Positions 1 through 56,113 of a stretch of 56,113 bases of DNA are shown piece after piece. This stretch comes from an uncultured Subdoligranulum sp. (GTDB lineage: Bacteria > Bacillota > Clostridia > Oscillospirales > Ruminococcaceae): assembly GCA_904390925.1 (NCBI GenBank), contig CAJFMB010000006.1, positions 1-56,113 of the forward strand, read 5' to 3'. The notes under the pieces were generated by a model. That model did not search any database, was not told the DNA's origin, and saw nothing but the letters and a program-made list of their open reading frames with translations. The stretch's first letter is position 1, and the number at the start of each line of letters is the position of its first letter. The position numbers and the translations under genes are program-made.

Positions 1-75
1 GCGACCCGAATCAGGCTCGAACTGACGACCTCTAGCGTGACAGGCTAGCGTTCTAACCAACTGAACTACCGGGCC
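1..75 (-). tRNA. tRNA-Asp (GTC), 3' end cut by the window edge
   Basis: Read on the minus strand, the sequence folds into a full cloverleaf. The acceptor arm GGCCCGG at 69-75 pairs with TCGGGTC near position 1-10. The anticodon loop CCTGTCACG carries GTC, which reads Asp codons, and the T arm contains GTTCGAGCC. The discriminator base is G and the first C of an encoded CCA is position 1; the last two bases lie outside the window. A strong promoter sits 40-70 bases upstream. Confidence 0.96.
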
Positions 76-118
76 ATTTCCCAGCTTTGTAACCGCCGTG
101 GCGGCTGCAACGTTGATT

Positions 119-147
119 ATTATATCCAAGCAAGGGGGAAAAGTCAA
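119..147 (-). promoter_or_regulatory. Promoter of tRNA-Asp
   Basis: On the minus strand TTGACT (142-147) and a perfect TATAAT (119-124) are separated by 17 bases. Transcription would start near 112, about 37 bases before the tRNA. This near-consensus vegetative promoter fits a stable RNA gene. The rest of 76-278 holds no gene I can support. Confidence 0.8.
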
Positions 148-278
148 CCCTTTTTGGAATTTTTTTTCAGAAAAAATCAAAGCCGGGGGAAAACGACGTG
201 AAATCGACGAACACTGCCTGAACCTTTCAGAAAAACAGGCGGCGCATCATTGTCTGTGCCAAAACAATACCGGACGCG

Positions 279-1589
279 TTATTGCTTCGCGTCCAACGGA
301 ACAGCATGGCAATGCTGGCCGTCCCATTCGGTCAGTGTGACAGTAAGAATGTCTCCGGACACGTGTCCCGGGGCACAGACCACCACCGGCAGGTACTGCT
401 TGGTGTATCCGGTGAAGGTGTTGGCGGAAAGCGGCGTTTCCAGCAGCACTTCCGCCTGGCGGCCAGTCATGCCGGCGGCAACCTCGGCGCGCACTTCTTC
501 CACGGCTTGCGTCATCCGGTGACTGCGTGCCTGCTTTTCGTGCTCCGGAATCTGGTCAGGAAAATCAAAAGCCGGGGTCCCTGCGCGGCGGGAATAGGGG
601 AATACATGAACTTTCAAAAACCGCTGTGCCTTGACAAAGGCCATGCTGTCCAGAAAATCCTGCTCGGTTTCGCCGGGGAACCCCACAATCACATCGGTGG
701 TCAGGCTGACATTTTCCGCCCCGAACGCAGTCCGCAGTTTGGTTGCCACCTCGGAATACTGCTCCGCGGTATAGGGCCGGCGCATGGCGCGCAGCGTCTT
801 GCTGGACCCGCTCTGCAGGCTCAGATGAAACTGCGGGCAGAGCTTGGGCATGGCTGCCATGCGGGCAATGTCCCGATCGGACAGCTTGTCCGGGTCCAGG
901 CTGCCCAGACGGATGCGTTCAATACCCTCCACCTGGCTTGCCTTTTCCAGCAGATCTGCCAGACAGGTGCCGGTATCCATGCCGTAGCTGGGCAGACTGA
1001 TGGCCGACAGCACGACTTCCTTATATCCTGCCGCAGCCAGATGGGTAAGTTCCTGCAGAACACTTTCCTCGCTGCGGCTGCGGACCGGGCCCCGTGCCCG
1101 GGGAATGACGCAGTAGGCACATTGCCGGTTGCAGCCGTCCTCCACCTTCACAAAAGCGCGGGTATGCTCGGCAAAGAGCTCGATGGGCAGTTCCTCAAAC
1201 TGTTCGCCCTTGTGATGGGGCTGGATTTCCACAATGCGCTGCTCTTCACCGTCCAGCACTTTGCGCACCAGTTCCGGCAGAATCCGGCGACTGCCGGAAC
1301 CCGTCACCACATCAGCCTCAGCAATTTCGGCGGCCTCTTTGGGAAATGCCTGCGGGTAACAGCCGGTCAGGACCGTCACGGCACCGGGGTTTTCCCGCTT
1401 GGCACGGCGCAGCCATTTGCGGCTTTTCTGGTCGCCGAAATTGGTCACGGTGCAGCTGTTGACAATGTAGACATCCGCCTCCTCGCCGGCAGGCACCACC
1501 GTATAGCCGTTGGCCTCAAACAGCTGGGCCATGGCTCCCGATTCATTCTGATTCACTTTGCAGCCCAGGGTATAAAAGCTGACGCGCAT
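279..1589 (-). CDS. mtaB: tRNA t6A37 methylthiotransferase MtaB
   Basis: The 436-residue protein belongs to the MiaB/MtaB radical-SAM methylthiotransferases, which convert t6A37 to ms2t6A37 in ANN-decoding tRNAs. The N-terminal UPF0004 domain shows Cys in MRVSFYTLGCKVNQ, then NSCTV and TGCYPQ, the three ligands of the auxiliary 4Fe-4S cluster. The radical-SAM motif GCNRQCAYC lies near residue 150. A C-terminal TRAM-like tail ends the protein. The LGCKVNQ signature points to MtaB rather than MiaB. It has its own promoter at 1681-1709 and is divergent from the carboxypeptidase gene. The start has AGGAG 8-10 bases upstream. Confidence 0.93.
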   Translation of the reverse strand: MRVSFYTLGCKVNQNESGAMAQLFEANGYTVVPAGEEADVYIVNSCTVTNFGDQKSRKWLRRAKRENPGAVTVLTGCYPQAFPKEAAEIAEADVVTGSGSRRILPELVRKVLDGEEQRIVEIQPHHKGEQFEELPIELFAEHTRAFVKVEDGCNRQCAYCVIPRARGPVRSRSEESVLQELTHLAAAGYKEVVLSAISLPSYGMDTGTCLADLLEKASQVEGIERIRLGSLDPDKLSDRDIARMAAMPKLCPQFHLSLQSGSSKTLRAMRRPYTAEQYSEVATKLRTAFGAENVSLTTDVIVGFPGETEQDFLDSMAFVKAQRFLKVHVFPYSRRAGTPAFDFPDQIPEHEKQARSHRMTQAVEEVRAEVAAGMTGRQAEVLLETPLSANTFTGYTKQYLPVVVCAPGHVSGDILTVTLTEWDGQHCHAVPLDAKQ

Positions 1590-1680
1590 GCAGGTTCTCC
1601 TATTCTTTTTCTTTTAAGACGATTGCCGCCGGCAGAAAAAGCTTCTGCCAGATGGCAGCCCATTCGAAAAAATTTTCTAT

Positions 1681-1709
1681 ATTATACCTGAACACGCGCC
1701 AAAGCGCAA
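1681..1709 (-). promoter_or_regulatory. Promoter of mtaB
   Basis: On the minus strand TTGCGC (1704-1709) and TATAAT (1681-1686) are spaced by 17 bases. The 85-base leader down to mtaB contains a short hairpin with a GGCAGAA/TTCTGCC stem. Confidence 0.7.
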
Positions 1710-1837
1710 CGCGTTATGGAGGGCATGTCTGTCCTATTTGCCGGTTATCCTGCATAGGCTTACAGCAGAAAAGATTCCCGCCGGATACAGCCGGCGGAAT
1801 GCGGATCAGATTTCCAGACAGGGGAGGCGGCCCGAAC

Positions 1838-3007
1838 ATGAAATTACGGATCCTGGCATTGCTTCTATGCGCGGCAATTCTTGCCCCCGCACTGATACTT
1901 CCGGCTGCGGCACAGAGCATCACACCTGCCACACAGGCAGATTTTGATCTGCCCTGTCAGGCTGCGATTCTGGTGGACCTGGACACGGGGACGGTTCTGT
2001 ACGAAAAAAATGCGGACGAACAGCGTCCCATCGCCTCCATCACCAAGGTCATGACACTGCTGCTGACCTTCCAGGCGCTGGAGGCCGGCAAAGTCTCGCT
2101 CACAGATATTGTGCCGGTCAGTGAGCATGCCTATGGTATGGGCGGCAGCCAGATCTGGCTGGAACCCGGTGAGCAGATGACGCTGAACGATATGCTCAAA
2201 GCCATCTGTATTTCTTCTGCCAATGACGCGGCGGTGGCGGTGGCGGAATATATCGGCGGCAGTGAGGAAGCTTTTGTCCAGCAGATGAACGCCGAGGCCG
2301 CCCGCCTGGGCATGACCAGCACCCACTTTGAAAATGCCTGTGGGCTGGATGAGGCGGGGCACCTTTCCACGGCACGGGATGTGTCGGTGATGAGCCGGGA
2401 AATGCTTTTGCACCACACAGAAATTGCCGATTATTGCACCATCTGGACGGATACCCTGCGGGGCGGCGAGACCCAGCTGGTCAATACCAACAAGCTGTTG
2501 AAAAGCTATCAGGGCATTACCGGCCTCAAGACCGGAACCACCGGTGGGGCAGGCGTCTGCATCTCCGCCAGTGCCGAACGGGACGGCCTTGGCCTGGTGG
2601 CAGTCATTCTGGGATCGCCCAGCGGAAAGGACCGCTTTGAGGCAGCCAGAACACTGCTGGACTACGGTTTTGCCAACTACCAGAGTCTGACGGCACAGCT
2701 GCCGGAAGAAGCACCCGAGACCCTGCCGGTTTTGCGCGGTGCCGAACAGACGGTGGAATTGACCTACACGGCACCTGGCAGTGTGCTGGCTTCCAAAACC
2801 GATGCCACACCGCTGGAGGTGCAGCTCTCACTGCCGGAAAGTGTGGAGGCGCCGGTTACCGCCGGACAAAAAATTGGCAGTGTGACCATCCTGCGCGGTG
2901 GTGAAATGCTGGCAGAATACCCGGTTTCGGCTGCCAATGACGTTGCTGCGCTGAGTTTTGGCCTGTGCTTCCGTCGCCTTGTTGAAGCCTTACTGCTGCA
3001 CGGCTGA
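1838..3007 (+). CDS. dacF: D-alanyl-D-alanine carboxypeptidase, DacF/PBP5 type
   Basis: Low-molecular-weight penicillin-binding protein that trims the terminal D-Ala from peptidoglycan pentapeptides outside the membrane. The 389-residue reading starts at the ATG with GGGGAGG 10 bases upstream and opens with a signal peptide ending near AAA at residues 23-25. All three active-site motifs are present: SITK (Ser67, Lys70), SAN (127-129) and KTGT (231-234). A PBP5-type C-terminal domain follows, and the last 20 residues can form a membrane-anchoring helix. The reading frame stays open for 62 codons upstream, but that stretch has no signal-peptide logic. Family membership is certain; the DacF label over DacA/DacB is an inference. 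Confidence 0.92.
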   Translation: MKLRILALLLCAAILAPALILPAAAQSITPATQADFDLPCQAAILVDLDTGTVLYEKNADEQRPIASITKVMTLLLTFQALEAGKVSLTDIVPVSEHAYGMGGSQIWLEPGEQMTLNDMLKAICISSANDAAVAVAEYIGGSEEAFVQQMNAEAARLGMTSTHFENACGLDEAGHLSTARDVSVMSREMLLHHTEIADYCTIWTDTLRGGETQLVNTNKLLKSYQGITGLKTGTTGGAGVCISASAERDGLGLVAVILGSPSGKDRFEAARTLLDYGFANYQSLTAQLPEEAPETLPVLRGAEQTVELTYTAPGSVLASKTDATPLEVQLSLPESVEAPVTAGQKIGSVTILRGGEMLAEYPVSAANDVAALSFGLCFRRLVEALLLHG

Positions 3008-3046
3008 AATTTTGTGCAAAACTGGTAAAAACAGGACGGGTTTCGC

Positions 3047-3075
3047 TTGACAAAGAACTGTCAAAACGGTATCAT
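3047..3075 (+). promoter_or_regulatory. Promoter of pgi
   Basis: TTGACA (3047-3052) and TATCAT (3070-3075) are separated by 17 bases. Transcription should start near 3082, giving a leader of about 80 bases before pgi. Confidence 0.75.
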
Positions 3076-3164
3076 GGAAGTTAATAAAAGGGAGGCGCCG
3101 GAACCATTCCGGGGTGTTGTCAGGACTGGGCCGCGGCTCCAAAAAGATAAAGGAGGATTCGGCG

Positions 3165-4499
3165 ATGAGTGTCAAGTTCAATGGCAAACATCTGACAAAA
3201 TTTATCCGTCCTGAAGAGTACGACGCAATCTATCCGCAGGTGGAGGCTGCCCATAAGCAGTTGATGGATCACACCGGCCCCGGCAATGATTTCCTGGGCT
3301 GGATGGATCTGCCCAAAACCTACGATAAAGAAGAGTTCGCGCGCATCAAGCAGGCAGCCGAGAAGATCCGTTCGGATTCCGATGTCCTGCTGGTTGCCGG
3401 CATTGGCGGCAGCTATCTGGGCGCGCGTGCAGTGATCGAGGCCTGCCGCGGTGTCTACCATAACGACATCGACGACGGGCCTAAGATCTATTTCTGCGGC
3501 AATACCATTTCGCCCACCTACCTCAATGACATCATCCGTGTCACCAAGGGCAAGCGCTTCTCCATCAATGTGATCTCCAAGTCCGGCACCACCACCGAGA
3601 CGGCTCTGGCTTTCCGTGTACTGCGCAAGCTGCTGGAGGATACCGTCGGACCTGAAGAGGCCAACAAGCGCATTTACGCCACCACCGACCGCTCCAAGGG
3701 CACCTTGAAGCAGCTGGCAGACGCCCAGGGCTGGCCCACCTTCGTGGTGCCTGACGATGTGGGCGGCCGTTACTCGGTGCTGACTGCCGTGGGTCTGCTG
3801 CCCATTGCCTGCGCCGGTATCGATATTGATGCTCTGGTGCAGGGCGCTGCCGATGCCTGCGATGCTTACAGTGTCTGCAGCCCCGACAACGATGCTTACC
3901 GCTATGCCATGACCCGCAACATCCTCTACCGCAAGGGCAAATCGGTGGAGACGCTGGCCTGCTTTGAGCCGGACTTCGCCATGATGAACGAGTGGTACAA
4001 GCAGCTGTTCGGCGAGAGCGAGGGCAAGGACAACAAGGGCCTGATGCCCACCTCCTGCATCTTCTCCACCGACCTGCATTCCATGGGCCAGTTCCTGCAG
4101 GATGGCAGCCGCATCATGTTTGAAACCTATGTGGATGTGAAGAATACCCGCGAGGACTTCTTTATCCCCGAGCTGGAAGGCAACTTTGACGGTCTGAACT
4201 TCCTGGCCAACCAGAATATGAGCATCGTCAACCGCAAGGCAATGGAGGGCACCATTCTGGCCCATACCGACGGCGGCGTTCCTCTGGGCGTCATCGAGGT
4301 GGACAGCCTGGGCGCCTATGATGTGGGCTACCTGATCTACTTCTTCTGGAAAGCCTGCGCCGTGTCCGGTTACCTGCTGTCGGTCAACCCGTTCGACCAG
4401 CCTGGCGTGGAGAGCTACAAGAAGAATATGTTCGCTCTGCTGGGCAAGCCCGGCTATGAGGACCGCAAGGCTGAGCTGGAAGCCAAGCTGCAGGACTGA
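3165..4499 (+). CDS. pgi: Glucose-6-phosphate isomerase
   Basis: Interconverts glucose 6-phosphate and fructose 6-phosphate in glycolysis and gluconeogenesis. The 444-residue length matches the short Firmicute form. Diagnostic stretches include [27 protein letters not shown] (the phosphate-binding SIS motif), [14 protein letters not shown] and the C-terminal [16 protein letters not shown], which contains the catalytic Lys. AGGAGG lies 8 bases before this ATG. A longer in-frame opening at 3114 overlaps the leader and lacks such a site. The gene has its own promoter and is followed by a small P-loop gene. Confidence 0.96.
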
Positions 4500-4585
4500 T
4501 TTACGTATGAGATCGCGCCGGTTTTCCGCGGCAGACAGAGCAGCGGGAAAAGCGGTGTGAGGAAACCCAAAGGAGGTACCCCCCT

Positions 4586-4993
4586 ATGATTAAGTTGATT
4601 GTTGGACCCAAAGGCGCTGGCAAGACCAAGACGATGATCGATATGATCAACGCTGCTGTCAAAACGACGGAAGGCAACATCGTCGTTATTGAAAAGTCGA
4701 TGAAGCTGACCACCGACATCAACCATGCAGCCCGTCTGCTGGACGTGGACGAGTATCACGTCGAGGGCGCAGATATGCTGTACGGCTTTGTTGCAGGCGT
4801 CCTGGCCGGCAACTATGATATTACCGAGCTGTTCATTGACGGTCTGCTGAAGATTGTGGACCACAATATGGACGCTGCTGCAGCGCTGCTGGCCAAGATC
4901 GACAGCATCACCAACGGTGTGGAGGTCATTGTGACCATCTCCTCTGCCGAGGAGGCACTGCCGGAGAGCATCAAAAAGTATCCCCACGCATAA
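4586..4993 (+). CDS. Small P-loop ATP-binding protein of unknown function
   Basis: A 135-residue protein with a clear Walker A motif, GPKGAGKT, at residues 7-14, directly after the first beta strand. An alternating strand and helix pattern follows, and the last strand VEVIVTISS lies near residues 112-120. It is too short for a full AAA+ or ABC ATPase and I see no second recognised domain. AAAGGAGG precedes the start closely. It lies 86 bases downstream of pgi, probably in the same transcript, and a strong terminator follows it. I do not know its function; a nucleotide-binding switch or sensor is possible. Confidence 0.8.
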   Translation: MIKLIVGPKGAGKTKTMIDMINAAVKTTEGNIVVIEKSMKLTTDINHAARLLDVDEYHVEGADMLYGFVAGVLAGNYDITELFIDGLLKIVDHNMDAAAALLAKIDSITNGVEVIVTISSAEEALPESIKKYPHA

Positions 4994-5016
4994 TTTTACC
5001 AAAGAAAATCCATACA

Positions 5017-5052
5017 ACAGGGGCGGAGCCATCAGGCTCCGCCCCTGTTTTG
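5017..5052 (+). terminator. Rho-independent terminator after the P-loop gene
   Basis: A 14-base-pair GC-rich stem (5017-5030 with 5035-5048), loop ATCA, is followed by TTTTG. It closes the pgi transcript and, read the other way, could also stop the convergent membrane-protein gene. Confidence 0.88.
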
Positions 5053-5076
5053 TACGCTTTGGCAAAATGAAAAGAA

Positions 5077-5577
5077 TCAGCCATACAACGGGATCAGCAT
5101 GGCATAGGGTGCGGTCACAATGGCCAGCACCAGGCAAAGTTTCTTGATGGTGTCCGGCGCCAGCCCGGTTTTGCGGAAACTGATAAAACGGTTGAACCAG
5201 TAAATCAGAAGGCCGGCCAGGATCACGCCAGGCAACGCTGTGAGGGTGGCCCCTGGAAACAGCAGGGGGTTGAAGCCGGAAAGGCTGAGAATGCCGGCGC
5301 CTTCCAACGCGACCAGTCCAAGGTAAAATCCCAGGTTGGCAAGCGCGCCCAGAAGGTCAGAGGCAAACCCCAGCAGCCAGATACGCAAAATTGTTTTTTT
5401 CCAGATCACCCGCTTGTGATCCAGCTTCTGCCAGCGGGCGGCAAGCAGAAGCACAAGACTGTCAATGATAAAATTCCCGGCCAGCATCAGTAAAATCAGG
5501 TGGGAGGGCAGCAGATACAGCAAAAACCAGGTGGGAAACAGAACATTGTAAACCATAACGGAACGGCGCTTTTTCAT
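5077..5577 (-). CDS. Small polytopic membrane protein, unknown function
   Basis: A 166-residue protein with four or five hydrophobic segments: roughly residues 12-45, 65-90, 95-120 and 140-165. There is no motif I recognise. The chosen start has AAGGAGG 6 bases upstream; eight extra in-frame residues could precede it. It has its own promoter at 5643-5671. A TGTCGAAAA sequence, resembling a Spo0A box, lies between that promoter and the start codon. It ends tail-to-tail with the P-loop gene. Confidence 0.75.
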   Translation of the reverse strand: MKKRRSVMVYNVLFPTWFLLYLLPSHLILLMLAGNFIIDSLVLLLAARWQKLDHKRVIWKKTILRIWLLGFASDLLGALANLGFYLGLVALEGAGILSLSGFNPLLFPGATLTALPGVILAGLLIYWFNRFISFRKTGLAPDTIKKLCLVLAIVTAPYAMLIPLYG

Positions 5578-5642
5578 GTGGAGCCTCCTTTCGATAAACA
5601 AACTTCTGCAAACTGTCGAAAATACGTGGATATTGTACCTAT

Positions 5643-5671
5643 ATTATACCAAAGTATATTTTCTCTGTCCA
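5643..5671 (-). promoter_or_regulatory. Promoter of the small membrane protein gene
   Basis: On the minus strand TGGACA (5666-5671) and a perfect TATAAT (5643-5648) are spaced by 17 bases. The start site would be near 5636. The leader contains TGTCGAAAA at 5614-5622 on the plus strand. Confidence 0.72.
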
Positions 5672-5705
5672 CGAATTCCAGGCCGAACGCGGTGTGCAGC
5701 CACTC

Positions 5706-5734
5706 TTGCAAAAGTACTGGAAAGATAGTAGAAT
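5706..5734 (+). promoter_or_regulatory. Candidate promoter of the yicC-remA-gmk operon
   Basis: TTGCAA (5706-5711) and TAGAAT (5729-5734) have a 17-base spacer. A second TATAAT at 5747-5752 lacks a good -35 element. Either could drive the long downstream cluster. Confidence 0.5.
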
Positions 5735-5790
5735 AACATACAACTATATAATCGAATACCTGTGTACACAGACCAATCGGGGGCAACAAT

Positions 5791-6669
5791 ATGATCCTTA
5801 GTATGACAGGCTACGGCCGGGCTCAGCAGTCACGCAGCGGCCGAGATATTACCGTCGAACTGCGAAGCGTCAATTCTCGCTTCCTGGAATACTCTTCCCG
5901 GCTTCCGCGGGCGCTGAACTTTCTGGAAGATCCATTGAAAAAGCTGGTTTCCGCCCGCGTCCACCGCGGCAAGGTGGAACTGTCGCTGACGGTTCAGAAC
6001 ACCCAGGCACCGGACACGGTGGTGACCGTCAACTGGGCACTGGTCAAGGGATACCGGGATGCCATGGTGGCATTGTCGGAAAAGCTGGAGCTGAAAAATG
6101 ACATCACCACCAGCTTCATTGCCAGAATGCCGGACGTGCTGACCCAGACCGCTGCTCCGGTGGATGAGGATGCCCTGTGGAATGACGTACAGGCTGTGGC
6201 CCAGCAGGCGGTGGACGCTTTCCTGGCCATGCGGGCTGCCGAGGGCGACAAACTCAAAACCGATCTGCTCAATCATCTGGATGTGGTCGAGCAGCTGGTG
6301 GGCCGCATTGAGGAAAACAGCGCCGGCCGGGTCAAGGCCTATTCCGACCGGTTGTACGCCCGCTTGCAGGAGCTTCTCGGGGACCGCAATATTGACGAGT
6401 CCCGTCTGGTGACCGAAGCCGCCATCTTTGCCGACAAAACTGCCATTGACGAGGAGACCGTCCGGCTGCACAGTCACATTGCCCAGTACCGCAGCATTCT
6501 TTCCGGGGAAGGCCCGGTGGGACGCAAACTGGATTTTCTGACCCAGGAACTCAACCGGGAAACCAATACCATCGGCTCCAAGTGCCAGGATGTGGACATC
6601 ACCCGGCTGGTGGTGGAACTGAAAAGCGAAATTGAGAAACTGCGTGAGCAGATCCAGAATCTGGAGTAA
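5791..6669 (+). CDS. yicC: YicC/YloC family endoribonuclease
   Basis: A 292-residue member of the YicC family, described as RNA-cleaving proteins in which the N-terminal YicC-like domain is followed by DUF1732. The protein opens with MTGYGRA, the family signature, and has VELRSVNSRFLE near residue 25. The C-terminal DUF1732 region contains LDFLTQELNRETNTIGSK, also diagnostic. It is the first gene of a cluster whose order, yicC then remA then gmk, matches Bacillus subtilis yloC-ylzA-gmk. The start has a GGGGG stretch about 10 bases upstream. Confidence 0.92.
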   Translation: MILSMTGYGRAQQSRSGRDITVELRSVNSRFLEYSSRLPRALNFLEDPLKKLVSARVHRGKVELSLTVQNTQAPDTVVTVNWALVKGYRDAMVALSEKLELKNDITTSFIARMPDVLTQTAAPVDEDALWNDVQAVAQQAVDAFLAMRAAEGDKLKTDLLNHLDVVEQLVGRIEENSAGRVKAYSDRLYARLQELLGDRNIDESRLVTEAAIFADKTAIDEETVRLHSHIAQYRSILSGEGPVGRKLDFLTQELNRETNTIGSKCQDVDITRLVVELKSEIEKLREQIQNLE

Positions 6670-6693
6670 TTTGCCGCACAGAAAGGGCAGACC

Positions 6694-6945
6694 ATGAAAC
6701 TTATCAATATCGGTTTCGGCAACATTGTCAATGCCGACCGGATCATTGCGGTGGTGGCGCCGGATGCGGCGCCCATCAAGCGCATCGTGCAGGACGCACG
6801 GGAAAAGGGCGCATTGATTGACGCCTCCTGCGGCCGCCGGACCCGTGCGGTCATTGTCATGGACTCGGACCACGTGATTCTGTCGGCGGTACAGCCGGAA
6901 ACCATTGCCGGCCGCTCGGACCCTGAAACCGAACCGGCCGGCTGA
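6694..6945 (+). CDS. remA: DUF370/RemA family protein
   Basis: An 83-residue protein that matches Rem[13 protein letters not shown] at the start, then [11 protein letters not shown] and [21 protein letters not shown]. In Bacillus subtilis RemA is a DNA-binding activator of biofilm matrix and osmoprotectant operons and forms large oligomers. Elsewhere the family role is less clear. It lies 24 bases after yicC, in the usual position before gmk. Confidence 0.9.
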
Positions 6946-6957
6946 AGATTGCCCCCA

Positions 6958-6987
6958 AAACCGGGCACAGAGGGTTGCGCCCGGTTT
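6958..6987 (+). repeat. Hairpin between remA and gmk
   Basis: A 9-base-pair stem, AAACCGGGC (6958-6966) with GCCCGGTTT (6979-6987), has a 12-base loop and no U tract. It may be a weak attenuator or an RNA-stability element. Confidence 0.55.
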
Positions 6988-7024
6988 CATCCTACAGGAA
7001 ATCAGGAAAGGAACAGGAACCTAC

Positions 7025-7600
7025 ATGCAGGGAGAAAAGTATTTGTTTGTTGTCTCCGGGCCTTCCGGTACCGGCAAGGACACCGTTGTGGCCCAGATGC
7101 TGGCCAACCATCCGGAAATCCACCGCACCATTTCCGCCACCACCCGTTCCATGCGGGAAGGCGAAAAGGATGGCGTCAACTATTATTTTGTCTCAAAGGA
7201 AGAGTTTGAAAACAAGCTTTCCCATGACGAGATTGTGGAACACACCTGCTACTGCGGCAATTATTACGGCACGCTGCGCAGCGAGATCGAGCGCCACATG
7301 CGGGAAAAGACCCCGGTCATTCTGGTCATCGAGGTGGAGGGCGCCGGCAACATCAAGCGCCTTTACCCTGGGGCTACAACGGTGTTTATCCTGCCGCCGA
7401 ATCTGGAGGAGCTGGAACGGCGGCTGCGCGCCCGCGGCACCGAGGACGAGGAGACCATCCAGAAACGTCTGACCCGCGCCCGGACCGAGATTGCCAGCGC
7501 AGCAAACTATGACGAGCATCTGGTGAACGTGGAGGTCGGTCCCTGCGCCGAAAGCCTGTACACCATCATTCAGTATCACATCCAGTACGGCCAGGAGTAA
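7025..7600 (+). CDS. gmk: Guanylate kinase
   Basis: Phosphorylates GMP to GDP. The 191-residue protein has the P-loop GPSGTGKDT near residue 12. GMP-binding residues follow in TTRSMREGEKDGVNYYFVS, and the lid region contains RLRARGTEDEETIQKRL. This start has AGGAAAGGAA about 8-12 bases upstream. The frame is open further upstream but covers the hairpin. In many Firmicutes rpoZ follows gmk; here priA follows after 33 bases at most. Confidence 0.95.
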   Translation: MQGEKYLFVVSGPSGTGKDTVVAQMLANHPEIHRTISATTRSMREGEKDGVNYYFVSKEEFENKLSHDEIVEHTCYCGNYYGTLRSEIERHMREKTPVILVIEVEGAGNIKRLYPGATTVFILPPNLEELERRLRARGTEDEETIQKRLTRARTEIASAANYDEHLVNVEVGPCAESLYTIIQYHIQYGQE

Positions 7601-7633
7601 GCCCGAAAATTGTGGGAAAGGAGGGCGGCGCGT

Positions 7634-9892
7634 CTGCCACAGATTGCAAAGGTGGCGGTCAGTGATGCCACCATCCATTTCGACAAACTCTATTCTTATT
7701 TGATTCCGGACCAGCTGACCGGCAAAGTCTGGCCGGGCAGTCTAGTCCTGGCCCCCTTTGGCTCCGGCAACCGTCCCCGCATGGCGGTGGTGCTGGAATG
7801 CGGGGAAGATCCTGCCCCGGATGCCCGCCTCAAGACACTGCTGGACGCGGCTCCGGAGGAGGCACGGCTGACGCCGGACCTGATTGCGCTGGTTCGCTTT
7901 CTCAAAGATCGGACCTTCTGCACCTGGTACGAGGCCGTCCGGGCCATGATCCCGTACGGCGCCCAGTATCAGCCGGTGGAGGAAGATGGCCGTTGGGTGG
8001 TGCGCAGCCGGCTTTCCCGCACCGAGGAAACGGTCTACACACTGGCGGCACCGCTGCCTGCAAAACCCAAACCCGGCCCCAAACAGCTGGCCGCTGTGGC
8101 GGCGCTGGAAAAAGGCCCCTTGAGCAAGCGGGAACTGAATGAACAGGGCATCTCGGATGCCACCCTCAAAACCCTCTGTGACAAGGGGGTGCTGGCGGCA
8201 GGCAAACGGGACAAACCCATTGACCTGTTTGCGGCCATTCCCTTTGATCCGCAGCCCCTGGAACTTTCCCCGGAGCAGCAGGCGGCCTATGACGCGCTGG
8301 AGACGGATCTTCTTTCAGGACAGCCCCGCGCCGCTCTGCTGTACGGCGTCACCGGCAGCGGAAAAACGGCAGTCTTTCTCAAACTGATTGAAAAGACGCT
8401 GGAACTGGGCCGCAAGGCGCTGGTCCTGGTGCCGGAAATCAGCCTGACGCCGCAGATGATCCGCCGCCTGAAAGAGACGTTTGGCAGCCGGCTGGCGGTA
8501 CAGCATTCCGCCCTCAACAATACCGAGCGGCTTTTGCAGTGGCGGATGATCCAGTCAGGGCGGGCGGATATTGTGGTAGGAACCCGCAGCGCGATTTTTG
8601 CACCGCTGCAAAATATCGGCCTGATCCTCATGGATGAGGAACAGGAACATACCTACCAGAGCGAATCGGCCCCCCGGTACTCTGCCCATGATGTGGCCCG
8701 CAAGCGGGCTGCCGCCGAAAAATCCCTGCTGGTCTTTGCCTCAGCCACCCCGCGTACCGAAACCTATTATGCGGCCAAGGCCGGGCGTCTGCGGCTGGTC
8801 ACGCTGAACCAGCGCTATGGCGGCCGCCCTCTGCCATCGGTGGATTTCATTGATATGCGGGCAGAACTGGCCGCCGGCAACCCCCGGGAGGTCAGTGCCC
8901 GCCTGATCCAGGAGCTGAACACCAACCTGCAAAACGGCCAGCAGAGTATCCTTCTGCTCAACCGCCGCGGCTACCGCACGGTGGGAATGTGCACCGTCTG
9001 CGGCCATGTGATCAAATGCCCCAACTGCAGCGTGCCGATGGTATATCATAAACCCCAGCAGGCGCTGCTCTGTCATCACTGCGGGCACCAGGTACACCCG
9101 GTCCCGCAGAGCTGCCCCGAATGCGGCGGCAAGATGACCTACAGCGGATTCGGCACCCAGCGGGTCGAGGAGGAACTGGCGGAGCTGCTGCCGACTGCCC
9201 GCATCCTGCGCATGGATCAGGACTCGACCATGCAAAAAAATTCCCATGAGCGGATGCTTGCCCAGTTTGCAGCAGGGAAGTATGATATTCTTCTGGGAAC
9301 TCAGATGGTGGCCAAAGGGCTGGATTTCGCCAAGGTCACGTTGGTGGGGGTACTTGGCATTGATTCCATGCTGTTCGGGCAGGGCTTCCGCGCCTATGAA
9401 ACGGTGTTCAGCCTGGTCACCCAGGTGGTGGGACGTTGCGGCCGCGCCGATCTGCCCGGCCGCGCCCTGATCCAGACCACGGTTCCGGGGCATCCGGTTC
9501 TGCAGCTGGCGGCACAGCAGGATTATCCTGCCTTTTTCCGGCAGGAGATTGCCTTCCGCAAGTTTGGCCTCTACCCGCCGTTTTGCACCTTCTGCGTGGC
9601 GGGATTCACCGGCAAGCAGGAAGGCGCTGTCTGCCAGGCGGCATTTGCCTTCAGCCGGTTGCTGGCGGAACTGGCCGCAAAGCATCCGGACATTCCGCTG
9701 CGGCTGCTGGGCCCTGCGCCCATGAATATCAGCATGCTGAACGGAAAATACCGGTACAAGCTGACCATCAAATGCCGGGGGGATTCTGCCTTCCGCAGCC
9801 TGATGCGCGCCGCACTGGATGCCTATGCCAAGGCAAAGTGGCCGGCAAAGGCGTCAGTGGTGCTGGATTTCAACTCCGACGGAGATATGTAA
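7634..9892 (+). CDS. priA: Primosomal protein N' (replication restart helicase PriA)
   Basis: Superfamily 2 helicase that reloads the replisome at stalled forks. It has an N-terminal DNA-binding domain, Walker A GVTGSGKT near residue 240, and DEEQEHTYQSE as the Walker B/DEEH equivalent. A Cys-rich zinc domain (CTVC, CPNC, CHHC, CPEC pairs) interrupts the helicase, and GTQMVAKGLDF lies in the second RecA fold. The start is unusual. AAAGGAGG at 7617-7624 lies 9 bases before CTG at 7634, which would give an N-terminus PQIAKVAVSD after Met. The other choices are TTG at 7610, which places that Shine-Dalgarno inside the gene, and GTG at 7652, which is too far from it. Confidence 0.93.
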   Translation: MPQIAKVAVSDATIHFDKLYSYLIPDQLTGKVWPGSLVLAPFGSGNRPRMAVVLECGEDPAPDARLKTLLDAAPEEARLTPDLIALVRFLKDRTFCTWYEAVRAMIPYGAQYQPVEEDGRWVVRSRLSRTEETVYTLAAPLPAKPKPGPKQLAAVAALEKGPLSKRELNEQGISDATLKTLCDKGVLAAGKRDKPIDLFAAIPFDPQPLELSPEQQAAYDALETDLLSGQPRAALLYGVTGSGKTAVFLKLIEKTLELGRKALVLVPEISLTPQMIRRLKETFGSRLAVQHSALNNTERLLQWRMIQSGRADIVVGTRSAIFAPLQNIGLILMDEEQEHTYQSESAPRYSAHDVARKRAAAEKSLLVFASATPRTETYYAAKAGRLRLVTLNQRYGGRPLPSVDFIDMRAELAAGNPREVSARLIQELNTNLQNGQQSILLLNRRGYRTVGMCTVCGHVIKCPNCSVPMVYHKPQQALLCHHCGHQVHPVPQSCPECGGKMTYSGFGTQRVEEELAELLPTARILRMDQDSTMQKNSHERMLAQFAAGKYDILLGTQMVAKGLDFAKVTLVGVLGIDSMLFGQGFRAYETVFSLVTQVVGRCGRADLPGRALIQTTVPGHPVLQLAAQQDYPAFFRQEIAFRKFGLYPPFCTFCVAGFTGKQEGAVCQAAFAFSRLLAELAAKHPDIPLRLLGPAPMNISMLNGKYRYKLTIKCRGDSAFRSLMRAALDAYAKAKWPAKASVVLDFNSDGDM

Positions 9893-9936
9893 CAAATCAT
9901 ATTCTATATACAACCATTTTATGGAGGTAATGTATC

Positions 9937-10449
9937 ATGGCACTTCGCAATATTGTCAAGGATGGCGACCCGATTCTGAAAAAAGTCTGCCGCCCTGTCA
10001 CCAAGTTTGACGACCGTCTGGCCACTCTGCTGGACGATATGAAGGAGACACTGCTGGATGCCGACGGACTGGGTCTGGCCGGCCCGCAGGTGGGCTACAT
10101 GCGCCGGCTGTTCATCTGCCTGGATGACCGTGACCTGCCGGAGGAAATCCCGGCCAATTACGAGTACAAGGTGATTGAGTTCATCAACCCGGAAATCCTG
10201 GAACTCAGCGATGAGAAGGTGGAGCTCTACGAGGGCTGCCTTTCCTTTCCGGGCCACAACGGAGCCATTGCCCGGTCCAAGCATGTCAAGGTCAAGGCAC
10301 AGGACCGCAACGGCAACTGGTTCACCATGGAGGCCGACGATATGCTGGCCCGCTGCATCCAGCACGAGAACAATCACCTGGACGGCATCACCATCATGGA
10401 CCTGGCCACCCATTTCTATGAGGATGACCACCCTGAGGACGCCGAATAA
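9937..10449 (+). CDS. def: Peptide deformylase
   Basis: Removes the N-formyl group from nascent proteins. All three family motifs are visible in 170 residues: GLGLAGPQVG near residue 45, EGCLSFPG near 100 and HENNHLDG near 145. The Cys of motif 2 and the two His of motif 3 bind the metal. The start has GGAGG 9 bases upstream. It directly precedes fmt, which makes the formylated initiator, the classic def-fmt pairing. Confidence 0.96.
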   Translation: MALRNIVKDGDPILKKVCRPVTKFDDRLATLLDDMKETLLDADGLGLAGPQVGYMRRLFICLDDRDLPEEIPANYEYKVIEFINPEILELSDEKVELYEGCLSFPGHNGAIARSKHVKVKAQDRNGNWFTMEADDMLARCIQHENNHLDGITIMDLATHFYEDDHPEDAE

Positions 10450-10469
10450 TCATTGACCGGAAACATAAC

Positions 10470-10490
10470 CCGTCTGCCGGCGGCAGACGG
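10470..10490 (+). repeat. Hairpin between def and fmt
   Basis: A perfect 9-base-pair stem, CCGTCTGCC with GGCAGACGG, has a 3-base loop and is followed by ATTTCTCATT. The U tract is poor, so it is probably a partial terminator or processing signal. Confidence 0.55.
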
Positions 10491-10517
10491 ATTTCTCATT
10501 GGGAGGGGAATCCAGTT

Positions 10518-11438
10518 TTGAAGATTCTGTTCATGGGTACGCCGGATCTTGCCGCGCAGAGCCTTGCAGCCCTGTTGGATGCAGGACATGAAATCTGCGC
10601 CGTCTACACCCGCGCCGACAAGCCGGTCGGCCGCAAGCAGGTACTTACCGCACCGCCGGTCAAACAGCTGGCGGTACAGCACAATATCCCGGTCTACCAG
10701 CCTGCCACCCTGCGGGACGGCGAGGCAGAAAAGGTGTTCCGGACACTGGCTCCCGACCTGGTGGTTGTGGTGGCCTATGGGCGGATTCTGCCGCCGGAAC
10801 TGCTGCACATTGCCCGGCTGGGCTGCATCAATCTGCATGTGTCGCTTTTGCCCAAATACCGGGGTTCTGCCCCCATTCAGTGGGCGGTGATCCACGGTGA
10901 TGCCGAGACTGGCGTCACCATCATGCAGCTGGACGAAGGTTGTGACACCGGTGACATCCTGATGGTGGAAAAGGTCGCAATTGACCCGGAGGAAACCTCC
11001 GGCGAGCTGTTTGACCGGGTGGCTGATATCGGTGCCAAAACACTGGTCCGTGCGGTTTCCCTGCTGGAAGAGGGGAAACTCACCCCCGTCAAGCAGGATG
11101 AGGCTCAGGCAACCCAGGCACCCATGCTCAAAAAAGAGATGGCCCGGTTTACCTTTGATGCCCCAGCGGAGACCCTGCACAATCTGGTGCGCGGTATGAA
11201 TCCCTGGCCCATGGCATTTTTTGAGTATGGCGGCAAGAAAGTGAAAGTACTTGTCAGCCGCACTGCCAAAAATTCTGCGTCTGCCCCGGCGGGGACTGTA
11301 CTTTCCACCAAACCCCTCACCATTGCCTGTGCCGAGGGTGCGCTGCAGCTGTTGCAGGTCACACCGGAAGGCGGCAAGTCGATGGAAGGCACTGCCTGGG
11401 CAGCCGGCCGCCGTCTGAAACCGGGGGAGAGCCTGTGA
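10518..11438 (+). CDS. fmt: Methionyl-tRNA formyltransferase
   Basis: Formylates Met-tRNAfMet with 10-formyl-THF. The 306-residue protein opens with KILFMGTPDLAA. It contains the catalytic stretch INLHVSLLPKYRGSAPIQWA (Asn, His) and the later DTGDIL motif. The start is TTG, set by GGGAGGGG 9 bases upstream; there is no ATG or GTG that fits. The stop overlaps the next start by four bases (GTGA), so fmt and rsmB are translationally coupled. Confidence 0.95.
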   Translation: MKILFMGTPDLAAQSLAALLDAGHEICAVYTRADKPVGRKQVLTAPPVKQLAVQHNIPVYQPATLRDGEAEKVFRTLAPDLVVVVAYGRILPPELLHIARLGCINLHVSLLPKYRGSAPIQWAVIHGDAETGVTIMQLDEGCDTGDILMVEKVAIDPEETSGELFDRVADIGAKTLVRAVSLLEEGKLTPVKQDEAQATQAPMLKKEMARFTFDAPAETLHNLVRGMNPWPMAFFEYGGKKVKVLVSRTAKNSASAPAGTVLSTKPLTIACAEGALQLLQVTPEGGKSMEGTAWAAGRRLKPGESL

Positions 11439-12757
11439 CGCCCCGCGCGCTGGCCGTCCGTGCCCTGATGCACCAGGAGAAAAACGGGTACGCCAATCTG
11501 GTGCTGGACGGTGAACTCAAACGTTGCCAGCCGCCGCTGGACAGCCGGGATGCCGCCTTCGCCGCCCGTATTTTTTATACAACGGTGGAGCGTCAGCGGC
11601 TGCTGGATTTCTGCCTTTCGCAGTACATCCGCAAACCGCTGGCAAAACTGGATGCCCCGGTGAGGGCAATTCTGCGCTCCGGACTGGCCCAGGGCCGGTA
11701 TCTGGATGTGCCGGTATCCGCCGCAGTCAATGAGTCGGTCAAGCTGACCCGTGCCTTTGGCAAGGTGAGTGCGGCCGGCATGGTCAATGCGGTGCTGCGC
11801 CGGGCGCTGACCGTCCGGCCGGAAACGGCGGATTTCCCCGATCCTCAGACCCGACTGGCGGTACTTTACAGCCTGTCGGACCCGATTGCGCAGCTCCTCT
11901 ACCGGACTTATGGGGAAGAGGCCTTCGCCATTGCCGAAGCCTTCTATGCCCAGGACAAGCACGAAACGGCCATCCGTGTCAATCCTCTCCGCACAAGCGA
12001 TGCCGGGCTGACTGACCTGCTGACGCAGGAAGGCTGCACAGTAACGCCTGGCCCATGGCCGCGCTGCCTTCTGGTACAGTTTGCCGGGTCTCCCGCTGCC
12101 ACAAAGGCTTTTCCCCGGGGACTTTACCATGTGCAGGGGCTTGCCTCCCAGTTTGCGGCCGAATGCGTACAGGCTCGGCCCGGGCAGCGGGTCTTGGATC
12201 TCTGCGCCGCGCCGGGCGGCAAAAGTCTGACGCTGGCCGGGGCCATGGAAAACAGGGGAGAGCTGGTCAGCTGTGACGCGGTGCAAGGACGCCTGCCGCT
12301 GATCGAAACCGCTTTTGCACGCTGCGGCGTCACCTGCGGCAGGGTACTGGTCAACGATGCCTCCCGGCCCAACGATTCCCTTGGAACCTTTGACCGCATC
12401 CTCTGCGATGTGCCCTGCAGTGGTCTTGGCGTCATCGGCAAGAAACCGGATGTGCGTTACAAGACGCTGGAGGGCCTGCAAAGTCTTGTGACTTTACAGG
12501 CAAAGATCCTGGAAACCGCAGCAGGGTATCTTGCCGACGGCGGCCGTTTGGTCTACTCTACCTGCACCATCAACCCGGCAGAAAATGAGCAGCAGGTACG
12601 CGCCTTCTGCGCTGCCCATCCGGAATTTTCCGTGCTCGCCCCGGCGCAGGCCCCCCAAGGTGCCATTGTAAGCGACTACGGCACCCTGCTTTTGCCCAAC
12701 CGCACCGGCACGGACGGCTTTTTTGCTGCAATTTTGTTCCGCCAGGCGGTAAAATAA
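11435..12757 (+). CDS. rsmB: 16S rRNA m5C967 methyltransferase RsmB
   Basis: A 440-residue SAM-dependent RNA methyltransferase. The N-terminal 130 residues resemble NusB (RALAVRALMHQEKNGYANL). The C-terminal domain has the SAM motif DLCAAPGGKSL, the catalytic-site motif DVPCSGLGVIGKKPD and STCTINPAENEQQV, with the two Cys of the mechanism. It starts with GTG overlapping the fmt stop. The same fmt-rsmB-rlmN order is seen in Bacillus. Confidence 0.94.
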   Translation: MTPRALAVRALMHQEKNGYANLVLDGELKRCQPPLDSRDAAFAARIFYTTVERQRLLDFCLSQYIRKPLAKLDAPVRAILRSGLAQGRYLDVPVSAAVNESVKLTRAFGKVSAAGMVNAVLRRALTVRPETADFPDPQTRLAVLYSLSDPIAQLLYRTYGEEAFAIAEAFYAQDKHETAIRVNPLRTSDAGLTDLLTQEGCTVTPGPWPRCLLVQFAGSPAATKAFPRGLYHVQGLASQFAAECVQARPGQRVLDLCAAPGGKSLTLAGAMENRGELVSCDAVQGRLPLIETAFARCGVTCGRVLVNDASRPNDSLGTFDRILCDVPCSGLGVIGKKPDVRYKTLEGLQSLVTLQAKILETAAGYLADGGRLVYSTCTINPAENEQQVRAFCAAHPEFSVLAPAQAPQGAIVSDYGTLLLPNRTGTDGFFAAILFRQAVK

Positions 12758-12785
12758 TATCAAAATTCTAAAAATTTGAAGGAAG

Positions 12786-12816
12786 TTCACAATTCCTGCC
12801 GGAAATGTACTATAAT
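12786..12816 (+). promoter_or_regulatory. Candidate promoter before rlmN
   Basis: TATAAT at 12811-12816 is perfect, but the best upstream element, TTCACA at 12786-12791, is 19 bases away. This is a weak internal promoter at most, in the 99-base gap after rsmB. Confidence 0.4.
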
Positions 12817-12856
12817 AGGTTGATGAATTGTGTGACGAGAAAGGAGAAAGCCTGAT

Positions 12857-13945
12857 ATGATGCCCAACACCACGCAAGCTCAGCCGGTTTGTCTGTCGGA
12901 TCTGACCCAGGACAAGCTGGCGGAGTATCTTCAGTCGCTGGGACAGCCGGCTTTCCGCGCCAAGCAGATCTACAAATGGATTCACCAGAAGCTCGTCACC
13001 GATTTCTCCGCCATGACCGACCAGCCCAAAGCGCTGATTGAACAGCTGAAACAGAGCTGCACCATTGCGGCTCCTGCCATCCGGCGCAAGCAGTGCTCCA
13101 GGGACGGAACGGCCAAGTATCTTCTGCAGCTGGCTGACGGCAATTGCATTGAGACCGTCCTGATGCGCTATCATTACGGCAACTCGGTGTGTGTGTCCAC
13201 CCAGGTGGGCTGCGCGATGGGCTGCCGTTTCTGTGCCTCCACCCAGGCGGGTCGCGTCCGCGACCTGACGGCAGGGGAAATTGCCAGCGAGGTCTACACA
13301 GTCCAGCGGGATACCGGCGAGCGGGTTTCCCACATTGTCCTCATGGGCATCGGAGAGCCGCTGCACAACTTTGACAACGTGATGGACTTTCTCACCATTA
13401 TTTCCAGCCCGGGCGGGCTCAACATCGGCATGCGCAACATCAGCCTGTCCACCTGCGGCCTGGTACCCAAGATTGATGAGCTGGCCAAGCGCAAACTGCA
13501 ATTGACCCTGTCCATTTCGCTGCATGCGCCGAACAACGCCATGCGCAGCAGCATGATGCCGGTGAACAACGCCTATCCCCTGGAACAGCTGATTCCGGCC
13601 TGCCGCCGTTATCAGCAGGTGACCGGACGGCGGATCAGTTTTGAGTATTCCATGGTGCGCGGCGTCAATGATTCGCCCGAGACCGCCCGGGAACTGGCCC
13701 ATCTCATTCGCGGCATGGGGGCCCATGTCAATCTGATTCCCATCAATCCGGTGGACGGCAGCCCGTATTCCGCCACCGACGACAAAAATATCCGCCGTTT
13801 CCGCGATCTTCTGGAGCAGCTGGGCGTCAACGCCACCGTGCGCCGCCGTCTCGGCACAGACATCAGCGCGGCCTGCGGCCAGCTACGGCGCGAGGACGCC
13901 CAACAGGCGGCCAAATCAGCGATGGAAAGGAACCAAAGCACATGA
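12857..13945 (+). CDS. rlmN: Dual-specificity RNA methyltransferase RlmN
   Basis: Radical-SAM enzyme that methylates C2 of A2503 in 23S rRNA and A37 in some tRNAs. The 362-residue protein has the cluster motif CAMGCRFC near residue 120, GIGEPLHN near 165 and the conserved Cys in NISLSTCGLVP. The start lies 10 bases after AAAGGAG; a second ATG follows directly. The 3' end overlaps prpC by four bases (ATGA). Confidence 0.95.
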   Translation: MMPNTTQAQPVCLSDLTQDKLAEYLQSLGQPAFRAKQIYKWIHQKLVTDFSAMTDQPKALIEQLKQSCTIAAPAIRRKQCSRDGTAKYLLQLADGNCIETVLMRYHYGNSVCVSTQVGCAMGCRFCASTQAGRVRDLTAGEIASEVYTVQRDTGERVSHIVLMGIGEPLHNFDNVMDFLTIISSPGGLNIGMRNISLSTCGLVPKIDELAKRKLQLTLSISLHAPNNAMRSSMMPVNNAYPLEQLIPACRRYQQVTGRRISFEYSMVRGVNDSPETARELAHLIRGMGAHVNLIPINPVDGSPYSATDDKNIRRFRDLLEQLGVNATVRRRLGTDISAACGQLRREDAQQAAKSAMERNQST

Positions 13946-14691
13946 AACTTGCGGCGCTAACGGATATTGGCAGCTGCCGGCAGGAAAACCAGGACAATTA
14001 CTGCAGCCAGCAACTGCCCGACGGTTCCGGCTGGGGCATTGTCTGTGACGGCATGGGCGGTGCCAACGGGGGCCGGGTGGCTGCCAAGATTGCCACCGAC
14101 ACAATGCTGCAATACTTCACCCGTCAGCTGAAAAATCTGCGCCATGGGGAGGAAAAGCAGTTTATCATGCACGGATTTGACATTACCAACCGTGCGGTTT
14201 ATGATAAGGCTACGTCCGACCCGGATATGCTGGGCATGGGCACCACCGGTGTCTGTGCCTATCTGTACGGCAACATGGCGCATATCGTCCATGCGGGGGA
14301 CAGCCGCGCGTATCTCTGGCGCAAAGGTGAGATCCGTCAGCTGACCCGTGACCATTCGATGGTACAGCAGCTGGTGGACAGCGGCCAGATCACCAAGGAG
14401 CAGGCGGCGGCCCATCCCCAGAAAAACTTGATCACCCGGGCGCTGGGGGTGTCGGCCAACATTGTGCCGGAATACAATCGCTGTGATGTGGAAACCGGTG
14501 ATGTGCTGCTTCTCTGTACTGACGGGCTGACCAACATGGTCCCGGATGAGGAGATTGCACTGATTTTGCAGGAAACCACTTTTTTCGATGCACCGCGCAT
14601 TCTGGTGGAACGCGCCCTCAAGGGCGGCGGCCAGGACAACATCACAGTGCTTTTGATGGGCGTGGAAACAACGGAGGAGACAAATGGATAA
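13942..14691 (+). CDS. prpC: PP2C-family Ser/Thr phosphatase (Stp/PrpC)
   Basis: Metal-dependent phosphatase that reverses PrkC phosphorylation. The 249-residue protein has the PP2C motifs DIGSCRQENQDNY (residues 7-19), CDGMGGANGG (metal-binding Asp), GTTGVCAYLYG, HAGDSRAYLW, LCTDGLTNMV and GGGQDNITVLL. It overlaps rlmN by four bases and prkC by eight, so the kinase and phosphatase are co-translated. It is cytosolic, with no membrane segment. Confidence 0.96.
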   Translation: MKLAALTDIGSCRQENQDNYCSQQLPDGSGWGIVCDGMGGANGGRVAAKIATDTMLQYFTRQLKNLRHGEEKQFIMHGFDITNRAVYDKATSDPDMLGMGTTGVCAYLYGNMAHIVHAGDSRAYLWRKGEIRQLTRDHSMVQQLVDSGQITKEQAAAHPQKNLITRALGVSANIVPEYNRCDVETGDVLLLCTDGLTNMVPDEEIALILQETTFFDAPRILVERALKGGGQDNITVLLMGVETTEETNG

Positions 14692-16570
14692 TCTGATCGG
14701 CAAAAAGCTGGACGGGCGTTACCTGATCGAGGGCCTGATCGGCGTGGGCGGCATGGCCAATGTCTACCGCGGCAAGGATACACAGACCGGCAATGCCGTT
14801 GCCGTCAAGGTTCTGAAACCGGAACTGATGGACAATGAGGAGCTGGTCCGCCGCTTCAAAAACGAATCCAAGGCGATTTCGATCCTCAACCATCCCAACA
14901 TTGTCAAGGTGTATGACGTGTCGGTGTCGGACAAGATGCAGTACATCGTCATGGAGTACGTGGACGGCATTACGCTGAAGGAATACCTGAAGCAGCGCGG
15001 CGGCGCCCTGACCTGGAAGGAAACCGTGCACTTCGCCATGCAGATTCTGGCAGCGCTGGACCATGCCCACAACAAGGGCATCATTCACCGGGACGTCAAG
15101 CCGCAGAACATCATGCTGCTGGCGGATGGCTCCATCAAGATGATGGATTTCGGCATTGCCCGGTTCTCCCGCGCACAGAGCCAGACGGTCAGCGACAAGG
15201 CCATCGGTTCGGTGCACTATATCAGCCCCGAGCAGGCCAAGGGCGACAAGACCGATGCCCGCACCGATATTTACTCGGTGGGCGTCATGCTCTACGAAAT
15301 GCTCAGCGGACATCTTCCCTTTGATGGCAACGGTGCGGTTTCCATTGCCATCATGCAGATTTCCGAAAAGCCGCGTCCTCTGGCGGAAGTGGCGCCCAAT
15401 GTGCCGGAAGGTCTTCGCCAGATCACCGAGAAGGCAATGAACAAAAGTCCGGATGAGCGCTATCAGTCGGCACGGGAAATGCTCGAGGCAATTGAAGCGT
15501 TCAAACACAACCCTTCTATCAGATTTGAGTATGAGTATATGACTACTGATGCACCGGTAAAGACCATCAACAAGGTGGTCAATGACAGCAAGGCCCGCAG
15601 CAATATCCGCACCCATGACGCACGCCGTGTCGGCCAGGGCGGAGGCCGCGGCGGCAAAAAGCGCAGGCAGAAAAAGGAAAAGCCGTTCTCTGTCGTGCCG
15701 ATTTTTGCCGGTATGGCGGTGGCGTTTGTCATCGGCGCCTTTATTCTGGTCTATCTGATCTTTGCCAACTCCACCAACCCGCTGTTCTCCAGCCGCAATG
15801 ATGTCCAGCTGATTGATTTTGTCGGTGAGACGGAGGACGAGTTTCGCCAGTCCGAGTATTATGCACTGCTGACCCCCAACTGGATCTATGAGAACAACTC
15901 TCAGTATCCGGAGGGCCAGATCTATCAGCAGAACCCCAAGGCCGGCCGTACCGTCAAGGAGGGCCAGACCATCACCCTGCATGTCAGCCTGGGCACCCTT
16001 TGGGTGACGATCCCCGATGACATCATCGGCAAGGAGAAGGATGACGCCGAGGCAGAAATCAAGGAACTGGGTGTGAGCAAGGTCGTCAGCAGCTTTGTGG
16101 TGGACGACAGTGTGGCATCCGGTACCGTTGTGCGTACCGACCCCGAGGTGGGCCAGCAGGTGGAAGGCGACGCCACCGTCACGCTGTATATTGCGCAGGC
16201 CAGCATCAAGAACAAGGTTGTGCTGACCAGCACCACCGGCCTTTCTGTCGAGGAGGCCCGTGCTGAGCTGGGACGCCTGAATGTGACCCCGCAGGAAGTC
16301 CAGATGAACAGCGACCAGCCGGTGGGCACGGTTCTGAACATGTATCCTTCCGCTGGCACTGAGGTTCGTATCGGCTCCCGCGTTATTCTGTATGTCTCTT
16401 CCGGTGTACCGGAGGTTGTTGCAACACCGGAACCCGTCATCAACGGCGATCCCAACACCGTGATCAAGAGATGGTCCGAGGATCTGGGCAACGGTAACTG
16501 GGAGGATCGCTACCAGACCGGTGACGGCAAGGTTTACCGTGCTGACGGTACCTTCCTGTATCAGGAATGA
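14684..16570 (+). CDS. prkC: PASTA-domain Ser/Thr protein kinase (PrkC/Stk1)
   Basis: Membrane receptor kinase that senses muropeptides through PASTA repeats and controls cell-wall growth and dormancy exit in Firmicutes. Residues 1-275 form the kinase: glycine loop GVGGMANVYRG, Lys in AVKVLKPE, HRDVKPQN near 135 and DFG near 155. A basic linker precedes one transmembrane helix at about 336-358. Three PASTA-type repeats follow outside the cell to about residue 585. A short non-PASTA tail of about 45 residues ends the protein. The stop overlaps the rsgA start (ATGA). Confidence 0.96.
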   Translation: MDNLIGKKLDGRYLIEGLIGVGGMANVYRGKDTQTGNAVAVKVLKPELMDNEELVRRFKNESKAISILNHPNIVKVYDVSVSDKMQYIVMEYVDGITLKEYLKQRGGALTWKETVHFAMQILAALDHAHNKGIIHRDVKPQNIMLLADGSIKMMDFGIARFSRAQSQTVSDKAIGSVHYISPEQAKGDKTDARTDIYSVGVMLYEMLSGHLPFDGNGAVSIAIMQISEKPRPLAEVAPNVPEGLRQITEKAMNKSPDERYQSAREMLEAIEAFKHNPSIRFEYEYMTTDAPVKTINKVVNDSKARSNIRTHDARRVGQGGGRGGKKRRQKKEKPFSVVPIFAGMAVAFVIGAFILVYLIFANSTNPLFSSRNDVQLIDFVGETEDEFRQSEYYALLTPNWIYENNSQYPEGQIYQQNPKAGRTVKEGQTITLHVSLGTLWVTIPDDIIGKEKDDAEAEIKELGVSKVVSSFVVDDSVASGTVVRTDPEVGQQVEGDATVTLYIAQASIKNKVVLTSTTGLSVEEARAELGRLNVTPQEVQMNSDQPVGTVLNMYPSAGTEVRIGSRVILYVSSGVPEVVATPEPVINGDPNTVIKRWSEDLGNGNWEDRYQTGDGKVYRADGTFLYQE

Positions 16571-17433
16571 CGGGCTATGTCACAAAGGGCGTGGGCGGAT
16601 TCTACTACGTTCTTACCGACAGCGGCATCCAGGAATGCCGCGCCCGCGGCATCTTCCGCAAGCGGGGCATCTCGCCTGTGGCGGGGGACAATGTGACTCT
16701 GAATGACGAGGGAAACATGATCGATGAGATCGCGCCCCGGAAAAATGTCTTTATCCGTCCGCCCATTGCCAATCTGGATGTACTGTTCATTGTGGCCAGT
16801 ACAACCCAGCCGGTGCCCAGCACTCTGGTACTGGACAAGCTGACGGCAGCTGCCATTTACCAGAATGTGCAGCCGGTGCTGGTCTTTACCAAGACAGACC
16901 TTTCCACACCGGATACGCTGGCCAGGGATTACGAGGACAGCGGCATTCCGTTGATCTTTGTCCGCTATGATACCGGCGAGGGCCTGGACCAGGTGCGCAG
17001 CTGGATCAAAGGCCGCCTCTGTGCCTTCTGCGGAAACTCCGGCGTGGGAAAATCCACCCTGCTCAATACCATTGCGCCCCAGCTCCACCGGGAAACCGGC
17101 GAGATCAGCCGCAAGCTGGGTCGTGGTCGTCACACTACCCGGGAAACCGAGATCTTCGAGGTTTGCGGCGGGCGCATTGCCGACACCGCAGGCTTTGCCA
17201 GCCTGGAAACCCAGCGGCTTTGCCGCATTCCAAAGGAGCGACTGGAAGAAGTTTTTCCGGAATTTGAGCCTTACCGGCAGCAGTGCCGGTTCATCGGCTG
17301 TTCCCACCGATCGGAAAAAGGCTGTGCTGTCCGCGAAGCATTGGAGGAGGGCAAAATTTCCTCCACCCGTTACGCCAGTTACCTTGCCATGTATGAGGAA
17401 GCGGCGCAGATCAAAGAGTGGGAAACCAAATGA
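16567..17433 (+). CDS. rsgA: Ribosome small-subunit-dependent GTPase RsgA
   Basis: A circularly permuted GTPase that checks 30S maturation. After an OB-fold come the permuted motifs: TKTD (G4) near residue 100, GNSGVGKSTLLN (G1) near 157 and DTAGF (G3) near 205. The C-terminal zinc site CRFIGCSHRSEKGC has the family Cys-Cys-His-Cys pattern. In Bacillus subtilis this gene (yloQ/cpgA) also lies just after prkC. The rpe gene expected next is absent here. Confidence 0.95.
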   Translation: MTGYVTKGVGGFYYVLTDSGIQECRARGIFRKRGISPVAGDNVTLNDEGNMIDEIAPRKNVFIRPPIANLDVLFIVASTTQPVPSTLVLDKLTAAAIYQNVQPVLVFTKTDLSTPDTLARDYEDSGIPLIFVRYDTGEGLDQVRSWIKGRLCAFCGNSGVGKSTLLNTIAPQLHRETGEISRKLGRGRHTTRETEIFEVCGGRIADTAGFASLETQRLCRIPKERLEEVFPEFEPYRQQCRFIGCSHRSEKGCAVREALEEGKISSTRYASYLAMYEEAAQIKEWETK

Positions 17434-17500
17434 TACAAGGGGGCGGGTGCGCGGCATCCGTCCCTTTCTCGTAATGTGATTTTTATGGAGGTGCTTGTCC

Positions 17501-18148
17501 ATGCAGACTCCTGTGCGGCAGGGCGTGATTCTGTCCGCCTGTCCCGTCACGCCGCAGATGCGGCGTTATCTTGCCCCGGATGCCTGCGTTGTGGCCTGCG
17601 ATGCAGGTTACCGCAATGCCGGCATCTTGGGCGTTACGCCGGATCTGATCGTGGGGGATTTTGACTCGGCGCCGCGCCCGGCGGATAATGGCCATACCAT
17701 TGTGCTGCCCCATGTCAAGGATGACACCGATACCCATTATGCGGCCCGCTGGCTGCTGGAACAGGGGGCAAAATCGGTGACCATGCTGGGCGCACTGGGC
17801 GGTGCCCGCCTGGAGCACACGCTTGCCAATCTTGCCACGGGGCTGTTCCTTGCCAAAAACGGCGTGGAAGTATGCCTGGCTGATGAGCGAAGCGAACTGC
17901 ATTACCTGCTGCCCGGCCGCCCGCTGACCCTGGAAAGACAGGACTGGATGTATCTGTCGGTTTTTCCGCTGGATGGGCCCCTCTCCGGGGTGGAAATTTC
18001 CGGTGTGTTCTATCCGCTGCAGGATGCCACCCTCATGCCGGAGTTCCCGCTGGGGGTCAGCAATGAATTCACCGAGCCCACCGCCCGGCTTTCCTGCAGG
18101 GAGGGCAGCGGCGTGGTGGTGCTGACCCGCGCCGACACACAGATGTGA
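17501..18148 (+). CDS. thiN: Thiamine pyrophosphokinase
   Basis: Converts thiamine to thiamine diphosphate using ATP. The 215-residue protein has the family sequence ACDAGYRNAG, GVTPDLIVGDFDS, then DDTDTHYAARW and GALGGARLEHTLANL. GGAGG lies 9 bases before this ATG. A TTG two codons upstream is too close to it. It sits directly before spoVM, the same neighbour as in Bacillus subtilis. Confidence 0.93.
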   Translation: MQTPVRQGVILSACPVTPQMRRYLAPDACVVACDAGYRNAGILGVTPDLIVGDFDSAPRPADNGHTIVLPHVKDDTDTHYAARWLLEQGAKSVTMLGALGGARLEHTLANLATGLFLAKNGVEVCLADERSELHYLLPGRPLTLERQDWMYLSVFPLDGPLSGVEISGVFYPLQDATLMPEFPLGVSNEFTEPTARLSCREGSGVVVLTRADTQM

Positions 18149-18166
18149 CACTTTGCCCAGAACCGG

Positions 18167-18174
18167 CATACAAT
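18167..18174 (+). promoter_or_regulatory. Candidate sigma-E type -10 element before spoVM
   Basis: CATACAAT matches the mother-cell sigma-E -10 consensus and lies 33 bases before the spoVM start, with a good ribosome site between. The -35 region is not convincing by eye. The call is inferred from the motif and from spoVM being a mother-cell gene in Bacillus. Confidence 0.35.
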
Positions 18175-18207
18175 GGCATACACGGTTTGAACAGGGAGGT
18201 GTGTGCC

Positions 18208-18279
18208 ATGCAGATTGTTGTTGTCAAGTGTCCGAAAGCACTCAGCTGGCTGCTGCGCGTCGTCTTCAAAGTCAAATAA
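18208..18279 (+). CDS. spoVM: Stage V sporulation protein M (SpoVM), 23 residues
   Basis: An amphipathic peptide that marks the convex forespore membrane and recruits SpoIVA to start coat assembly. The frame runs ATG to TAA over 24 codons, with GGGAGG 8 bases upstream. The product begins MQIVVVKCPKALSW and ends in a short basic tail. It shares with Bacillus SpoVM the Lys7, the Pro9 that starts the helix, and an amphipathic C-terminal half. It follows thiN, as in Bacillus subtilis. A strong terminator lies 9 bases downstream, and SipL-like and SpoIVA genes follow. It is 23 residues where the Bacillus protein has 26. Confidence 0.85.
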   Translation: MQIVVVKCPKALSWLLRVVFKVK

Positions 18280-18287
18280 GCTGCCCG

Positions 18288-18319
18288 GCCCCGGTCCTGC
18301 CATGGACCGGGGCATTTTC
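18288..18319 (+). terminator. Terminator after spoVM
   Basis: A perfect 10-base-pair stem, GCCCCGGTCC with GGACCGGGGC, has a 6-base loop and is followed by ATTTTCT. It separates spoVM from the sipL-spoIVA unit. Confidence 0.82.
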
Positions 18320-18344
18320 TGTGCCGGAAACTTTCCGGTTGTCC

Positions 18345-18378
18345 GCATGCCTAATTTCCGGACTGGCCGCATATAGAT
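18345..18378 (+). promoter_or_regulatory. Weak candidate sigma-E promoter before sipL
   Basis: GCATGCCTA (18345-18353) and CATATAGAT (18370-18378) are 16 bases apart and loosely resemble mother-cell sigma-E elements. Nothing resembling a vegetative promoter is seen in 18320-18471. Treat this as a hypothesis. Confidence 0.28.
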
Positions 18379-18471
18379 GCACAAGAAAGCGCGGCAGGCG
18401 GAAACAGCACCTTGGACCGGCCCCGCCGCACCAAAACCGCAATGGGACCCGCAGAAAGGGGCATGCAGAGT

Positions 18472-20019
18472 ATGGAGCTGAAGGTGTTCAAAGATACCAT
18501 CGCCGCTTACGGCGGCCGGTGGGAGACAAGGCTGGAACTGCCGGTGGAAACCGAGATCCTGATCCCGGACTATCTGCCGGCGGTCTTCAAGATCGTCAAA
18601 TGTCTGGTGGAGCCGGTGATTTTGCAAAATCACACGGCTGCATCCAAATGGCAAGGGGAGGGGTATCTGCGCTGTACTGTCTATTACCAGTCGGACGAGG
18701 CAGGAGCACAATTGTACCGCATGGAACAGAAATTCCCCTTTGAAAAGACGGCGGACCTGCCGGAAACAGGCTGTCAGCAGGGACCTGCCGCCGTTTCAGG
18801 GGAACTGGAATATGTCAACTGCCGCGCCATCAGCGAGCACCGCATTGACCTGCGGGGAGCCTACGCGCTCAATGTCTCGGTCCAGATGGTGGACCAGCTG
18901 GAGCTGGTCAGTTCCCTGGCGGACTGCGGCATTGAACAGCGCACCCGGGTGCTGAACGGAAAAGCCTGTGCCGCAGCCGAGGAAAAAACCTTCACTGCCG
19001 AAACCCACATTGCGGTTCCCGGCAGCGATGCGGTTGTGCTGGACATTTCTGGCAGCTTCCAGCCGGAAAGCGTGACGGTGCTCACAGGGCAGGCCAATTG
19101 TCAGGGGACTCTGCGCATCCAGGCGGTCTACCGTCTTGCCGGCACCGAGGAACTGATGGCCTGTACCGCGGAACTGCCGGTGCGGCAGACGCTGGATATG
19201 ACCGGGGCTGCAGAAGGGGATGAGTGCCTGTTCTGGGGCGAGGTACTTGCCTGCACGCTGGAAGCCTCCGATTCCGGGCATGGTGATCCGGCGTTGACGG
19301 TTACATGGAAACTCCACGCGGAACTGTGGCACGACGTACAGTACACGGCGGTGGCCGATGCCTACTCCACCATCTGCCAGACGCAGGTGGATACCCAGTC
19401 CTGCCGCCTGCTGACCCCCGCGGCGGAGCTGCCCCAGACGGTGCAGGCCGAGGTAAGCGATGAACTGCCCGACCCGGACGCCCAGGTTCTCGGCTGCTTT
19501 GTCACATTGGGAGCACCGGTAGCCCAGCCGGGGGAGGAACCGGATACGGTACTCTTTGCGGGCAAGGGAACCGCGCACCTGTTCTGCTGCGATGCCCGGG
19601 GCGAACTGACCTGCTATGACAAGACCTTCAGCTGGCGGTTGCCCCAGACAATGCCCGGCACAGCGGCAGACTACTGCCTGCGTGCCCACGCCTGTGCGTC
19701 CAGGATCACCTCCGGCAAGGTGGGAAGCCGGATGCAGGTGTCGGTGGAGATCCGCCTTACCGGCAGACTGTTTGCCGTGCAGACCTGCCCCGCAGTACGG
19801 GAAGTGACGCTGGGGGAGGAATTCCCCGACAAGGCAGAGGGACCGGCGCTGTATCTGTATTACGCCTCGGCGGGAGAACGGATTTTTGACATTGCCAAGC
19901 GCTACCACGCCCGGGCAAAAGATCTGGTGGCCGCCAACCATCTGGAGGCCGATGCCGACACGCCTGTGCAGGAAATGACAACCGAGACCGCCTGCCTGTT
20001 GATCCCGGCGGCGCTGTGA
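18472..20019 (+). CDS. sipL: SipL-like SPOCS (DUF3794) and LysM spore morphogenesis protein
   Basis: A 515-residue protein with no signal peptide or membrane helix. The body carries DUF3794/SPOCS-like strand-rich units, first seen in LPVETEILIPDYLPAVFKIVKC near residue 21. Residues about 460-515 form a LysM-like module, GERIFDIAKRYHARAKDLVAANHL. This SPOCS plus C-terminal LysM layout is that of Clostridioides difficile SipL, whose LysM domain binds SpoIVA. Here spoIVA is the very next gene, which supports the call. The start has AAAGGGG 10 bases upstream; an ATG nine bases earlier is too close to it. The gene overlaps the upstream frame of spoIVA by GTGA. Confidence 0.85.
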   Translation: MELKVFKDTIAAYGGRWETRLELPVETEILIPDYLPAVFKIVKCLVEPVILQNHTAASKWQGEGYLRCTVYYQSDEAGAQLYRMEQKFPFEKTADLPETGCQQGPAAVSGELEYVNCRAISEHRIDLRGAYALNVSVQMVDQLELVSSLADCGIEQRTRVLNGKACAAAEEKTFTAETHIAVPGSDAVVLDISGSFQPESVTVLTGQANCQGTLRIQAVYRLAGTEELMACTAELPVRQTLDMTGAAEGDECLFWGEVLACTLEASDSGHGDPALTVTWKLHAELWHDVQYTAVADAYSTICQTQVDTQSCRLLTPAAELPQTVQAEVSDELPDPDAQVLGCFVTLGAPVAQPGEEPDTVLFAGKGTAHLFCCDARGELTCYDKTFSWRLPQTMPGTAADYCLRAHACASRITSGKVGSRMQVSVEIRLTGRLFAVQTCPAVREVTLGEEFPDKAEGPALYLYYASAGERIFDIAKRYHARAKDLVAANHLEADADTPVQEMTTETACLLIPAAL

Positions 20020-20033
20020 AAGGGGGACCCGAA

Positions 20034-21509
20034 GTGACGCAGGAACAGATTTATCAGAATATTGCCCGGCGCACCGGCGGCGATATCTATATTGGTGTGG
20101 TGGGCCCGGTGCGCAGCGGCAAGAGCACGCTGATCAAGCGCTTTGCCGAGCTGATGCTGCTGCCGCATATCCAGAACGAGGCCCAGCGCTCCCGGGCCAC
20201 CGATGAGCTGCCGCAGTCGGCCGCGGGGCGCACCATCATGACCACCGAACCCAAATTCATCCCCGAAAAAGCGGTGGAGATCCAGCTTTCCGGCGGCGGC
20301 AGTTTCCGCGCCCGGCTGGTGGACTGTGTGGGGTATATGGTACAGGGGGCGCTGGGCCATGAGGAGAACAATGCGCCCCGCCTGGTGAAAAGCCCATGGT
20401 TTGAAAATGCGGTGCCCTTCGATCTGGCTGCCGAGACCGGAACCCGGCGGGTTATCCGGGAGCATGCCACGGTGGGCCTGGTGGTGACCACCGACGGCAG
20501 CATTGCCGAGATTCCCCGGGAAAACTATCTGGAGGCGGAGCAGCGCATCGTCGCCGAGCTGGACGATATCGGCAAGCCCTACCTGATTCTGCTCAATTGT
20601 GTGGACCCGGACAGTGAGGCCAGCCGCAACCTGGCAGCCGGGCTGGAGCGGGACTACGGCCATCCGGTCATTCCGGTCAACTGCACCCAGGTTACCGCCG
20701 AAAAGCTGGATGCCATCCTCAAACAGCTTCTCTATGAATTTCCGGTGCAGGAAATTGCCGTCAATATGCCTGCCTGGGTCACCATGCTGGAGTCGGGACA
20801 CTGGCTGCAAAGTGCGGTATATGGGGCGTTGCAGCAGTATGCTGTCGGCATCCACCGCATGCGGGATGTGGCGGGCAAGAACCCGGAGATTGACTGCGAG
20901 TATCTCACCGGCGCAAGCCTGTGCGGAATGGATCTGGCTACCGGAAGTGTGCATATCACGCTGCGGCTTGCATCGGACATCTTTTATCGGATTCTCGGGG
21001 AACAGACAGGGCTGGACATTGTGGACGAGGCAACGCTTCTGCCCTGCGTGGTGGGGCTGGCGCGGGCCAAACGGGCCTATGACAAGATCAAGGGGGCATT
21101 GGACCAGGTGGAGGCCACCGGTTACGGCATTGTCATGCCGGATATCGACGAGCTGACACTGGAAGAACCCGAGATCGTCCGCCAGGGGGGACAGTACGGG
21201 GTGCGGCTGTCGGCCAGTGCGCCGTCGCTGCATATCATGAAAGCCACCATCCACACCGAGATTTCCCCAAGTGTGGGCAGTGAACAGCAGGGAGAGGAAC
21301 TGATCCACAGCATTCTTCAGGATTTCGAGAATGACCCCGGCAAACTGTGGAACACCAATATCTTCGGCAAAAGCCTCAATGCCCTGGTCAATGAGGGGGT
21401 GCAGGCAAAGCTTCTGCACATGCCCCAGGAAGCCCGCAGCCGTCTGCAGGTCACATTGGAACGGATCATCAACGACGGCTGTGACGGCCTGATCTGCATT
21501 TTGCTGTGA
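20034..21509 (+). CDS. spoIVA: Stage IV sporulation protein A (SpoIVA)
   Basis: Cytoskeletal ATPase that polymerises on the forespore and forms the basement layer of the spore coat. The 491-residue length is almost exactly that of the Bacillus protein. It opens with IARRTGGDIYIGVVGPVRSGKST, which contains the Walker A P-loop. It also shows TDELPQSAAGRTIMTTEPKF, DCVGYMVQGALGH and a hydrophobic C-terminus GCDGLICILL, all typical of the family. The GTG start is set by AAAGGGGGA about 6 bases upstream. That site overlaps the sipL stop, so the two are coupled. An earlier in-frame GTG at 20016 would bury it. Confidence 0.95.
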   Translation: MTQEQIYQNIARRTGGDIYIGVVGPVRSGKSTLIKRFAELMLLPHIQNEAQRSRATDELPQSAAGRTIMTTEPKFIPEKAVEIQLSGGGSFRARLVDCVGYMVQGALGHEENNAPRLVKSPWFENAVPFDLAAETGTRRVIREHATVGLVVTTDGSIAEIPRENYLEAEQRIVAELDDIGKPYLILLNCVDPDSEASRNLAAGLERDYGHPVIPVNCTQVTAEKLDAILKQLLYEFPVQEIAVNMPAWVTMLESGHWLQSAVYGALQQYAVGIHRMRDVAGKNPEIDCEYLTGASLCGMDLATGSVHITLRLASDIFYRILGEQTGLDIVDEATLLPCVVGLARAKRAYDKIKGALDQVEATGYGIVMPDIDELTLEEPEIVRQGGQYGVRLSASAPSLHIMKATIHTEISPSVGSEQQGEELIHSILQDFENDPGKLWNTNIFGKSLNALVNEGVQAKLLHMPQEARSRLQVTLERIINDGCDGLICILL

Positions 21510-21523
21510 CAGGGAGGACTGCC

Positions 21524-21742
21524 ATGATGCACAACCCTGCAAAGGAGCGGCAGCGGCGTGCCCGACAGGCGGAACTGGCTGCCGTCTCGGAGGCGCTGGA
21601 GGAAAACGAGCGCCGGTTCGCCTATGCACAGGACGCCCTGGCCATCGAACAGCTGGTCTACGAACGTGCCGCGCTGATGTGTCATTACCGTGCCCTGCTT
21701 CGGGATGTCCGGGGAGGTGACGCGCCATGCCCGTCGGACTGA
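21524..21742 (+). CDS. DUF2508 (YaaL-like) family protein
   Basis: A 72-residue, mostly helical and charged protein with QAELAAVSEALEENERRFAYA and ALMCHYRALLRD. Size and pattern fit DUF2508, the family of Bacillus YaaL, which also lies directly before bofA. The function is unknown. AGGGAGG is 6 bases upstream. It overlaps bofA by 16 bases, so the two are tightly coupled. Confidence 0.75.
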   Translation: MMHNPAKERQRRARQAELAAVSEALEENERRFAYAQDALAIEQLVYERAALMCHYRALLRDVRGGDAPCPSD

Positions 21743-21978
21743 TGGCGGTGGGGGCCTTCTGCCTGCTGGTGGTTGCCCGCTGTGCCGCCCGTCAGAAGCA
21801 TGCCTTCCGCGCGGTTCTGGGCAGCGCGGCCTGCGGCATTGCCGCGCTTGCATTGGTGGCGCTGCTTGCACCCTATACCGGCGTGACGTTGCCGCTCAAT
21901 GCCTTTACCGGGTTTGCCGCCACGGTACTGGGCCCTGTCGGTGTGGTGGGAACCCTGCTGTTGCAGTTATTGCTGTAG
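21727..21978 (+). CDS. bofA: BofA family pro-sigma-K processing inhibitor
   Basis: An 83-residue membrane protein with two hydrophobic segments (residues 1-18 and 29-50). Its C-terminal stretch TGVTLPLNAFTGFAATVLGPVGVVG matches the BofA signature seen in Bacillus as VPINLVTTAISGILGIPG. In Bacillus, BofA sits in the outer forespore membrane with SpoIVFA and holds the SpoIVFB protease inactive until the forespore signal. It ends the sporulation block and is followed by a bidirectional terminator. Confidence 0.85.
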   Translation: MPVGLMAVGAFCLLVVARCAARQKHAFRAVLGSAACGIAALALVALLAPYTGVTLPLNAFTGFAATVLGPVGVVGTLLLQLLL

Positions 21979-22011
21979 TCCCGCAGGACGCTTTTTCGCA
22001 AATAAAACAAC

Positions 22012-22060
22012 ACGGCTGCCGCAATGGAGGTTCTCCACTGCGACAGCCGTACTGTTTTTT
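22012..22060. terminator. Bidirectional terminator between bofA and rnpB
   Basis: An 18-base-pair stem with two G-U or mismatch positions (22012-22029 with 22033-22050) has loop GTT. Plus-strand reading ends in ACTGTTTTTT and minus-strand reading in GTTGTTTTATTT. It therefore serves both the sporulation block and rnpB. Confidence 0.8.
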
Positions 22061-22424
22061 CAAAAACGACTGGACCGTAAGCCGGGTTCTGTATTAAACG
22101 ACGATCTATCTTGACCTTGCGTCGCCGCAAGGCTCCGCGGGAAATCCCGCATGCCATCTCCGGGACGCGCGAGGCTCCGCATCATGTCCCATACGGATGT
22201 TGCTTCTGACAGGGTTTACATAGCCGCAAAGTCGCCAGTGCGCTGGTGAGCTCTTACCTCGCCTTTCCATCCTTGCCGGACCATTGCTGGTCAGGCGGTT
22301 TCTTTCTGTTGCACTATCCCTGGGGTCACCCCCGGCTGCCGTTAGCAGTTGTCATGCCTCTGAAAAGCCCGGACTTTCCTCAGAACGGACAAGCCGTCCC
22401 GCCGCCGTATGTTCCACTCGTTTG
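22061..22424 (-). ncRNA. rnpB: RNase P RNA (M1 RNA)
   Basis: Catalytic RNA that matures tRNA 5' ends. On the minus strand the conserved core GAGGAAAGTCCGGGC lies at 22367-22381. GGTAAGAGCTCACCAGCGC, containing the GAGCTCACC element, follows. ACAGAACCCGGCTTA closes the conserved 3' core. Both ends form helix P1: CAAACGAGTGGAAC at the 5' end pairs with GGTCCAGTCGTTTTTG at the 3' end. The roughly 364-base length is normal for a type A RNA. Ends are inferred from P1 and from the promoter. Confidence 0.95.
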
Positions 22425-22430
22425 CCAGAC

Positions 22431-22459
22431 AGTATACCATATCCGCGGCCTTTTGGCAA
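22431..22459 (-). promoter_or_regulatory. Promoter of rnpB
   Basis: On the minus strand TTGCCA (22454-22459) and TATACT (22431-22436) are spaced by 17 bases, predicting a start at about 22424, exactly where helix P1 begins. Confidence 0.85.
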
Positions 22460-22524
22460 GCGGGAACCATCTCCGGCTTTGGCCCCTGCCAGCAATTCCC
22501 ACCTGTGAAACCTGCCGCATTTGT

Positions 22525-22553
22525 TTGCATGTACCTTTTGTTTGTGCTATAAT
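22525..22553 (+). promoter_or_regulatory. Promoter of the RluA-family gene
   Basis: TTGCAT (22525-22530) and TATAAT (22548-22553) have a 17-base spacer. It is divergent from the rnpB promoter. Confidence 0.78.
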
Positions 22554-22629
22554 CCTTTTAACCACTGCATAGCGGTGGATTTGTCATGCCCGGAAAAGTC
22601 CGGGGCTTTCTGCACCGGGAGGGAACGCC

Positions 22630-23619
22630 ATGCTGTATCTGACCTGCCGGGTCCCGGATGGGGCCGGCGGACAGCGGCTGGACCGGTTCCTGCGGTATCA
22701 GGGGCTTTCGGCTGGGCTGATCCGTTCGGTCAAACAGGAGACCGGCGGCTTTTTTGCGGATAGTACCCCCATTCACACCAATATGACGGTTACGCCGGGG
22801 CAGCAGATCTGGTTTGCTCTGCCGCCGGAGCCTGCAACTTCGGTCAGGGCGCAGCCGGTGGATTTCCGGATTTGTCTGCAAGACGATTTCGCCATTGTGC
22901 TGGACAAGCCTGCCGGGTTGGCTGTGCATCCTACCCTGAATTACCCGGACGGCACGCTGGCAAACGGCTGGCTGTGGCATCTTGCGCAACAGGGCAGGGA
23001 GGGGATCTTCCGCCCGGTCAATCGGATTGATAAAAATACCAGTGGACTGGTGCTCTGCGCGGGCAACGCGTTTGCCGCTCCGCTGCTGGCGGACTCTGCC
23101 CGCAAATGTTATCTTGCCATTGCGGAGGGCACCCTGCCCCAGCAGGAGGGGATCATTGATGCCCCCATTGCCCGGCGGGGGGATTCCATCATCGGCCGCA
23201 CCGTTTCCCCGCAGGGGAAGCCCAGCGTCACCCGGTACCGGGTTCTGGCGCAGGGCAAGGGATATACCTTGGCGGCATGCCTGCCGGTGACCGGACGTAC
23301 CCATCAGATCCGGGTCCATTTTTCTTATCTTGGCTGCCCGCTGGCGGGGGATACTCTTTACGGCGGACATACCACAGAGATGCAACGTCATGCACTGCAC
23401 TGTGCGGTACTGTGCTTTTGCCATCCATTGGACAGAGCACACCGGCAGCTTTTCAGTCCGCTGCCGGCAGATATGGCTGCGCTGTGTTCCAAAATTGGCG
23501 CGGATTTCAATCCGGCAGAATTGTTTGCCTGGTTGGAAACCATGGCGCCGCTGCCGCCCTGCCCTGACGGATTTGTCCCTTTCCGTGCATCGGAGCGGCC
23601 ACCCCAAGTGATTACATAA
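22630..23619 (+). CDS. RluA-family pseudouridine synthase
   Basis: A 329-residue protein with an S4-like N-terminal RNA-binding part (GGQRLDRFLRYQGLSAGLIR) and an RluA catalytic domain. VLDKPAGLAVHP and the active-site stretch VNRIDKNTSGLVL are present, the latter carrying the catalytic Asp (family norm HRLDxxTSG). TGRTHQIRVHFSYLGCPLAGDTLYGG is the family C-terminal signature. The target RNA cannot be told from sequence; RluD- or YlyB-like is possible. The gene for the first M23 protein starts 13 bases later. Confidence 0.92.
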   Translation: MLYLTCRVPDGAGGQRLDRFLRYQGLSAGLIRSVKQETGGFFADSTPIHTNMTVTPGQQIWFALPPEPATSVRAQPVDFRICLQDDFAIVLDKPAGLAVHPTLNYPDGTLANGWLWHLAQQGREGIFRPVNRIDKNTSGLVLCAGNAFAAPLLADSARKCYLAIAEGTLPQQEGIIDAPIARRGDSIIGRTVSPQGKPSVTRYRVLAQGKGYTLAACLPVTGRTHQIRVHFSYLGCPLAGDTLYGGHTTEMQRHALHCAVLCFCHPLDRAHRQLFSPLPADMAALCSKIGADFNPAELFAWLETMAPLPPCPDGFVPFRASERPPQVIT

Positions 23620-23631
23620 GGAGAAACTACC

Positions 23632-25500
23632 GTGAAACCCCATAACGGCGGGACTTCGACAACTGAATATTCCAAAAACAGACACCGGCAGAGCACGCTG
23701 TCGGAACGTCTGGACGAGCATCGGATCAAGGTTACGGTCCGCCGCTGGCACAAGCGGGAGAAAAAGGAAGCCCGGCGTCATCGGTTCAGCCAGATGCTGC
23801 AAAAAATCCCGCACGCAGGCTTTATCGGGGAAGCCCTGTATATGATGGGCTTCTGGACCGAGTATGCGGTCATCAATGCGGGACGTGCAGTCCTGCGGGC
23901 CGCGATTGCCATTCTCTCTTTTACGGGCACGCTTCTGATGCTGATTCTGCGCCCGCTGGGGATTGGCATCGTCACTTTTCTGGAAGATCTGCTGGAACCG
24001 TTTGCGCACCTTGCCTCCGGTATGCGGCATATCCGTGCCCTGCCGCAGCAGCATCCGGAGGAAAGCACCCGTCAGCTGCGGGCGGAAAAATTCCAGTATT
24101 TCACACGCGGCGCAAAACAGTATCTGCCGCTGGTCTGGAACGCTTTTTCCTATCTGTTGCCTGTGGCTGCGCTGGTCGGTCTGGTCTGGGTGGTGCAGGC
24201 CCGTGTCACCCAGACTTATCGGCTGGAGGTCCGTGTCAACGGCGAGACGGTCGGTTACGTGGCCAGCGAACAGGTGTTTGACGCTGCGCGTGACGATGTG
24301 CAATCCCGTATTGCCAGCGCGCGGGCCATTCTGGAGGCTTCCGGCGTTACCACAGACGATTCCCAGTGGGATATTTCGCCTACCTATACCCTGGCGGTTT
24401 CCGATCAGCTGATGACCGAAGGGGAAGTGGCCGACGCTATTCTGCGGGCTTCCAGCGATGAAATCGGAACCGGAACCGCTGTCTATATTGACGGCGAGCT
24501 TCGCTTTGTTACCACCGAGGGTGACCATCTTCGGGCCTATCTGGAGGCCGTCAAAGCCCCGTATGAGGATGCTTTTGACTCGGATGTACGGGTAAGCTTT
24601 GTCCATGACATTGAACTGATGGACGGCGTTTTCTTCCTGTCCTCGATCGTGCCCTATGACACCGTTATCCAGACGCTCAGCGCTGCCACACCGGGAACCT
24701 ATTACACCACCGAGTCGGACGAAACCGCCGGTATGCTGGCCAGCGATCTGGGCCTTAGCTTTTATGATCTGCAGCAGATGAATCCGGACCTGACGGACAG
24801 CGAACAGCTTGTGTCGGCCGGTACCACGCTGACCACATCGCCGTCGGTGATGGAACTGCTGCAGGTCCAGGTTGTGCGTCGCCAGTCGGTTCTGGAGGAT
24901 GTCCAGTACGACACCGTCAAGACCCCGTCGGATGAGTATGATCTGGGCGAGGAGGTCGTCGTGCAGGAAGGCCAGCTGGGCCAGCAGGAAGTGCTGCAGG
25001 ATGTCACCTATGTCAACGGTGAACCGGTGGATATTTCCATTGTGCAGATCATTACGCTGCAGGAGCCGGTTTCCGAGCAGGTTCTGCTGGGCACCCATGT
25101 GGACAGCAATATGATTTCCCAGTCGGGTGACAGCACCTTCCTGTGGCCGGTTCCCGGGTACAGCCGGGTCAGTCGCTGGGTGGAAAACGGCCGTCCGGTG
25201 GCGGATATCCGTGCCGCCTTTGGCACCGAGATCATTGCGGCTGCTGCGGGTACCGTCATTACGGCCGAGGAAAATCCCACCTATGGATATTACATTGTGA
25301 TTGACCACGGCAATGGTTGGCAGACGCTGTACGCCCACATGTCCGGCTTTACCGTTTCGGTGGGCCAGTATGTCTCGGCCGGAGATACCATCGGCTATGT
25401 GGGACAGACCGGCGCCGCGACTGGTGATCATTGCCACTTTGAAATGTATTACAACGGGGAGCCCGTCAGTGTGCGGGACAACTTCCCGGATATCAGCTGA
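23632..25500 (+). CDS. Membrane LysM/G5/M23 protein, zinc site degenerate
   Basis: A 622-residue paralogue of the next gene. A basic N-terminal tail (about 1-60) is followed by hydrophobic segments near 85-115 and a transmembrane helix at about 167-190. The outer part has a LysM-like unit (about 355-400), a G5 domain (about 405-490) and a C-terminal M23 fold (about 500-615). M23 peptidases need HxxxD and HxH. Here the first motif reads NGRPVAD, so the zinc His is Arg521, while Asp525 and HCH (600-602) remain. It is probably a non-catalytic regulator or wall-binding protein, like EnvC or NlpD. The start is GTG, 8 bases after AAGGAG. Confidence 0.85.
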   Translation: MKPHNGGTSTTEYSKNRHRQSTLSERLDEHRIKVTVRRWHKREKKEARRHRFSQMLQKIPHAGFIGEALYMMGFWTEYAVINAGRAVLRAAIAILSFTGTLLMLILRPLGIGIVTFLEDLLEPFAHLASGMRHIRALPQQHPEESTRQLRAEKFQYFTRGAKQYLPLVWNAFSYLLPVAALVGLVWVVQARVTQTYRLEVRVNGETVGYVASEQVFDAARDDVQSRIASARAILEASGVTTDDSQWDISPTYTLAVSDQLMTEGEVADAILRASSDEIGTGTAVYIDGELRFVTTEGDHLRAYLEAVKAPYEDAFDSDVRVSFVHDIELMDGVFFLSSIVPYDTVIQTLSAATPGTYYTTESDETAGMLASDLGLSFYDLQQMNPDLTDSEQLVSAGTTLTTSPSVMELLQVQVVRRQSVLEDVQYDTVKTPSDEYDLGEEVVVQEGQLGQQEVLQDVTYVNGEPVDISIVQIITLQEPVSEQVLLGTHVDSNMISQSGDSTFLWPVPGYSRVSRWVENGRPVADIRAAFGTEIIAAAAGTVITAEENPTYGYYIVIDHGNGWQTLYAHMSGFTVSVGQYVSAGDTIGYVGQTGAATGDHCHFEMYYNGEPVSVRDNFPDIS

Positions 25501-25553
25501 TTTGTGTGTTGCAGCATTTCCGCAGGGTCTGTCCGGACAAAGGAGAATTTTGT

Positions 25554-27428
25554 TTGAAACAGCACATTGACGAAACGCCACAAAAGAATACCGAGGAATC
25601 TGCACGCAGCGGAAAATATTCGGACTCGCGCAATGACCGCCAGGTCCGGACAACGCTGCGCCGCTGGCATCGCCATCAGAAAAAAGAGGCCCGGCGGGAC
25701 CGGCTCAGCCAGATGCTGCAAGGCCTGCCTTACGCAACAGCCATCGGGGATGCGCTGTACATGGTCGGCTTCTGGGCCGAATATGCCGTGGTCTGTGCAG
25801 GACGTACCACACTGCGGGTGACAGTGGCAGTGGCATCCCATGTGGGAGCATTGCTGTTTTTGATTCTTCGCCCGCTGGGCATCGGCCTTGTGGTGTTTTT
25901 GGAGGATCTGTTCCAGCCATTCATCCGGCTTTCTTCCGGATTGCGCCATATCAAGGCGCTGCCGCAGCAGCATCCGGAGGAGGATGCCCGCCAGATCCGC
26001 GCAGAAAAATTCCAGTATTTCAAGCGTGGCACCAAGCTGTATCTGCCGCTGGTGTGGAACGCATTTTCCTACGTGCTGCCGGTGGCCGCGCTGGCGGGAC
26101 TGGTCTGGGTGGTTCAGGGGCAGCTGTCTGAAACCTATCATCTGGAAGTCCGCGTCAACGGCGAGACAGTAGGTTTTGTGGAGAGCGAACAGGTCTTTGA
26201 CAGCGCCCGTGAGGATGTTCAGTCCCGTATCAACAGTGCACTTGCCTCCATGCGGGATGCCGGTGTGGAAACGACCCAGGAGCAGTGGGACATCACGCCC
26301 ACCTATACCCTTGCAGTCTCTGATAACGTGATGACCGAGAGCGAAGTCGCCGATGCCATCATGCGTGCCTCCAGCGATGAAATCGGGGATGGCACCGCTG
26401 TGTATGTTGACGGTTCGCTGCGCTTTGTCACCACCGAAGGGGATCATCTGCGCAGCTATCTGGACGCGATCAAATCGCCCTATGAGGATGCCTTTGATGA
26501 AAACCGCACGGTGGATTTTGTCCACGACATCCGTCTGGTGGACGGGGTTTACTTCCTGTCCTCGATTGTGCCCTATGATACGGTTCTCAGCACCCTGAAC
26601 GAGACTACACCGGGCACTACATACACTGTGCCGGAGGACGGACAGACCGCACAGGAGGCCGCCGAAGCTGCGGGGACGGATTTTGCCACACTGCAATCCA
26701 TGAATCCGGCCCTGCAGACCGAGGAGGACGAGCTGACTGCCGGCACGGTGCTGACCACTTCGCAGCCCACTGCGGAGCTGCTTCAGGTCAAGGTGGTGGA
26801 GCGCCAGTCGGTGGTGGAGGAAATCCCATATGAAACGGTTGAGACCGAGTCGGATGAATATGACTTCGGCAAACGTGTCACCGTACAGGAAGGTCAGAAC
26901 GGCCAGCAGGAAGTGGTCAGCAATGTGACTTACATCGGCGGCAATGTGGTGGATGTGAGCATTGTACAAATCAATGTGATTCAGGAGCCGGTGGACGAAC
27001 AGATTGTTGTGGGTACCCATCTGTCCAACGGTATGGTTGCCCATACCGGCAGCGGAACCTTCTACTGGCCGGTCCCGAACTACAAATATGTCAGCCGCTG
27101 GATGAGTTCCGGCCATAAGGGTGCCGATATTGTGGCGCCGTACGGAACCCCCATTATTGCGGCGGACAGCGGTGTGGTCGAGGTTGCCGGTTGGCACAAT
27201 CATCCCTACGGATACGGAAACTATGTCATCATTGACCATGGCAATGGCTGGGAGACCTTGTATGGCCACATGTCTTCCATTGCGGTTACTGCAGGGCAGG
27301 CAGTCGAGGCCGGACAGGTCATCGGCTATGTGGGCAACACCGGATATTCCTTCGGCAACCACTGCCATTTTGAGATGTATTACAACAACACACTGGTCAG
27401 CGCACAGCAGTTCTTCCCCAATATGTGA
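25554..27428 (+). CDS. Membrane LysM/G5/M23 metallopeptidase, intact zinc site
   Basis: A 624-residue tandem paralogue of the preceding gene, clearly similar along its whole length; both have LPQQHPEE, AEKFQYF and YLPLVWNAFSY. The order is the same: basic tail, hydrophobic segments, transmembrane helix near 170, LysM-like unit, G5 domain and M23 peptidase. Here the zinc ligands are complete: GHKGAD (His521, Asp525) and HCH (603-605). It probably cuts peptidoglycan cross-links outside the membrane. The TTG start follows AAAGGAG by 7 bases and gives an N-terminus (MKQH) like that of the paralogue (MKPH). Confidence 0.88.
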   Translation: MKQHIDETPQKNTEESARSGKYSDSRNDRQVRTTLRRWHRHQKKEARRDRLSQMLQGLPYATAIGDALYMVGFWAEYAVVCAGRTTLRVTVAVASHVGALLFLILRPLGIGLVVFLEDLFQPFIRLSSGLRHIKALPQQHPEEDARQIRAEKFQYFKRGTKLYLPLVWNAFSYVLPVAALAGLVWVVQGQLSETYHLEVRVNGETVGFVESEQVFDSAREDVQSRINSALASMRDAGVETTQEQWDITPTYTLAVSDNVMTESEVADAIMRASSDEIGDGTAVYVDGSLRFVTTEGDHLRSYLDAIKSPYEDAFDENRTVDFVHDIRLVDGVYFLSSIVPYDTVLSTLNETTPGTTYTVPEDGQTAQEAAEAAGTDFATLQSMNPALQTEEDELTAGTVLTTSQPTAELLQVKVVERQSVVEEIPYETVETESDEYDFGKRVTVQEGQNGQQEVVSNVTYIGGNVVDVSIVQINVIQEPVDEQIVVGTHLSNGMVAHTGSGTFYWPVPNYKYVSRWMSSGHKGADIVAPYGTPIIAADSGVVEVAGWHNHPYGYGNYVIIDHGNGWETLYGHMSSIAVTAGQAVEAGQVIGYVGNTGYSFGNHCHFEMYYNNTLVSAQQFFPNM

Positions 27429-27707
27429 ACCGCTAGCCATGGCTGAGACAGCCGGAATACCCACAATATTTTGCCGGAACTGGATAAAATCCCGGCCTTA
27501 GTTGGGCAGAAATTGGGATTTTTTACGCAATTTGTGCAAATACTAAAGGCAGCACTTTTCAAAACTTCTGTTTTGGTGTATAATACAGCAAACCATGCGG
27601 CTTTGTATGGGCGCTGCCTTTGGGCGGTGCTGGAAAGCGGCGGAACGCTGAACTTGGCGTTCCGTTGCGGGCCGTGTCCGGCTGTCGCAAAGGAGAGAAG
27701 CGTTACT
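27429..27707 (+). promoter_or_regulatory. Leader region of murA
   Basis: This 279-base gap has no gene I can support. It holds a TATAAT at 27579-27584 with only a poor -35 (TTTTCA at 27556-27561), which may drive murA. An AAATCCC/GGGATTT inverted pair lies near 27485-27520. An in-frame open stretch runs through the gap but lacks a ribosome site and any MurA-like residues. Confidence 0.4.
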
Positions 27708-28991
27708 TTGGAAAAGTTTGTCATTCGCGGCGGAACACCGCTGTCTGGCGAGGTCACCATTGGCGGAGCCAAAAATGCGGCAGTTGCCATTCTGCCGGCC
27801 ACGATTCTGGCAGGTGGCAGATGCATTATTGAAAATCTTCCCTGTATCAGTGATGTCATGGCCTCGCTGCAGATTCTCAGCGAACTGGGAGCCGACATTC
27901 GCATGATCAGCAAAAGCACATACGAAATCGATACCACCCATATCAACTGCACCGAGGTCTCCAACGAGCTTTCCCGTCAGATGCGCGCCAGCTATTATTT
28001 TCTTGGTGCGCTTCTTGGCCGGTTTGGTTCCGCACAGGTTGCCATGCCGGGCGGCTGCAATCTGGGTCCCCGTCCCATTGACCAGCATCTGAAAGCCTTT
28101 ACCGCGCTGGGTGCCGACGACTCGGTGGAGTATGGGATGATTCGCGTCAAGGCGGATCATCTGCAGGGGGCACACATCTTTTTTGATACTGTCTCGGTGG
28201 GCGCAACAATGAATGCCATGCTGGCTGCCGTCATGGCGGAGGGCCAGACCATTCTGGAAAATGTTGCCCGGGAACCCCATGTTGTGGATCTGGCCAACTG
28301 CCTGAACCGGATGGGAGCTGATGTCCACGGTGCCGGCACCGATGTGATCAAAATTCGCGGCGTCAAGTCGATGCATGGCTGTGACTATTCCATCATTCCT
28401 GACCAGATTGAAGCCGGCAGCTATATGGCAGCGACGGCCATCACCCGGGGCGATGTTCTGCTGCACAACATCATTCCCAAGCATCTGGAACCCATCACCG
28501 CAAAAATGCGGGCGGCCGGCTGCCAGATCGAGGAATACGATGACTCGCTGCGCATCCGGTGCGACTGCCGGCTGAAACCGCTCAAGATCAAGACAATGCC
28601 GCATCCCGGTTTCCCCACAGATATGCAGCCGCTGATGACGGTGCTGCTCAGCGTGGCGGACGGTACCTCCATTGTGACCGAGGGAATTTGGGAAAATCGT
28701 TTCCGTTATGTGGATGAGCTGATCCGCATGGGTGCCTGCATTCAGGTGGATGGCCAGGTGGCTGTCATTGAAGGGGTACCGCAGCTGCATCCGGCTCCGC
28801 TGCGGGCACTGGACCTGCGTGCCGGTGCGGCCATGGTGGTTGCGGCGCTCGCCGCGGACGGCGTGAGCGAGATTGACGAAACCAGCCACATTGAGCGCGG
28901 CTACGAGAATATTGTCGAGAAACTTCAAGGGCTTGGCGCGGATATCCGCCGTGTGGAAATTCCGGTGGGGCGCGTCAGCCGGGCCATCTGA
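27708..28991 (+). CDS. murA: UDP-N-acetylglucosamine 1-carboxyvinyltransferase
   Basis: First committed step of peptidoglycan synthesis: transfers enolpyruvate from PEP to UDP-GlcNAc. The 427-residue protein opens with EKFVIRGGTPLSGEVTIGGAKNAAVAILPA, which includes the catalytic-site KN pair. The active-site loop is MPGGCNLGPRPIDQHL, so the Cys targeted by fosfomycin is present. DLRAGAAMVVAALAADG and HIERGYENIVEKL close it. The start is TTG after AAAGGAGAG. It could be MurA or MurZ. Confidence 0.95.
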   Translation: MEKFVIRGGTPLSGEVTIGGAKNAAVAILPATILAGGRCIIENLPCISDVMASLQILSELGADIRMISKSTYEIDTTHINCTEVSNELSRQMRASYYFLGALLGRFGSAQVAMPGGCNLGPRPIDQHLKAFTALGADDSVEYGMIRVKADHLQGAHIFFDTVSVGATMNAMLAAVMAEGQTILENVAREPHVVDLANCLNRMGADVHGAGTDVIKIRGVKSMHGCDYSIIPDQIEAGSYMAATAITRGDVLLHNIIPKHLEPITAKMRAAGCQIEEYDDSLRIRCDCRLKPLKIKTMPHPGFPTDMQPLMTVLLSVADGTSIVTEGIWENRFRYVDELIRMGACIQVDGQVAVIEGVPQLHPAPLRALDLRAGAAMVVAALAADGVSEIDETSHIERGYENIVEKLQGLGADIRRVEIPVGRVSRAI

Positions 28992-29012
28992 CCAAACACA
29001 GGAACCTGCCCG

Positions 29013-29041
29013 CGGGGCCGCAGATGCGGCCCCGTTTTGTT
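29013..29041 (+). terminator. Terminator after murA
   Basis: A perfect 9-base-pair stem, CGGGGCCGC with GCGGCCCCG, has loop AGAT and is followed by TTTTGTT. Confidence 0.85.
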
Positions 29042-29090
29042 GCGAAAGATCAAGGGTACATATACATAGAAGGGAAATTGAAAACAACGA

Positions 29091-29879
29091 ATGGCGCTGT
29101 TTACCACACTTTATTCCGGCTCGTCGGGCAACTGCGGGCTGGTTTTGCAGGACAACAAGTATTTGCTGATTGACATGGGCAAAAGCTGCCGCACGACGTT
29201 GAATGCCCTGCGAAAGCTCAACCTTTCGGTTTCGGATTGTCAGGGCATCCTGATCACGCACGAGCATTCCGACCATGTCAGCGGTCTGGATACCTTTCTG
29301 CGGCATCATACGGTACCGGTCTATGGCTGCGCTGCAACGCTGGAAATGCTGGATTCCCGGGGGACCATCCCTCCGGTCATTGAGGCCATTGCCATTGACG
29401 GACGTACCGAGGAGATTGGCGACTTTGTGGTGACTTCCTTTCCCACCAGCCACGATGTGCCCTGCTGCGGTTACCGCATCCGTACACCCGACGGAAAGGT
29501 CATGGCCATTGCCACCGACCTGGGGACCCTGACACCGGTGGTGCAGATGAATCTGGCAGGCTGTGATCTGGTGGCGCTGGAAGCCAATTATGACCGGTTC
29601 AGCCTGCAGGGCGGGCCTTATCCCTATTATCTCAAGGTTCGGATCGCCAGCGACCGGGGGCACCTGGACAACCGTGCCTGCGCAGCCGAGCTTTTGGAAC
29701 TGATTCAGGACGGCTGCAAAAAGTTTGCTCTTTGCCACCTGAGCCAGACCAACAACACCCCGGAGCTGGCCCTGACCACCGTCTATAACATTCTGCTGGC
29801 TGCGGGCATTGAGCCGGGTCGGGATGTGCTGATTCAGGCCCAGAGCCGCAACGAAATTTCGCCGTACATTGAATTCTGA
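29091..29879 (+). CDS. walJ: MBL-fold metallo-hydrolase (YycJ/WalJ-like)
   Basis: A 262-residue metallo-beta-lactamase-fold protein. It has SGSSGNCGLV at the start, the metal motif THEHSDHVSG near residue 57, and later DVPCCGYRI, ATDLGTL and LEANYD. This set is typical of YycJ/WalJ, which lies downstream of the WalRK cell-wall system in Bacillus. Proposed roles include coordinating cell division with DNA replication. No walRK genes are visible here. The ribosome site is weak (GAAGGG). Confidence 0.85.
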   Translation: MALFTTLYSGSSGNCGLVLQDNKYLLIDMGKSCRTTLNALRKLNLSVSDCQGILITHEHSDHVSGLDTFLRHHTVPVYGCAATLEMLDSRGTIPPVIEAIAIDGRTEEIGDFVVTSFPTSHDVPCCGYRIRTPDGKVMAIATDLGTLTPVVQMNLAGCDLVALEANYDRFSLQGGPYPYYLKVRIASDRGHLDNRACAAELLELIQDGCKKFALCHLSQTNNTPELALTTVYNILLAAGIEPGRDVLIQAQSRNEISPYIEF

Positions 29880-29965
29880 CACCACCGGCCCCAGGCAACT
29901 GACGGGAAATCCCGGCTGCAAAAGTTTGTCAGCAAAAAGTCTGCTGATTGGTGCGAGGTTTTACC

Positions 29966-30451
29966 ATGCAAAACATTGATCTGATCTGCATCGGCAAACT
30001 GAATATGTCCTTTTACGCTGCCGGCGTTGCGGAATACCAGAAGCGGCTTGCTGCCTTCTGTAATTTCCGGATCATTGAACTGCCGGAAGCGGCCATTGAT
30101 GAGCGCCATGCCTCGGATACCCAGGTGGAAAAGGCGCTGGAAAAGGAAGCAAGGGCCATTCTGGGGGCTCTGCGCAAGGGCGAATACCTGACGGCGCTCT
30201 GCGTGGAGGGAAAACAGATTTCCAGCGAGGAACTGGCTGACCTGATTGCCAGCCGTGCCATGAGCGGGGCAGGGGACATCGCTTTTGTGATCGGTTCCTC
30301 CCACGGACTGGCGGACAGCGTCAAGCGGGCAGCCCAGAGCAGAATCTCGCTGGGACGCATTACCATGCCCCACCAGATGGCCCGGCTGGTGCTGACCGAA
30401 CAGCTTTACCGGGCCTTTTCCATCAATGCGGGAATGAAGTACCACAAGTGA
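29966..30451 (+). CDS. rlmH: 23S rRNA pseudouridine-1915 N3-methyltransferase RlmH
   Basis: A 161-residue SPOUT methyltransferase that modifies pseudouridine 1915 in helix 69. It shows IDLICIGKL at the start, ALCVEGKQISSEELA, FVIGSSHGLADSVK (the SAM-binding knot; family norm IGGxxG) and SLGRITMPHQMARLVLTEQLYRA at the C-terminus. GAGG is 7 bases upstream of the chosen ATG. The pairing with a WalJ-like gene just upstream is also found in Bacillus and Staphylococcus. Confidence 0.94.
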   Translation: MQNIDLICIGKLNMSFYAAGVAEYQKRLAAFCNFRIIELPEAAIDERHASDTQVEKALEKEARAILGALRKGEYLTALCVEGKQISSEELADLIASRAMSGAGDIAFVIGSSHGLADSVKRAAQSRISLGRITMPHQMARLVLTEQLYRAFSINAGMKYHK

Positions 30452-31749
30452 TGCAAACTGTACCGCGGCCGCAAGCTGCCCAGAAGGGGGTGCCCCGGAT
30501 AAAACCTGTATTGCGTTTGCTTTCCTCTGTCCTTTTTGGTATGATGCTGTTCACAACGTCCTGTGCATCACGCACCCAGCCTTCCCCGGATTCTGGATCT
30601 GACAATACGGTGCCAACTTCTGCCCCGCAGACCTTGCCGACGACACCATCTTCCCAGCAGCTGCAGCCGCAAGACAGTTCGGACCAGGTGGCTGCACGTC
30701 TGTCCGGCATGACGCTGCGCGAGAAGGTGGGACAATTATTTTTTGTCCGCCCCGATTCACTGGACCCGGGCCAGACGCAGGCGCAGATCAACGATGCCAA
30801 TGCGGATGGCGTTACCTGCCTGACGCAAGAGATGGCATCCGTGCTGGAACGCTATCCTGTGGGTGGTGTGGTGCTGTTCGGCAAAAACATTACCGACCCC
30901 CGGCAGCTGGAGGAATTCACCGGAGCAATGCATTCCGCCATGGAGACGCCGCTTCTCATCGGCATTGACGAGGAGGGCGGTGCAGTAGCACGCCTGGCCA
31001 ATCACAGTGCCTTTTCCTTGCCGAAATACCAGAGCGCTGCCGCGGTTGCCGCGGAGGGCGAGGATGCCGTACGCGGGATGTATCAGACCATCAGCGGCTA
31101 CCTGGATGGGTACGGCATCGACCTGGATTTTGCGCCTGACGCTGATGTGAATACCAACCCGGATAACCCGGTCATCGGGACCCGCGCCTTTTCTTCCGAC
31201 CCGGAGACAGCCTCCCGCATGGTAACAGCGGCTGTGGAAGGCTTTGCGGGCAGCAATGTGCTTTGCTGCATCAAACATTATCCCGGCCACGGCGATACCG
31301 CCGAGGACAGTCATAAATCCCTGGCGGTCACGCACAAAACCTGGACCGAGCTGCAGCAATGCGAACTGCTTCCCTTTGCAGCCGGGATTCAGGCCGGGGC
31401 GGACCTGGTTATGGTGGGACATATTGCCGCACCGGAGGTGACGGGGGACGATACCCCGGCGTCACTGTCGCCGCAGTTGGTGGAAAGCCTGCGGCAGGAA
31501 CTGGGCTTTTCCGGTGTCATTGTCACCGACTCCATGGCCATGGAAGGCATTACCGACCGGTATTCGGCGGCGGATGCGGCGGTGAAAGCCATACAGGCCG
31601 GGGTGGATGTGCTGCTGATGCCGGATGGCCTGGCGGAGGCCTTTGACGCGGTGGTGACTGCTGTGGAGGACGGCAGAATTCCGGAAAGCCGGATTGACGA
31701 AAGCGCCACACGGGTATTGATGCTCAAGGAAAAACGTGGTCTGATCTGA
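30451..31749 (+). CDS. nagZ: Glycoside hydrolase family 3 lipoprotein (NagZ-like beta-N-acetylhexosaminidase)
   Basis: A 432-residue secreted lipoprotein. The hydrophobic N-terminus ends in a lipobox, TTSC near residue 37, and a Ser/Pro/Thr/Gln-rich linker of about 55 residues follows. The GH3 domain has GIDEEGGAVARL near residue 170 and KHYPGHGDTAEDSH, whose His-Asp pair is the NagZ acid/base. TDSMAM carries the nucleophile Asp. It probably removes GlcNAc from muropeptides outside the cell. It overlaps the rlmH stop (GTGATG), so GTG at 30448 is another possible start. Confidence 0.92.
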   Translation: MQTVPRPQAAQKGVPRIKPVLRLLSSVLFGMMLFTTSCASRTQPSPDSGSDNTVPTSAPQTLPTTPSSQQLQPQDSSDQVAARLSGMTLREKVGQLFFVRPDSLDPGQTQAQINDANADGVTCLTQEMASVLERYPVGGVVLFGKNITDPRQLEEFTGAMHSAMETPLLIGIDEEGGAVARLANHSAFSLPKYQSAAAVAAEGEDAVRGMYQTISGYLDGYGIDLDFAPDADVNTNPDNPVIGTRAFSSDPETASRMVTAAVEGFAGSNVLCCIKHYPGHGDTAEDSHKSLAVTHKTWTELQQCELLPFAAGIQAGADLVMVGHIAAPEVTGDDTPASLSPQLVESLRQELGFSGVIVTDSMAMEGITDRYSAADAAVKAIQAGVDVLLMPDGLAEAFDAVVTAVEDGRIPESRIDESATRVLMLKEKRGLI

Positions 31750-31788
31750 CCGCACAACATATCACAGGAAAACAGGAGAGGAATCTTT

Positions 31789-32838
31789 ATGTACGCAGTG
31801 GACGGTGCCTTTCTGACGCAGCGGGTTTCAGGCATTCAGCGATATTCGCTGGAATTGCTTGCGGAGATAGACAAGCAAATCAGACCTGGCGGCCTGGAAT
31901 TGATCGTTCCCGAGGGCGTGAAAGCTCCCCCTTACCAGAGAATCCGGGTGGTGGAATACGGCAACCGAAGCGGTATGGCCTGGGAACAGCTGGATTATCC
32001 CACCTATTTGCGCACAAACGGCAGGCTGGGACTGTGCACCTGCAACGTGATCCCTTTGAAGGGGTTCCGTGGCATTGCGGTGGTGCATGATGTCTGCTAC
32101 CGGGCGCGCCCGGATTTTTATACCACGTCCCGTGCCCGGCTCAGCGCAGCCTGGCACAAACTCCAGTACCGTGCAATTGCCAGAACCTGCCAACAGATTG
32201 TGACGGTTTCTCAGTTTTCCCGCCGGGAACTGAAGAAATATTACGGTGTTTCTCCCGACCGGGTAACGGTGGTGCCCAATGCCTGGCAGCACATGGAACG
32301 CATTCAGGCGGATGAAACGGTCTTTTCCCGCTGGCCGAAACTGGAACGGGGCAAGTATTATTTCTCTATGTCCAATCTGATGAAAAACAAGAACTTCCCC
32401 TGGGTACTGCAGGCGGCAAAGCACAAGCCCAACACGATTTTTGCCATTGCAGGCGGCGGCGATCTGGCCGCGGCGGCGGGGGAAAAGGGATTGCAGATTC
32501 CCGGCAATGTCCTTTGCCTGGGGTATGTCTCTGACGGCGAGGCCAAGGCACTGATGGCAAACTGCAAGGCCTTTTTGTTCCCGACCCTCTACGAAGGGTT
32601 TGGCATCCCGCCGCTGGAAGCCATTGCCTGCGGCGCACCCCGGGTTCTGGTCAGTGATACCCCCTGTATGCGGGAGGTATACGGCTCTCATGCGGACTAC
32701 ATTGAGCTGGATGTCAACCATGGCAGCGTGGATGATGTGATTCCCGGCCACGATGCTGCGGGGGTGCTGGCCCGCTATTCCTGGGAAAAGAGCGCCGGCA
32801 TTTTGCTGGATCTGCTGCGCCGGACCGATACCAATTGA
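31789..32838 (+). CDS. Family 4 glycosyltransferase
   Basis: A 349-residue GT-B enzyme. The C-terminal half has the donor-binding signature LYEGFGIPPLEAIACGAPRV (E-x7-E), and the hinge region reads ISK-like VVPNAW and SMSNLMKNKNF. The N-terminus starts with YAVDGAFLTQRVSGIQRYS, typical of mannosyltransferase-like GT4 enzymes in envelope polysaccharide loci. It stands alone here, so the sugar and acceptor are unknown. AGGAGAGG is 9 bases upstream. A long shared terminator follows. Confidence 0.9.
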   Translation: MYAVDGAFLTQRVSGIQRYSLELLAEIDKQIRPGGLELIVPEGVKAPPYQRIRVVEYGNRSGMAWEQLDYPTYLRTNGRLGLCTCNVIPLKGFRGIAVVHDVCYRARPDFYTTSRARLSAAWHKLQYRAIARTCQQIVTVSQFSRRELKKYYGVSPDRVTVVPNAWQHMERIQADETVFSRWPKLERGKYYFSMSNLMKNKNFPWVLQAAKHKPNTIFAIAGGGDLAAAAGEKGLQIPGNVLCLGYVSDGEAKALMANCKAFLFPTLYEGFGIPPLEAIACGAPRVLVSDTPCMREVYGSHADYIELDVNHGSVDDVIPGHDAAGVLARYSWEKSAGILLDLLRRTDTN

Positions 32839-32873
32839 TACGTGGCAGACAATCATTTTTCTGATAATACAAA

Positions 32874-32920
32874 GAAAGCAGCGCCGCTGCCCGGAAAATC
32901 CGGGCAGCGGCGCTGCTTTC
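32874..32920. terminator. 22-base-pair bidirectional terminator hairpin
   Basis: A perfect 22-base-pair stem (32874-32895 with 32899-32920) has loop AAA and sits between the convergent glycosyltransferase and ATPase genes. CTTTCTTAATTCTTC follows on the plus strand. U tracts are short, but the stem is exceptionally long. Confidence 0.8.
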
Positions 32921-32954
32921 TTAATTCTTCAAAATCAGGCAGCAGGCAAAGCTG

Positions 32955-35603
32955 TTATGCCTGCTTGCGCTTTGCCAGAGCACGCTGGCAGGCCTTGACA
33001 ATCTCGACGATGGGCAGTACCAGCACCGCCAGCACCAGAGCCGTCAGGTACTCGGGCAGGCTGACAGGGGTGAAGCCGAATGCGTCAGCAATGAAGGGGA
33101 CTTCCAGAACAACGGTGGTCAGCAGCAGGCTGCCCAGCATGGCGCCCCAAAGCACCAGGTTGTGGCTGTGCAGTGTGAAGACACTCTTGCGCTGGCTGCG
33201 CATGTTGAAGCTGTGGACGATTTCACACATGCTCATGGTCAGGAAAGCCATGGTCATGCCGTCGGGGGAGATACCCTGGGGCATCTCGAAATAGCCCACC
33301 TCCATGCAGTGGCCGATGATGTAGCTGGCCAGCGTGATGATGGTGATGACAATGCCCTGATAGGCCACGTCGACGCCCAGACCGCCAGCAAAGATGCCGT
33401 CGCTGGTCTTGCGGGGCGGACGGTTCATGACATCAGGCTCCGCCTTCTCCAGGCCCAGGGCCAGAGCAGGGAAGCAGTCGGTGATCAGGTTGATGAAGAG
33501 CAGGTGCACAGGCTGCAGCAGGGTAAAGCCCAGCAGCGTGGCGAAGAAGACACCCAGCACCTCGCTCATGTTGGAGGCCAGCAGGAACTGGATGGCCTTG
33601 CGGATGTTGTCGTAGATGCGGCGGCCTTCACCCACAGCGTTGACGATGGTGGCAAAGTTGTCGTCGGCCAGAACCATGTCAGCCACATTTTTGGTCACGT
33701 CGGTGCCGGTGATGCCCATGCCGACGCCGATGTCAGCAGACTTGATGGAAGGCGCATCGTTGACGCCGTCGCCGGTCATGGCGGTGACGCAGCCAGCCTT
33801 CTTCCAGGCATTGACGATCCGGACCTTGTGCTCCGGCTGCACACGGGCATAGACGCCGTATTTCCGAATGTTCTTGTCCAGTTCCTCGTCAGACATCTCG
33901 TTCAGGTCAGCGCCGGTGATGGCTTCATCAGCGCTCTTGATGATGCCCAGCTCGGTGGCGATGGCCACGGCGGTGTCCTTGTGGTCGCCGGTGATCATGA
34001 CGGGGCGGATACCGGCGCTGCGGCATTCCACAATGGCGTCCTTGACCTCGGGACGGACCGGGTCAATCATGCCGGTCAGACCGATAAAGCACAGATCCTG
34101 CTCCAGGAAGGCGGGCTCATTGCTCTCCGGCTTGTGGTCCCACTTGCGGAAGGAGGCAGACAGCACGCGCAGGGCACGGTCAGCCAGACTCTTGTTGTCG
34201 GCCAGAATGGCTTTGCGCTTTTCCTCGGTCATGGGCAGAACCTTGCCGTTCTCCCAGTAGGTGGTGCAGCGGCGCAGCACTTCGTCCGGAGCACCCTTGG
34301 TGTACTGCATCCAGCCGTCAGCAGTCTTGTGCACGGTGGACATCATCTTGCGGCCGGAATCAAAGGGCGCTTCGTCCACGCGGGGCGTAGCGGCCTCCAG
34401 CTCACTCTTGGGCATGCCCAGCTTGGCGGCGTATGCCACCAGAGCGGCCTCGGTGGGTTCGCCTTCCGCCTCGCCCTTGTCATTCAGATGGGCGTCGCTG
34501 CACAGCGCCATGGCGGTGGCCAGCAGTTTTTCGTCGCTGCCGGTGTGATCCACAACCGTCATCTTGTTCTGGGTCAGGGTACCGGTCTTGTCCGAGCAGA
34601 TGACCTGGGCGCAGCCCAGGGTCTCCACAGCGGTCAGTTTGCGGATGACGGCATTGCGCTTGGACATGTTGGTGACGCCGATGGAAAGGACCACAGTCAC
34701 GACAGTGGCCAGGCCCTCAGGGATGGCAGCCACAGCCAGCGAGACAGCCACCATGAAGGTGGACAGAACCGTATTCAGGTCAAACCGACCGGCGGAGATC
34801 AGGTTGAACACAAAGATAAAGACACAGATGCCCAGCACCAGTTTGGACAGGGTCTTGCCCAGCTGATCCAGCTTTTTCTGCAGCGGGGTCTGTTCCTCCA
34901 CAGCGGAGGCCAGTGCGCCGGCGATCTTGCCCATCTCGGTATCCATACCGGTGTGGGTGATCACAGCCTTGCCGCGGCCGTATACAACGGTGGAACCCAT
35001 GTAGCACATGTTCTTGCGGTCGCCCAGCGGCACATCCTTTTTGCCGTCCAGAGACAGGGCTTCAATGACCTTGTGCACGGGCACACTCTCGCCGGTCAGG
35101 GCAGCCTCCTCAATCTGCAGGCTGGCGCTTTCCAGCAGACGTCCGTCGGCGGGCACAGCGTCGCCGGCCTCCAGGACCACCACGTCGCCGGGCACCAGCT
35201 CAGCGGAGTGCAGCAGCACCTGCTTTCCGTCGCGCAGCACCTTGCTGGTGGCGGCGGTCATGGTCTGCAGTGCTTCGATGGCAGCTTCGGCCTTGCTTTC
35301 CTGATAAACGCCCAAAACCGCATTGAGCAGGACGACAATCAGGATGATGAACACCTCGGCGAAACCCTCGCCCGAGAAATAGTTGGTCACAGCCGACACA
35401 GCGGCAGCAACCATCAGGATAATCAGCATCGGGTCTTTCAGCTGTTCCAGGAACCGCTGCAGCAGCGTCGGCTTGGGCGCCTCCTTCAGGCGGTTGGGGC
35501 CGTATTGGTCCAGCCGCTTTTTCGCTTCTTCACTGGAAAGGCCTTCGGGGGTGCTCTGCGTCTGCTTCAGGGCGTCCTGGGCAGACAGCGTATACTCATT
35601 CAT
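32955..35603 (-). CDS. Calcium-type P-type ATPase (cation-translocating)
   Basis: An 882-residue P2 ATPase. The N-terminal cation ATPase domain is followed by helices 1-2. The actuator loop has LVPGDVVVLEAGDAVPADGR and EAALTGESVPVHK. AAIPEGLATVVTVVLSIG is the ion-site helix, with PEGL as in Ca pumps. The phosphorylation motif DKTGTLTQNK and TGDGVNDAPSIK complete the core. Four more helices form the C-terminus. It probably exports Ca2+; Mn2+ transport is also known in such pumps. The start follows AGGAGG by 9 bases. It lies downstream of mntP on the same strand. Confidence 0.93.
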   Translation of the reverse strand: MNEYTLSAQDALKQTQSTPEGLSSEEAKKRLDQYGPNRLKEAPKPTLLQRFLEQLKDPMLIILMVAAAVSAVTNYFSGEGFAEVFIILIVVLLNAVLGVYQESKAEAAIEALQTMTAATSKVLRDGKQVLLHSAELVPGDVVVLEAGDAVPADGRLLESASLQIEEAALTGESVPVHKVIEALSLDGKKDVPLGDRKNMCYMGSTVVYGRGKAVITHTGMDTEMGKIAGALASAVEEQTPLQKKLDQLGKTLSKLVLGICVFIFVFNLISAGRFDLNTVLSTFMVAVSLAVAAIPEGLATVVTVVLSIGVTNMSKRNAVIRKLTAVETLGCAQVICSDKTGTLTQNKMTVVDHTGSDEKLLATAMALCSDAHLNDKGEAEGEPTEAALVAYAAKLGMPKSELEAATPRVDEAPFDSGRKMMSTVHKTADGWMQYTKGAPDEVLRRCTTYWENGKVLPMTEEKRKAILADNKSLADRALRVLSASFRKWDHKPESNEPAFLEQDLCFIGLTGMIDPVRPEVKDAIVECRSAGIRPVMITGDHKDTAVAIATELGIIKSADEAITGADLNEMSDEELDKNIRKYGVYARVQPEHKVRIVNAWKKAGCVTAMTGDGVNDAPSIKSADIGVGMGITGTDVTKNVADMVLADDNFATIVNAVGEGRRIYDNIRKAIQFLLASNMSEVLGVFFATLLGFTLLQPVHLLFINLITDCFPALALGLEKAEPDVMNRPPRKTSDGIFAGGLGVDVAYQGIVITIITLASYIIGHCMEVGYFEMPQGISPDGMTMAFLTMSMCEIVHSFNMRSQRKSVFTLHSHNLVLWGAMLGSLLLTTVVLEVPFIADAFGFTPVSLPEYLTALVLAVLVLPIVEIVKACQRALAKRKQA

Positions 35604-35735
35604 GCAAACTTTCCTCCTGATGAACGATATGGTTTGTTGCGAATCCATGGGGAATGCTATATGAAACAACGGCGCTTCCGGTATTCCGGAAACAAAACCG
35701 CCGGTTCAACAAAATCATGAACAGGTTCTTCTATC

Positions 35736-35744
35736 AGTATACCA
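35736..35744 (-). promoter_or_regulatory. Extended -10 promoter of the Ca-ATPase gene
   Basis: On the minus strand TGGTATACT is an extended -10 with no clear -35. The 126-base leader that follows can form a hairpin with an inner CTTCCGG/CCGGAAA stem near 35667-35693. I see no manganese riboswitch core in it. Confidence 0.5.
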
Positions 35745-35813
35745 GAAACCTGTCCGACCGCACAGCTGTTTTTGGCGGCAAGCCGAAAAAATATCGGTTC
35801 TGTGGCAGATATG

Positions 35814-36374
35814 TCATGCAAGAACGCCAAGGCCCTGCAAAAGGGTTTTCAGCCCGATCAAAATCAGCACCGCGCCGCCGGCACGCTCAGCCAGAGCGCT
35901 GAATTTTGCTCCGAACACAGCACCGATCTTCACACCGATGGCAGAGCAGACAAAGGTGGTCACGCCGATGATGGCGGCGGCAGGGCCAATTTCAACATCC
36001 ACAGCGGCGTAAGCAACGCCCACTGCCAGCGCGTCGATGGAGGTGGCCACCGCCAGCGGCAGCATGGCTTTGGGGCTGAAATCGTCGTTCAGGCTTTCCT
36101 CCTCGCCAAAGCTCTCCCGCACCATGTTGGCGCCGATCAATGCCAGCAGGATAAAGGCCAGCCAGTAGCCGATGCTTTGCAGCAGGCCCGAGAAGGTTCC
36201 GCCGAGAAAATAGCCGATCACCGGCATCAGGGCCTGAAAACCGCCGAAATAGATGCCGCAGATCAGTGCGTGAGAAATGCTCAGCTTTCGCACCGAAAGG
36301 CCCTTGCAGATGGATACCGCAAACGCATCCATGGACAGGCTCAGACCCACCAGAAACAGTTCCCAAATGCCCAT
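35814..36374 (-). CDS. mntP: Manganese efflux pump MntP
   Basis: A 186-residue membrane protein with six helices in two similar halves. It shows SLSMDAFAVSICKGL near residue 12 and ATSIDALAVGVAYA near 105, the two DUF204 motifs with transport Asp residues. GGGAGG is 7 bases before the start. It exports excess Mn2+. The leader upstream carries a manganese riboswitch with a terminator, as is common for this family, so expression should rise with Mn2+. The Ca-ATPase gene follows 210 bases downstream. Confidence 0.93.
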   Translation of the reverse strand: MGIWELFLVGLSLSMDAFAVSICKGLSVRKLSISHALICGIYFGGFQALMPVIGYFLGGTFSGLLQSIGYWLAFILLALIGANMVRESFGEEESLNDDFSPKAMLPLAVATSIDALAVGVAYAAVDVEIGPAAAIIGVTTFVCSAIGVKIGAVFGAKFSALAERAGGAVLILIGLKTLLQGLGVLA

Positions 36375-36480
36375 AAAACATCCTCCCGTCCTGTAAAACA
36401 GGTTTTGCCGCCACAGCAAAGCGGCATTTCTGGATGGCGGCAAGGCCTGCCGCTGCGGCTGCGAAAGGGAAAAGGCACAC

Positions 36481-36535
36481 AAAAAAACGAGACCTATCTG
36501 CCCAACGCCCCAAAAGGCAAAACAGATAAGTCTCG
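36481..36535 (-). terminator. Riboswitch-controlled terminator before mntP
   Basis: On the minus strand the stem CGAGACTTATCTG (36523-36535) pairs with CAGATAGGTCTCG (36488-36500) and is followed by seven T's. One G-U pair is present. Confidence 0.85.
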
Positions 36536-36621
36536 CTGTTTCAAACAAAGCCAGGGTCAGGAAAGACCCAAGATGTTGGCAATGCTACACGGTGACCCGC
36601 GCCAGCTACTCCCTTACGTTG
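36481..36621 (-). promoter_or_regulatory. yybP-ykoY manganese riboswitch controlling mntP
   Basis: The minus-strand leader of mntP contains ACGTAAGGGAGTAGCTGG, matching the GGGGAGUAGC core of the yybP-ykoY aptamer. A second conserved arm region around CCAACATCTTGGGTC follows. The aptamer runs from the start site near 36621 to about 36540. The expression platform is the terminator at 36481-36535. The gene it controls, an Mn exporter, fits a Mn-sensing ON switch. The aptamer boundaries are estimated by eye. Confidence 0.85.
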
Positions 36622-36627
36622 AGATGA

Positions 36628-36657
36628 ATTATAGCACGGAAAAAACTGCCATGTCAA
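36628..36657 (-). promoter_or_regulatory. Promoter of mntP and its riboswitch
   Basis: On the minus strand TTGACA (36652-36657) and TATAAT (36628-36633), both perfect, have an 18-base spacer. Confidence 0.82.
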
Positions 36658-36702
36658 CAGGTCCGGCGGGATTTCCTGACGGATTCCGGGCAAAATGCAG
36701 GA

Positions 36703-36731
36703 TTGCGCAAATCCATGTTTTGGTTTACAAT
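36703..36731 (+). promoter_or_regulatory. Promoter of the HAD phosphatase gene
   Basis: TTGCGC (36703-36708) and TACAAT (36726-36731) have a 17-base spacer, about 33 bases before the start codon. Confidence 0.65.
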
Positions 36732-36763
36732 AAATCAGAACTATGGCATAAAACGAGGGGGAC

Positions 36764-37618
36764 ATGACTGGCCCCGAACAGGATGTGACGGATATGCAGA
36801 TCAAGATGCTGGCTTTGGACCTGGATGGAACGCTGACTGACAGCGAAAAGAAGGTGACACCCCGCACGGCGCAGGACCTGGCACTCGCCGCGGAAAAAGG
36901 GGTCCGCATTGTACTGGCAAGCGGCCGCCCCACAGCAGGGGTTCAGCCTCTGGCACGGGAGCTGGGCCTGGATAAGAACGGCGGCTGTATTCTGAGTTAC
37001 AACGGCGGCAAGATCATTGACTGCGCCTCCGGACTGACACTGGTGCAGCATGCCTTCCCGCCGGAACTCATCGGTCCGGTCTGCCAGTTTGCCCGCGAGG
37101 CGGGGACAGTGGCCCTGACCTACGATGCAAACGGCATTGTGACAGAGCAGCCCGCAGACCCGTACGTGGAAATTGAAGCCCGCACCAACCGCATTCCTGT
37201 CCGCAAGGTGGAGGATCTGACGGCTGCTGTGGATTTTCCCATCAACAAGATTCTTGTGGTGGGGGACCCCGACCGGATGCCCCATGTGGAAGAATTGATG
37301 CAGCAGAAGTTTGCCGGTCAGCTGTCGATTTATCGCTCGCAGCCGTTTTTCATCGAGGTCATGCCCCTGGGCATTGAAAAGGCAGCTTCGCTGGAATTGC
37401 TTCTGCGCACCCAGGGTCTGTTTGCCAAAAACCTGATGGCCTGCGGTGACGGCTGGAATGATCTTCCCATGATCCGGTTTGCAGGCCTGGGGGTTGCCAT
37501 GGGCAATGCCGTGCCGCAGGTCAAGGCGGCGGCAGATTATGTGACAGCCGACAACGATCATGACGGTGTTGGACTGGCAATTGAAAAGTTTATTTTGCAA
37601 GAGGAGACGAACCCTTGA
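36764..37618 (+). CDS. Cof-type HAD-superfamily phosphatase
   Basis: A 284-residue HAD IIB (Cof) hydrolase. It has DLDGTLTDSEKKVTPRT near residue 19 (nucleophile and acid Asp), ASGRP (motif 2 region), a central alpha/beta cap and GDGWNDLPMIRFAG near 225. Such proteins dephosphorylate sugar phosphates or cofactors; the substrate is unknown. The GAGGGGG ribosome site is close to the ATG; a second ATG lies ten codons in. Its stop overlaps the next start (TTGA). Confidence 0.9.
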   Translation: MTGPEQDVTDMQIKMLALDLDGTLTDSEKKVTPRTAQDLALAAEKGVRIVLASGRPTAGVQPLARELGLDKNGGCILSYNGGKIIDCASGLTLVQHAFPPELIGPVCQFAREAGTVALTYDANGIVTEQPADPYVEIEARTNRIPVRKVEDLTAAVDFPINKILVVGDPDRMPHVEELMQQKFAGQLSIYRSQPFFIEVMPLGIEKAASLELLLRTQGLFAKNLMACGDGWNDLPMIRFAGLGVAMGNAVPQVKAAADYVTADNDHDGVGLAIEKFILQEETNP

Positions 37619-38601
37619 ACCTGATCATTTTTGACCTGGAATGGAATATCGGATACCAGCCCAAAACCTTCCAGTATCATGGTGCCGAAATCACGTTGCG
37701 CGGAGAGATCATTCAGATCGGCGCCGTACGGATTGATGAAAACGGCAATGTGCTGGATACCTTTGATATGACACTCAGGCCCCGGATTTTCCGCAAACTG
37801 CAGCATCACATTGCCAAGGTGACCGGCCTGACCCAGGTGGAACTGGATATGGGTGTGCCGATTGCCGAAGGCCTGGCGGAATTTGTCCGATGGGCCGGCC
37901 CGGATGCCCAGTTTGCCGAGTGGGGTCTGGACGATGTGCCGGTACTCAAGCAGAATTTGTTCCTGAATGGCCTGGACGAAAGCTGGCCTGAGCACTGGTA
38001 TGACCTGCAGCGGGTGTTTTTGCAGAGTTTTCCGCGCAAGGAAGGCGAGGGCATGACGCTGGAAAGCGTTGTGGACCGCATGGGCATTGAAAAGGATATC
38101 CCGTTCCACAACGCGCTGGACGATGCCATGTATACGGTACGGATTGCCCGGCTTCTGCCGCTGGCGGATGCGCTGCGTGCCTACCCTTCGGAGGAAACAC
38201 AGCTGCGGGAGGCATTGCTGACCGATCCGGCATCCACCTATTACGATGTGACCCTCTTTCCGGGACGCCTCAACCATGACGATTACAAGACTGTACCGGA
38301 GCTCTGTGCGGTCAACTGCCCGCTTTGCGGCAGTGCGCTGAACGTGGGGGAAATCTGGCTCAAGCGCGGCAATACCGGGTACTACACCCAGGCGGACTGC
38401 CCAAGACACGGCAGCTGGTTTTTGCGGTTCAAGCTTTCCCGGCGGGACGGACTTCACTGGAGCTTTGCCCGCTGTATTGAAGCCACCCGGCCGGAAACAC
38501 TGGAGAAATATAACCGACAGAAGGCACGGCAGGAGGCACGGCTGAAAAAGCATGCCGAAGCCCTTGCAAACGACAACACCGGCCCGGAAACAAGTGAATA
38601 A
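37615..38601 (+). CDS. DEDDh 3'-5' exonuclease with a C-terminal zinc-ribbon-like domain
   Basis: A 328-residue protein. Residues 1-190 form a DnaQ/KapD-like exonuclease: FDLEWN at the start (Asp and Glu of motif I), EWGLDDVPVLKQN (motif II) and HNALDDAMYTVRIA (motif III). From about residue 230 it has CPLCGSAL, then CPRHGSWF about 25 residues later, a Cys2/Cys-His arrangement that could bind zinc. The rest of the tail is basic. It may trim RNA or DNA ends. The TTG start overlaps the HAD stop and follows AGAGGAGA. Confidence 0.85.
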   Translation: MNLIIFDLEWNIGYQPKTFQYHGAEITLRGEIIQIGAVRIDENGNVLDTFDMTLRPRIFRKLQHHIAKVTGLTQVELDMGVPIAEGLAEFVRWAGPDAQFAEWGLDDVPVLKQNLFLNGLDESWPEHWYDLQRVFLQSFPRKEGEGMTLESVVDRMGIEKDIPFHNALDDAMYTVRIARLLPLADALRAYPSEETQLREALLTDPASTYYDVTLFPGRLNHDDYKTVPELCAVNCPLCGSALNVGEIWLKRGNTGYYTQADCPRHGSWFLRFKLSRRDGLHWSFARCIEATRPETLEKYNRQKARQEARLKKHAEALANDNTGPETSE

Positions 38602-38610
38602 AGCCTGTAA

Positions 38611-38650
38611 CGGCAGCAAAATCTGATTGGGTTTTGCTGCCGCTCTTTTT
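38611..38650 (+). terminator. Terminator after the exonuclease gene
   Basis: An 11-base-pair stem, CGGCAGCAAAA with TTTTGCTGCCG, has a 10-base loop and is followed by CTCTTTTTTG. Confidence 0.88.
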
Positions 38651-38724
38651 TGACAGGGGTTGAAATGCAAGCCTTTTTCACCGGAAAAACAAGTCGAAAA
38701 GAGGAGAAAGCCAAAACTGAAACA

Positions 38725-38762
38725 TTGTCGAAATATCGTACAAAACGAAGCGTGACGACAAA
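38725..38762 (+). promoter_or_regulatory. Two 0A-box-like sites upstream of the Spo0A-like locus
   Basis: TTGTCGAAA at 38725-38733 matches the core of the Spo0A box (TTTGTCGAAA). An inverted TTTGTCG lies at 38756-38762, about 30 bases away. They lie in the 250-base gap before the regulatory locus. That gap also holds a possible promoter (TTGCTT at 38792-38797 and TATATC or CATAAT at 38815-38825). A TACCCGG/CCGGGTA hairpin near 38846-38872 lies in the leader. A single 7-base match is not rare in 56 kb, so the value lies in the position. Confidence 0.4.
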
Positions 38763-38901
38763 GATGGCAAAAATCGTCCACAGGTTAGCTCTTGCTTTTG
38801 TCCGGGCGGCGGGTTATATCATAATAGTGTAATCATCTTGCGGCGTACCCGGATGTGCCAGCATACCGGGTAAGATAATTTTGGATACGGAGTGATCAGG
38901 C

Positions 38902-39204
38902 GTGAAGGAGAACGAGTGGTGTGTATATGTCCGCGAATATTCGGAGCTTCCCGGGCTGCAAAATGCCGGAAGTATCCGCTATTCGCTGGTACGGCAGGAT
39001 TCGGGACTCAGCCTGCGCGCGGAGCAGTTCCGGGCCGGGCAGTCGATACCGGTCAGCAGGGCACGATGCCTTTTGACCGGTGTGACGCGGCGCACGGCCG
39101 AAAACCTGCTGCGTTTCCTTTACGAGAATGCGGTGGAACCGTCCAGCATCTGTGCGGTGGTGTCTGACTGTCTGGAACAGCAGATCCTGCCGCAGTGCCG
39201 GTAA
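38902..39204 (+). CDS. Small protein, possibly DUF6514-like
   Basis: A 100-residue protein with a strand-rich N-terminal half (WCVYVREYSEL, IRYSLVRQDSG) and a helical part (RTAENLLRFLYENAVEPSS). Layout and size recall DUF6514 proteins of clostridia, a family without a known function; this match is uncertain. The start is GTG with GGAG 10 bases upstream. It lies 71 bases before the Spo0A-like gene and probably shares its transcript. Confidence 0.7.
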   Translation: MKENEWCVYVREYSELPGLQNAGSIRYSLVRQDSGLSLRAEQFRAGQSIPVSRARCLLTGVTRRTAENLLRFLYENAVEPSSICAVVSDCLEQQILPQCR

Positions 39205-39275
39205 TGCCGGCAGAACCCGCCAGCTTGGAAAGATCGATAAGATACAGGAATACTGATACTGGAGATGGTAACACT

Positions 39276-40031
39276 ATGTCACAACCATCCGGGGCCATTC
39301 TCACTGCATTGTTTGCAGATGGCGACAGGGGACGGCGTGAGGCGGTCAAACTGTATGCTTCGGTCCAAAAGGAAATCCGGCTTGTCGCAGTGGTGGGAAC
39401 CGGCCGGGAACTGTTGCAGCAGCTGCAGGATGCCGTGGCGGTGGATGTGCTGATTGTGGACGCGCTGCTGCCGGACATGGGAATATTTGATCTTCTGTTT
39501 GAGCTGGCCCGGATGCGCTTGAAAGAGCCTCCGGCGGTTCTTGTGACGCTGTGCGCAGCCAATGAAGCCATGCGGCACAGGCTCTTGACAGCCGGAGCGG
39601 ATTTCATTATCCTAAAACCATACCATCTGGCCTCCCTGTTTGATACGGCTCTTTATACGGCAAACACTTCCCAGTCGCTGCAGGAACGGCGGGCCCGCTC
39701 CCACATCAACTGGCATCTGGCTGCCCTGAAGGCGCCTGCCTCCATGGAAGGGACGGACTATATCCGCTGGATTCTGTCGGAACTGGTACTTCGCACCCCT
39801 ACTGCCACTGCGGATGAGCTGTATCGCACCATTGCCATGATGGAGTCACACACCACGCTGAACACCATCAGCAAAGCAGTCGGACGCTCCGTTCAGGCAA
39901 TCTGGAAGCAGGCATCGCAGGAATATCTGGATCTGTGTGAGTATTTCGGGGAAGGTACAGATAAGCCGCTGTCCAACATGAAGCTGATCAAGGGGCTGGC
40001 GGTTCGTATCCGATGGGAACTCGGGCTGTAA
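39276..40031 (+). CDS. Divergent Spo0A-like response regulator
   Basis: A 251-residue protein with a receiver domain (1-125) and a C-terminal domain (about 144-251). The receiver keeps the acidic pair Asp15/Asp17, phospho-acceptor Asp62 in DVLIVDALLPD, Thr91 and Lys114 in IILKPYHL. This last stretch is close to FILKPFDM of Bacillus Spo0A. The C-terminal part follows the Spo0A effector pattern: WHLAALKAPASMEGTDYI, ELYRTIAMME, ISKAVGRSVQAIWKQA and KPLSNMKLIKGLAVRIRWEL. The helix matching the Spo0A recognition helix differs at several positions. It may be this species' Spo0A or a paralogue. GGAG is 11 bases upstream. An ATPase gene follows. Confidence 0.75.
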   Translation: MSQPSGAILTALFADGDRGRREAVKLYASVQKEIRLVAVVGTGRELLQQLQDAVAVDVLIVDALLPDMGIFDLLFELARMRLKEPPAVLVTLCAANEAMRHRLLTAGADFIILKPYHLASLFDTALYTANTSQSLQERRARSHINWHLAALKAPASMEGTDYIRWILSELVLRTPTATADELYRTIAMMESHTTLNTISKAVGRSVQAIWKQASQEYLDLCEYFGEGTDKPLSNMKLIKGLAVRIRWELGL

Positions 40032-40091
40032 GCCGGAACCTCCGCAACAGGGGCAGCCGCTGCACATCCGGCTTGAGAGGAGCAGCAACAC

Positions 40092-40931
40092 ATGGAAAGC
40101 AAGGAAATCCGCACAGCAGAAACCGCACAAGTCGATATGCCGGCTGATGAACTGGCACTGCGGGGCGGCCTTCATGGCCGTATGGCGGAGGCATTCTGTA
40201 CTCTGCAAAGCTCGGTCGATGCGCTACAGCGGTATCTTGACAGCAATCTGTCCCTGCAGGCCAGACCGAAAGTTCAGGGACTTCTGGACGAGATGAACGA
40301 CCGGATTGCCTGCCTGGAACGGTTGTCCTACAATGCGGCGCGTCTTGCGACGGGGGCGATCTCCCGCGGCACCGAGGATCTTGCGCCGCTGGAACTGACG
40401 GATTATCTCGGCGAACTGACATCCTGCACCAACGAAACGCTGGCGATGCGTGGGTTTGGTGCCCGCATCGTGTTTGAAAACAACAGCGGACAACCGCATA
40501 CCTGGATTCAGGCCGGCAGCGATCTGCTGGACGGAATTCTGATGAATCTTTTGTCCAATCTGCTCTGGCAGCGCCGTGATGGAATCATGCGGTTGACGCT
40601 GCTTCCCGGCCGGATTTTGCAGTATACCGACAACGGCCCGGGTATGGCCCCGGAACTGGCCCGGGCACTGCTGGAACAGGGCAGGCCGCCGCGTGAAATC
40701 CTGGGAAGGGGCGCATTGGGCCTGCTTCTTGTGCGGGATTACAGCATCGCCATGGGTTGGCATCTGACGGTGAAAGAGGGGACCGGTCTTTGCATTCAGT
40801 TCGCTTTTCCGCAATTTGAAGCACCTGCCAATCTTGTCTTGTGGGATGGTGCGGCAACGCGCAACAGCTTTTTGCATACCCATCTGGACCGGGAACTGAA
40901 TGGTGTGTTTGGAATTCTGACGGAACCCTGA
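40092..40931 (+). CDS. Soluble histidine-kinase-like ATPase
   Basis: A 279-residue cytosolic protein with a C-terminal GHKL ATPase domain. The N box is LMNLLSNLLWQ (Asn152/Asn156), the G1 box is TDNGPGMAP (about 179-187) and the G2 box is GRGALGLLLVRDY (205-217). The N-terminal 20-90 region forms two helices like a dimerisation domain, with a single candidate phospho-His, His28 in GLHGRMAEAF. The usual H-box Pro is missing. There is no sensor or membrane part. It sits 60 bases after the Spo0A-like gene, so it is probably its kinase, phosphatase or a Spo0B-like phosphotransferase. Confidence 0.8.
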   Translation: MESKEIRTAETAQVDMPADELALRGGLHGRMAEAFCTLQSSVDALQRYLDSNLSLQARPKVQGLLDEMNDRIACLERLSYNAARLATGAISRGTEDLAPLELTDYLGELTSCTNETLAMRGFGARIVFENNSGQPHTWIQAGSDLLDGILMNLLSNLLWQRRDGIMRLTLLPGRILQYTDNGPGMAPELARALLEQGRPPREILGRGALGLLLVRDYSIAMGWHLTVKEGTGLCIQFAFPQFEAPANLVLWDGAATRNSFLHTHLDRELNGVFGILTEP

Positions 40932-40973
40932 ACCTGAAACGCTGTATCCTGTATTAAGGTAATAGAAATCATA

Positions 40974-41036
40974 CAAGCCGCATTTTCAGATGCTCCGGCA
41001 ACTCAGCCGGGCGTTGAGAAGCGGCTTTTCGCTATT
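40974..41036 (+). terminator. Probable terminator after the regulatory locus
   Basis: AAGCCGC (about 40976-40982) pairs with GCGGCTT (41021-41027), with an inner CCGGC/GCCGG stem, and TTCGCTATTTT follows. The rest of the 216-base gap to pyrH holds only a weak -10 (TAAAAT near 41094). Confidence 0.55.
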
Positions 41037-41147
41037 TTGCCGGGAAAAGAGGAATTTTTGTGTCCATTTCTTTACTTTGTGGCCAAACTATTGTAAAATA
41101 TCCCTGATATAGTATTCCCTGAAAATATACAGGCGGAGGAACAGAAG

Positions 41148-41855
41148 ATGGCAGTGAAATACAAACGCGTTCTGCTGAAAGTCAGCGGTGAGGCTCTGGC
41201 CGGCGATAAGGGCTCCGGTTTTGATGAGGCTGTGATTGCCTCCATCTGCGCCGGTATTGCCGAGGCCTACCATGCCGGTACCCAGATCGGCATTGTTGTG
41301 GGTGGTGGTAACTTCTGGCGGGGCAGATCCAGCGGCAAAATGGACCGGATGGACGCCGACAAGATTGGTATGCTGGCCACTGTCATGAATGCGCTGGCCC
41401 TGAAGGATGCGCTGCGCCAGGCGGGTGTCCCTGCAATGGTTATGACCAGTGCAGCCATGCCCCAGGTGGCGGAAACCTTCACCAGTGACAAGGCCATCGC
41501 TGCTTTGGAATCCGGCAAGGTGGTCGTTTTTGGCGGTGGTACCGGCAATCCCATTTTCTCCACCGATACTGCCAGCGCGCTGCGTGCACTGGAAATCAGC
41601 GCCGACATCATGCTGAAAGCCACCATGGTGGATGGCGTTTATGACAAGGACCCGCATCGCTATCCGGATGCTGTCCGCTATGATACCCTGACCTTCACCT
41701 GCGTGCTGGATGAGCGCCTCGCTGTGATGGACTCCACTGCCGCCACGCTGTGCCGGGACAACGGCCTGCCGATTCTGGTCTTTGACCTGGCCGACCCGAA
41801 GAATATCGCCCGTGCTGTCAACGGCGAAATGGTCGGCACCCTGGTCAGCGAATAA
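41148..41855 (+). CDS. pyrH: UMP kinase
   Basis: Phosphorylates UMP to UDP. The 235-residue amino-acid-kinase-family protein has KRVLLKVSGEALAG at the start, IVVGGGNFWRGR near residue 45, FGGGTGNPIFSTDTASALRA near 130 and KATMVDGVYDKDP near 160. GGAGG is about 8 bases upstream. It opens the pyrH-frr-cdsA-dxr-rseP-ispG-polC run seen in many Firmicutes. Confidence 0.96.
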   Translation: MAVKYKRVLLKVSGEALAGDKGSGFDEAVIASICAGIAEAYHAGTQIGIVVGGGNFWRGRSSGKMDRMDADKIGMLATVMNALALKDALRQAGVPAMVMTSAAMPQVAETFTSDKAIAALESGKVVVFGGGTGNPIFSTDTASALRALEISADIMLKATMVDGVYDKDPHRYPDAVRYDTLTFTCVLDERLAVMDSTAATLCRDNGLPILVFDLADPKNIARAVNGEMVGTLVSE

Positions 41856-41879
41856 CGGCACCTCTGCAAGAAACTCGAC

Positions 41880-41900
41880 GGGCGGAGCAAGCAGCCGCCC
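41880..41900 (+). repeat. Hairpin between pyrH and frr
   Basis: The stem GGGCGG (41880-41885) with CCGCCC (41895-41900) has a 9-base loop and no U tract. Confidence 0.45.
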
Positions 41901-41938
41901 TGCCTGAAATACCAAACCATAATAAAGGAGCAACCGCT

Positions 41939-42493
41939 ATGAGCAGTACCACCAAGATTTACGAAGAAAAAATGAACAACTGCATCCACCACCTTAACCG
42001 TGAGCTGGGTGCCATCCGCGCCGGCCGTGCCAACCCCGCCGTGCTGGACAAACTGGTTGTCGATTACTACGGCGCGCCCACCCCGGTCAATCAGGTGGCC
42101 GCGATTGCAGTCGCCGAGGCCCGCATCCTGACCATCACCCCCTGGGACGGCAAACTGGTCAAGGCAATCTCCAAGGCCATCCAGACCAGCGACATCGGTA
42201 TCAACCCCATTGACGACGGACATACCATCCGTCTGGTTTTCCCGGCACCCACTGAGGAGCGTCGCAAACAGCTGGCCAAGGAAGTGCAGAAGCTGGGCGA
42301 GGAAACCAAGGTTGCTGTGCGCAATGTCCGCCGTGAGGCTATGGACAAGTTCAAGGCCATGAAGAAGGCCGGCGACATCACCGAAGATGACCAGAAGAAT
42401 CTGGAAGAAGAGACTCAGAAACTGACGGATAAATTTGTCAAACAGATTGATTCCATCTGTGAGGATAAGAACAAGGAAGTCATGGAGGTCTGA
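41939..42493 (+). CDS. frr: Ribosome recycling factor
   Basis: Works with EF-G to split post-termination ribosomes. The 184-residue protein has the family features RELGAIRAGRANPAVLD near residue 21, VDYYGAPTPVNQVA, LTITPWDG-like ILTITPWDGK, INPIDDGHTIRLVFPAPTEERRKQL and a helical C-terminus. Length and order match the norm. AAAGGAG is 6-8 bases upstream. Confidence 0.96.
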   Translation: MSSTTKIYEEKMNNCIHHLNRELGAIRAGRANPAVLDKLVVDYYGAPTPVNQVAAIAVAEARILTITPWDGKLVKAISKAIQTSDIGINPIDDGHTIRLVFPAPTEERRKQLAKEVQKLGEETKVAVRNVRREAMDKFKAMKKAGDITEDDQKNLEEETQKLTDKFVKQIDSICEDKNKEVMEV

Positions 42494-42507
42494 TCTTCCG
42501 CGTTCCT

Positions 42508-42539
42508 GGCTGCCCGTGTAAAATCCCTGCCGGGCAGCC
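42508..42539 (+). repeat. Hairpin between frr and cdsA
   Basis: A perfect 9-base-pair stem, GGCTGCCCG (42508-42516) with CGGGCAGCC (42531-42539), is followed by GTATTCTGTTG. It could be a weak terminator. The 164-base gap is where uppS would be expected; nothing coding is seen. Confidence 0.5.
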
Positions 42540-42657
42540 GTATTCTGTTGTTGTACGGCAAGAATGCGCTCCCTGGCGCATAAGGTATCTGTGAGGGCGT
42601 GCGGCGTCTGTTTGCGGGCAGGCGACATTTCTCGCCCGCGAAAGGAATTCCTGCCCT

Positions 42658-43521
42658 ATGAAAACCCGTATTCTGACCTCTGCAGTCGGTCTGGTTGTCC
42701 TGGCCATCGTGCTGCTGTTTTTCAATACCCCTGTATTTGATCTGGTCATTGCTGCCGTCTGCCTGATCGGCGTGCATGAGGCATTCGCCGCCATGGGCTT
42801 CGGCGCAAAGCAGTGGTTTCTGTATGTGTTGGGCATCCCGTATGTACTGCTGGTTATGCTTTCCAACGGTGCACCGTTCCGGATGATGGTTTTGCCTGCC
42901 ACCTTCATTTTTCTGCTGATCCTGAACTGCTGCCTGATCGCAAACAGCCGTTCGCTGGATTTTGGCAAGTTGAGCGGCTATCTGTATTTCAGTGCCGTTA
43001 TTGTGCTGTGTTTCTACTCGATGATCTATCTCAAGCGCTGTATGCCGGTGGAGACCTTCCAGTACGACGCCATTTACTTCATTCTGTTGACCCTCTGCTT
43101 TGCCTGGGGCGGAGACAGTGCGGCCTATTTTGCCGGTCGTTTTCTCGGCAAACACAAGCTTGCCCCCATTGTCAGCCCCAACAAGACGGTGGAAGGGGCG
43201 ATAGGCGGTGTCTTCGGCAGTATGCTGCTGGGAATTCTAGCCACGGCCATTTACAGTGGCCTGTCGGGGCGCTTTGTCTCGCTGACAGTGGAAGTCAATG
43301 TCAGGCATTATCTGCTGATAGCCCTGTTGGGGGCAATTGCCTCGGTGCTGGGAATTTTGGGCGATTTGTTCGCTTCAGCTATCAAACGCCAGGCAGGCAT
43401 CAAGGATTACGGAACCATCTTCCCCGGCCATGGCGGTATTCTGGACCGCTTTGACAGCGTCATGTTCATTGCCCCCTTTGTGGCATTTGTGGTACGTTAC
43501 CTGTTCTATCATTTGCATTAA
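42658..43521 (+). CDS. cdsA: Phosphatidate cytidylyltransferase
   Basis: Makes CDP-diacylglycerol for phospholipid synthesis. The 287-residue integral membrane protein has about eight helices. Its C-terminal signature is SAIKRQAGIKDYGTIFPGHGGILDRFDS, with the conserved Lys, Asp and metal-binding residues. GDSAAYFAGRFLGKHKL lies near residue 157. AAAGGAA lies about 11 bases upstream. It is followed by dxr after 29 bases. Confidence 0.94.
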   Translation: MKTRILTSAVGLVVLAIVLLFFNTPVFDLVIAAVCLIGVHEAFAAMGFGAKQWFLYVLGIPYVLLVMLSNGAPFRMMVLPATFIFLLILNCCLIANSRSLDFGKLSGYLYFSAVIVLCFYSMIYLKRCMPVETFQYDAIYFILLTLCFAWGGDSAAYFAGRFLGKHKLAPIVSPNKTVEGAIGGVFGSMLLGILATAIYSGLSGRFVSLTVEVNVRHYLLIALLGAIASVLGILGDLFASAIKRQAGIKDYGTIFPGHGGILDRFDSVMFIAPFVAFVVRYLFYHLH

Positions 43522-43550
43522 GTATGTAGACCTGGAAAGGAAGGAAATCC

Positions 43551-44714
43551 ATGTCCCAGGATTCTGTCAAAACCATCACACTGCTGGGTTCCACCGGCTC
43601 CATCGGCACCCAGAGCCTGGATGTGGCCCGGATGCACGGTTACCGCATTTTCGGTCTGGCGGCCAACCGGAGCGTGGATCTGCTGGCCAAACAGATTGCC
43701 GAGTTCCACCCTGCGTATGTTGCAGTGGTGGACCCGGATGCCTTTGCCAGGCTGGATGCCATGCTGGCGGGACAGCCGGATGCACCCAAGCTGCTCAAGG
43801 GCGCCGAGGGGCTGCGTCAGCTCGCTTCCATGGACGGCGCCGGAGTGGTACTCAACGCGGTTGTGGGAATTGCCGGCCTTCCGGCCTCGCTGGCTGCCAT
43901 TGAGTCGGGGCATGACCTGGCCCTTGCCAACAAGGAAAGTCTGGTCACCGGCGGTCATCTGGTCACCGATGCGGTCCGCCGCAAGGGGGTGCACCTTCTG
44001 CCGGTGGACAGCGAGCATTCTGCCATTTTCCAATGCCTGCAGGATACCGCCTCGGCGAAACGGCTGGAAAAAATTCTGCTCACGGCATCCGGTGGACCTT
44101 TCTATGGTATGACCACCGAGCAGCTCCGGGGCAAGACCAAGGCTGACGCCCTCAAACATCCCAACTGGAATATGGGCGCCAAGATCACCATCGACTCGGC
44201 CACCTTGATGAACAAGGGTCTGGAACTGATCGAGGCGGTGTGGCTGTTCGGCCTGCCGGAAGACAAGATCCAGATCGTTGTCCAGCGGGAGAGCGTCATC
44301 CATTCGGCGGTGCAGTTCGCCGACCATTCGGTCATTGCGCAGCTGGGTGTGCCGGATATGCGTATCCCGATTCAGTACGCGCTGACCTGGCCGGATCGTT
44401 TGCCCAGCCCGGCGCCGGAGCTGGATTTTGCTCACCTGACCAAGCTCACGTTCGGCACTGCCGATGCAGAGACCTTCCGCTGCCTGGCTGCCTGCAAAAA
44501 GGCAATCCGCAAGGGTGGCCTGGCGCCCTGTGCAGCCAACGGTGCCAACGAGGAAGCTGTCCGGCTGTTCCTGCAGGATCAGATCGGATTTTTGGATATT
44601 GGTCGTCTGGTGGAAGGGGTTGTGGACAGCGACTCCTTCGGCGGCGACTACACGCTTTCTGATGTTTACGAGTGTGACAAAATGGCCCGTGCCTACGTGC
44701 AGAGCCACCTGTAA
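43551..44714 (+). CDS. dxr: 1-deoxy-D-xylulose 5-phosphate reductoisomerase
   Basis: Second step of the MEP isoprenoid pathway; NADPH-dependent. The 387-residue protein has LLGSTGSIGTQSLDV (NADPH fold), ALANKESLVTGGHLV, LPVDSEHSAIFQCL (metal-binding Asp-Glu), then MGAKITIDSATLMNKGLELIEA and ESVIHSAVQFADHSV. The target of fosmidomycin is thus intact. It lies in an operon with ispG, another MEP gene. Confidence 0.96.
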   Translation: MSQDSVKTITLLGSTGSIGTQSLDVARMHGYRIFGLAANRSVDLLAKQIAEFHPAYVAVVDPDAFARLDAMLAGQPDAPKLLKGAEGLRQLASMDGAGVVLNAVVGIAGLPASLAAIESGHDLALANKESLVTGGHLVTDAVRRKGVHLLPVDSEHSAIFQCLQDTASAKRLEKILLTASGGPFYGMTTEQLRGKTKADALKHPNWNMGAKITIDSATLMNKGLELIEAVWLFGLPEDKIQIVVQRESVIHSAVQFADHSVIAQLGVPDMRIPIQYALTWPDRLPSPAPELDFAHLTKLTFGTADAETFRCLAACKKAIRKGGLAPCAANGANEEAVRLFLQDQIGFLDIGRLVEGVVDSDSFGGDYTLSDVYECDKMARAYVQSHL

Positions 44715-44722
44715 ATTCAGCC

Positions 44723-44750
44723 TGCGCGGCCTGCACACGCAGGCCGCGCA
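44723..44750 (+). repeat. Hairpin between dxr and rseP
   Basis: A perfect 12-base-pair stem, TGCGCGGCCTGC with GCAGGCCGCGCA, has loop ACAC and is followed by TTTGCAACTG. Its end is about ten bases from the rseP ribosome site, so it might influence readthrough or translation. Confidence 0.6.
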
Positions 44751-44768
44751 TTTGCAACTGAGGTGAAT

Positions 44769-45860
44769 ATGACAACTGTACTGACCATTGTTGTTGCGGT
44801 AATTGTGTTTGGTGTGGTAGTGCTGGTACACGAGTGGGGACATTTTCGTGCGGCCCGGCGTTGCGGCGTGCATGTGAACGAGTTTTCCATCGGGTTTGGC
44901 CCGGCCATCTGGCAGCACGAGGGCAAGGACGGCACCCTGTACAGTATCCGTCTGCTGCCGCTGGGCGGCTACAATGCGATGTCCGGCTATTCGGAGGAGG
45001 GCGATGCGGAAAGCCAGCCTCCGGTAAAAAAGCCGAAAGGTGCTCCGGTGCTGCCGGATACGATTGACGGCAAAACCTATCCGGAAGCTACCACGGGCCA
45101 GCGCTTTTTCATCATTGCAAGCGGTGCTCTGATGAATTTTGTGCTGGGATTTGTGCTGCTGATCATTCTGGTCTGCACCCAGGATGCTATAGCCACCAAA
45201 ATCATCTACGATTTCTCCGACAATGCACTCAGTCAGCAGACGGGCCTGCAAAAGGAGGATGAGATCATCGCCGTCAACGGGCATTACTGCTTCACGGCCA
45301 ATGACATCATCTATGAACTGCAGCGTACCCCTGACTATCGTGCCGATTTCACGGTTCTGCGGGACGGAAAAATAACCGAGCTTCCGGATGTACAGTTTGC
45401 CACCTCCACCGATGAAAACGGCCAGACCAAAATGATTCTGGATTTTACCGTGTACGGCTATCCCAAAACGCCCAAAACCGTGCTGCGCGCCGCCTTCAAC
45501 AATTTCATGTATTATGCCAGAGCCATTCTGCGCAGCTTTGTGGACCTTGCGGTAGGCCGCGTCGGATTGAATGAACTTTCCGGCCCGGTGGGTATTGTCA
45601 GTGCCATCGGGGAGGCTGTCAGCTACGGCTTTGCCGATGTGCTCAGCCTGGCAGCCCTGATTACTGTAAACCTGGGACTGTTCAATCTGCTCCCGATTCC
45701 GGGCCTGGATGGCTGCAAGCTGCTGTTCCTTGCCATTGAGGGCGTCTCCGGTCATGCTGTGCCGGAAAAGCTGCAGGCAGTGGTCAACGGGATCGGCATC
45801 CTCCTTCTTTTGCTGCTGATGGTGTTTGTCACGTTTCAGGATTTCACTCGTTTTGTCTGA
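44769..45860 (+). CDS. rseP: Site-2 protease RseP/RasP
   Basis: A 363-residue intramembrane zinc protease. The first helix carries HEWGH near residue 20 (HExxH zinc ligands). GFGPAIW and LPLGGYNAMSGY follow. A PDZ domain lies at about 140-215 (TGLQKEDEIIAVNGHYC), and the last active-site motif is NLLPIPGLDG near 310. In Firmicutes it cleaves anti-sigma factors and membrane remnants such as FtsL. GAGGTG is 3-4 bases before the chosen ATG; a GTG two codons earlier overlaps it. Confidence 0.95.
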   Translation: MTTVLTIVVAVIVFGVVVLVHEWGHFRAARRCGVHVNEFSIGFGPAIWQHEGKDGTLYSIRLLPLGGYNAMSGYSEEGDAESQPPVKKPKGAPVLPDTIDGKTYPEATTGQRFFIIASGALMNFVLGFVLLIILVCTQDAIATKIIYDFSDNALSQQTGLQKEDEIIAVNGHYCFTANDIIYELQRTPDYRADFTVLRDGKITELPDVQFATSTDENGQTKMILDFTVYGYPKTPKTVLRAAFNNFMYYARAILRSFVDLAVGRVGLNELSGPVGIVSAIGEAVSYGFADVLSLAALITVNLGLFNLLPIPGLDGCKLLFLAIEGVSGHAVPEKLQAVVNGIGILLLLLLMVFVTFQDFTRFV

Positions 45861-45864
45861 TGGC

Positions 45865-45887
45865 TTCCGGGCTGGTCTTGCCCGGAA
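45865..45887 (+). repeat. Hairpin between rseP and ispG
   Basis: An 8-base-pair stem, TTCCGGGC with GCCCGGAA, has a 7-base loop, directly upstream of the ispG ribosome site AAAGGAG. Confidence 0.5.
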
Positions 45888-45905
45888 CAGGAAAGGAGAA
45901 TTTTC

Positions 45906-46961
45906 ATGCCCACGCGCAAGCTGAAAAAGGTCGTCAAAATTGGCAATATCGCCATCGGCGGCAACAATCTCATCGCGGTGCAGACGATGCTCAATGTGCC
46001 TGTCAAGGACATTGCCGGCAATGTGGCGCAGGCCAAACGGGTTGCCGAGGCCGGCTGCCAGATTGTCCGCGTCACCGTTCCTGCACCGGAGGACGCAGCG
46101 GTGGTGGCTGCCATCAAGGAGGCTGTGGACATCCCCGTGGTGGCGGACATCCATTTCAATTACAAGGCTGCGTTGGCGGCATTGGATGCGGGCGCTGACA
46201 AAATCCGCATCAATCCCGGCAACATCGGCGCCGATGAAAATGTCAAGGCGGTGGCGGATGCCTGCAACGCCAAAAATGTGCCCATCCGCATCGGCGTCAA
46301 TGGCGGCAGCCTGGAAAAGCATATCCTGGCCAAATACGGCGCCCCGGTGCCGGAGGCCATGGTGGAAAGTGCGCTTTACCACATCCGCCTGCTGGAAAAA
46401 CACGATTTCACCAACATTGTGGTTTCCATCAAATCTTCCAACGTGCCCCGCATGATGGCTGCCTACCGTCTGCTCAGCGAGCAGTGCGACTACCCGCTGC
46501 ATGTGGGCGTCACCGAGGCAGGTACCGCCCGCATGGGCCTGATCAAGTCCGGCATGGGCATCGGCGGCCTGCTGATGGAGGGCATCGGTGACACGCTGCG
46601 CGTTTCCCTGACCGACGAGCCGGAGGCAGAAGTGCGCGCAGGCTTTGATATTCTGCGGGCTGTTGGCTATGCCGTGGCAGGACCCGAGATCATCAGCTGC
46701 CCCACCTGCGGCCGCACCCAGTATCCCATGACCGAGATCGCCAAGGAAGTGGAGCGCCGTTTGCAGGAGGAACATTTCCAGAAACCGCTGAAGATTGCCA
46801 TTATGGGCTGCGTGGTCAATGGTCCCGGCGAGGCCTCCGACGCGGATATCGGCATTGCCGGCGGCAAGGACGAGGCGCTGCTTTTCATCCGGGGCGAAAA
46901 GATCCGGATGCTGAATGGAGATATTGTCGGCCAGCTGCTGGAGGAAATCCACAAGCTGTAA
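45906..46961 (+). CDS. ispG: 4-hydroxy-3-methylbut-2-enyl diphosphate synthase (flavodoxin)
   Basis: Penultimate MEP-pathway enzyme, a 4Fe-4S protein. The 351-residue protein has the TIM-barrel part (VQTMLNVPVKDIAGNVAQ, VADIHFNYKAALAALDAGADKIRINPGNIG) and the cluster domain with CPTCGRTQ and GCVVNGPGEASDADIGIAGG, giving three Cys ligands. The short single-barrel form is the usual Firmicute type. AAAGGAG is 8 bases upstream. Confidence 0.95.
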   Translation: MPTRKLKKVVKIGNIAIGGNNLIAVQTMLNVPVKDIAGNVAQAKRVAEAGCQIVRVTVPAPEDAAVVAAIKEAVDIPVVADIHFNYKAALAALDAGADKIRINPGNIGADENVKAVADACNAKNVPIRIGVNGGSLEKHILAKYGAPVPEAMVESALYHIRLLEKHDFTNIVVSIKSSNVPRMMAAYRLLSEQCDYPLHVGVTEAGTARMGLIKSGMGIGGLLMEGIGDTLRVSLTDEPEAEVRAGFDILRAVGYAVAGPEIISCPTCGRTQYPMTEIAKEVERRLQEEHFQKPLKIAIMGCVVNGPGEASDADIGIAGGKDEALLFIRGEKIRMLNGDIVGQLLEEIHKL

Positions 46962-47032
46962 GCTGACTGTGACACCAAAACAGGGGATACCCTTGTTGCA
47001 AATGGTTCCCGGACCCTTGGGAGGACCACGCC

Positions 47033-47281
47033 ATGCTGGACTTGCTGATTGATCTCGTCGCTGCATTGTACCCGCCGCTTTACGCCCTTTTTCTGGGGTT
47101 GGGAACGGTGCTGTTCGGCTTTTGCAGTTATGTCTTTTTTGACACTGGCAATGCGGGCGGCGGCGTGACATTCGCAGTCTTTGCCCTGATCTGTCTGTCC
47201 CTTTTGGTGGCAGGCCTTGCAAAAGGCTGGTTCCGCAAACGAGATTCCCGTGCCACTGGAAACAAACGCAAGAAAAAGTAG
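47033..47281 (+). CDS. Small two-helix membrane protein, unknown function
   Basis: An 82-residue protein with hydrophobic segments at about 2-40 and 44-65 and a strongly basic C-terminal tail (RKRDSRATGNKRKKK), so the tail is probably inside. GGGAGG is 9-10 bases upstream. It lies between ispG and polC. I do not recognise a family. Confidence 0.7.
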   Translation: MLDLLIDLVAALYPPLYALFLGLGTVLFGFCSYVFFDTGNAGGGVTFAVFALICLSLLVAGLAKGWFRKRDSRATGNKRKKK

Positions 47282-47360
47282 ACGTTCTGTACCGCCGCAG
47301 GCGGGACATGCTGCCTTTTCTGTCACGATGTAAAATGATCGAGAGATAAAAGGAGAGCCC

Positions 47361-50300
47361 TTGAAACCCTTTGTCACACAGGTCTGGCCGCAGTTTACGG
47401 CCGATGCCCAGTTCAACGCCTGTTTCGGACAGGTCCTGGTGGAGCGTGTCGAGCTCTACCGGACTGCCCGCAAAGTCATCATCTGCCTGCGCAGCGCCGA
47501 GCCGTTGGACGGCGGTCTGTGCGGGCGTCTTGCCGCGTCTCTGGAACCGGTGTTTGAGGGATATGAACTGACACTGAAGAATTACTTCAATTACGGAAAT
47601 ATCACTCCGGAAGCCGCCCGGCTTATGATTGAGGAGCTGAAGGCCGAGGGGCTTCCGGTCAATGGCTTTTTGGACAAGTCCCCCATCAGCATCCAGGATG
47701 GTGTCATTACCATCCATGTGGCTGCCGGTATGAACATTCTGGAAAGCATTGATTTTCCCCGACGTTTGGCCGAGCGCATTCAGGAGCGCACCGGCACTTT
47801 GCCCATGGTGCGTATGGCTGCCACCGGCAAGACCGTTGCCCCTGAGGAGTTCGAAAAGTACGTGCAGAACAAGGCGCCGGCGGTCAAGTTCGAAGCGAAG
47901 AAGGATATGCCTCCCATTCAGATCCAGGGACTGGCCCTGGCAGACAAGCCGGTCAAGGTATTCCATGGCAAGTACTTCAAGCCTGCCGACCTGAAACCCC
48001 TCAACGACCTGGGGGACGGGGGAAAGGTCACCGTTTGGGGCGATGTTTTTGCCACCGAGGTCAAGGGCAACCGGCGCAAGATCTATTTTACCTCCATCAC
48101 CGACTATACCGGATCTGTCAGTGTCAAGATGCTGGCGGATGATGGCGCAGACATGAGCAAGTGGGAGGGCATCAAGCCCGGTACCACCTTCATCATCCGG
48201 GGCGATTACAGCTACGACAAGTACGAGCACGACTTTGTGCTCTACCCCTACGATATTTTGCAGGTGGAGCGCAAAGCCCGGGAGGACACCGCCCCGGAAG
48301 GCGACCGCCGTGTGGAACTGCACCTGCATACCAAATCCAGTGCCATGGACGGCTTCTGCGACCCGGGCAAGATCGTCCGCCTGGCCCACAGCATGGGCCA
48401 CCGTGCCATCGCCATCACCGACCACGGTGTCTGCCAGGGCTACCCGGAAGCCATGCTGGCCACCGATGACATCCACAAAAAAGACCCGAACTTCAAGCTG
48501 ATTTACGGCTGCGAGGCCTACTTTGTGGATGATATGATCCCTGCGGTCTACGGCTCCAAGGATCAGCCCCTCACCGACAGCTTTGTGGTGTTTGACACCG
48601 AGACCACCGGCCTGAACACCAATACCGACCAGATGACCGAGATCGGCGCTGTCTATGTGGAAAACGGCAAAATCACTGACAAACGGTTTTCCACCTTTGT
48701 CAATCCTGGCATGCCGATTCCCGCCAAGGTGGTGGAACTCACCGGCATCAACGACGGCATGGTGGCCGATGCACCCACCCCCGACGAGGCAATCCGCGCC
48801 TTCAAGGAATTCTGCGGTGACAGCGTGCTGGTGGCACATAACGCCAACGGCTTTGATATGCTGATTCTGCGCCATGCCGCCCAGCATGCGGGTATTTCCT
48901 TTGACAACACCTATATTGATACGGTCCCCATGGCACAGGCACTGTTCCCGGGACTGCACAACTACAAGCTGGACACCATCAACAAGCATCTGGAAATTCC
49001 GCCCTTCAACCATCACCGTGCCGTGGATGACGCCATGGCTCTGGCCCGCATTTTTGAAAAGATGCTGGAGGACCTGGGCGAGAAGGATATCCACACCGTC
49101 GCCGGAATCAATACCGGTCTGGGTGGCAACAAAGAGGTGCTCAAGAAAAAATACTATCACCTGATTATCCTGGTCAAAAACCAGATCGGCCTGAAAAACC
49201 TTTACCGGATTGTCAGCGCGGCCCACACCCAGTATTTCTTCAAGAAGCCCCGTGTGCCCCGCAGCCTGCTGAACAAATACCGCGAAGGTCTGTTGCTCAG
49301 TTCCGCCTGTGAGGCGGGTGAACTCTACCGTGCCATTGTGGCCGGAAAAAGTCACGATGAGCTGCTCAAGATTGCCGATTACTATGACATTCTGGAAGTG
49401 CAGCCCCTGGGCAACAACGAGTTTATGGTCCGGGGCGGCCAGCTGGATTCCATCGAAAAGGTCATGGACTTCAACCGCACGGTGATTCAGCTGGGCGAGG
49501 AACTGCACAAGCCGGTCATTGCCACCGGAGACGTTCACTTCCAGGAGCCGGAGGATGCTATCTACCGCGCCATTCTGCAGGCCGGCAACGGCTTCAAGGA
49601 CGCCGACCATCAGGCGCCGCTTTACTATCGAACCACCACCGATATGCTGAACGATTTCAGCTATCTGCCCAAGGAGAAAGCCCACGAGATTGTGGTGACC
49701 AATCCCAACAAGATCGCTGCCACCATCGACAACAACCTGCGGGCCATTCCCCGGGGCACCTATCCGCCCTCCATCGAGGGCGCCGAGGACCAGCTTCGGG
49801 AAGCCACCTGGAACCATGCTTCCCGGGATTACGGCACCCCGGTGCCTGAAATCCTGCGCGAACGGCTGAAAAAGGAGCTGGACTCCATCTGCGGCCATGG
49901 CTACGCAGTTCTGTACGTCATTGCGGTCAAGCTGGTGGCTTTCTCCAACGCAGGCGGCTATCAGGTGGGCAGCCGTGGCTCCGTCGGTTCCTCGGCTGTG
50001 GCGCACTTCTCCGGTATTTCCGAAGTCAACAGCATGCCGCCCCATTATCTCTGCCCTGAATGCAAGCACAGCGAGTGGATCACCGACGGCAGTGTGGCGG
50101 ACGGCTTTGACCTGCCGGACAAAAACTGCCCGGTCTGCGGACACCCCATGATTGTGGATGGCCACGACATTCCGTTTGAGACCTTCCTGGGCTTCTACGG
50201 CGACAAGGAACCGGATATTGACCTGAACTTCTCGGGAGAATACCAGTCCAATGTCCACCGCTATACCGAAGAACTCTTCGGAAAGGAAAACGTTTTCAAG

Positions 50301-51656
50301 GCGGGTACGGTTTCGGGTCTGCAGGACAAGACCGCCTACGGCTATGTGAAGAAATACCTGGAGGAACGGGGCAAAACCGTCAATCGTGCCGAGGAAAACC
50401 GCCTCTGCATCGGCTGTACCGGCGTCAAGCGTACCACCGGTCAGCATCCCGGCGGTATGGTTGTTGTGCCCTCCACCTTTGACATCTACGATTTCTGCGC
50501 CATCCAGCACCCGGCCGACGATGTGAAGGGCGGCCTGCTCACCACCCACTTCGAATTCAAATACCTGCATGATACGCTGCTCAAGCTGGACGAGCTGGGC
50601 CACGATGTGCCCACCTTCTACAAGTATTTCGAGGAGTATTCCGGCATTCCCATCACCTCAGTGCCGATGAACGACCCCAAGGTCATCAGCCTGCTTACCT
50701 CCACCGAGGCGTTAGGTGTCACACCGGAACAGATCGGCAGCCAGACAGGCACTTTCGGCATCCCCGAAATGGGCACCAACTTTGTCCGTGGTATGCTTCT
50801 GGAGGCCCAGCCCAAGAGCTTCTCCGACCTGATCCAGATTTCCGGACTTTCCCATGGCACCGACGTCTGGACCAACAATGCCGATGAACTGATCCGGGAC
50901 AAGGTCTGCACCATTTCGGAAGTGATCGGCTGCCGTGACAGTATCATGCTGTACCTGCTGCGCAAGGGGCTGGAACCCAAGATGGCCTTTGACATCATGG
51001 AGGCCGTCCGAAAGGGCAAGGTGGCAAAAGGCGGCTTCCAGCCCGGCTGGGAGGAGGCCATGCGCGAACACGACGTGCCTGACTGGTACATCGGGTCCTG
51101 CCGCAAGATCAAGTATATGTTCCCCAAGGCGCATGCCGTTGCCTACCTGATGGCCGCCATTCGTCTGATGTGGTTCAAGGTTTACCATCCGCCAATCTTC
51201 TATGCGGTCTATTTTACCGTCCGCGGCGAGGATATCGACTACGAGGCCGCCATCGGCGGCGTCCGGGTTGCGCAGGACCATATCCGTGAGGTCAACCAGC
51301 GCCTGCGTGAGGAGAAAAACGCCAAGGACGAAGACACGCTGGTCAGCCTTCAGATCGTCAACGAGATGCTGCAGCGCGGCTACCGTTTCCTGCCCATTGA
51401 GCTGGGCAAAAGCTATGCCAGCAAGTATGTGGTGGAGGACGACAAGGTCCGTCTGCCCTTCACAGCCCTGAAAGGTGTGGGCGAAACCGCAGCCATTGCA
51501 CTGGAAAAAGCCACCATTGACGGGCAGCAGTATATTTCCATTGAGGAGCTGCAACAGGCCAGCGGCGTTTCTAGCGCCATCATGGAAAAGCTGCGGGATG
51601 TTGGTGCCCTGGGCAGCCTGCCCGACACCAGCCAGGTCAGCTTCTTCAATATGTGA
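47361..51656 (+). CDS. polC: DNA polymerase III, PolC-type alpha subunit
   Basis: Main replicative polymerase of low-GC Gram-positives, with built-in proofreading. It has 1431 residues. An N-terminal domain and OB fold precede the PHP domain (HLHTKSSAMDG near 317, AITDHGVCQG). A DEDDh exonuclease is inserted from about 405 (VVFDTETTG) to 560 (HHRAVDDAMALAR). A zinc ribbon (CPEC, CPVC) near 900-925 is followed by the polymerase acidic motif PDIDLNFSGEYQ near 948. The start is TTG after AAAGGAGAG. It ends the pyrH cluster. Confidence 0.96.
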   Translation: MKPFVTQVWPQFTADAQFNACFGQVLVERVELYRTARKVIICLRSAEPLDGGLCGRLAASLEPVFEGYELTLKNYFNYGNITPEAARLMIEELKAEGLPVNGFLDKSPISIQDGVITIHVAAGMNILESIDFPRRLAERIQERTGTLPMVRMAATGKTVAPEEFEKYVQNKAPAVKFEAKKDMPPIQIQGLALADKPVKVFHGKYFKPADLKPLNDLGDGGKVTVWGDVFATEVKGNRRKIYFTSITDYTGSVSVKMLADDGADMSKWEGIKPGTTFIIRGDYSYDKYEHDFVLYPYDILQVERKAREDTAPEGDRRVELHLHTKSSAMDGFCDPGKIVRLAHSMGHRAIAITDHGVCQGYPEAMLATDDIHKKDPNFKLIYGCEAYFVDDMIPAVYGSKDQPLTDSFVVFDTETTGLNTNTDQMTEIGAVYVENGKITDKRFSTFVNPGMPIPAKVVELTGINDGMVADAPTPDEAIRAFKEFCGDSVLVAHNANGFDMLILRHAAQHAGISFDNTYIDTVPMAQALFPGLHNYKLDTINKHLEIPPFNHHRAVDDAMALARIFEKMLEDLGEKDIHTVAGINTGLGGNKEVLKKKYYHLIILVKNQIGLKNLYRIVSAAHTQYFFKKPRVPRSLLNKYREGLLLSSACEAGELYRAIVAGKSHDELLKIADYYDILEVQPLGNNEFMVRGGQLDSIEKVMDFNRTVIQLGEELHKPVIATGDVHFQEPEDAIYRAILQAGNGFKDADHQAPLYYRTTTDMLNDFSYLPKEKAHEIVVTNPNKIAATIDNNLRAIPRGTYPPSIEGAEDQLREATWNHASRDYGTPVPEILRERLKKELDSICGHGYAVLYVIAVKLVAFSNAGGYQVGSRGSVGSSAVAHFSGISEVNSMPPHYLCPECKHSEWITDGSVADGFDLPDKNCPVCGHPMIVDGHDIPFETFLGFYGDKEPDIDLNFSGEYQSNVHRYTEELFGKENVFKAGTVSGLQDKTAYGYVKKYLEERGKTVNRAEENRLCIGCTGVKRTTGQHPGGMVVVPSTFDIYDFCAIQHPADDVKGGLLTTHFEFKYLHDTLLKLDELGHDVPTFYKYFEEYSGIPITSVPMNDPKVISLLTSTEALGVTPEQIGSQTGTFGIPEMGTNFVRGMLLEAQPKSFSDLIQISGLSHGTDVWTNNADELIRDKVCTISEVIGCRDSIMLYLLRKGLEPKMAFDIMEAVRKGKVAKGGFQPGWEEAMREHDVPDWYIGSCRKIKYMFPKAHAVAYLMAAIRLMWFKVYHPPIFYAVYFTVRGEDIDYEAAIGGVRVAQDHIREVNQRLREEKNAKDEDTLVSLQIVNEMLQRGYRFLPIELGKSYASKYVVEDDKVRLPFTALKGVGETAAIALEKATIDGQQYISIEELQQASGVSSAIMEKLRDVGALGSLPDTSQVSFFNM

Positions 51657-51692
51657 TCGGTCCCATTTCCACTGAAATAAGGAGAAAACTTC

Positions 51693-52190
51693 ATGAAAGC
51701 CAAATGGCTGCTGATTCTGCTGATCGTGTTTCCCTATCTCTGCCTGGCTGTGATGGCGGGCATGTTCCTCTGGCAGGGGATGCTGGAGGGTGTGCTCTGG
51801 CCGCTGGCGGCATTGGTGATTGTCGTCACAGTGCCGAATGTGGTGTATTCCATGATTCTTTCCCAGCATAAAGAACTGGAATGGGAATTGCTTGTCTGGG
51901 CGCGCAGAATCAAGCTGTTTCATGTGCCATTGTATCTTTTGGCCTTTGCGCTGTGCATTGCCATGGCGGTGACGGTGGTGGGTCTTCTGCTGGTGCCGGT
52001 GGTGCTGGTGGCTCTGTATGCGTCGCTGCTGTCGGCTTCCATGTACGCACTGACCGGCCTGCATATGGCGGAGGAAAGCGGTACACTGGAACGGGGCGAA
52101 CACCGGCTCCATGCGGTTGAACTGTCTGTCCCTGGCCTGGACATGATCGCAGCGGTGGAACTGTACACAGAAGCGCGTGCCAAACAGTGA
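51693..52190 (+). CDS. Polytopic membrane protein, unknown function
   Basis: A 165-residue protein with about four hydrophobic segments (residues 5-27, 30-54, 75-95 and 97-122) and a soluble C-terminal tail of about 35 residues. AAGGAG is 9 bases upstream. It lies 36 bases after polC and before a terminator. I recognise no family. Confidence 0.72.
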   Translation: MKAKWLLILLIVFPYLCLAVMAGMFLWQGMLEGVLWPLAALVIVVTVPNVVYSMILSQHKELEWELLVWARRIKLFHVPLYLLAFALCIAMAVTVVGLLLVPVVLVALYASLLSASMYALTGLHMAEESGTLERGEHRLHAVELSVPGLDMIAAVELYTEARAKQ

Positions 52191-52240
52191 TCATTGACCG
52201 TCCTGCTACTTTGACAGTCCGGCGGCACACAAAATAACCA

Positions 52241-52286
52241 ACCCCCCGGGACAAATATCCGTCCCAGGGGGTATGTTGTTATTTTT
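52241..52286. terminator. Bidirectional terminator between the membrane protein gene and hemW
   Basis: A 12-base-pair stem with one mismatch (52241-52252 with 52261-52272) has loop AAATATCC and is followed by ATGTTGTTATTTTTATG. In reverse TTGGTTATTTTG follows, serving the convergent hemW. Confidence 0.78.
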
Positions 52287-52303
52287 ATGTGTCGGGTGGG
52301 GTG

Positions 52304-53407
52304 TTATTCCTCTGCCATCAGTTCCGACACAATTCCGTTTTGTACCAGCAGGCCGCGCGGTGTCAAGGACAGCACCTGCCCGTCCAATCGGGCATAGCCG
52401 GCCTCCACACACTGCTTGACAAAATCCAGCTGAGTCTCGTTCAGCGTACCGCCAAAACGTTCTGCGTATGCTTTCAAGTCAAGGCCGTCCCGCAGCCGCA
52501 GCCGCAGCATCAGGTAGTCCTCCGCGTCGCAGAGGCCCTCTGTCTCAGGGGTAAGTTTGCCGGAAATGAAATCAGATACCGCATCCGGCCCCGTGGGCCA
52601 GAAACTGCGCACACGGCCCATGCAGCTGTGGGCAGCCGGTCCAAGCCCCAGGTAATCCTGGCAGTCCCAGTAAAGCATATTGTGCCGACCCCGGTGCTTG
52701 GGGGCAGCAAAATTGCTGATCTCATACTGGGGATAGCCCTCCTCCTCCAGCCGCATTACCGCGTACAGGTAAAAGTCCGCCGCCGCGTCCCCGTCCGGGA
52801 GATCCGACGGCGGATTTTTATAGAATGCCGTGCCCGGCTCAATTTTCAGTAAGTAAGCGGAAATATGGGTGCAGCCGCCGGATTTCAGCAGTGCCAGCGT
52901 GCGGTCAAATTCGGCGTTTGTGTAGCCGGGCAACGCCAGCATAATGTCGCCGCAGATTTCGGGAAAATCTGCCTGCACCGCCCAGTTCAGCGCTTTGGAG
53001 GCGCCCGCTGCCGTGTGGGTGCGTCCCAGCCGCCGCAGCTGGGCATCGTCAGCGCTCTGCACGCCAAAGCTGATCCGCGTCACGCCGGCAGCACGAAAGC
53101 CTTTCAGCTTTTCCAGATCCACCACATCGGGGTTGGCTTCCAGCGTGATTTCCGCGCCGGGAACGGGATTGGCAGCCTCAATCAGGGAGGCAACCTGAAC
53201 AGGGGAGAGCAGCGCCGGGGTACCGCCCCCGAAATACAGGGTGACCGGGCGGCGGCTGTCTTTTTTCAGCTCCCGCAGCAGGGCGTCGCAGTAAGCCTGC
53301 GGGACCTCCCGGCAACCGGGACGGGAAAAGAAGTCACAGTACCGGCATTTGGCAGGACAGTAGGGAATGTGCAGATAAATCCCGAGGGGGGCATCACGAC
53401 AGGGCAT
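52304..53407 (-). CDS. hemW: Radical-SAM heme chaperone HemW (coproporphyrinogen III oxidase-like)
   Basis: A 367-residue radical-SAM protein. It opens with LGIYLHIPYCPAKCRYCDFFS, where CxxxCxxC binds the cluster, then YFGGGTPALLSPVQ and TLEANPDVVDLEKLKGFRAAGVTRISFGVQS. HemN oxidases have an extra Cys after the motif (CxxxCxxCxC). It is absent here, which points to HemW, a heme carrier. The C-terminal HemN domain contains RLRDGLDLKAY. It is divergent from the Bax-inhibitor gene; the 141-base gap holds AT-rich -10-like boxes (TATATA, TATAAT near 53485 and 53510) but no clear -35. Confidence 0.92.
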   Translation of the reverse strand: MPCRDAPLGIYLHIPYCPAKCRYCDFFSRPGCREVPQAYCDALLRELKKDSRRPVTLYFGGGTPALLSPVQVASLIEAANPVPGAEITLEANPDVVDLEKLKGFRAAGVTRISFGVQSADDAQLRRLGRTHTAAGASKALNWAVQADFPEICGDIMLALPGYTNAEFDRTLALLKSGGCTHISAYLLKIEPGTAFYKNPPSDLPDGDAAADFYLYAVMRLEEEGYPQYEISNFAAPKHRGRHNMLYWDCQDYLGLGPAAHSCMGRVRSFWPTGPDAVSDFISGKLTPETEGLCDAEDYLMLRLRLRDGLDLKAYAERFGGTLNETQLDFVKQCVEAGYARLDGQVLSLTPRGLLVQNGIVSELMAEE

Positions 53408-53548
53408 ACAACGCTCCTTTTTGGAACAGCGGAAAGGAACAAAAACAACGTTTGACCAAAATTCTTCCGCTGTTCATATATAATTTACACATCTTTCGGA
53501 TATTTGGGTATATAATAAGTGTACCCAAACAGAAAGGGGAAATCAACT

Positions 53549-54355
53549 ATGGCATATTATGAAAATGACCCGCGCCGGGATGGCAACGACCAGACCGACC
53601 GGTATGAACAGGCATACCAGCAGTATCAGCAATCCCGCTATCAGGCGCCCACCATGGGCTACGCCGAAAGCCCCTACCTGTCGATGGGGCAGTATATGGC
53701 CCGCACCTTCGGTTGGATGTTTGCCGGCCTGATGCTTACCTTCGCCGTCGCACTGGCAACGGTGCTTTCCGGTGCTTTTGTGGTGCTCTATACCACGGGA
53801 CTGGTGTTTGCACTGTCCATTGCGGAACTGGTTCTGGTGGCGGTCCTCTCAATGCGGGTGCAAAAGCTGCGCCCTGCCACCGCAACAGCGCTGTTTTTTG
53901 GCTATGCGGCACTGACCGGCATCAACCTCAGCGTTTATTTCGTGATCTATGACCTTTCCACCCTGATTCTGGCCTTCCTGGTCGGTGCGATTTACTTCGG
54001 TATTATGGCCGTTTACGGCTGGCGCACCAAGCGGAATCTGATCGGCTGGGGGCCGATGCTGTTCGGCGGTCTGATGGCGCTGTTGATCGTCTCGCTTCTG
54101 GGCGCTGTGTTCAGCATGATCTTCATGACCGGTTTCGGCTTGTTTGACGTGCTGCTGTGCGCCGTCGGCCTTTTGATCTTCATGGGCTTTACGGCCTATG
54201 ACACCCAGAAGCTCCGTGCCTTCTACAGCTACTTTGGCGGCGACGAGGCTATGCTGCAAAAGAGTTCCATCATCGGTGCACTGCAGCTTTATCTTGACTA
54301 TATCAACATCTTCCTGTATGTGTTGCGCCTGCTGGGCCGCAGCCGCAACAACTGA
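53549..54355 (+). CDS. Bax inhibitor-1/YccA family membrane protein
   Basis: A 268-residue protein with a 50-residue Tyr/Gln-rich cytosolic head (QAYQQYQQSRYQ) and seven transmembrane helices. The family core is visible in MARTFGWMFAGLMLTFAVALA, GINLSVYFVIYDLSTLI and GFTAYDTQKLRAFYS. The AYDTQ Asp and the later Asp in LYLDYINIFLYVLRLLG are the conserved pair linked to pH-gated Ca2+ leak in YetJ. AAAGGGGA is 8 bases upstream. An in-frame opening ten codons earlier overlaps the leader. Confidence 0.92.
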   Translation: MAYYENDPRRDGNDQTDRYEQAYQQYQQSRYQAPTMGYAESPYLSMGQYMARTFGWMFAGLMLTFAVALATVLSGAFVVLYTTGLVFALSIAELVLVAVLSMRVQKLRPATATALFFGYAALTGINLSVYFVIYDLSTLILAFLVGAIYFGIMAVYGWRTKRNLIGWGPMLFGGLMALLIVSLLGAVFSMIFMTGFGLFDVLLCAVGLLIFMGFTAYDTQKLRAFYSYFGGDEAMLQKSSIIGALQLYLDYINIFLYVLRLLGRSRNN

Positions 54356-54375
54356 TACCATCCTCAAAAGCCACT

Positions 54376-54438
54376 GCCGTGTCCTGTGCCGGGGAACCGT
54401 CTGAACGCTTCCCTGTGCCGCAGGGCACGGCTTTTTGT
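54376..54438 (+). terminator. Terminator after the Bax-inhibitor gene
   Basis: A 13-base-pair stem with G-U pairs, GCCGTGTCCTGTG (54376-54388) with CGCAGGGCACGGC (54419-54431), is followed by TTTTTGTG. The loop is 30 bases, so it may fold further. Confidence 0.7.
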
Positions 54439-54512
54439 GTTGGAACGTGAAAAACGACAGGCAAAAATGCCACCCGGAGTTGCAGACACGCAAAATTATT
54501 CACTGGTACCTC

Positions 54513-54541
54513 TTGACGAATGCCCTTCGCACGCATACAAT
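54513..54541 (+). promoter_or_regulatory. Promoter of the pheS T-box leader
   Basis: TTGACG (54513-54518) and TACAAT (54536-54541) have a 17-base spacer; transcription would start near 54548. Confidence 0.75.
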
Positions 54542-54547
54542 AGAGTA

Positions 54548-54866
54548 CAGTCTATGGCAAAACACCTTGACGGAGAGAGTAAGTACAGCTGCCCGGACGC
54601 CGCATGTTGCGGCATGGCAGAGAGGGGACCCACCGGCTGAAAGATCCCCCGAACGGCACTGTGCCGAAGTTCGCTCCCGAGTGGCCCGTGGGAACCACAG
54701 TGGAAGAAAATATCCGCTGACGCAAGTAACACGGGACGGCTCTGCACCGTTACCGGCAGAAACAAGCGCCGCCGTGGCATGTACGGCGGAATACGGGTGG
54801 TACCGCGGAGTGTTGCAAACGGCTTCGTCCCATTGGCCCTTTGGCCAGGGACGGGGCCGTTTTTTC
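54548..54866 (+). promoter_or_regulatory. T-box leader responding to uncharged tRNA-Phe
   Basis: The conserved T-box sequence GGGTGGTACCGCGG lies at 54795-54808. Stem I has the usual AGAGAGGGG start, CCGGCTGAAAGATC in its distal part and GAAGTTCGCTCCCGAG with the specifier loop. The specifier codon is TTC (54670-54672), followed by a purine, which reads Phe. A terminator (54817-54865; AAACGGC with GCCGTTT and inner pairs, then T's) competes with the T-box antiterminator. Low Phe charging should therefore raise pheST. Confidence 0.93.
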
Positions 54867-54908
54867 AATGTGTCAGTTTGCACGACCGAAAAAACTGAGA
54901 GGTGTACT

Positions 54909-55931
54909 ATGGAAGAAAAAATCCGCGCGCTGAAGGAGCAGCTGGAAGCCGACGCTGCCGCTGTGCGCAGCAAAGAGGAACTTTCCGTCTTCTGGCAGAA
55001 ATATCTGGGCAAGAACGGCAGTGTGCCCGCTTTGATGAAGGGCCTGCGCGACGTTCCCAAGGAGGAGCGCCCCGCCGCCGGCAAGACCATCAACGAGTGC
55101 AAGACCTGGGCGGAAGCCCGCTACCAGCAGCTCAGCGCCGAGATCGAGCGCATTGAGCTGGAGGCCCGCAATAAGGCCGAGGCTGTGGACATCACCATGC
55201 CCGGCACCCGCGGGGAAATGGGCAACCTGCATCCCATCACGCTGGTCAAGAACCAGATCGTGGATGTCTTTGCCGGTATGGGCTTTGAAATCTACGAAGG
55301 CCCCGAGATTGAGGACGACGACCACAACTTCACCCGCCTGAATGTGCCCAAGAACCATCCTGCCCGCGATATGCAGGACACCTTCTACGTGGCGGACGAC
55401 ATTGTGCTGCGTACCCAGACCAGCGGCGGCCAGATCCGCGTCATGGACCGGGAAAAGCCTCCCATCAAGGTGCTGGTGCCGGGCCGTGTCTTCCGTTCTG
55501 ACTCGGACGCCACCCATTCTCCCATGTTCCACCAGATGGAAGGTCTGGTTGTGGACAAGGGCATCACCCTGTGCGATTTGCAGGGCATGCTGGACAAGTT
55601 TGTCCAGGCTCTGTTCGGCGAGGGTGTCAAGACCCGGCTGCGTCCTTCCTACTTCCCCTTCACTGAGCCCAGCGTTGAGGTGGATGTTTCCTGCTTCGAG
55701 TGCGGCGGCAAGGGCTGCCCGCTGTGCAAGCACACCGGCTGGATCGAGGTCCTGGGCGCCGGTGTGGTCCATCATAGCGTGCTGGAAAACTGCGGCATCG
55801 ACCCCAATGTCTATTCCGGCTTTGCCTTTGGCATCGGCATCGAGCGTATCGCCATGCTCAAGTACGGCATCAACAATATCGGTCTGCTGTTTGAAAACGA
55901 TCTGCGTTTCCTCAAACAGTTCAAGGACTGA
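54909..55931 (+). CDS. pheS: Phenylalanyl-tRNA synthetase alpha subunit
   Basis: Catalytic subunit of the alpha2-beta2 synthetase. The 340-residue protein has an N-terminal coiled coil (1-85). The class II motifs follow: motif 2 around [23 protein letters not shown] and motif 3 [28 protein letters not shown] lies in the Phe site. [13 protein letters not shown] stretch near 260 gives four Cys, a frequent PheS insert. The start follows GAGAGGTG. The frame is open far upstream through the T-box, which is not translated sense. Confidence 0.96.
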
Positions 55932-55952
55932 CGGTAAAGGAGGAAACGCACC

Positions 55953-56113
55953 ATGAAAGTACCATTCAGTTGGTTGAAGGAATATGTGGATATTGATGTC
56001 TCGGCCCAGGAGCTGGAGCGCAAACTCTTCTCCTGCGGGTTCGAGGTGGAGGAGCTCATCGACCTGGGCGCCGAGATCAGCCGCGTCGTTGTGGGCGTGG
56101 TGACCGAGGCGGT
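55953..56113 (+). CDS. pheT: Phenylalanyl-tRNA synthetase beta subunit, 5' part only
   Basis: The first 53 codons are present and the frame runs off the window. The start MKVPFSWLKEYVDIDVSAQEL is the standard PheT N-terminus, and the next stretch leads toward the EMAP-like tRNA-binding domain. AAAGGAGG is about 8 bases upstream. It lies 21 bases after pheS in the same T-box operon. Confidence 0.93.
   Translation, partial: MKVPFSWLKEYVDIDVSAQELERKLFSCGFEVEELIDLGAEISRVVVGVVTEA

Follow-up and report, generated by a model that had tools for sequence, protein, structure and literature searches.

Introduction

In Bacillus subtilis and Clostridioides difficile, the regulator Spo0A (PF08769 / TIGR02875) joins a receiver, bearing a phospho-Asp, a switch Thr and a Lys, to a Spo0A_C domain. 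According to the accessible parts of one report (PMC3485338), Spo0A contacts G2, C4 and G5 of the TGTCGAA box, and the affinity of C. difficile Spo0A is about tenfold lower when G2, C4 or G5 is changed. It is difficult to study how a transcription factor, once duplicated, can abandon the site that it used to bind without harm to the cell.

The window considered here, a stretch of DNA of 56,113 nucleotides, carries a spo0A-like gene at 39276..40031 on the forward strand. Like Spo0A of B. subtilis and C. difficile, its product has a receiver with these three residues and a Spo0A_C domain, and goes with candidate tandem 0A-like half-sites before the operon; G2, C4 and G5 of the 0A box are retained in a large number of related genera. 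Unlike them, it scores 55.5 bits against the NCBIfam equivalog spore_0_A (TIGR02875), for which the cut-off is 200, and so falls outside that family; its residues at E213, R214, R217 and H218 are changed; and it lies with DUF6514-like and HATPase genes at pyrH, not at spoIVB. Among the papers listed by searches for additional Spo0A copies or for this regulator in Gemmiger, none concerned this locus.

The interpretation that we favour, and that sequence comparison makes probable, is an autoregulatory Spo0A paralogue with shifted DNA specificity. It builds on what computation demonstrates, namely paralogy, conserved neighbours, purifying selection, a changed recognition helix and, outside Gemmiger, the geometry of a tandem box. 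The gene would belong to a second Spo0A lineage, frequently found with pyrH and distinct from the canonical regulator of sporulation. In this lineage, two Spo0A_C domains would read head-to-tail half-sites with a spacing of 10 bp, positioned at a constant distance before the -35 of their own operon. The half-site would derive from the 0A box TGTCGAA and would have changed in step with the recognition helix, with the result that different DNA sequences are expected to be recognised by the paralogue and by canonical Spo0A.

Domain organization and receiver residues

The open reading frame at 39276-40031 (+) encodes 251 residues, with GGAGAT a few bp 5′ of the ATG; the coordinates and frame given in the sequence-only reading are correct. 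The protein consists of a receiver at about residues 12-128 (phospho-Asp D62), a linker and a diverged Spo0A_C domain at 148-242, which is the architecture of the Spo0A superfamily. Its Pfam scores are 40.7 bits for Response_reg (E 3e-10) and 23.7 bits for Spo0A_C with hmmscan (E 4.9e-5, cut-off 25), the latter rising to 25.4 bits, above the cut-off, in a six-frame search. Among the seven near-clade members of the paralogue, Spo0A_C scores range from 25.4 to 34.8 bits. At E <= 0.01, 30 genus members matched only Response_reg (23 members) and Spo0A_C (18), and 29 relatives matched Response_reg (25) and Spo0A_C (22), with one stray HEM4 match. The alternative named beforehand, a C-terminal part closer to ANTAR or some other family, was not observed: no competing C-terminal Pfam match to ANTAR or another output domain was found at this threshold in the 30 + 29 proteins. 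The frame is a real gene, with matches in 35/35 genus genomes and dN/dS of 0.10-0.34, and its product is a member of the Spo0A superfamily distinct from Spo0A itself.

It had also been stated that the receiver keeps all phosphorylation residues. This holds for D62, T91 and K114 but not for the acid pair, which reads D15-G16. Among 30 aligned genus members, D62 is present in all 30 and D15 in 16; position 114 has K in 27 and R in 3, and position 91 has T in 22 and S in 2. The canonical Spo0A of the window's genome also has a single acid in the pair (MTDTG). Of 32 aligned relatives, 11 no longer have the receiver Asp.

A Spo0A_C match alone does not mark a sporulation regulator. Genomes of the family, G091 and G004 among them, contain numerous ORFs that match Spo0A_C alone and, at about 115-160 residues, are too short to hold a receiver; total Spo0A_C matches number 8 in G004 and 6 in G091.

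Coexistence with a canonical Spo0A

The frame at 39276-40031 is called a paralogue because the genome of the window (G000) has a second, canonical spo0A, on contig C92 (G000:C92:3943-4716). The product of that gene has the intact helix SRVERAIRHAIEVAW and scores 157.6 bits against Spo0A_C; the gene lies downstream of an ORF for SpoIVB (Peptidase_S55, 260 bits), with TGTCGAATTGTGTCGAA upstream of spo0A. The two proteins share their domain order and the single acid of the receiver pair, and differ in that the canonical copy has the intact helix, the high score, a TGTCGAA tandem and the site at spoIVB. The sequence-only reading had offered a Spo0A paralogue as one interpretation, proposed a search for a second spo0A in the genome and remarked that the gene is not beside spoIVB; the search recovered the canonical copy, which supports the first point and occupies the place named in the last. 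The gap between the SpoIVB ORF and canonical spo0A is about 1.6 kb in G000 (L217, G000:C92, 2299-3942) and about 235 bp in G054 (L190), and the larger gap in G000 is possibly an insertion.

The genus of the window's genome, presumably Gemmiger, was counted over 35 genomes. The diverged copy was found in 35/35 of these, with no internal stops in the matches, and canonical Spo0A, as a strong Spo0A_C match, in 34/35, with none in G306 (88% complete) and a partial one in G320. A search of genome contigs with the single protein found no relative, and the eight weak extra matches of a search with the genus alignment were canonical Spo0A. In the tree, the 16 Gemmiger rows form one clade (100/100), and 31 rows, comprising Gemmiger and most other copies, stand on one side of a branch (99/98). 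The copies of G046, G031, G266 and the genus of G018 fall elsewhere, some on long branches, which leaves their placement unsure.

The path that joins the two nearest species, G000 and G054, has a summed branch length of 0.50 for the paralogue; for canonical Spo0A it is 0.08, about six times shorter. Over four species pairs, dN/dS is 0.15, 0.10, 0.34 and 0.30 for the paralogue, 0.01, 0.01, 0.03 and 0.03 for canonical spo0A and 0.02-0.06 for pyrH, ratios that are rough because many dS values exceed 1. The paralogue changes rapidly and is subject to purifying selection. Decay of a functionless duplicate would also be rapid, and could account for the acid pair that is incomplete in many members, for a partner without a conserved His (see below) and for the phospho-Asp lost in 11/32 relatives; it is nonetheless highly improbable for a gene carried without internal stops by 35/35 genus genomes, with dN/dS well below 1 and with conserved neighbours and promoter.

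Operon neighbours and the HATPase partner

The operon of the paralogue begins with a gene for a DUF6514-like protein of 100 residues (38902..39204, +), whose score of 17.9 bits falls short of the cut-off (23.9); among three proteins encoded at the same locus in other genomes, that of L141 scores 38.5 and the other two have no match. The paralogue is followed by a gene for a soluble, histidine-kinase-like HATPase_c protein of 279 residues (40092..40931, +), which at 28.4 bits lies above the cut-off of 26.4 for that domain. The next conserved gene encodes UMP kinase (41148..41855, +) and is followed by a further gene at 41939-42493; we take these two to be pyrH and frr.

Across 30 genus loci, the HATPase gene is present in all 30, a relative of the DUF6514-like protein in 29 (tblastn) and pyrH in 28 within the fetched stretch. 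The neighbourhood of DUF6514-like, Spo0A-like, HATPase and pyrH genes recurs in other genera of the family. Outside Gemmiger, 25 of 36 loci have pyrH 0.9-3.2 kb downstream of the Spo0A-like gene on the same strand, and 19 of these 25 have a relative of the window's DUF6514-like protein upstream. In a sample of 100 genomes of the family, every genome whose pyrH is at least 67% identical to that of the window carries a copy, among the matches listed, and these copies adjoin pyrH except in G018. Genomes of g32, outside that sample, have pyrH-linked copies at 65-66% pyrH identity.

The locus resembles a two-component pair in that a kinase-like gene is adjacent to the regulator and some relatives retain an H-box. 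It differs in that the His position in Gemmiger is G while the receiver Asp is kept in 30/30. By eye, the GLSHEI H-box of related kinases reads GGLxGR in 30/30 Gemmiger members, and no phosphoacceptor His is conserved in the 30 aligned partners. Spo0B offers a comparison for a kinase-like partner without its His. An H-box (SHEFKTP or SHELKTP, by eye) is found in the kinase-like gene after the regulator in G114, G119, G046 and G046b, of which G114, G119 and G046b have regulators that are not linked to pyrH. Altogether, the His is kept, by eye, in these four and in G025, G137, G207, G202, G134, G073 and G266; it is replaced in G008, G127, G257, G047, G031, G018, G205 and G259 and also in G058, G221, G275, G012, G130, G020 and G081; and in G110, G247, G052, G171, G287 and G052b its position is not assignable by eye. 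With the His replaced in many partners and the Asp lost in 11/32 relatives, phosphotransfer appears to have been given up on repeated occasions, with both genes retained.

The HATPase partner probably descends from a cognate histidine kinase, with loss of the phosphoacceptor His in Gemmiger; because of that loss, its likely effect on the receiver would be through ATP-dependent binding or phosphatase activity and not through phosphotransfer. The paralogue could activate or repress its operon; we infer this effect, as well as the roles of phosphorylation and of the partner.

The recognition helix

When 25 canonical Spo0A sequences are aligned with 32 relatives and 30 genus members, NTISKAVGRSVQAIW of the paralogue (residues about 195-210) falls under canonical SRVERAIRHAIEVAW; four sequences that are canonical or outside the lineage (G110c, G187, G115 and G249) were left out of this alignment and of the box and pairing counts below. 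The sequence-only reading had set the helix nine residues late, at SVQAIWKQASQEYL. Its claim that the Arg and Glu residues reading the DNA are mostly replaced stands after this correction, with E213S, R214K and R217G. In what we take to be Bacillus numbering, the changes in the window's protein are S210N, R211T, E213S, R214K, R217G and H218R, and W224 is unchanged. Canonical copies have E213, R214, R217 and H218 in 25/25, at which the window has S, K, G and R. Arg at position 218 is, with D62, invariant across 30/30 genus members. In 4/4 species pairs, dN of the helix (20 codons) is lower than that of the whole C-terminal domain.

A candidate operator in Gemmiger

A candidate operator, GGCAAAAATCGTCCA, lies upstream of the operon at 38766..38780 (no strand assigned) and is found there in 7/7 near-clade species, with a mismatch in G324. 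Read on the minus strand, it would contain two half-sites, GGACGAT and TGCCATC, 10 bp apart. A -35-like TTGCTT (38792..38797, +) begins 17 bp beyond the C in the box's second CG, and the -10-like region (38815..38822, +), as read from the sequence, offers TATATC at a spacing of 17 bp and TATCAT at 19. Aligned promoters of the seven near-clade species show GGCAAAAATC[GA]TCCA upstream of TTGCTTTT, changed in G324. Elsewhere in Gemmiger the boxes are CGTAGGAAAACGTAGG and others. The near-clade box pattern, searched upstream of the loci, matched in the seven near-clade species and at one unrelated place in G052. The window contains TGNCGAA 17 times in forward and 19 times in reverse orientation, where about 27 are expected at equal base frequencies by hand calculation; these counts carry no weight in the reading given here.

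A box rule read on the minus strand matched 19/30 Gemmiger loci at distance 17, against a shuffle mean of 1.6 and a maximum of 4; this distance, like the 13 used outside Gemmiger, was derived on the loci on which it was counted. The same rule matched 8/30 loci at distance 27, possibly overlapping the first set; the place matched in G297 is off the aligned promoter box, and G054 and G298 have another equally scoring place. A looser rule gave 19/30 against a shuffle mean of 5.75 (max 14), which is weak. In five held-out species of the genus, outside the 30 fetched loci, the strict rule matched 0/5, and the relaxed rule 2/5, a number reached by 54/200 shuffles and hence not above chance; tandem boxes are visible by eye in held-out G311, G321 and G322, and partly in G325. 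The box geometry in Gemmiger, the window included, is only suggestive, and it is conservation across the seven species that argues for it. The paralogue presumably binds the candidate box, whose register in Gemmiger would be inverted.

These observations bear on the idea that the paralogue no longer binds DNA, its C-terminal fold being kept for protein contacts while another factor controls the operon. The result in the held-out Gemmiger species would be in keeping with this, as would the helix of the 30 Gemmiger members, in which Glu or Asp at 213 occurs in 0/30 and R217 is kept in 2/30, and the Spo0A_C match of only 18/30 at E <= 0.01. The invariant Arg 218 in 30/30 members argues for a helix still in use, as do the helix dN below that of the C-terminal domain in 4/4 pairs, though over 20 codons, and the box conserved before the operon in 7/7 near-clade species; we regard loss of DNA binding as unlikely.

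In several Gemmiger species (L191, L193, L195 and group C), a motif ending in ATTGC, often ATATTGC, is seen some 10-20 bp before the tandem box. Immediately before the operon promoter of other Gemmiger subclades and of other genera (groups A, B, C, F and G), a tRNA-like sequence in either orientation can be made out by eye.

Tandem boxes in other genera

Other genera have analogous but different boxes, such as GTGACGAAAAATGACGATTTTTTC, CGACGGAAAACGACGGA and TGACGCATTTTGACGCA. In 40 loci across lineages, boxes having already been seen in some of them, a perfect 6-bp repeat containing CG and followed by TTG was found with period 10 in 14 loci, period 11 in 4 and other periods in 0-1; 40 shuffles gave a mean of 0.98 and a maximum of 3. 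The non-Gemmiger rule at distance 13 matched 12 of the 32 loci, which are those of its derivation (30 shuffles: mean 0.07, max 2). When bases 3 and 4 were left free but equal in both half-sites, 21/46 loci fitted, all 21 with a T-A-N3-T -10, compared with a mean of 0.27 and a maximum of 1 in 60 shuffles, and 0 when the -10 was included.

A held-out set of ten unused paralogue loci was assembled outside Gemmiger, leaving out G105a, which is canonical-like, and nine canonical loci. The original rule, unchanged, matched 3/10 (300 shuffles: mean 0.07, max 2), and 6/10 with the score one lower (shuffles: mean 0.89, max 4). A rule with base 3 free, adopted after these loci had been inspected, matched 7/10 (200 shuffles: mean 0.97, max 5), with 0-3 at other distances and 0-5 with other periods; four of the seven loci are from genera on which the rules were derived (g58, g81) and three from g32. 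Canonical spo0A is preceded by an exact TGTCGAA tandem in G000 and G106 and by a degenerate one in G302, and none was found in the other 15 of the 18 canonical loci scanned.

Tandem 0A-like half-sites spaced by 10 bp, at a fixed distance from a putative sigmaA-like -35, are thus well supported outside Gemmiger. In G025, G137, G207, G052b and G171, no DUF6514-like gene was found and the box directly precedes the Spo0A-like gene, which argues that the box goes with the regulator.

Helix residues and bases of the half-site

In the 21 loci, R217 together with R218 (or with K218, in G119) accompanies AC at bases 3-4; C218 (G046b) and S218 (G341) accompany TC, H217 (G020, G025, G137, G207 and G336) accompanies AA and Q217 (G052b) AT. 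Residue 217 is accordingly paired with base 4 as R-C, H-A (5 loci in 2 genera) and Q-T (G052b). For residue 218 and base 3, the 26 loci that score at least 5 of 6 on G2, C4 and G5 (16/42 lie below) give R-A 17 times, R-C twice, Q-T three times and C-T, S-T, K-A and K-T once each. Among the 42 loci, no box match was found in G134, G031, G266, G205, G259, G409 and G381; G409 (Q217, T4 expected) has A4 at distance 23, one extra turn away.

K218 is paired with both A and T (T3 in G114), and in Gemmiger G321, in an assumed register, R218 is paired with T; a rule that R218 always goes with A3 is weakened by G321 and G114. Since most R218-A3 loci are related by descent, they amount to few independent changes. 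Bases 3 and 4 appear to shift with residues 218 and 217, imperfectly.

A more specific version of the autoregulatory reading is a recognition series in which residue 217 would set base 4 and residue 218 base 3 (R217-C4, H217-A4, Q217-T4; R218-A3, H/Q/C/S218-T3), control would be of self only and a His-less ATP-binding partner would run the receiver. As a whole we hold it to be tentative, and rather doubtful. A regulator that controls little beyond its own operon, with a partner that does not act by phosphotransfer, would leave both regulator and operator free to drift from the canonical 0A code. Canonical Spo0A keeps its helix, while the paralogue and its apparent self-operator vary by genus in gut bacteria, with the intermediates alive, and each helix form predicts a testable helix-to-base pairing.

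Targets

Strict box searches find the operon and little else, and autoregulation is proposed for this reason. With up to 3 mismatches, TGACGAAAAAWGACGATTTTT occurs once per genome, at the operon, in 4/4 genomes; with up to 2, CGTAGGAAAACGTAGG occurs once at the operon in 5/5 genomes, with one weaker extra place in G299. With 1 mismatch, GGCAAAAATCRTCCA is found at the operon in 7/7 near-clade genomes and at 7 other places in total. Two of these are in the window's genome, one of them exact: a second copy of the near-clade box, GGCAAAAATCATCCA, away from the operon at G000:C22:22826-22840 (L186). A one-mismatch copy lies upstream of canonical spo0A in G054; cross-regulation of canonical spo0A was considered and set aside, the six other near-clade genomes having no counterpart with up to 3 mismatches. 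Of the two possibilities raised in the sequence-only reading, a shifted DNA specificity would fit the helix changes at canonically invariant positions together with the changed 0A-like tandem boxes, and a regulon of its own survives in a minimal form, the operon itself, to which a few more sites, or degenerate ones, may belong.

The box could instead be read by canonical Spo0A, or by another regulator, that controls the paralogue operon, with the paralogue acting downstream. The half-sites are 0A-like and in many genera keep G2, C4 and G5, the bases contacted by Spo0A in the accessible parts of PMC3485338, and G054 has the copy upstream of canonical spo0A just described. A perfect TGTCGAA also stands in the window's operon promoter at 38726, 40 bp before the candidate operator, but it reads TGATGAA in G054. 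Moreover, the reading residues are identical in 25/25 canonical copies, yet the box differs between genera, and the boxes of G020, g26 and G052b have A4 or T4, against the roughly tenfold loss of affinity given in the same parts of that report (PMC3485338). Control by canonical Spo0A or a third regulator is, in our estimate, quite unlikely, and an autoregulatory paralogue continues to be the preferred reading.

Other features of the window

A profile match identifies spoIVA at 20016-21509, and SpoIVA is found in 34/35 genus genomes, 33 of them above the cut-off. The ORF preceding it (18412-20019) is presumably of the SPOCS/LysM type. The tandem long ORFs at 23632-25500 and 25506-27428 appear to be duplicates of a single protein, their peptidase-like C-terminal parts being alike, and we take them to be of the M23/LysM/G5 type. 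The minus strand carries a class A RNase P RNA at 22063-22420 and a tRNA-Asp at 1-75.
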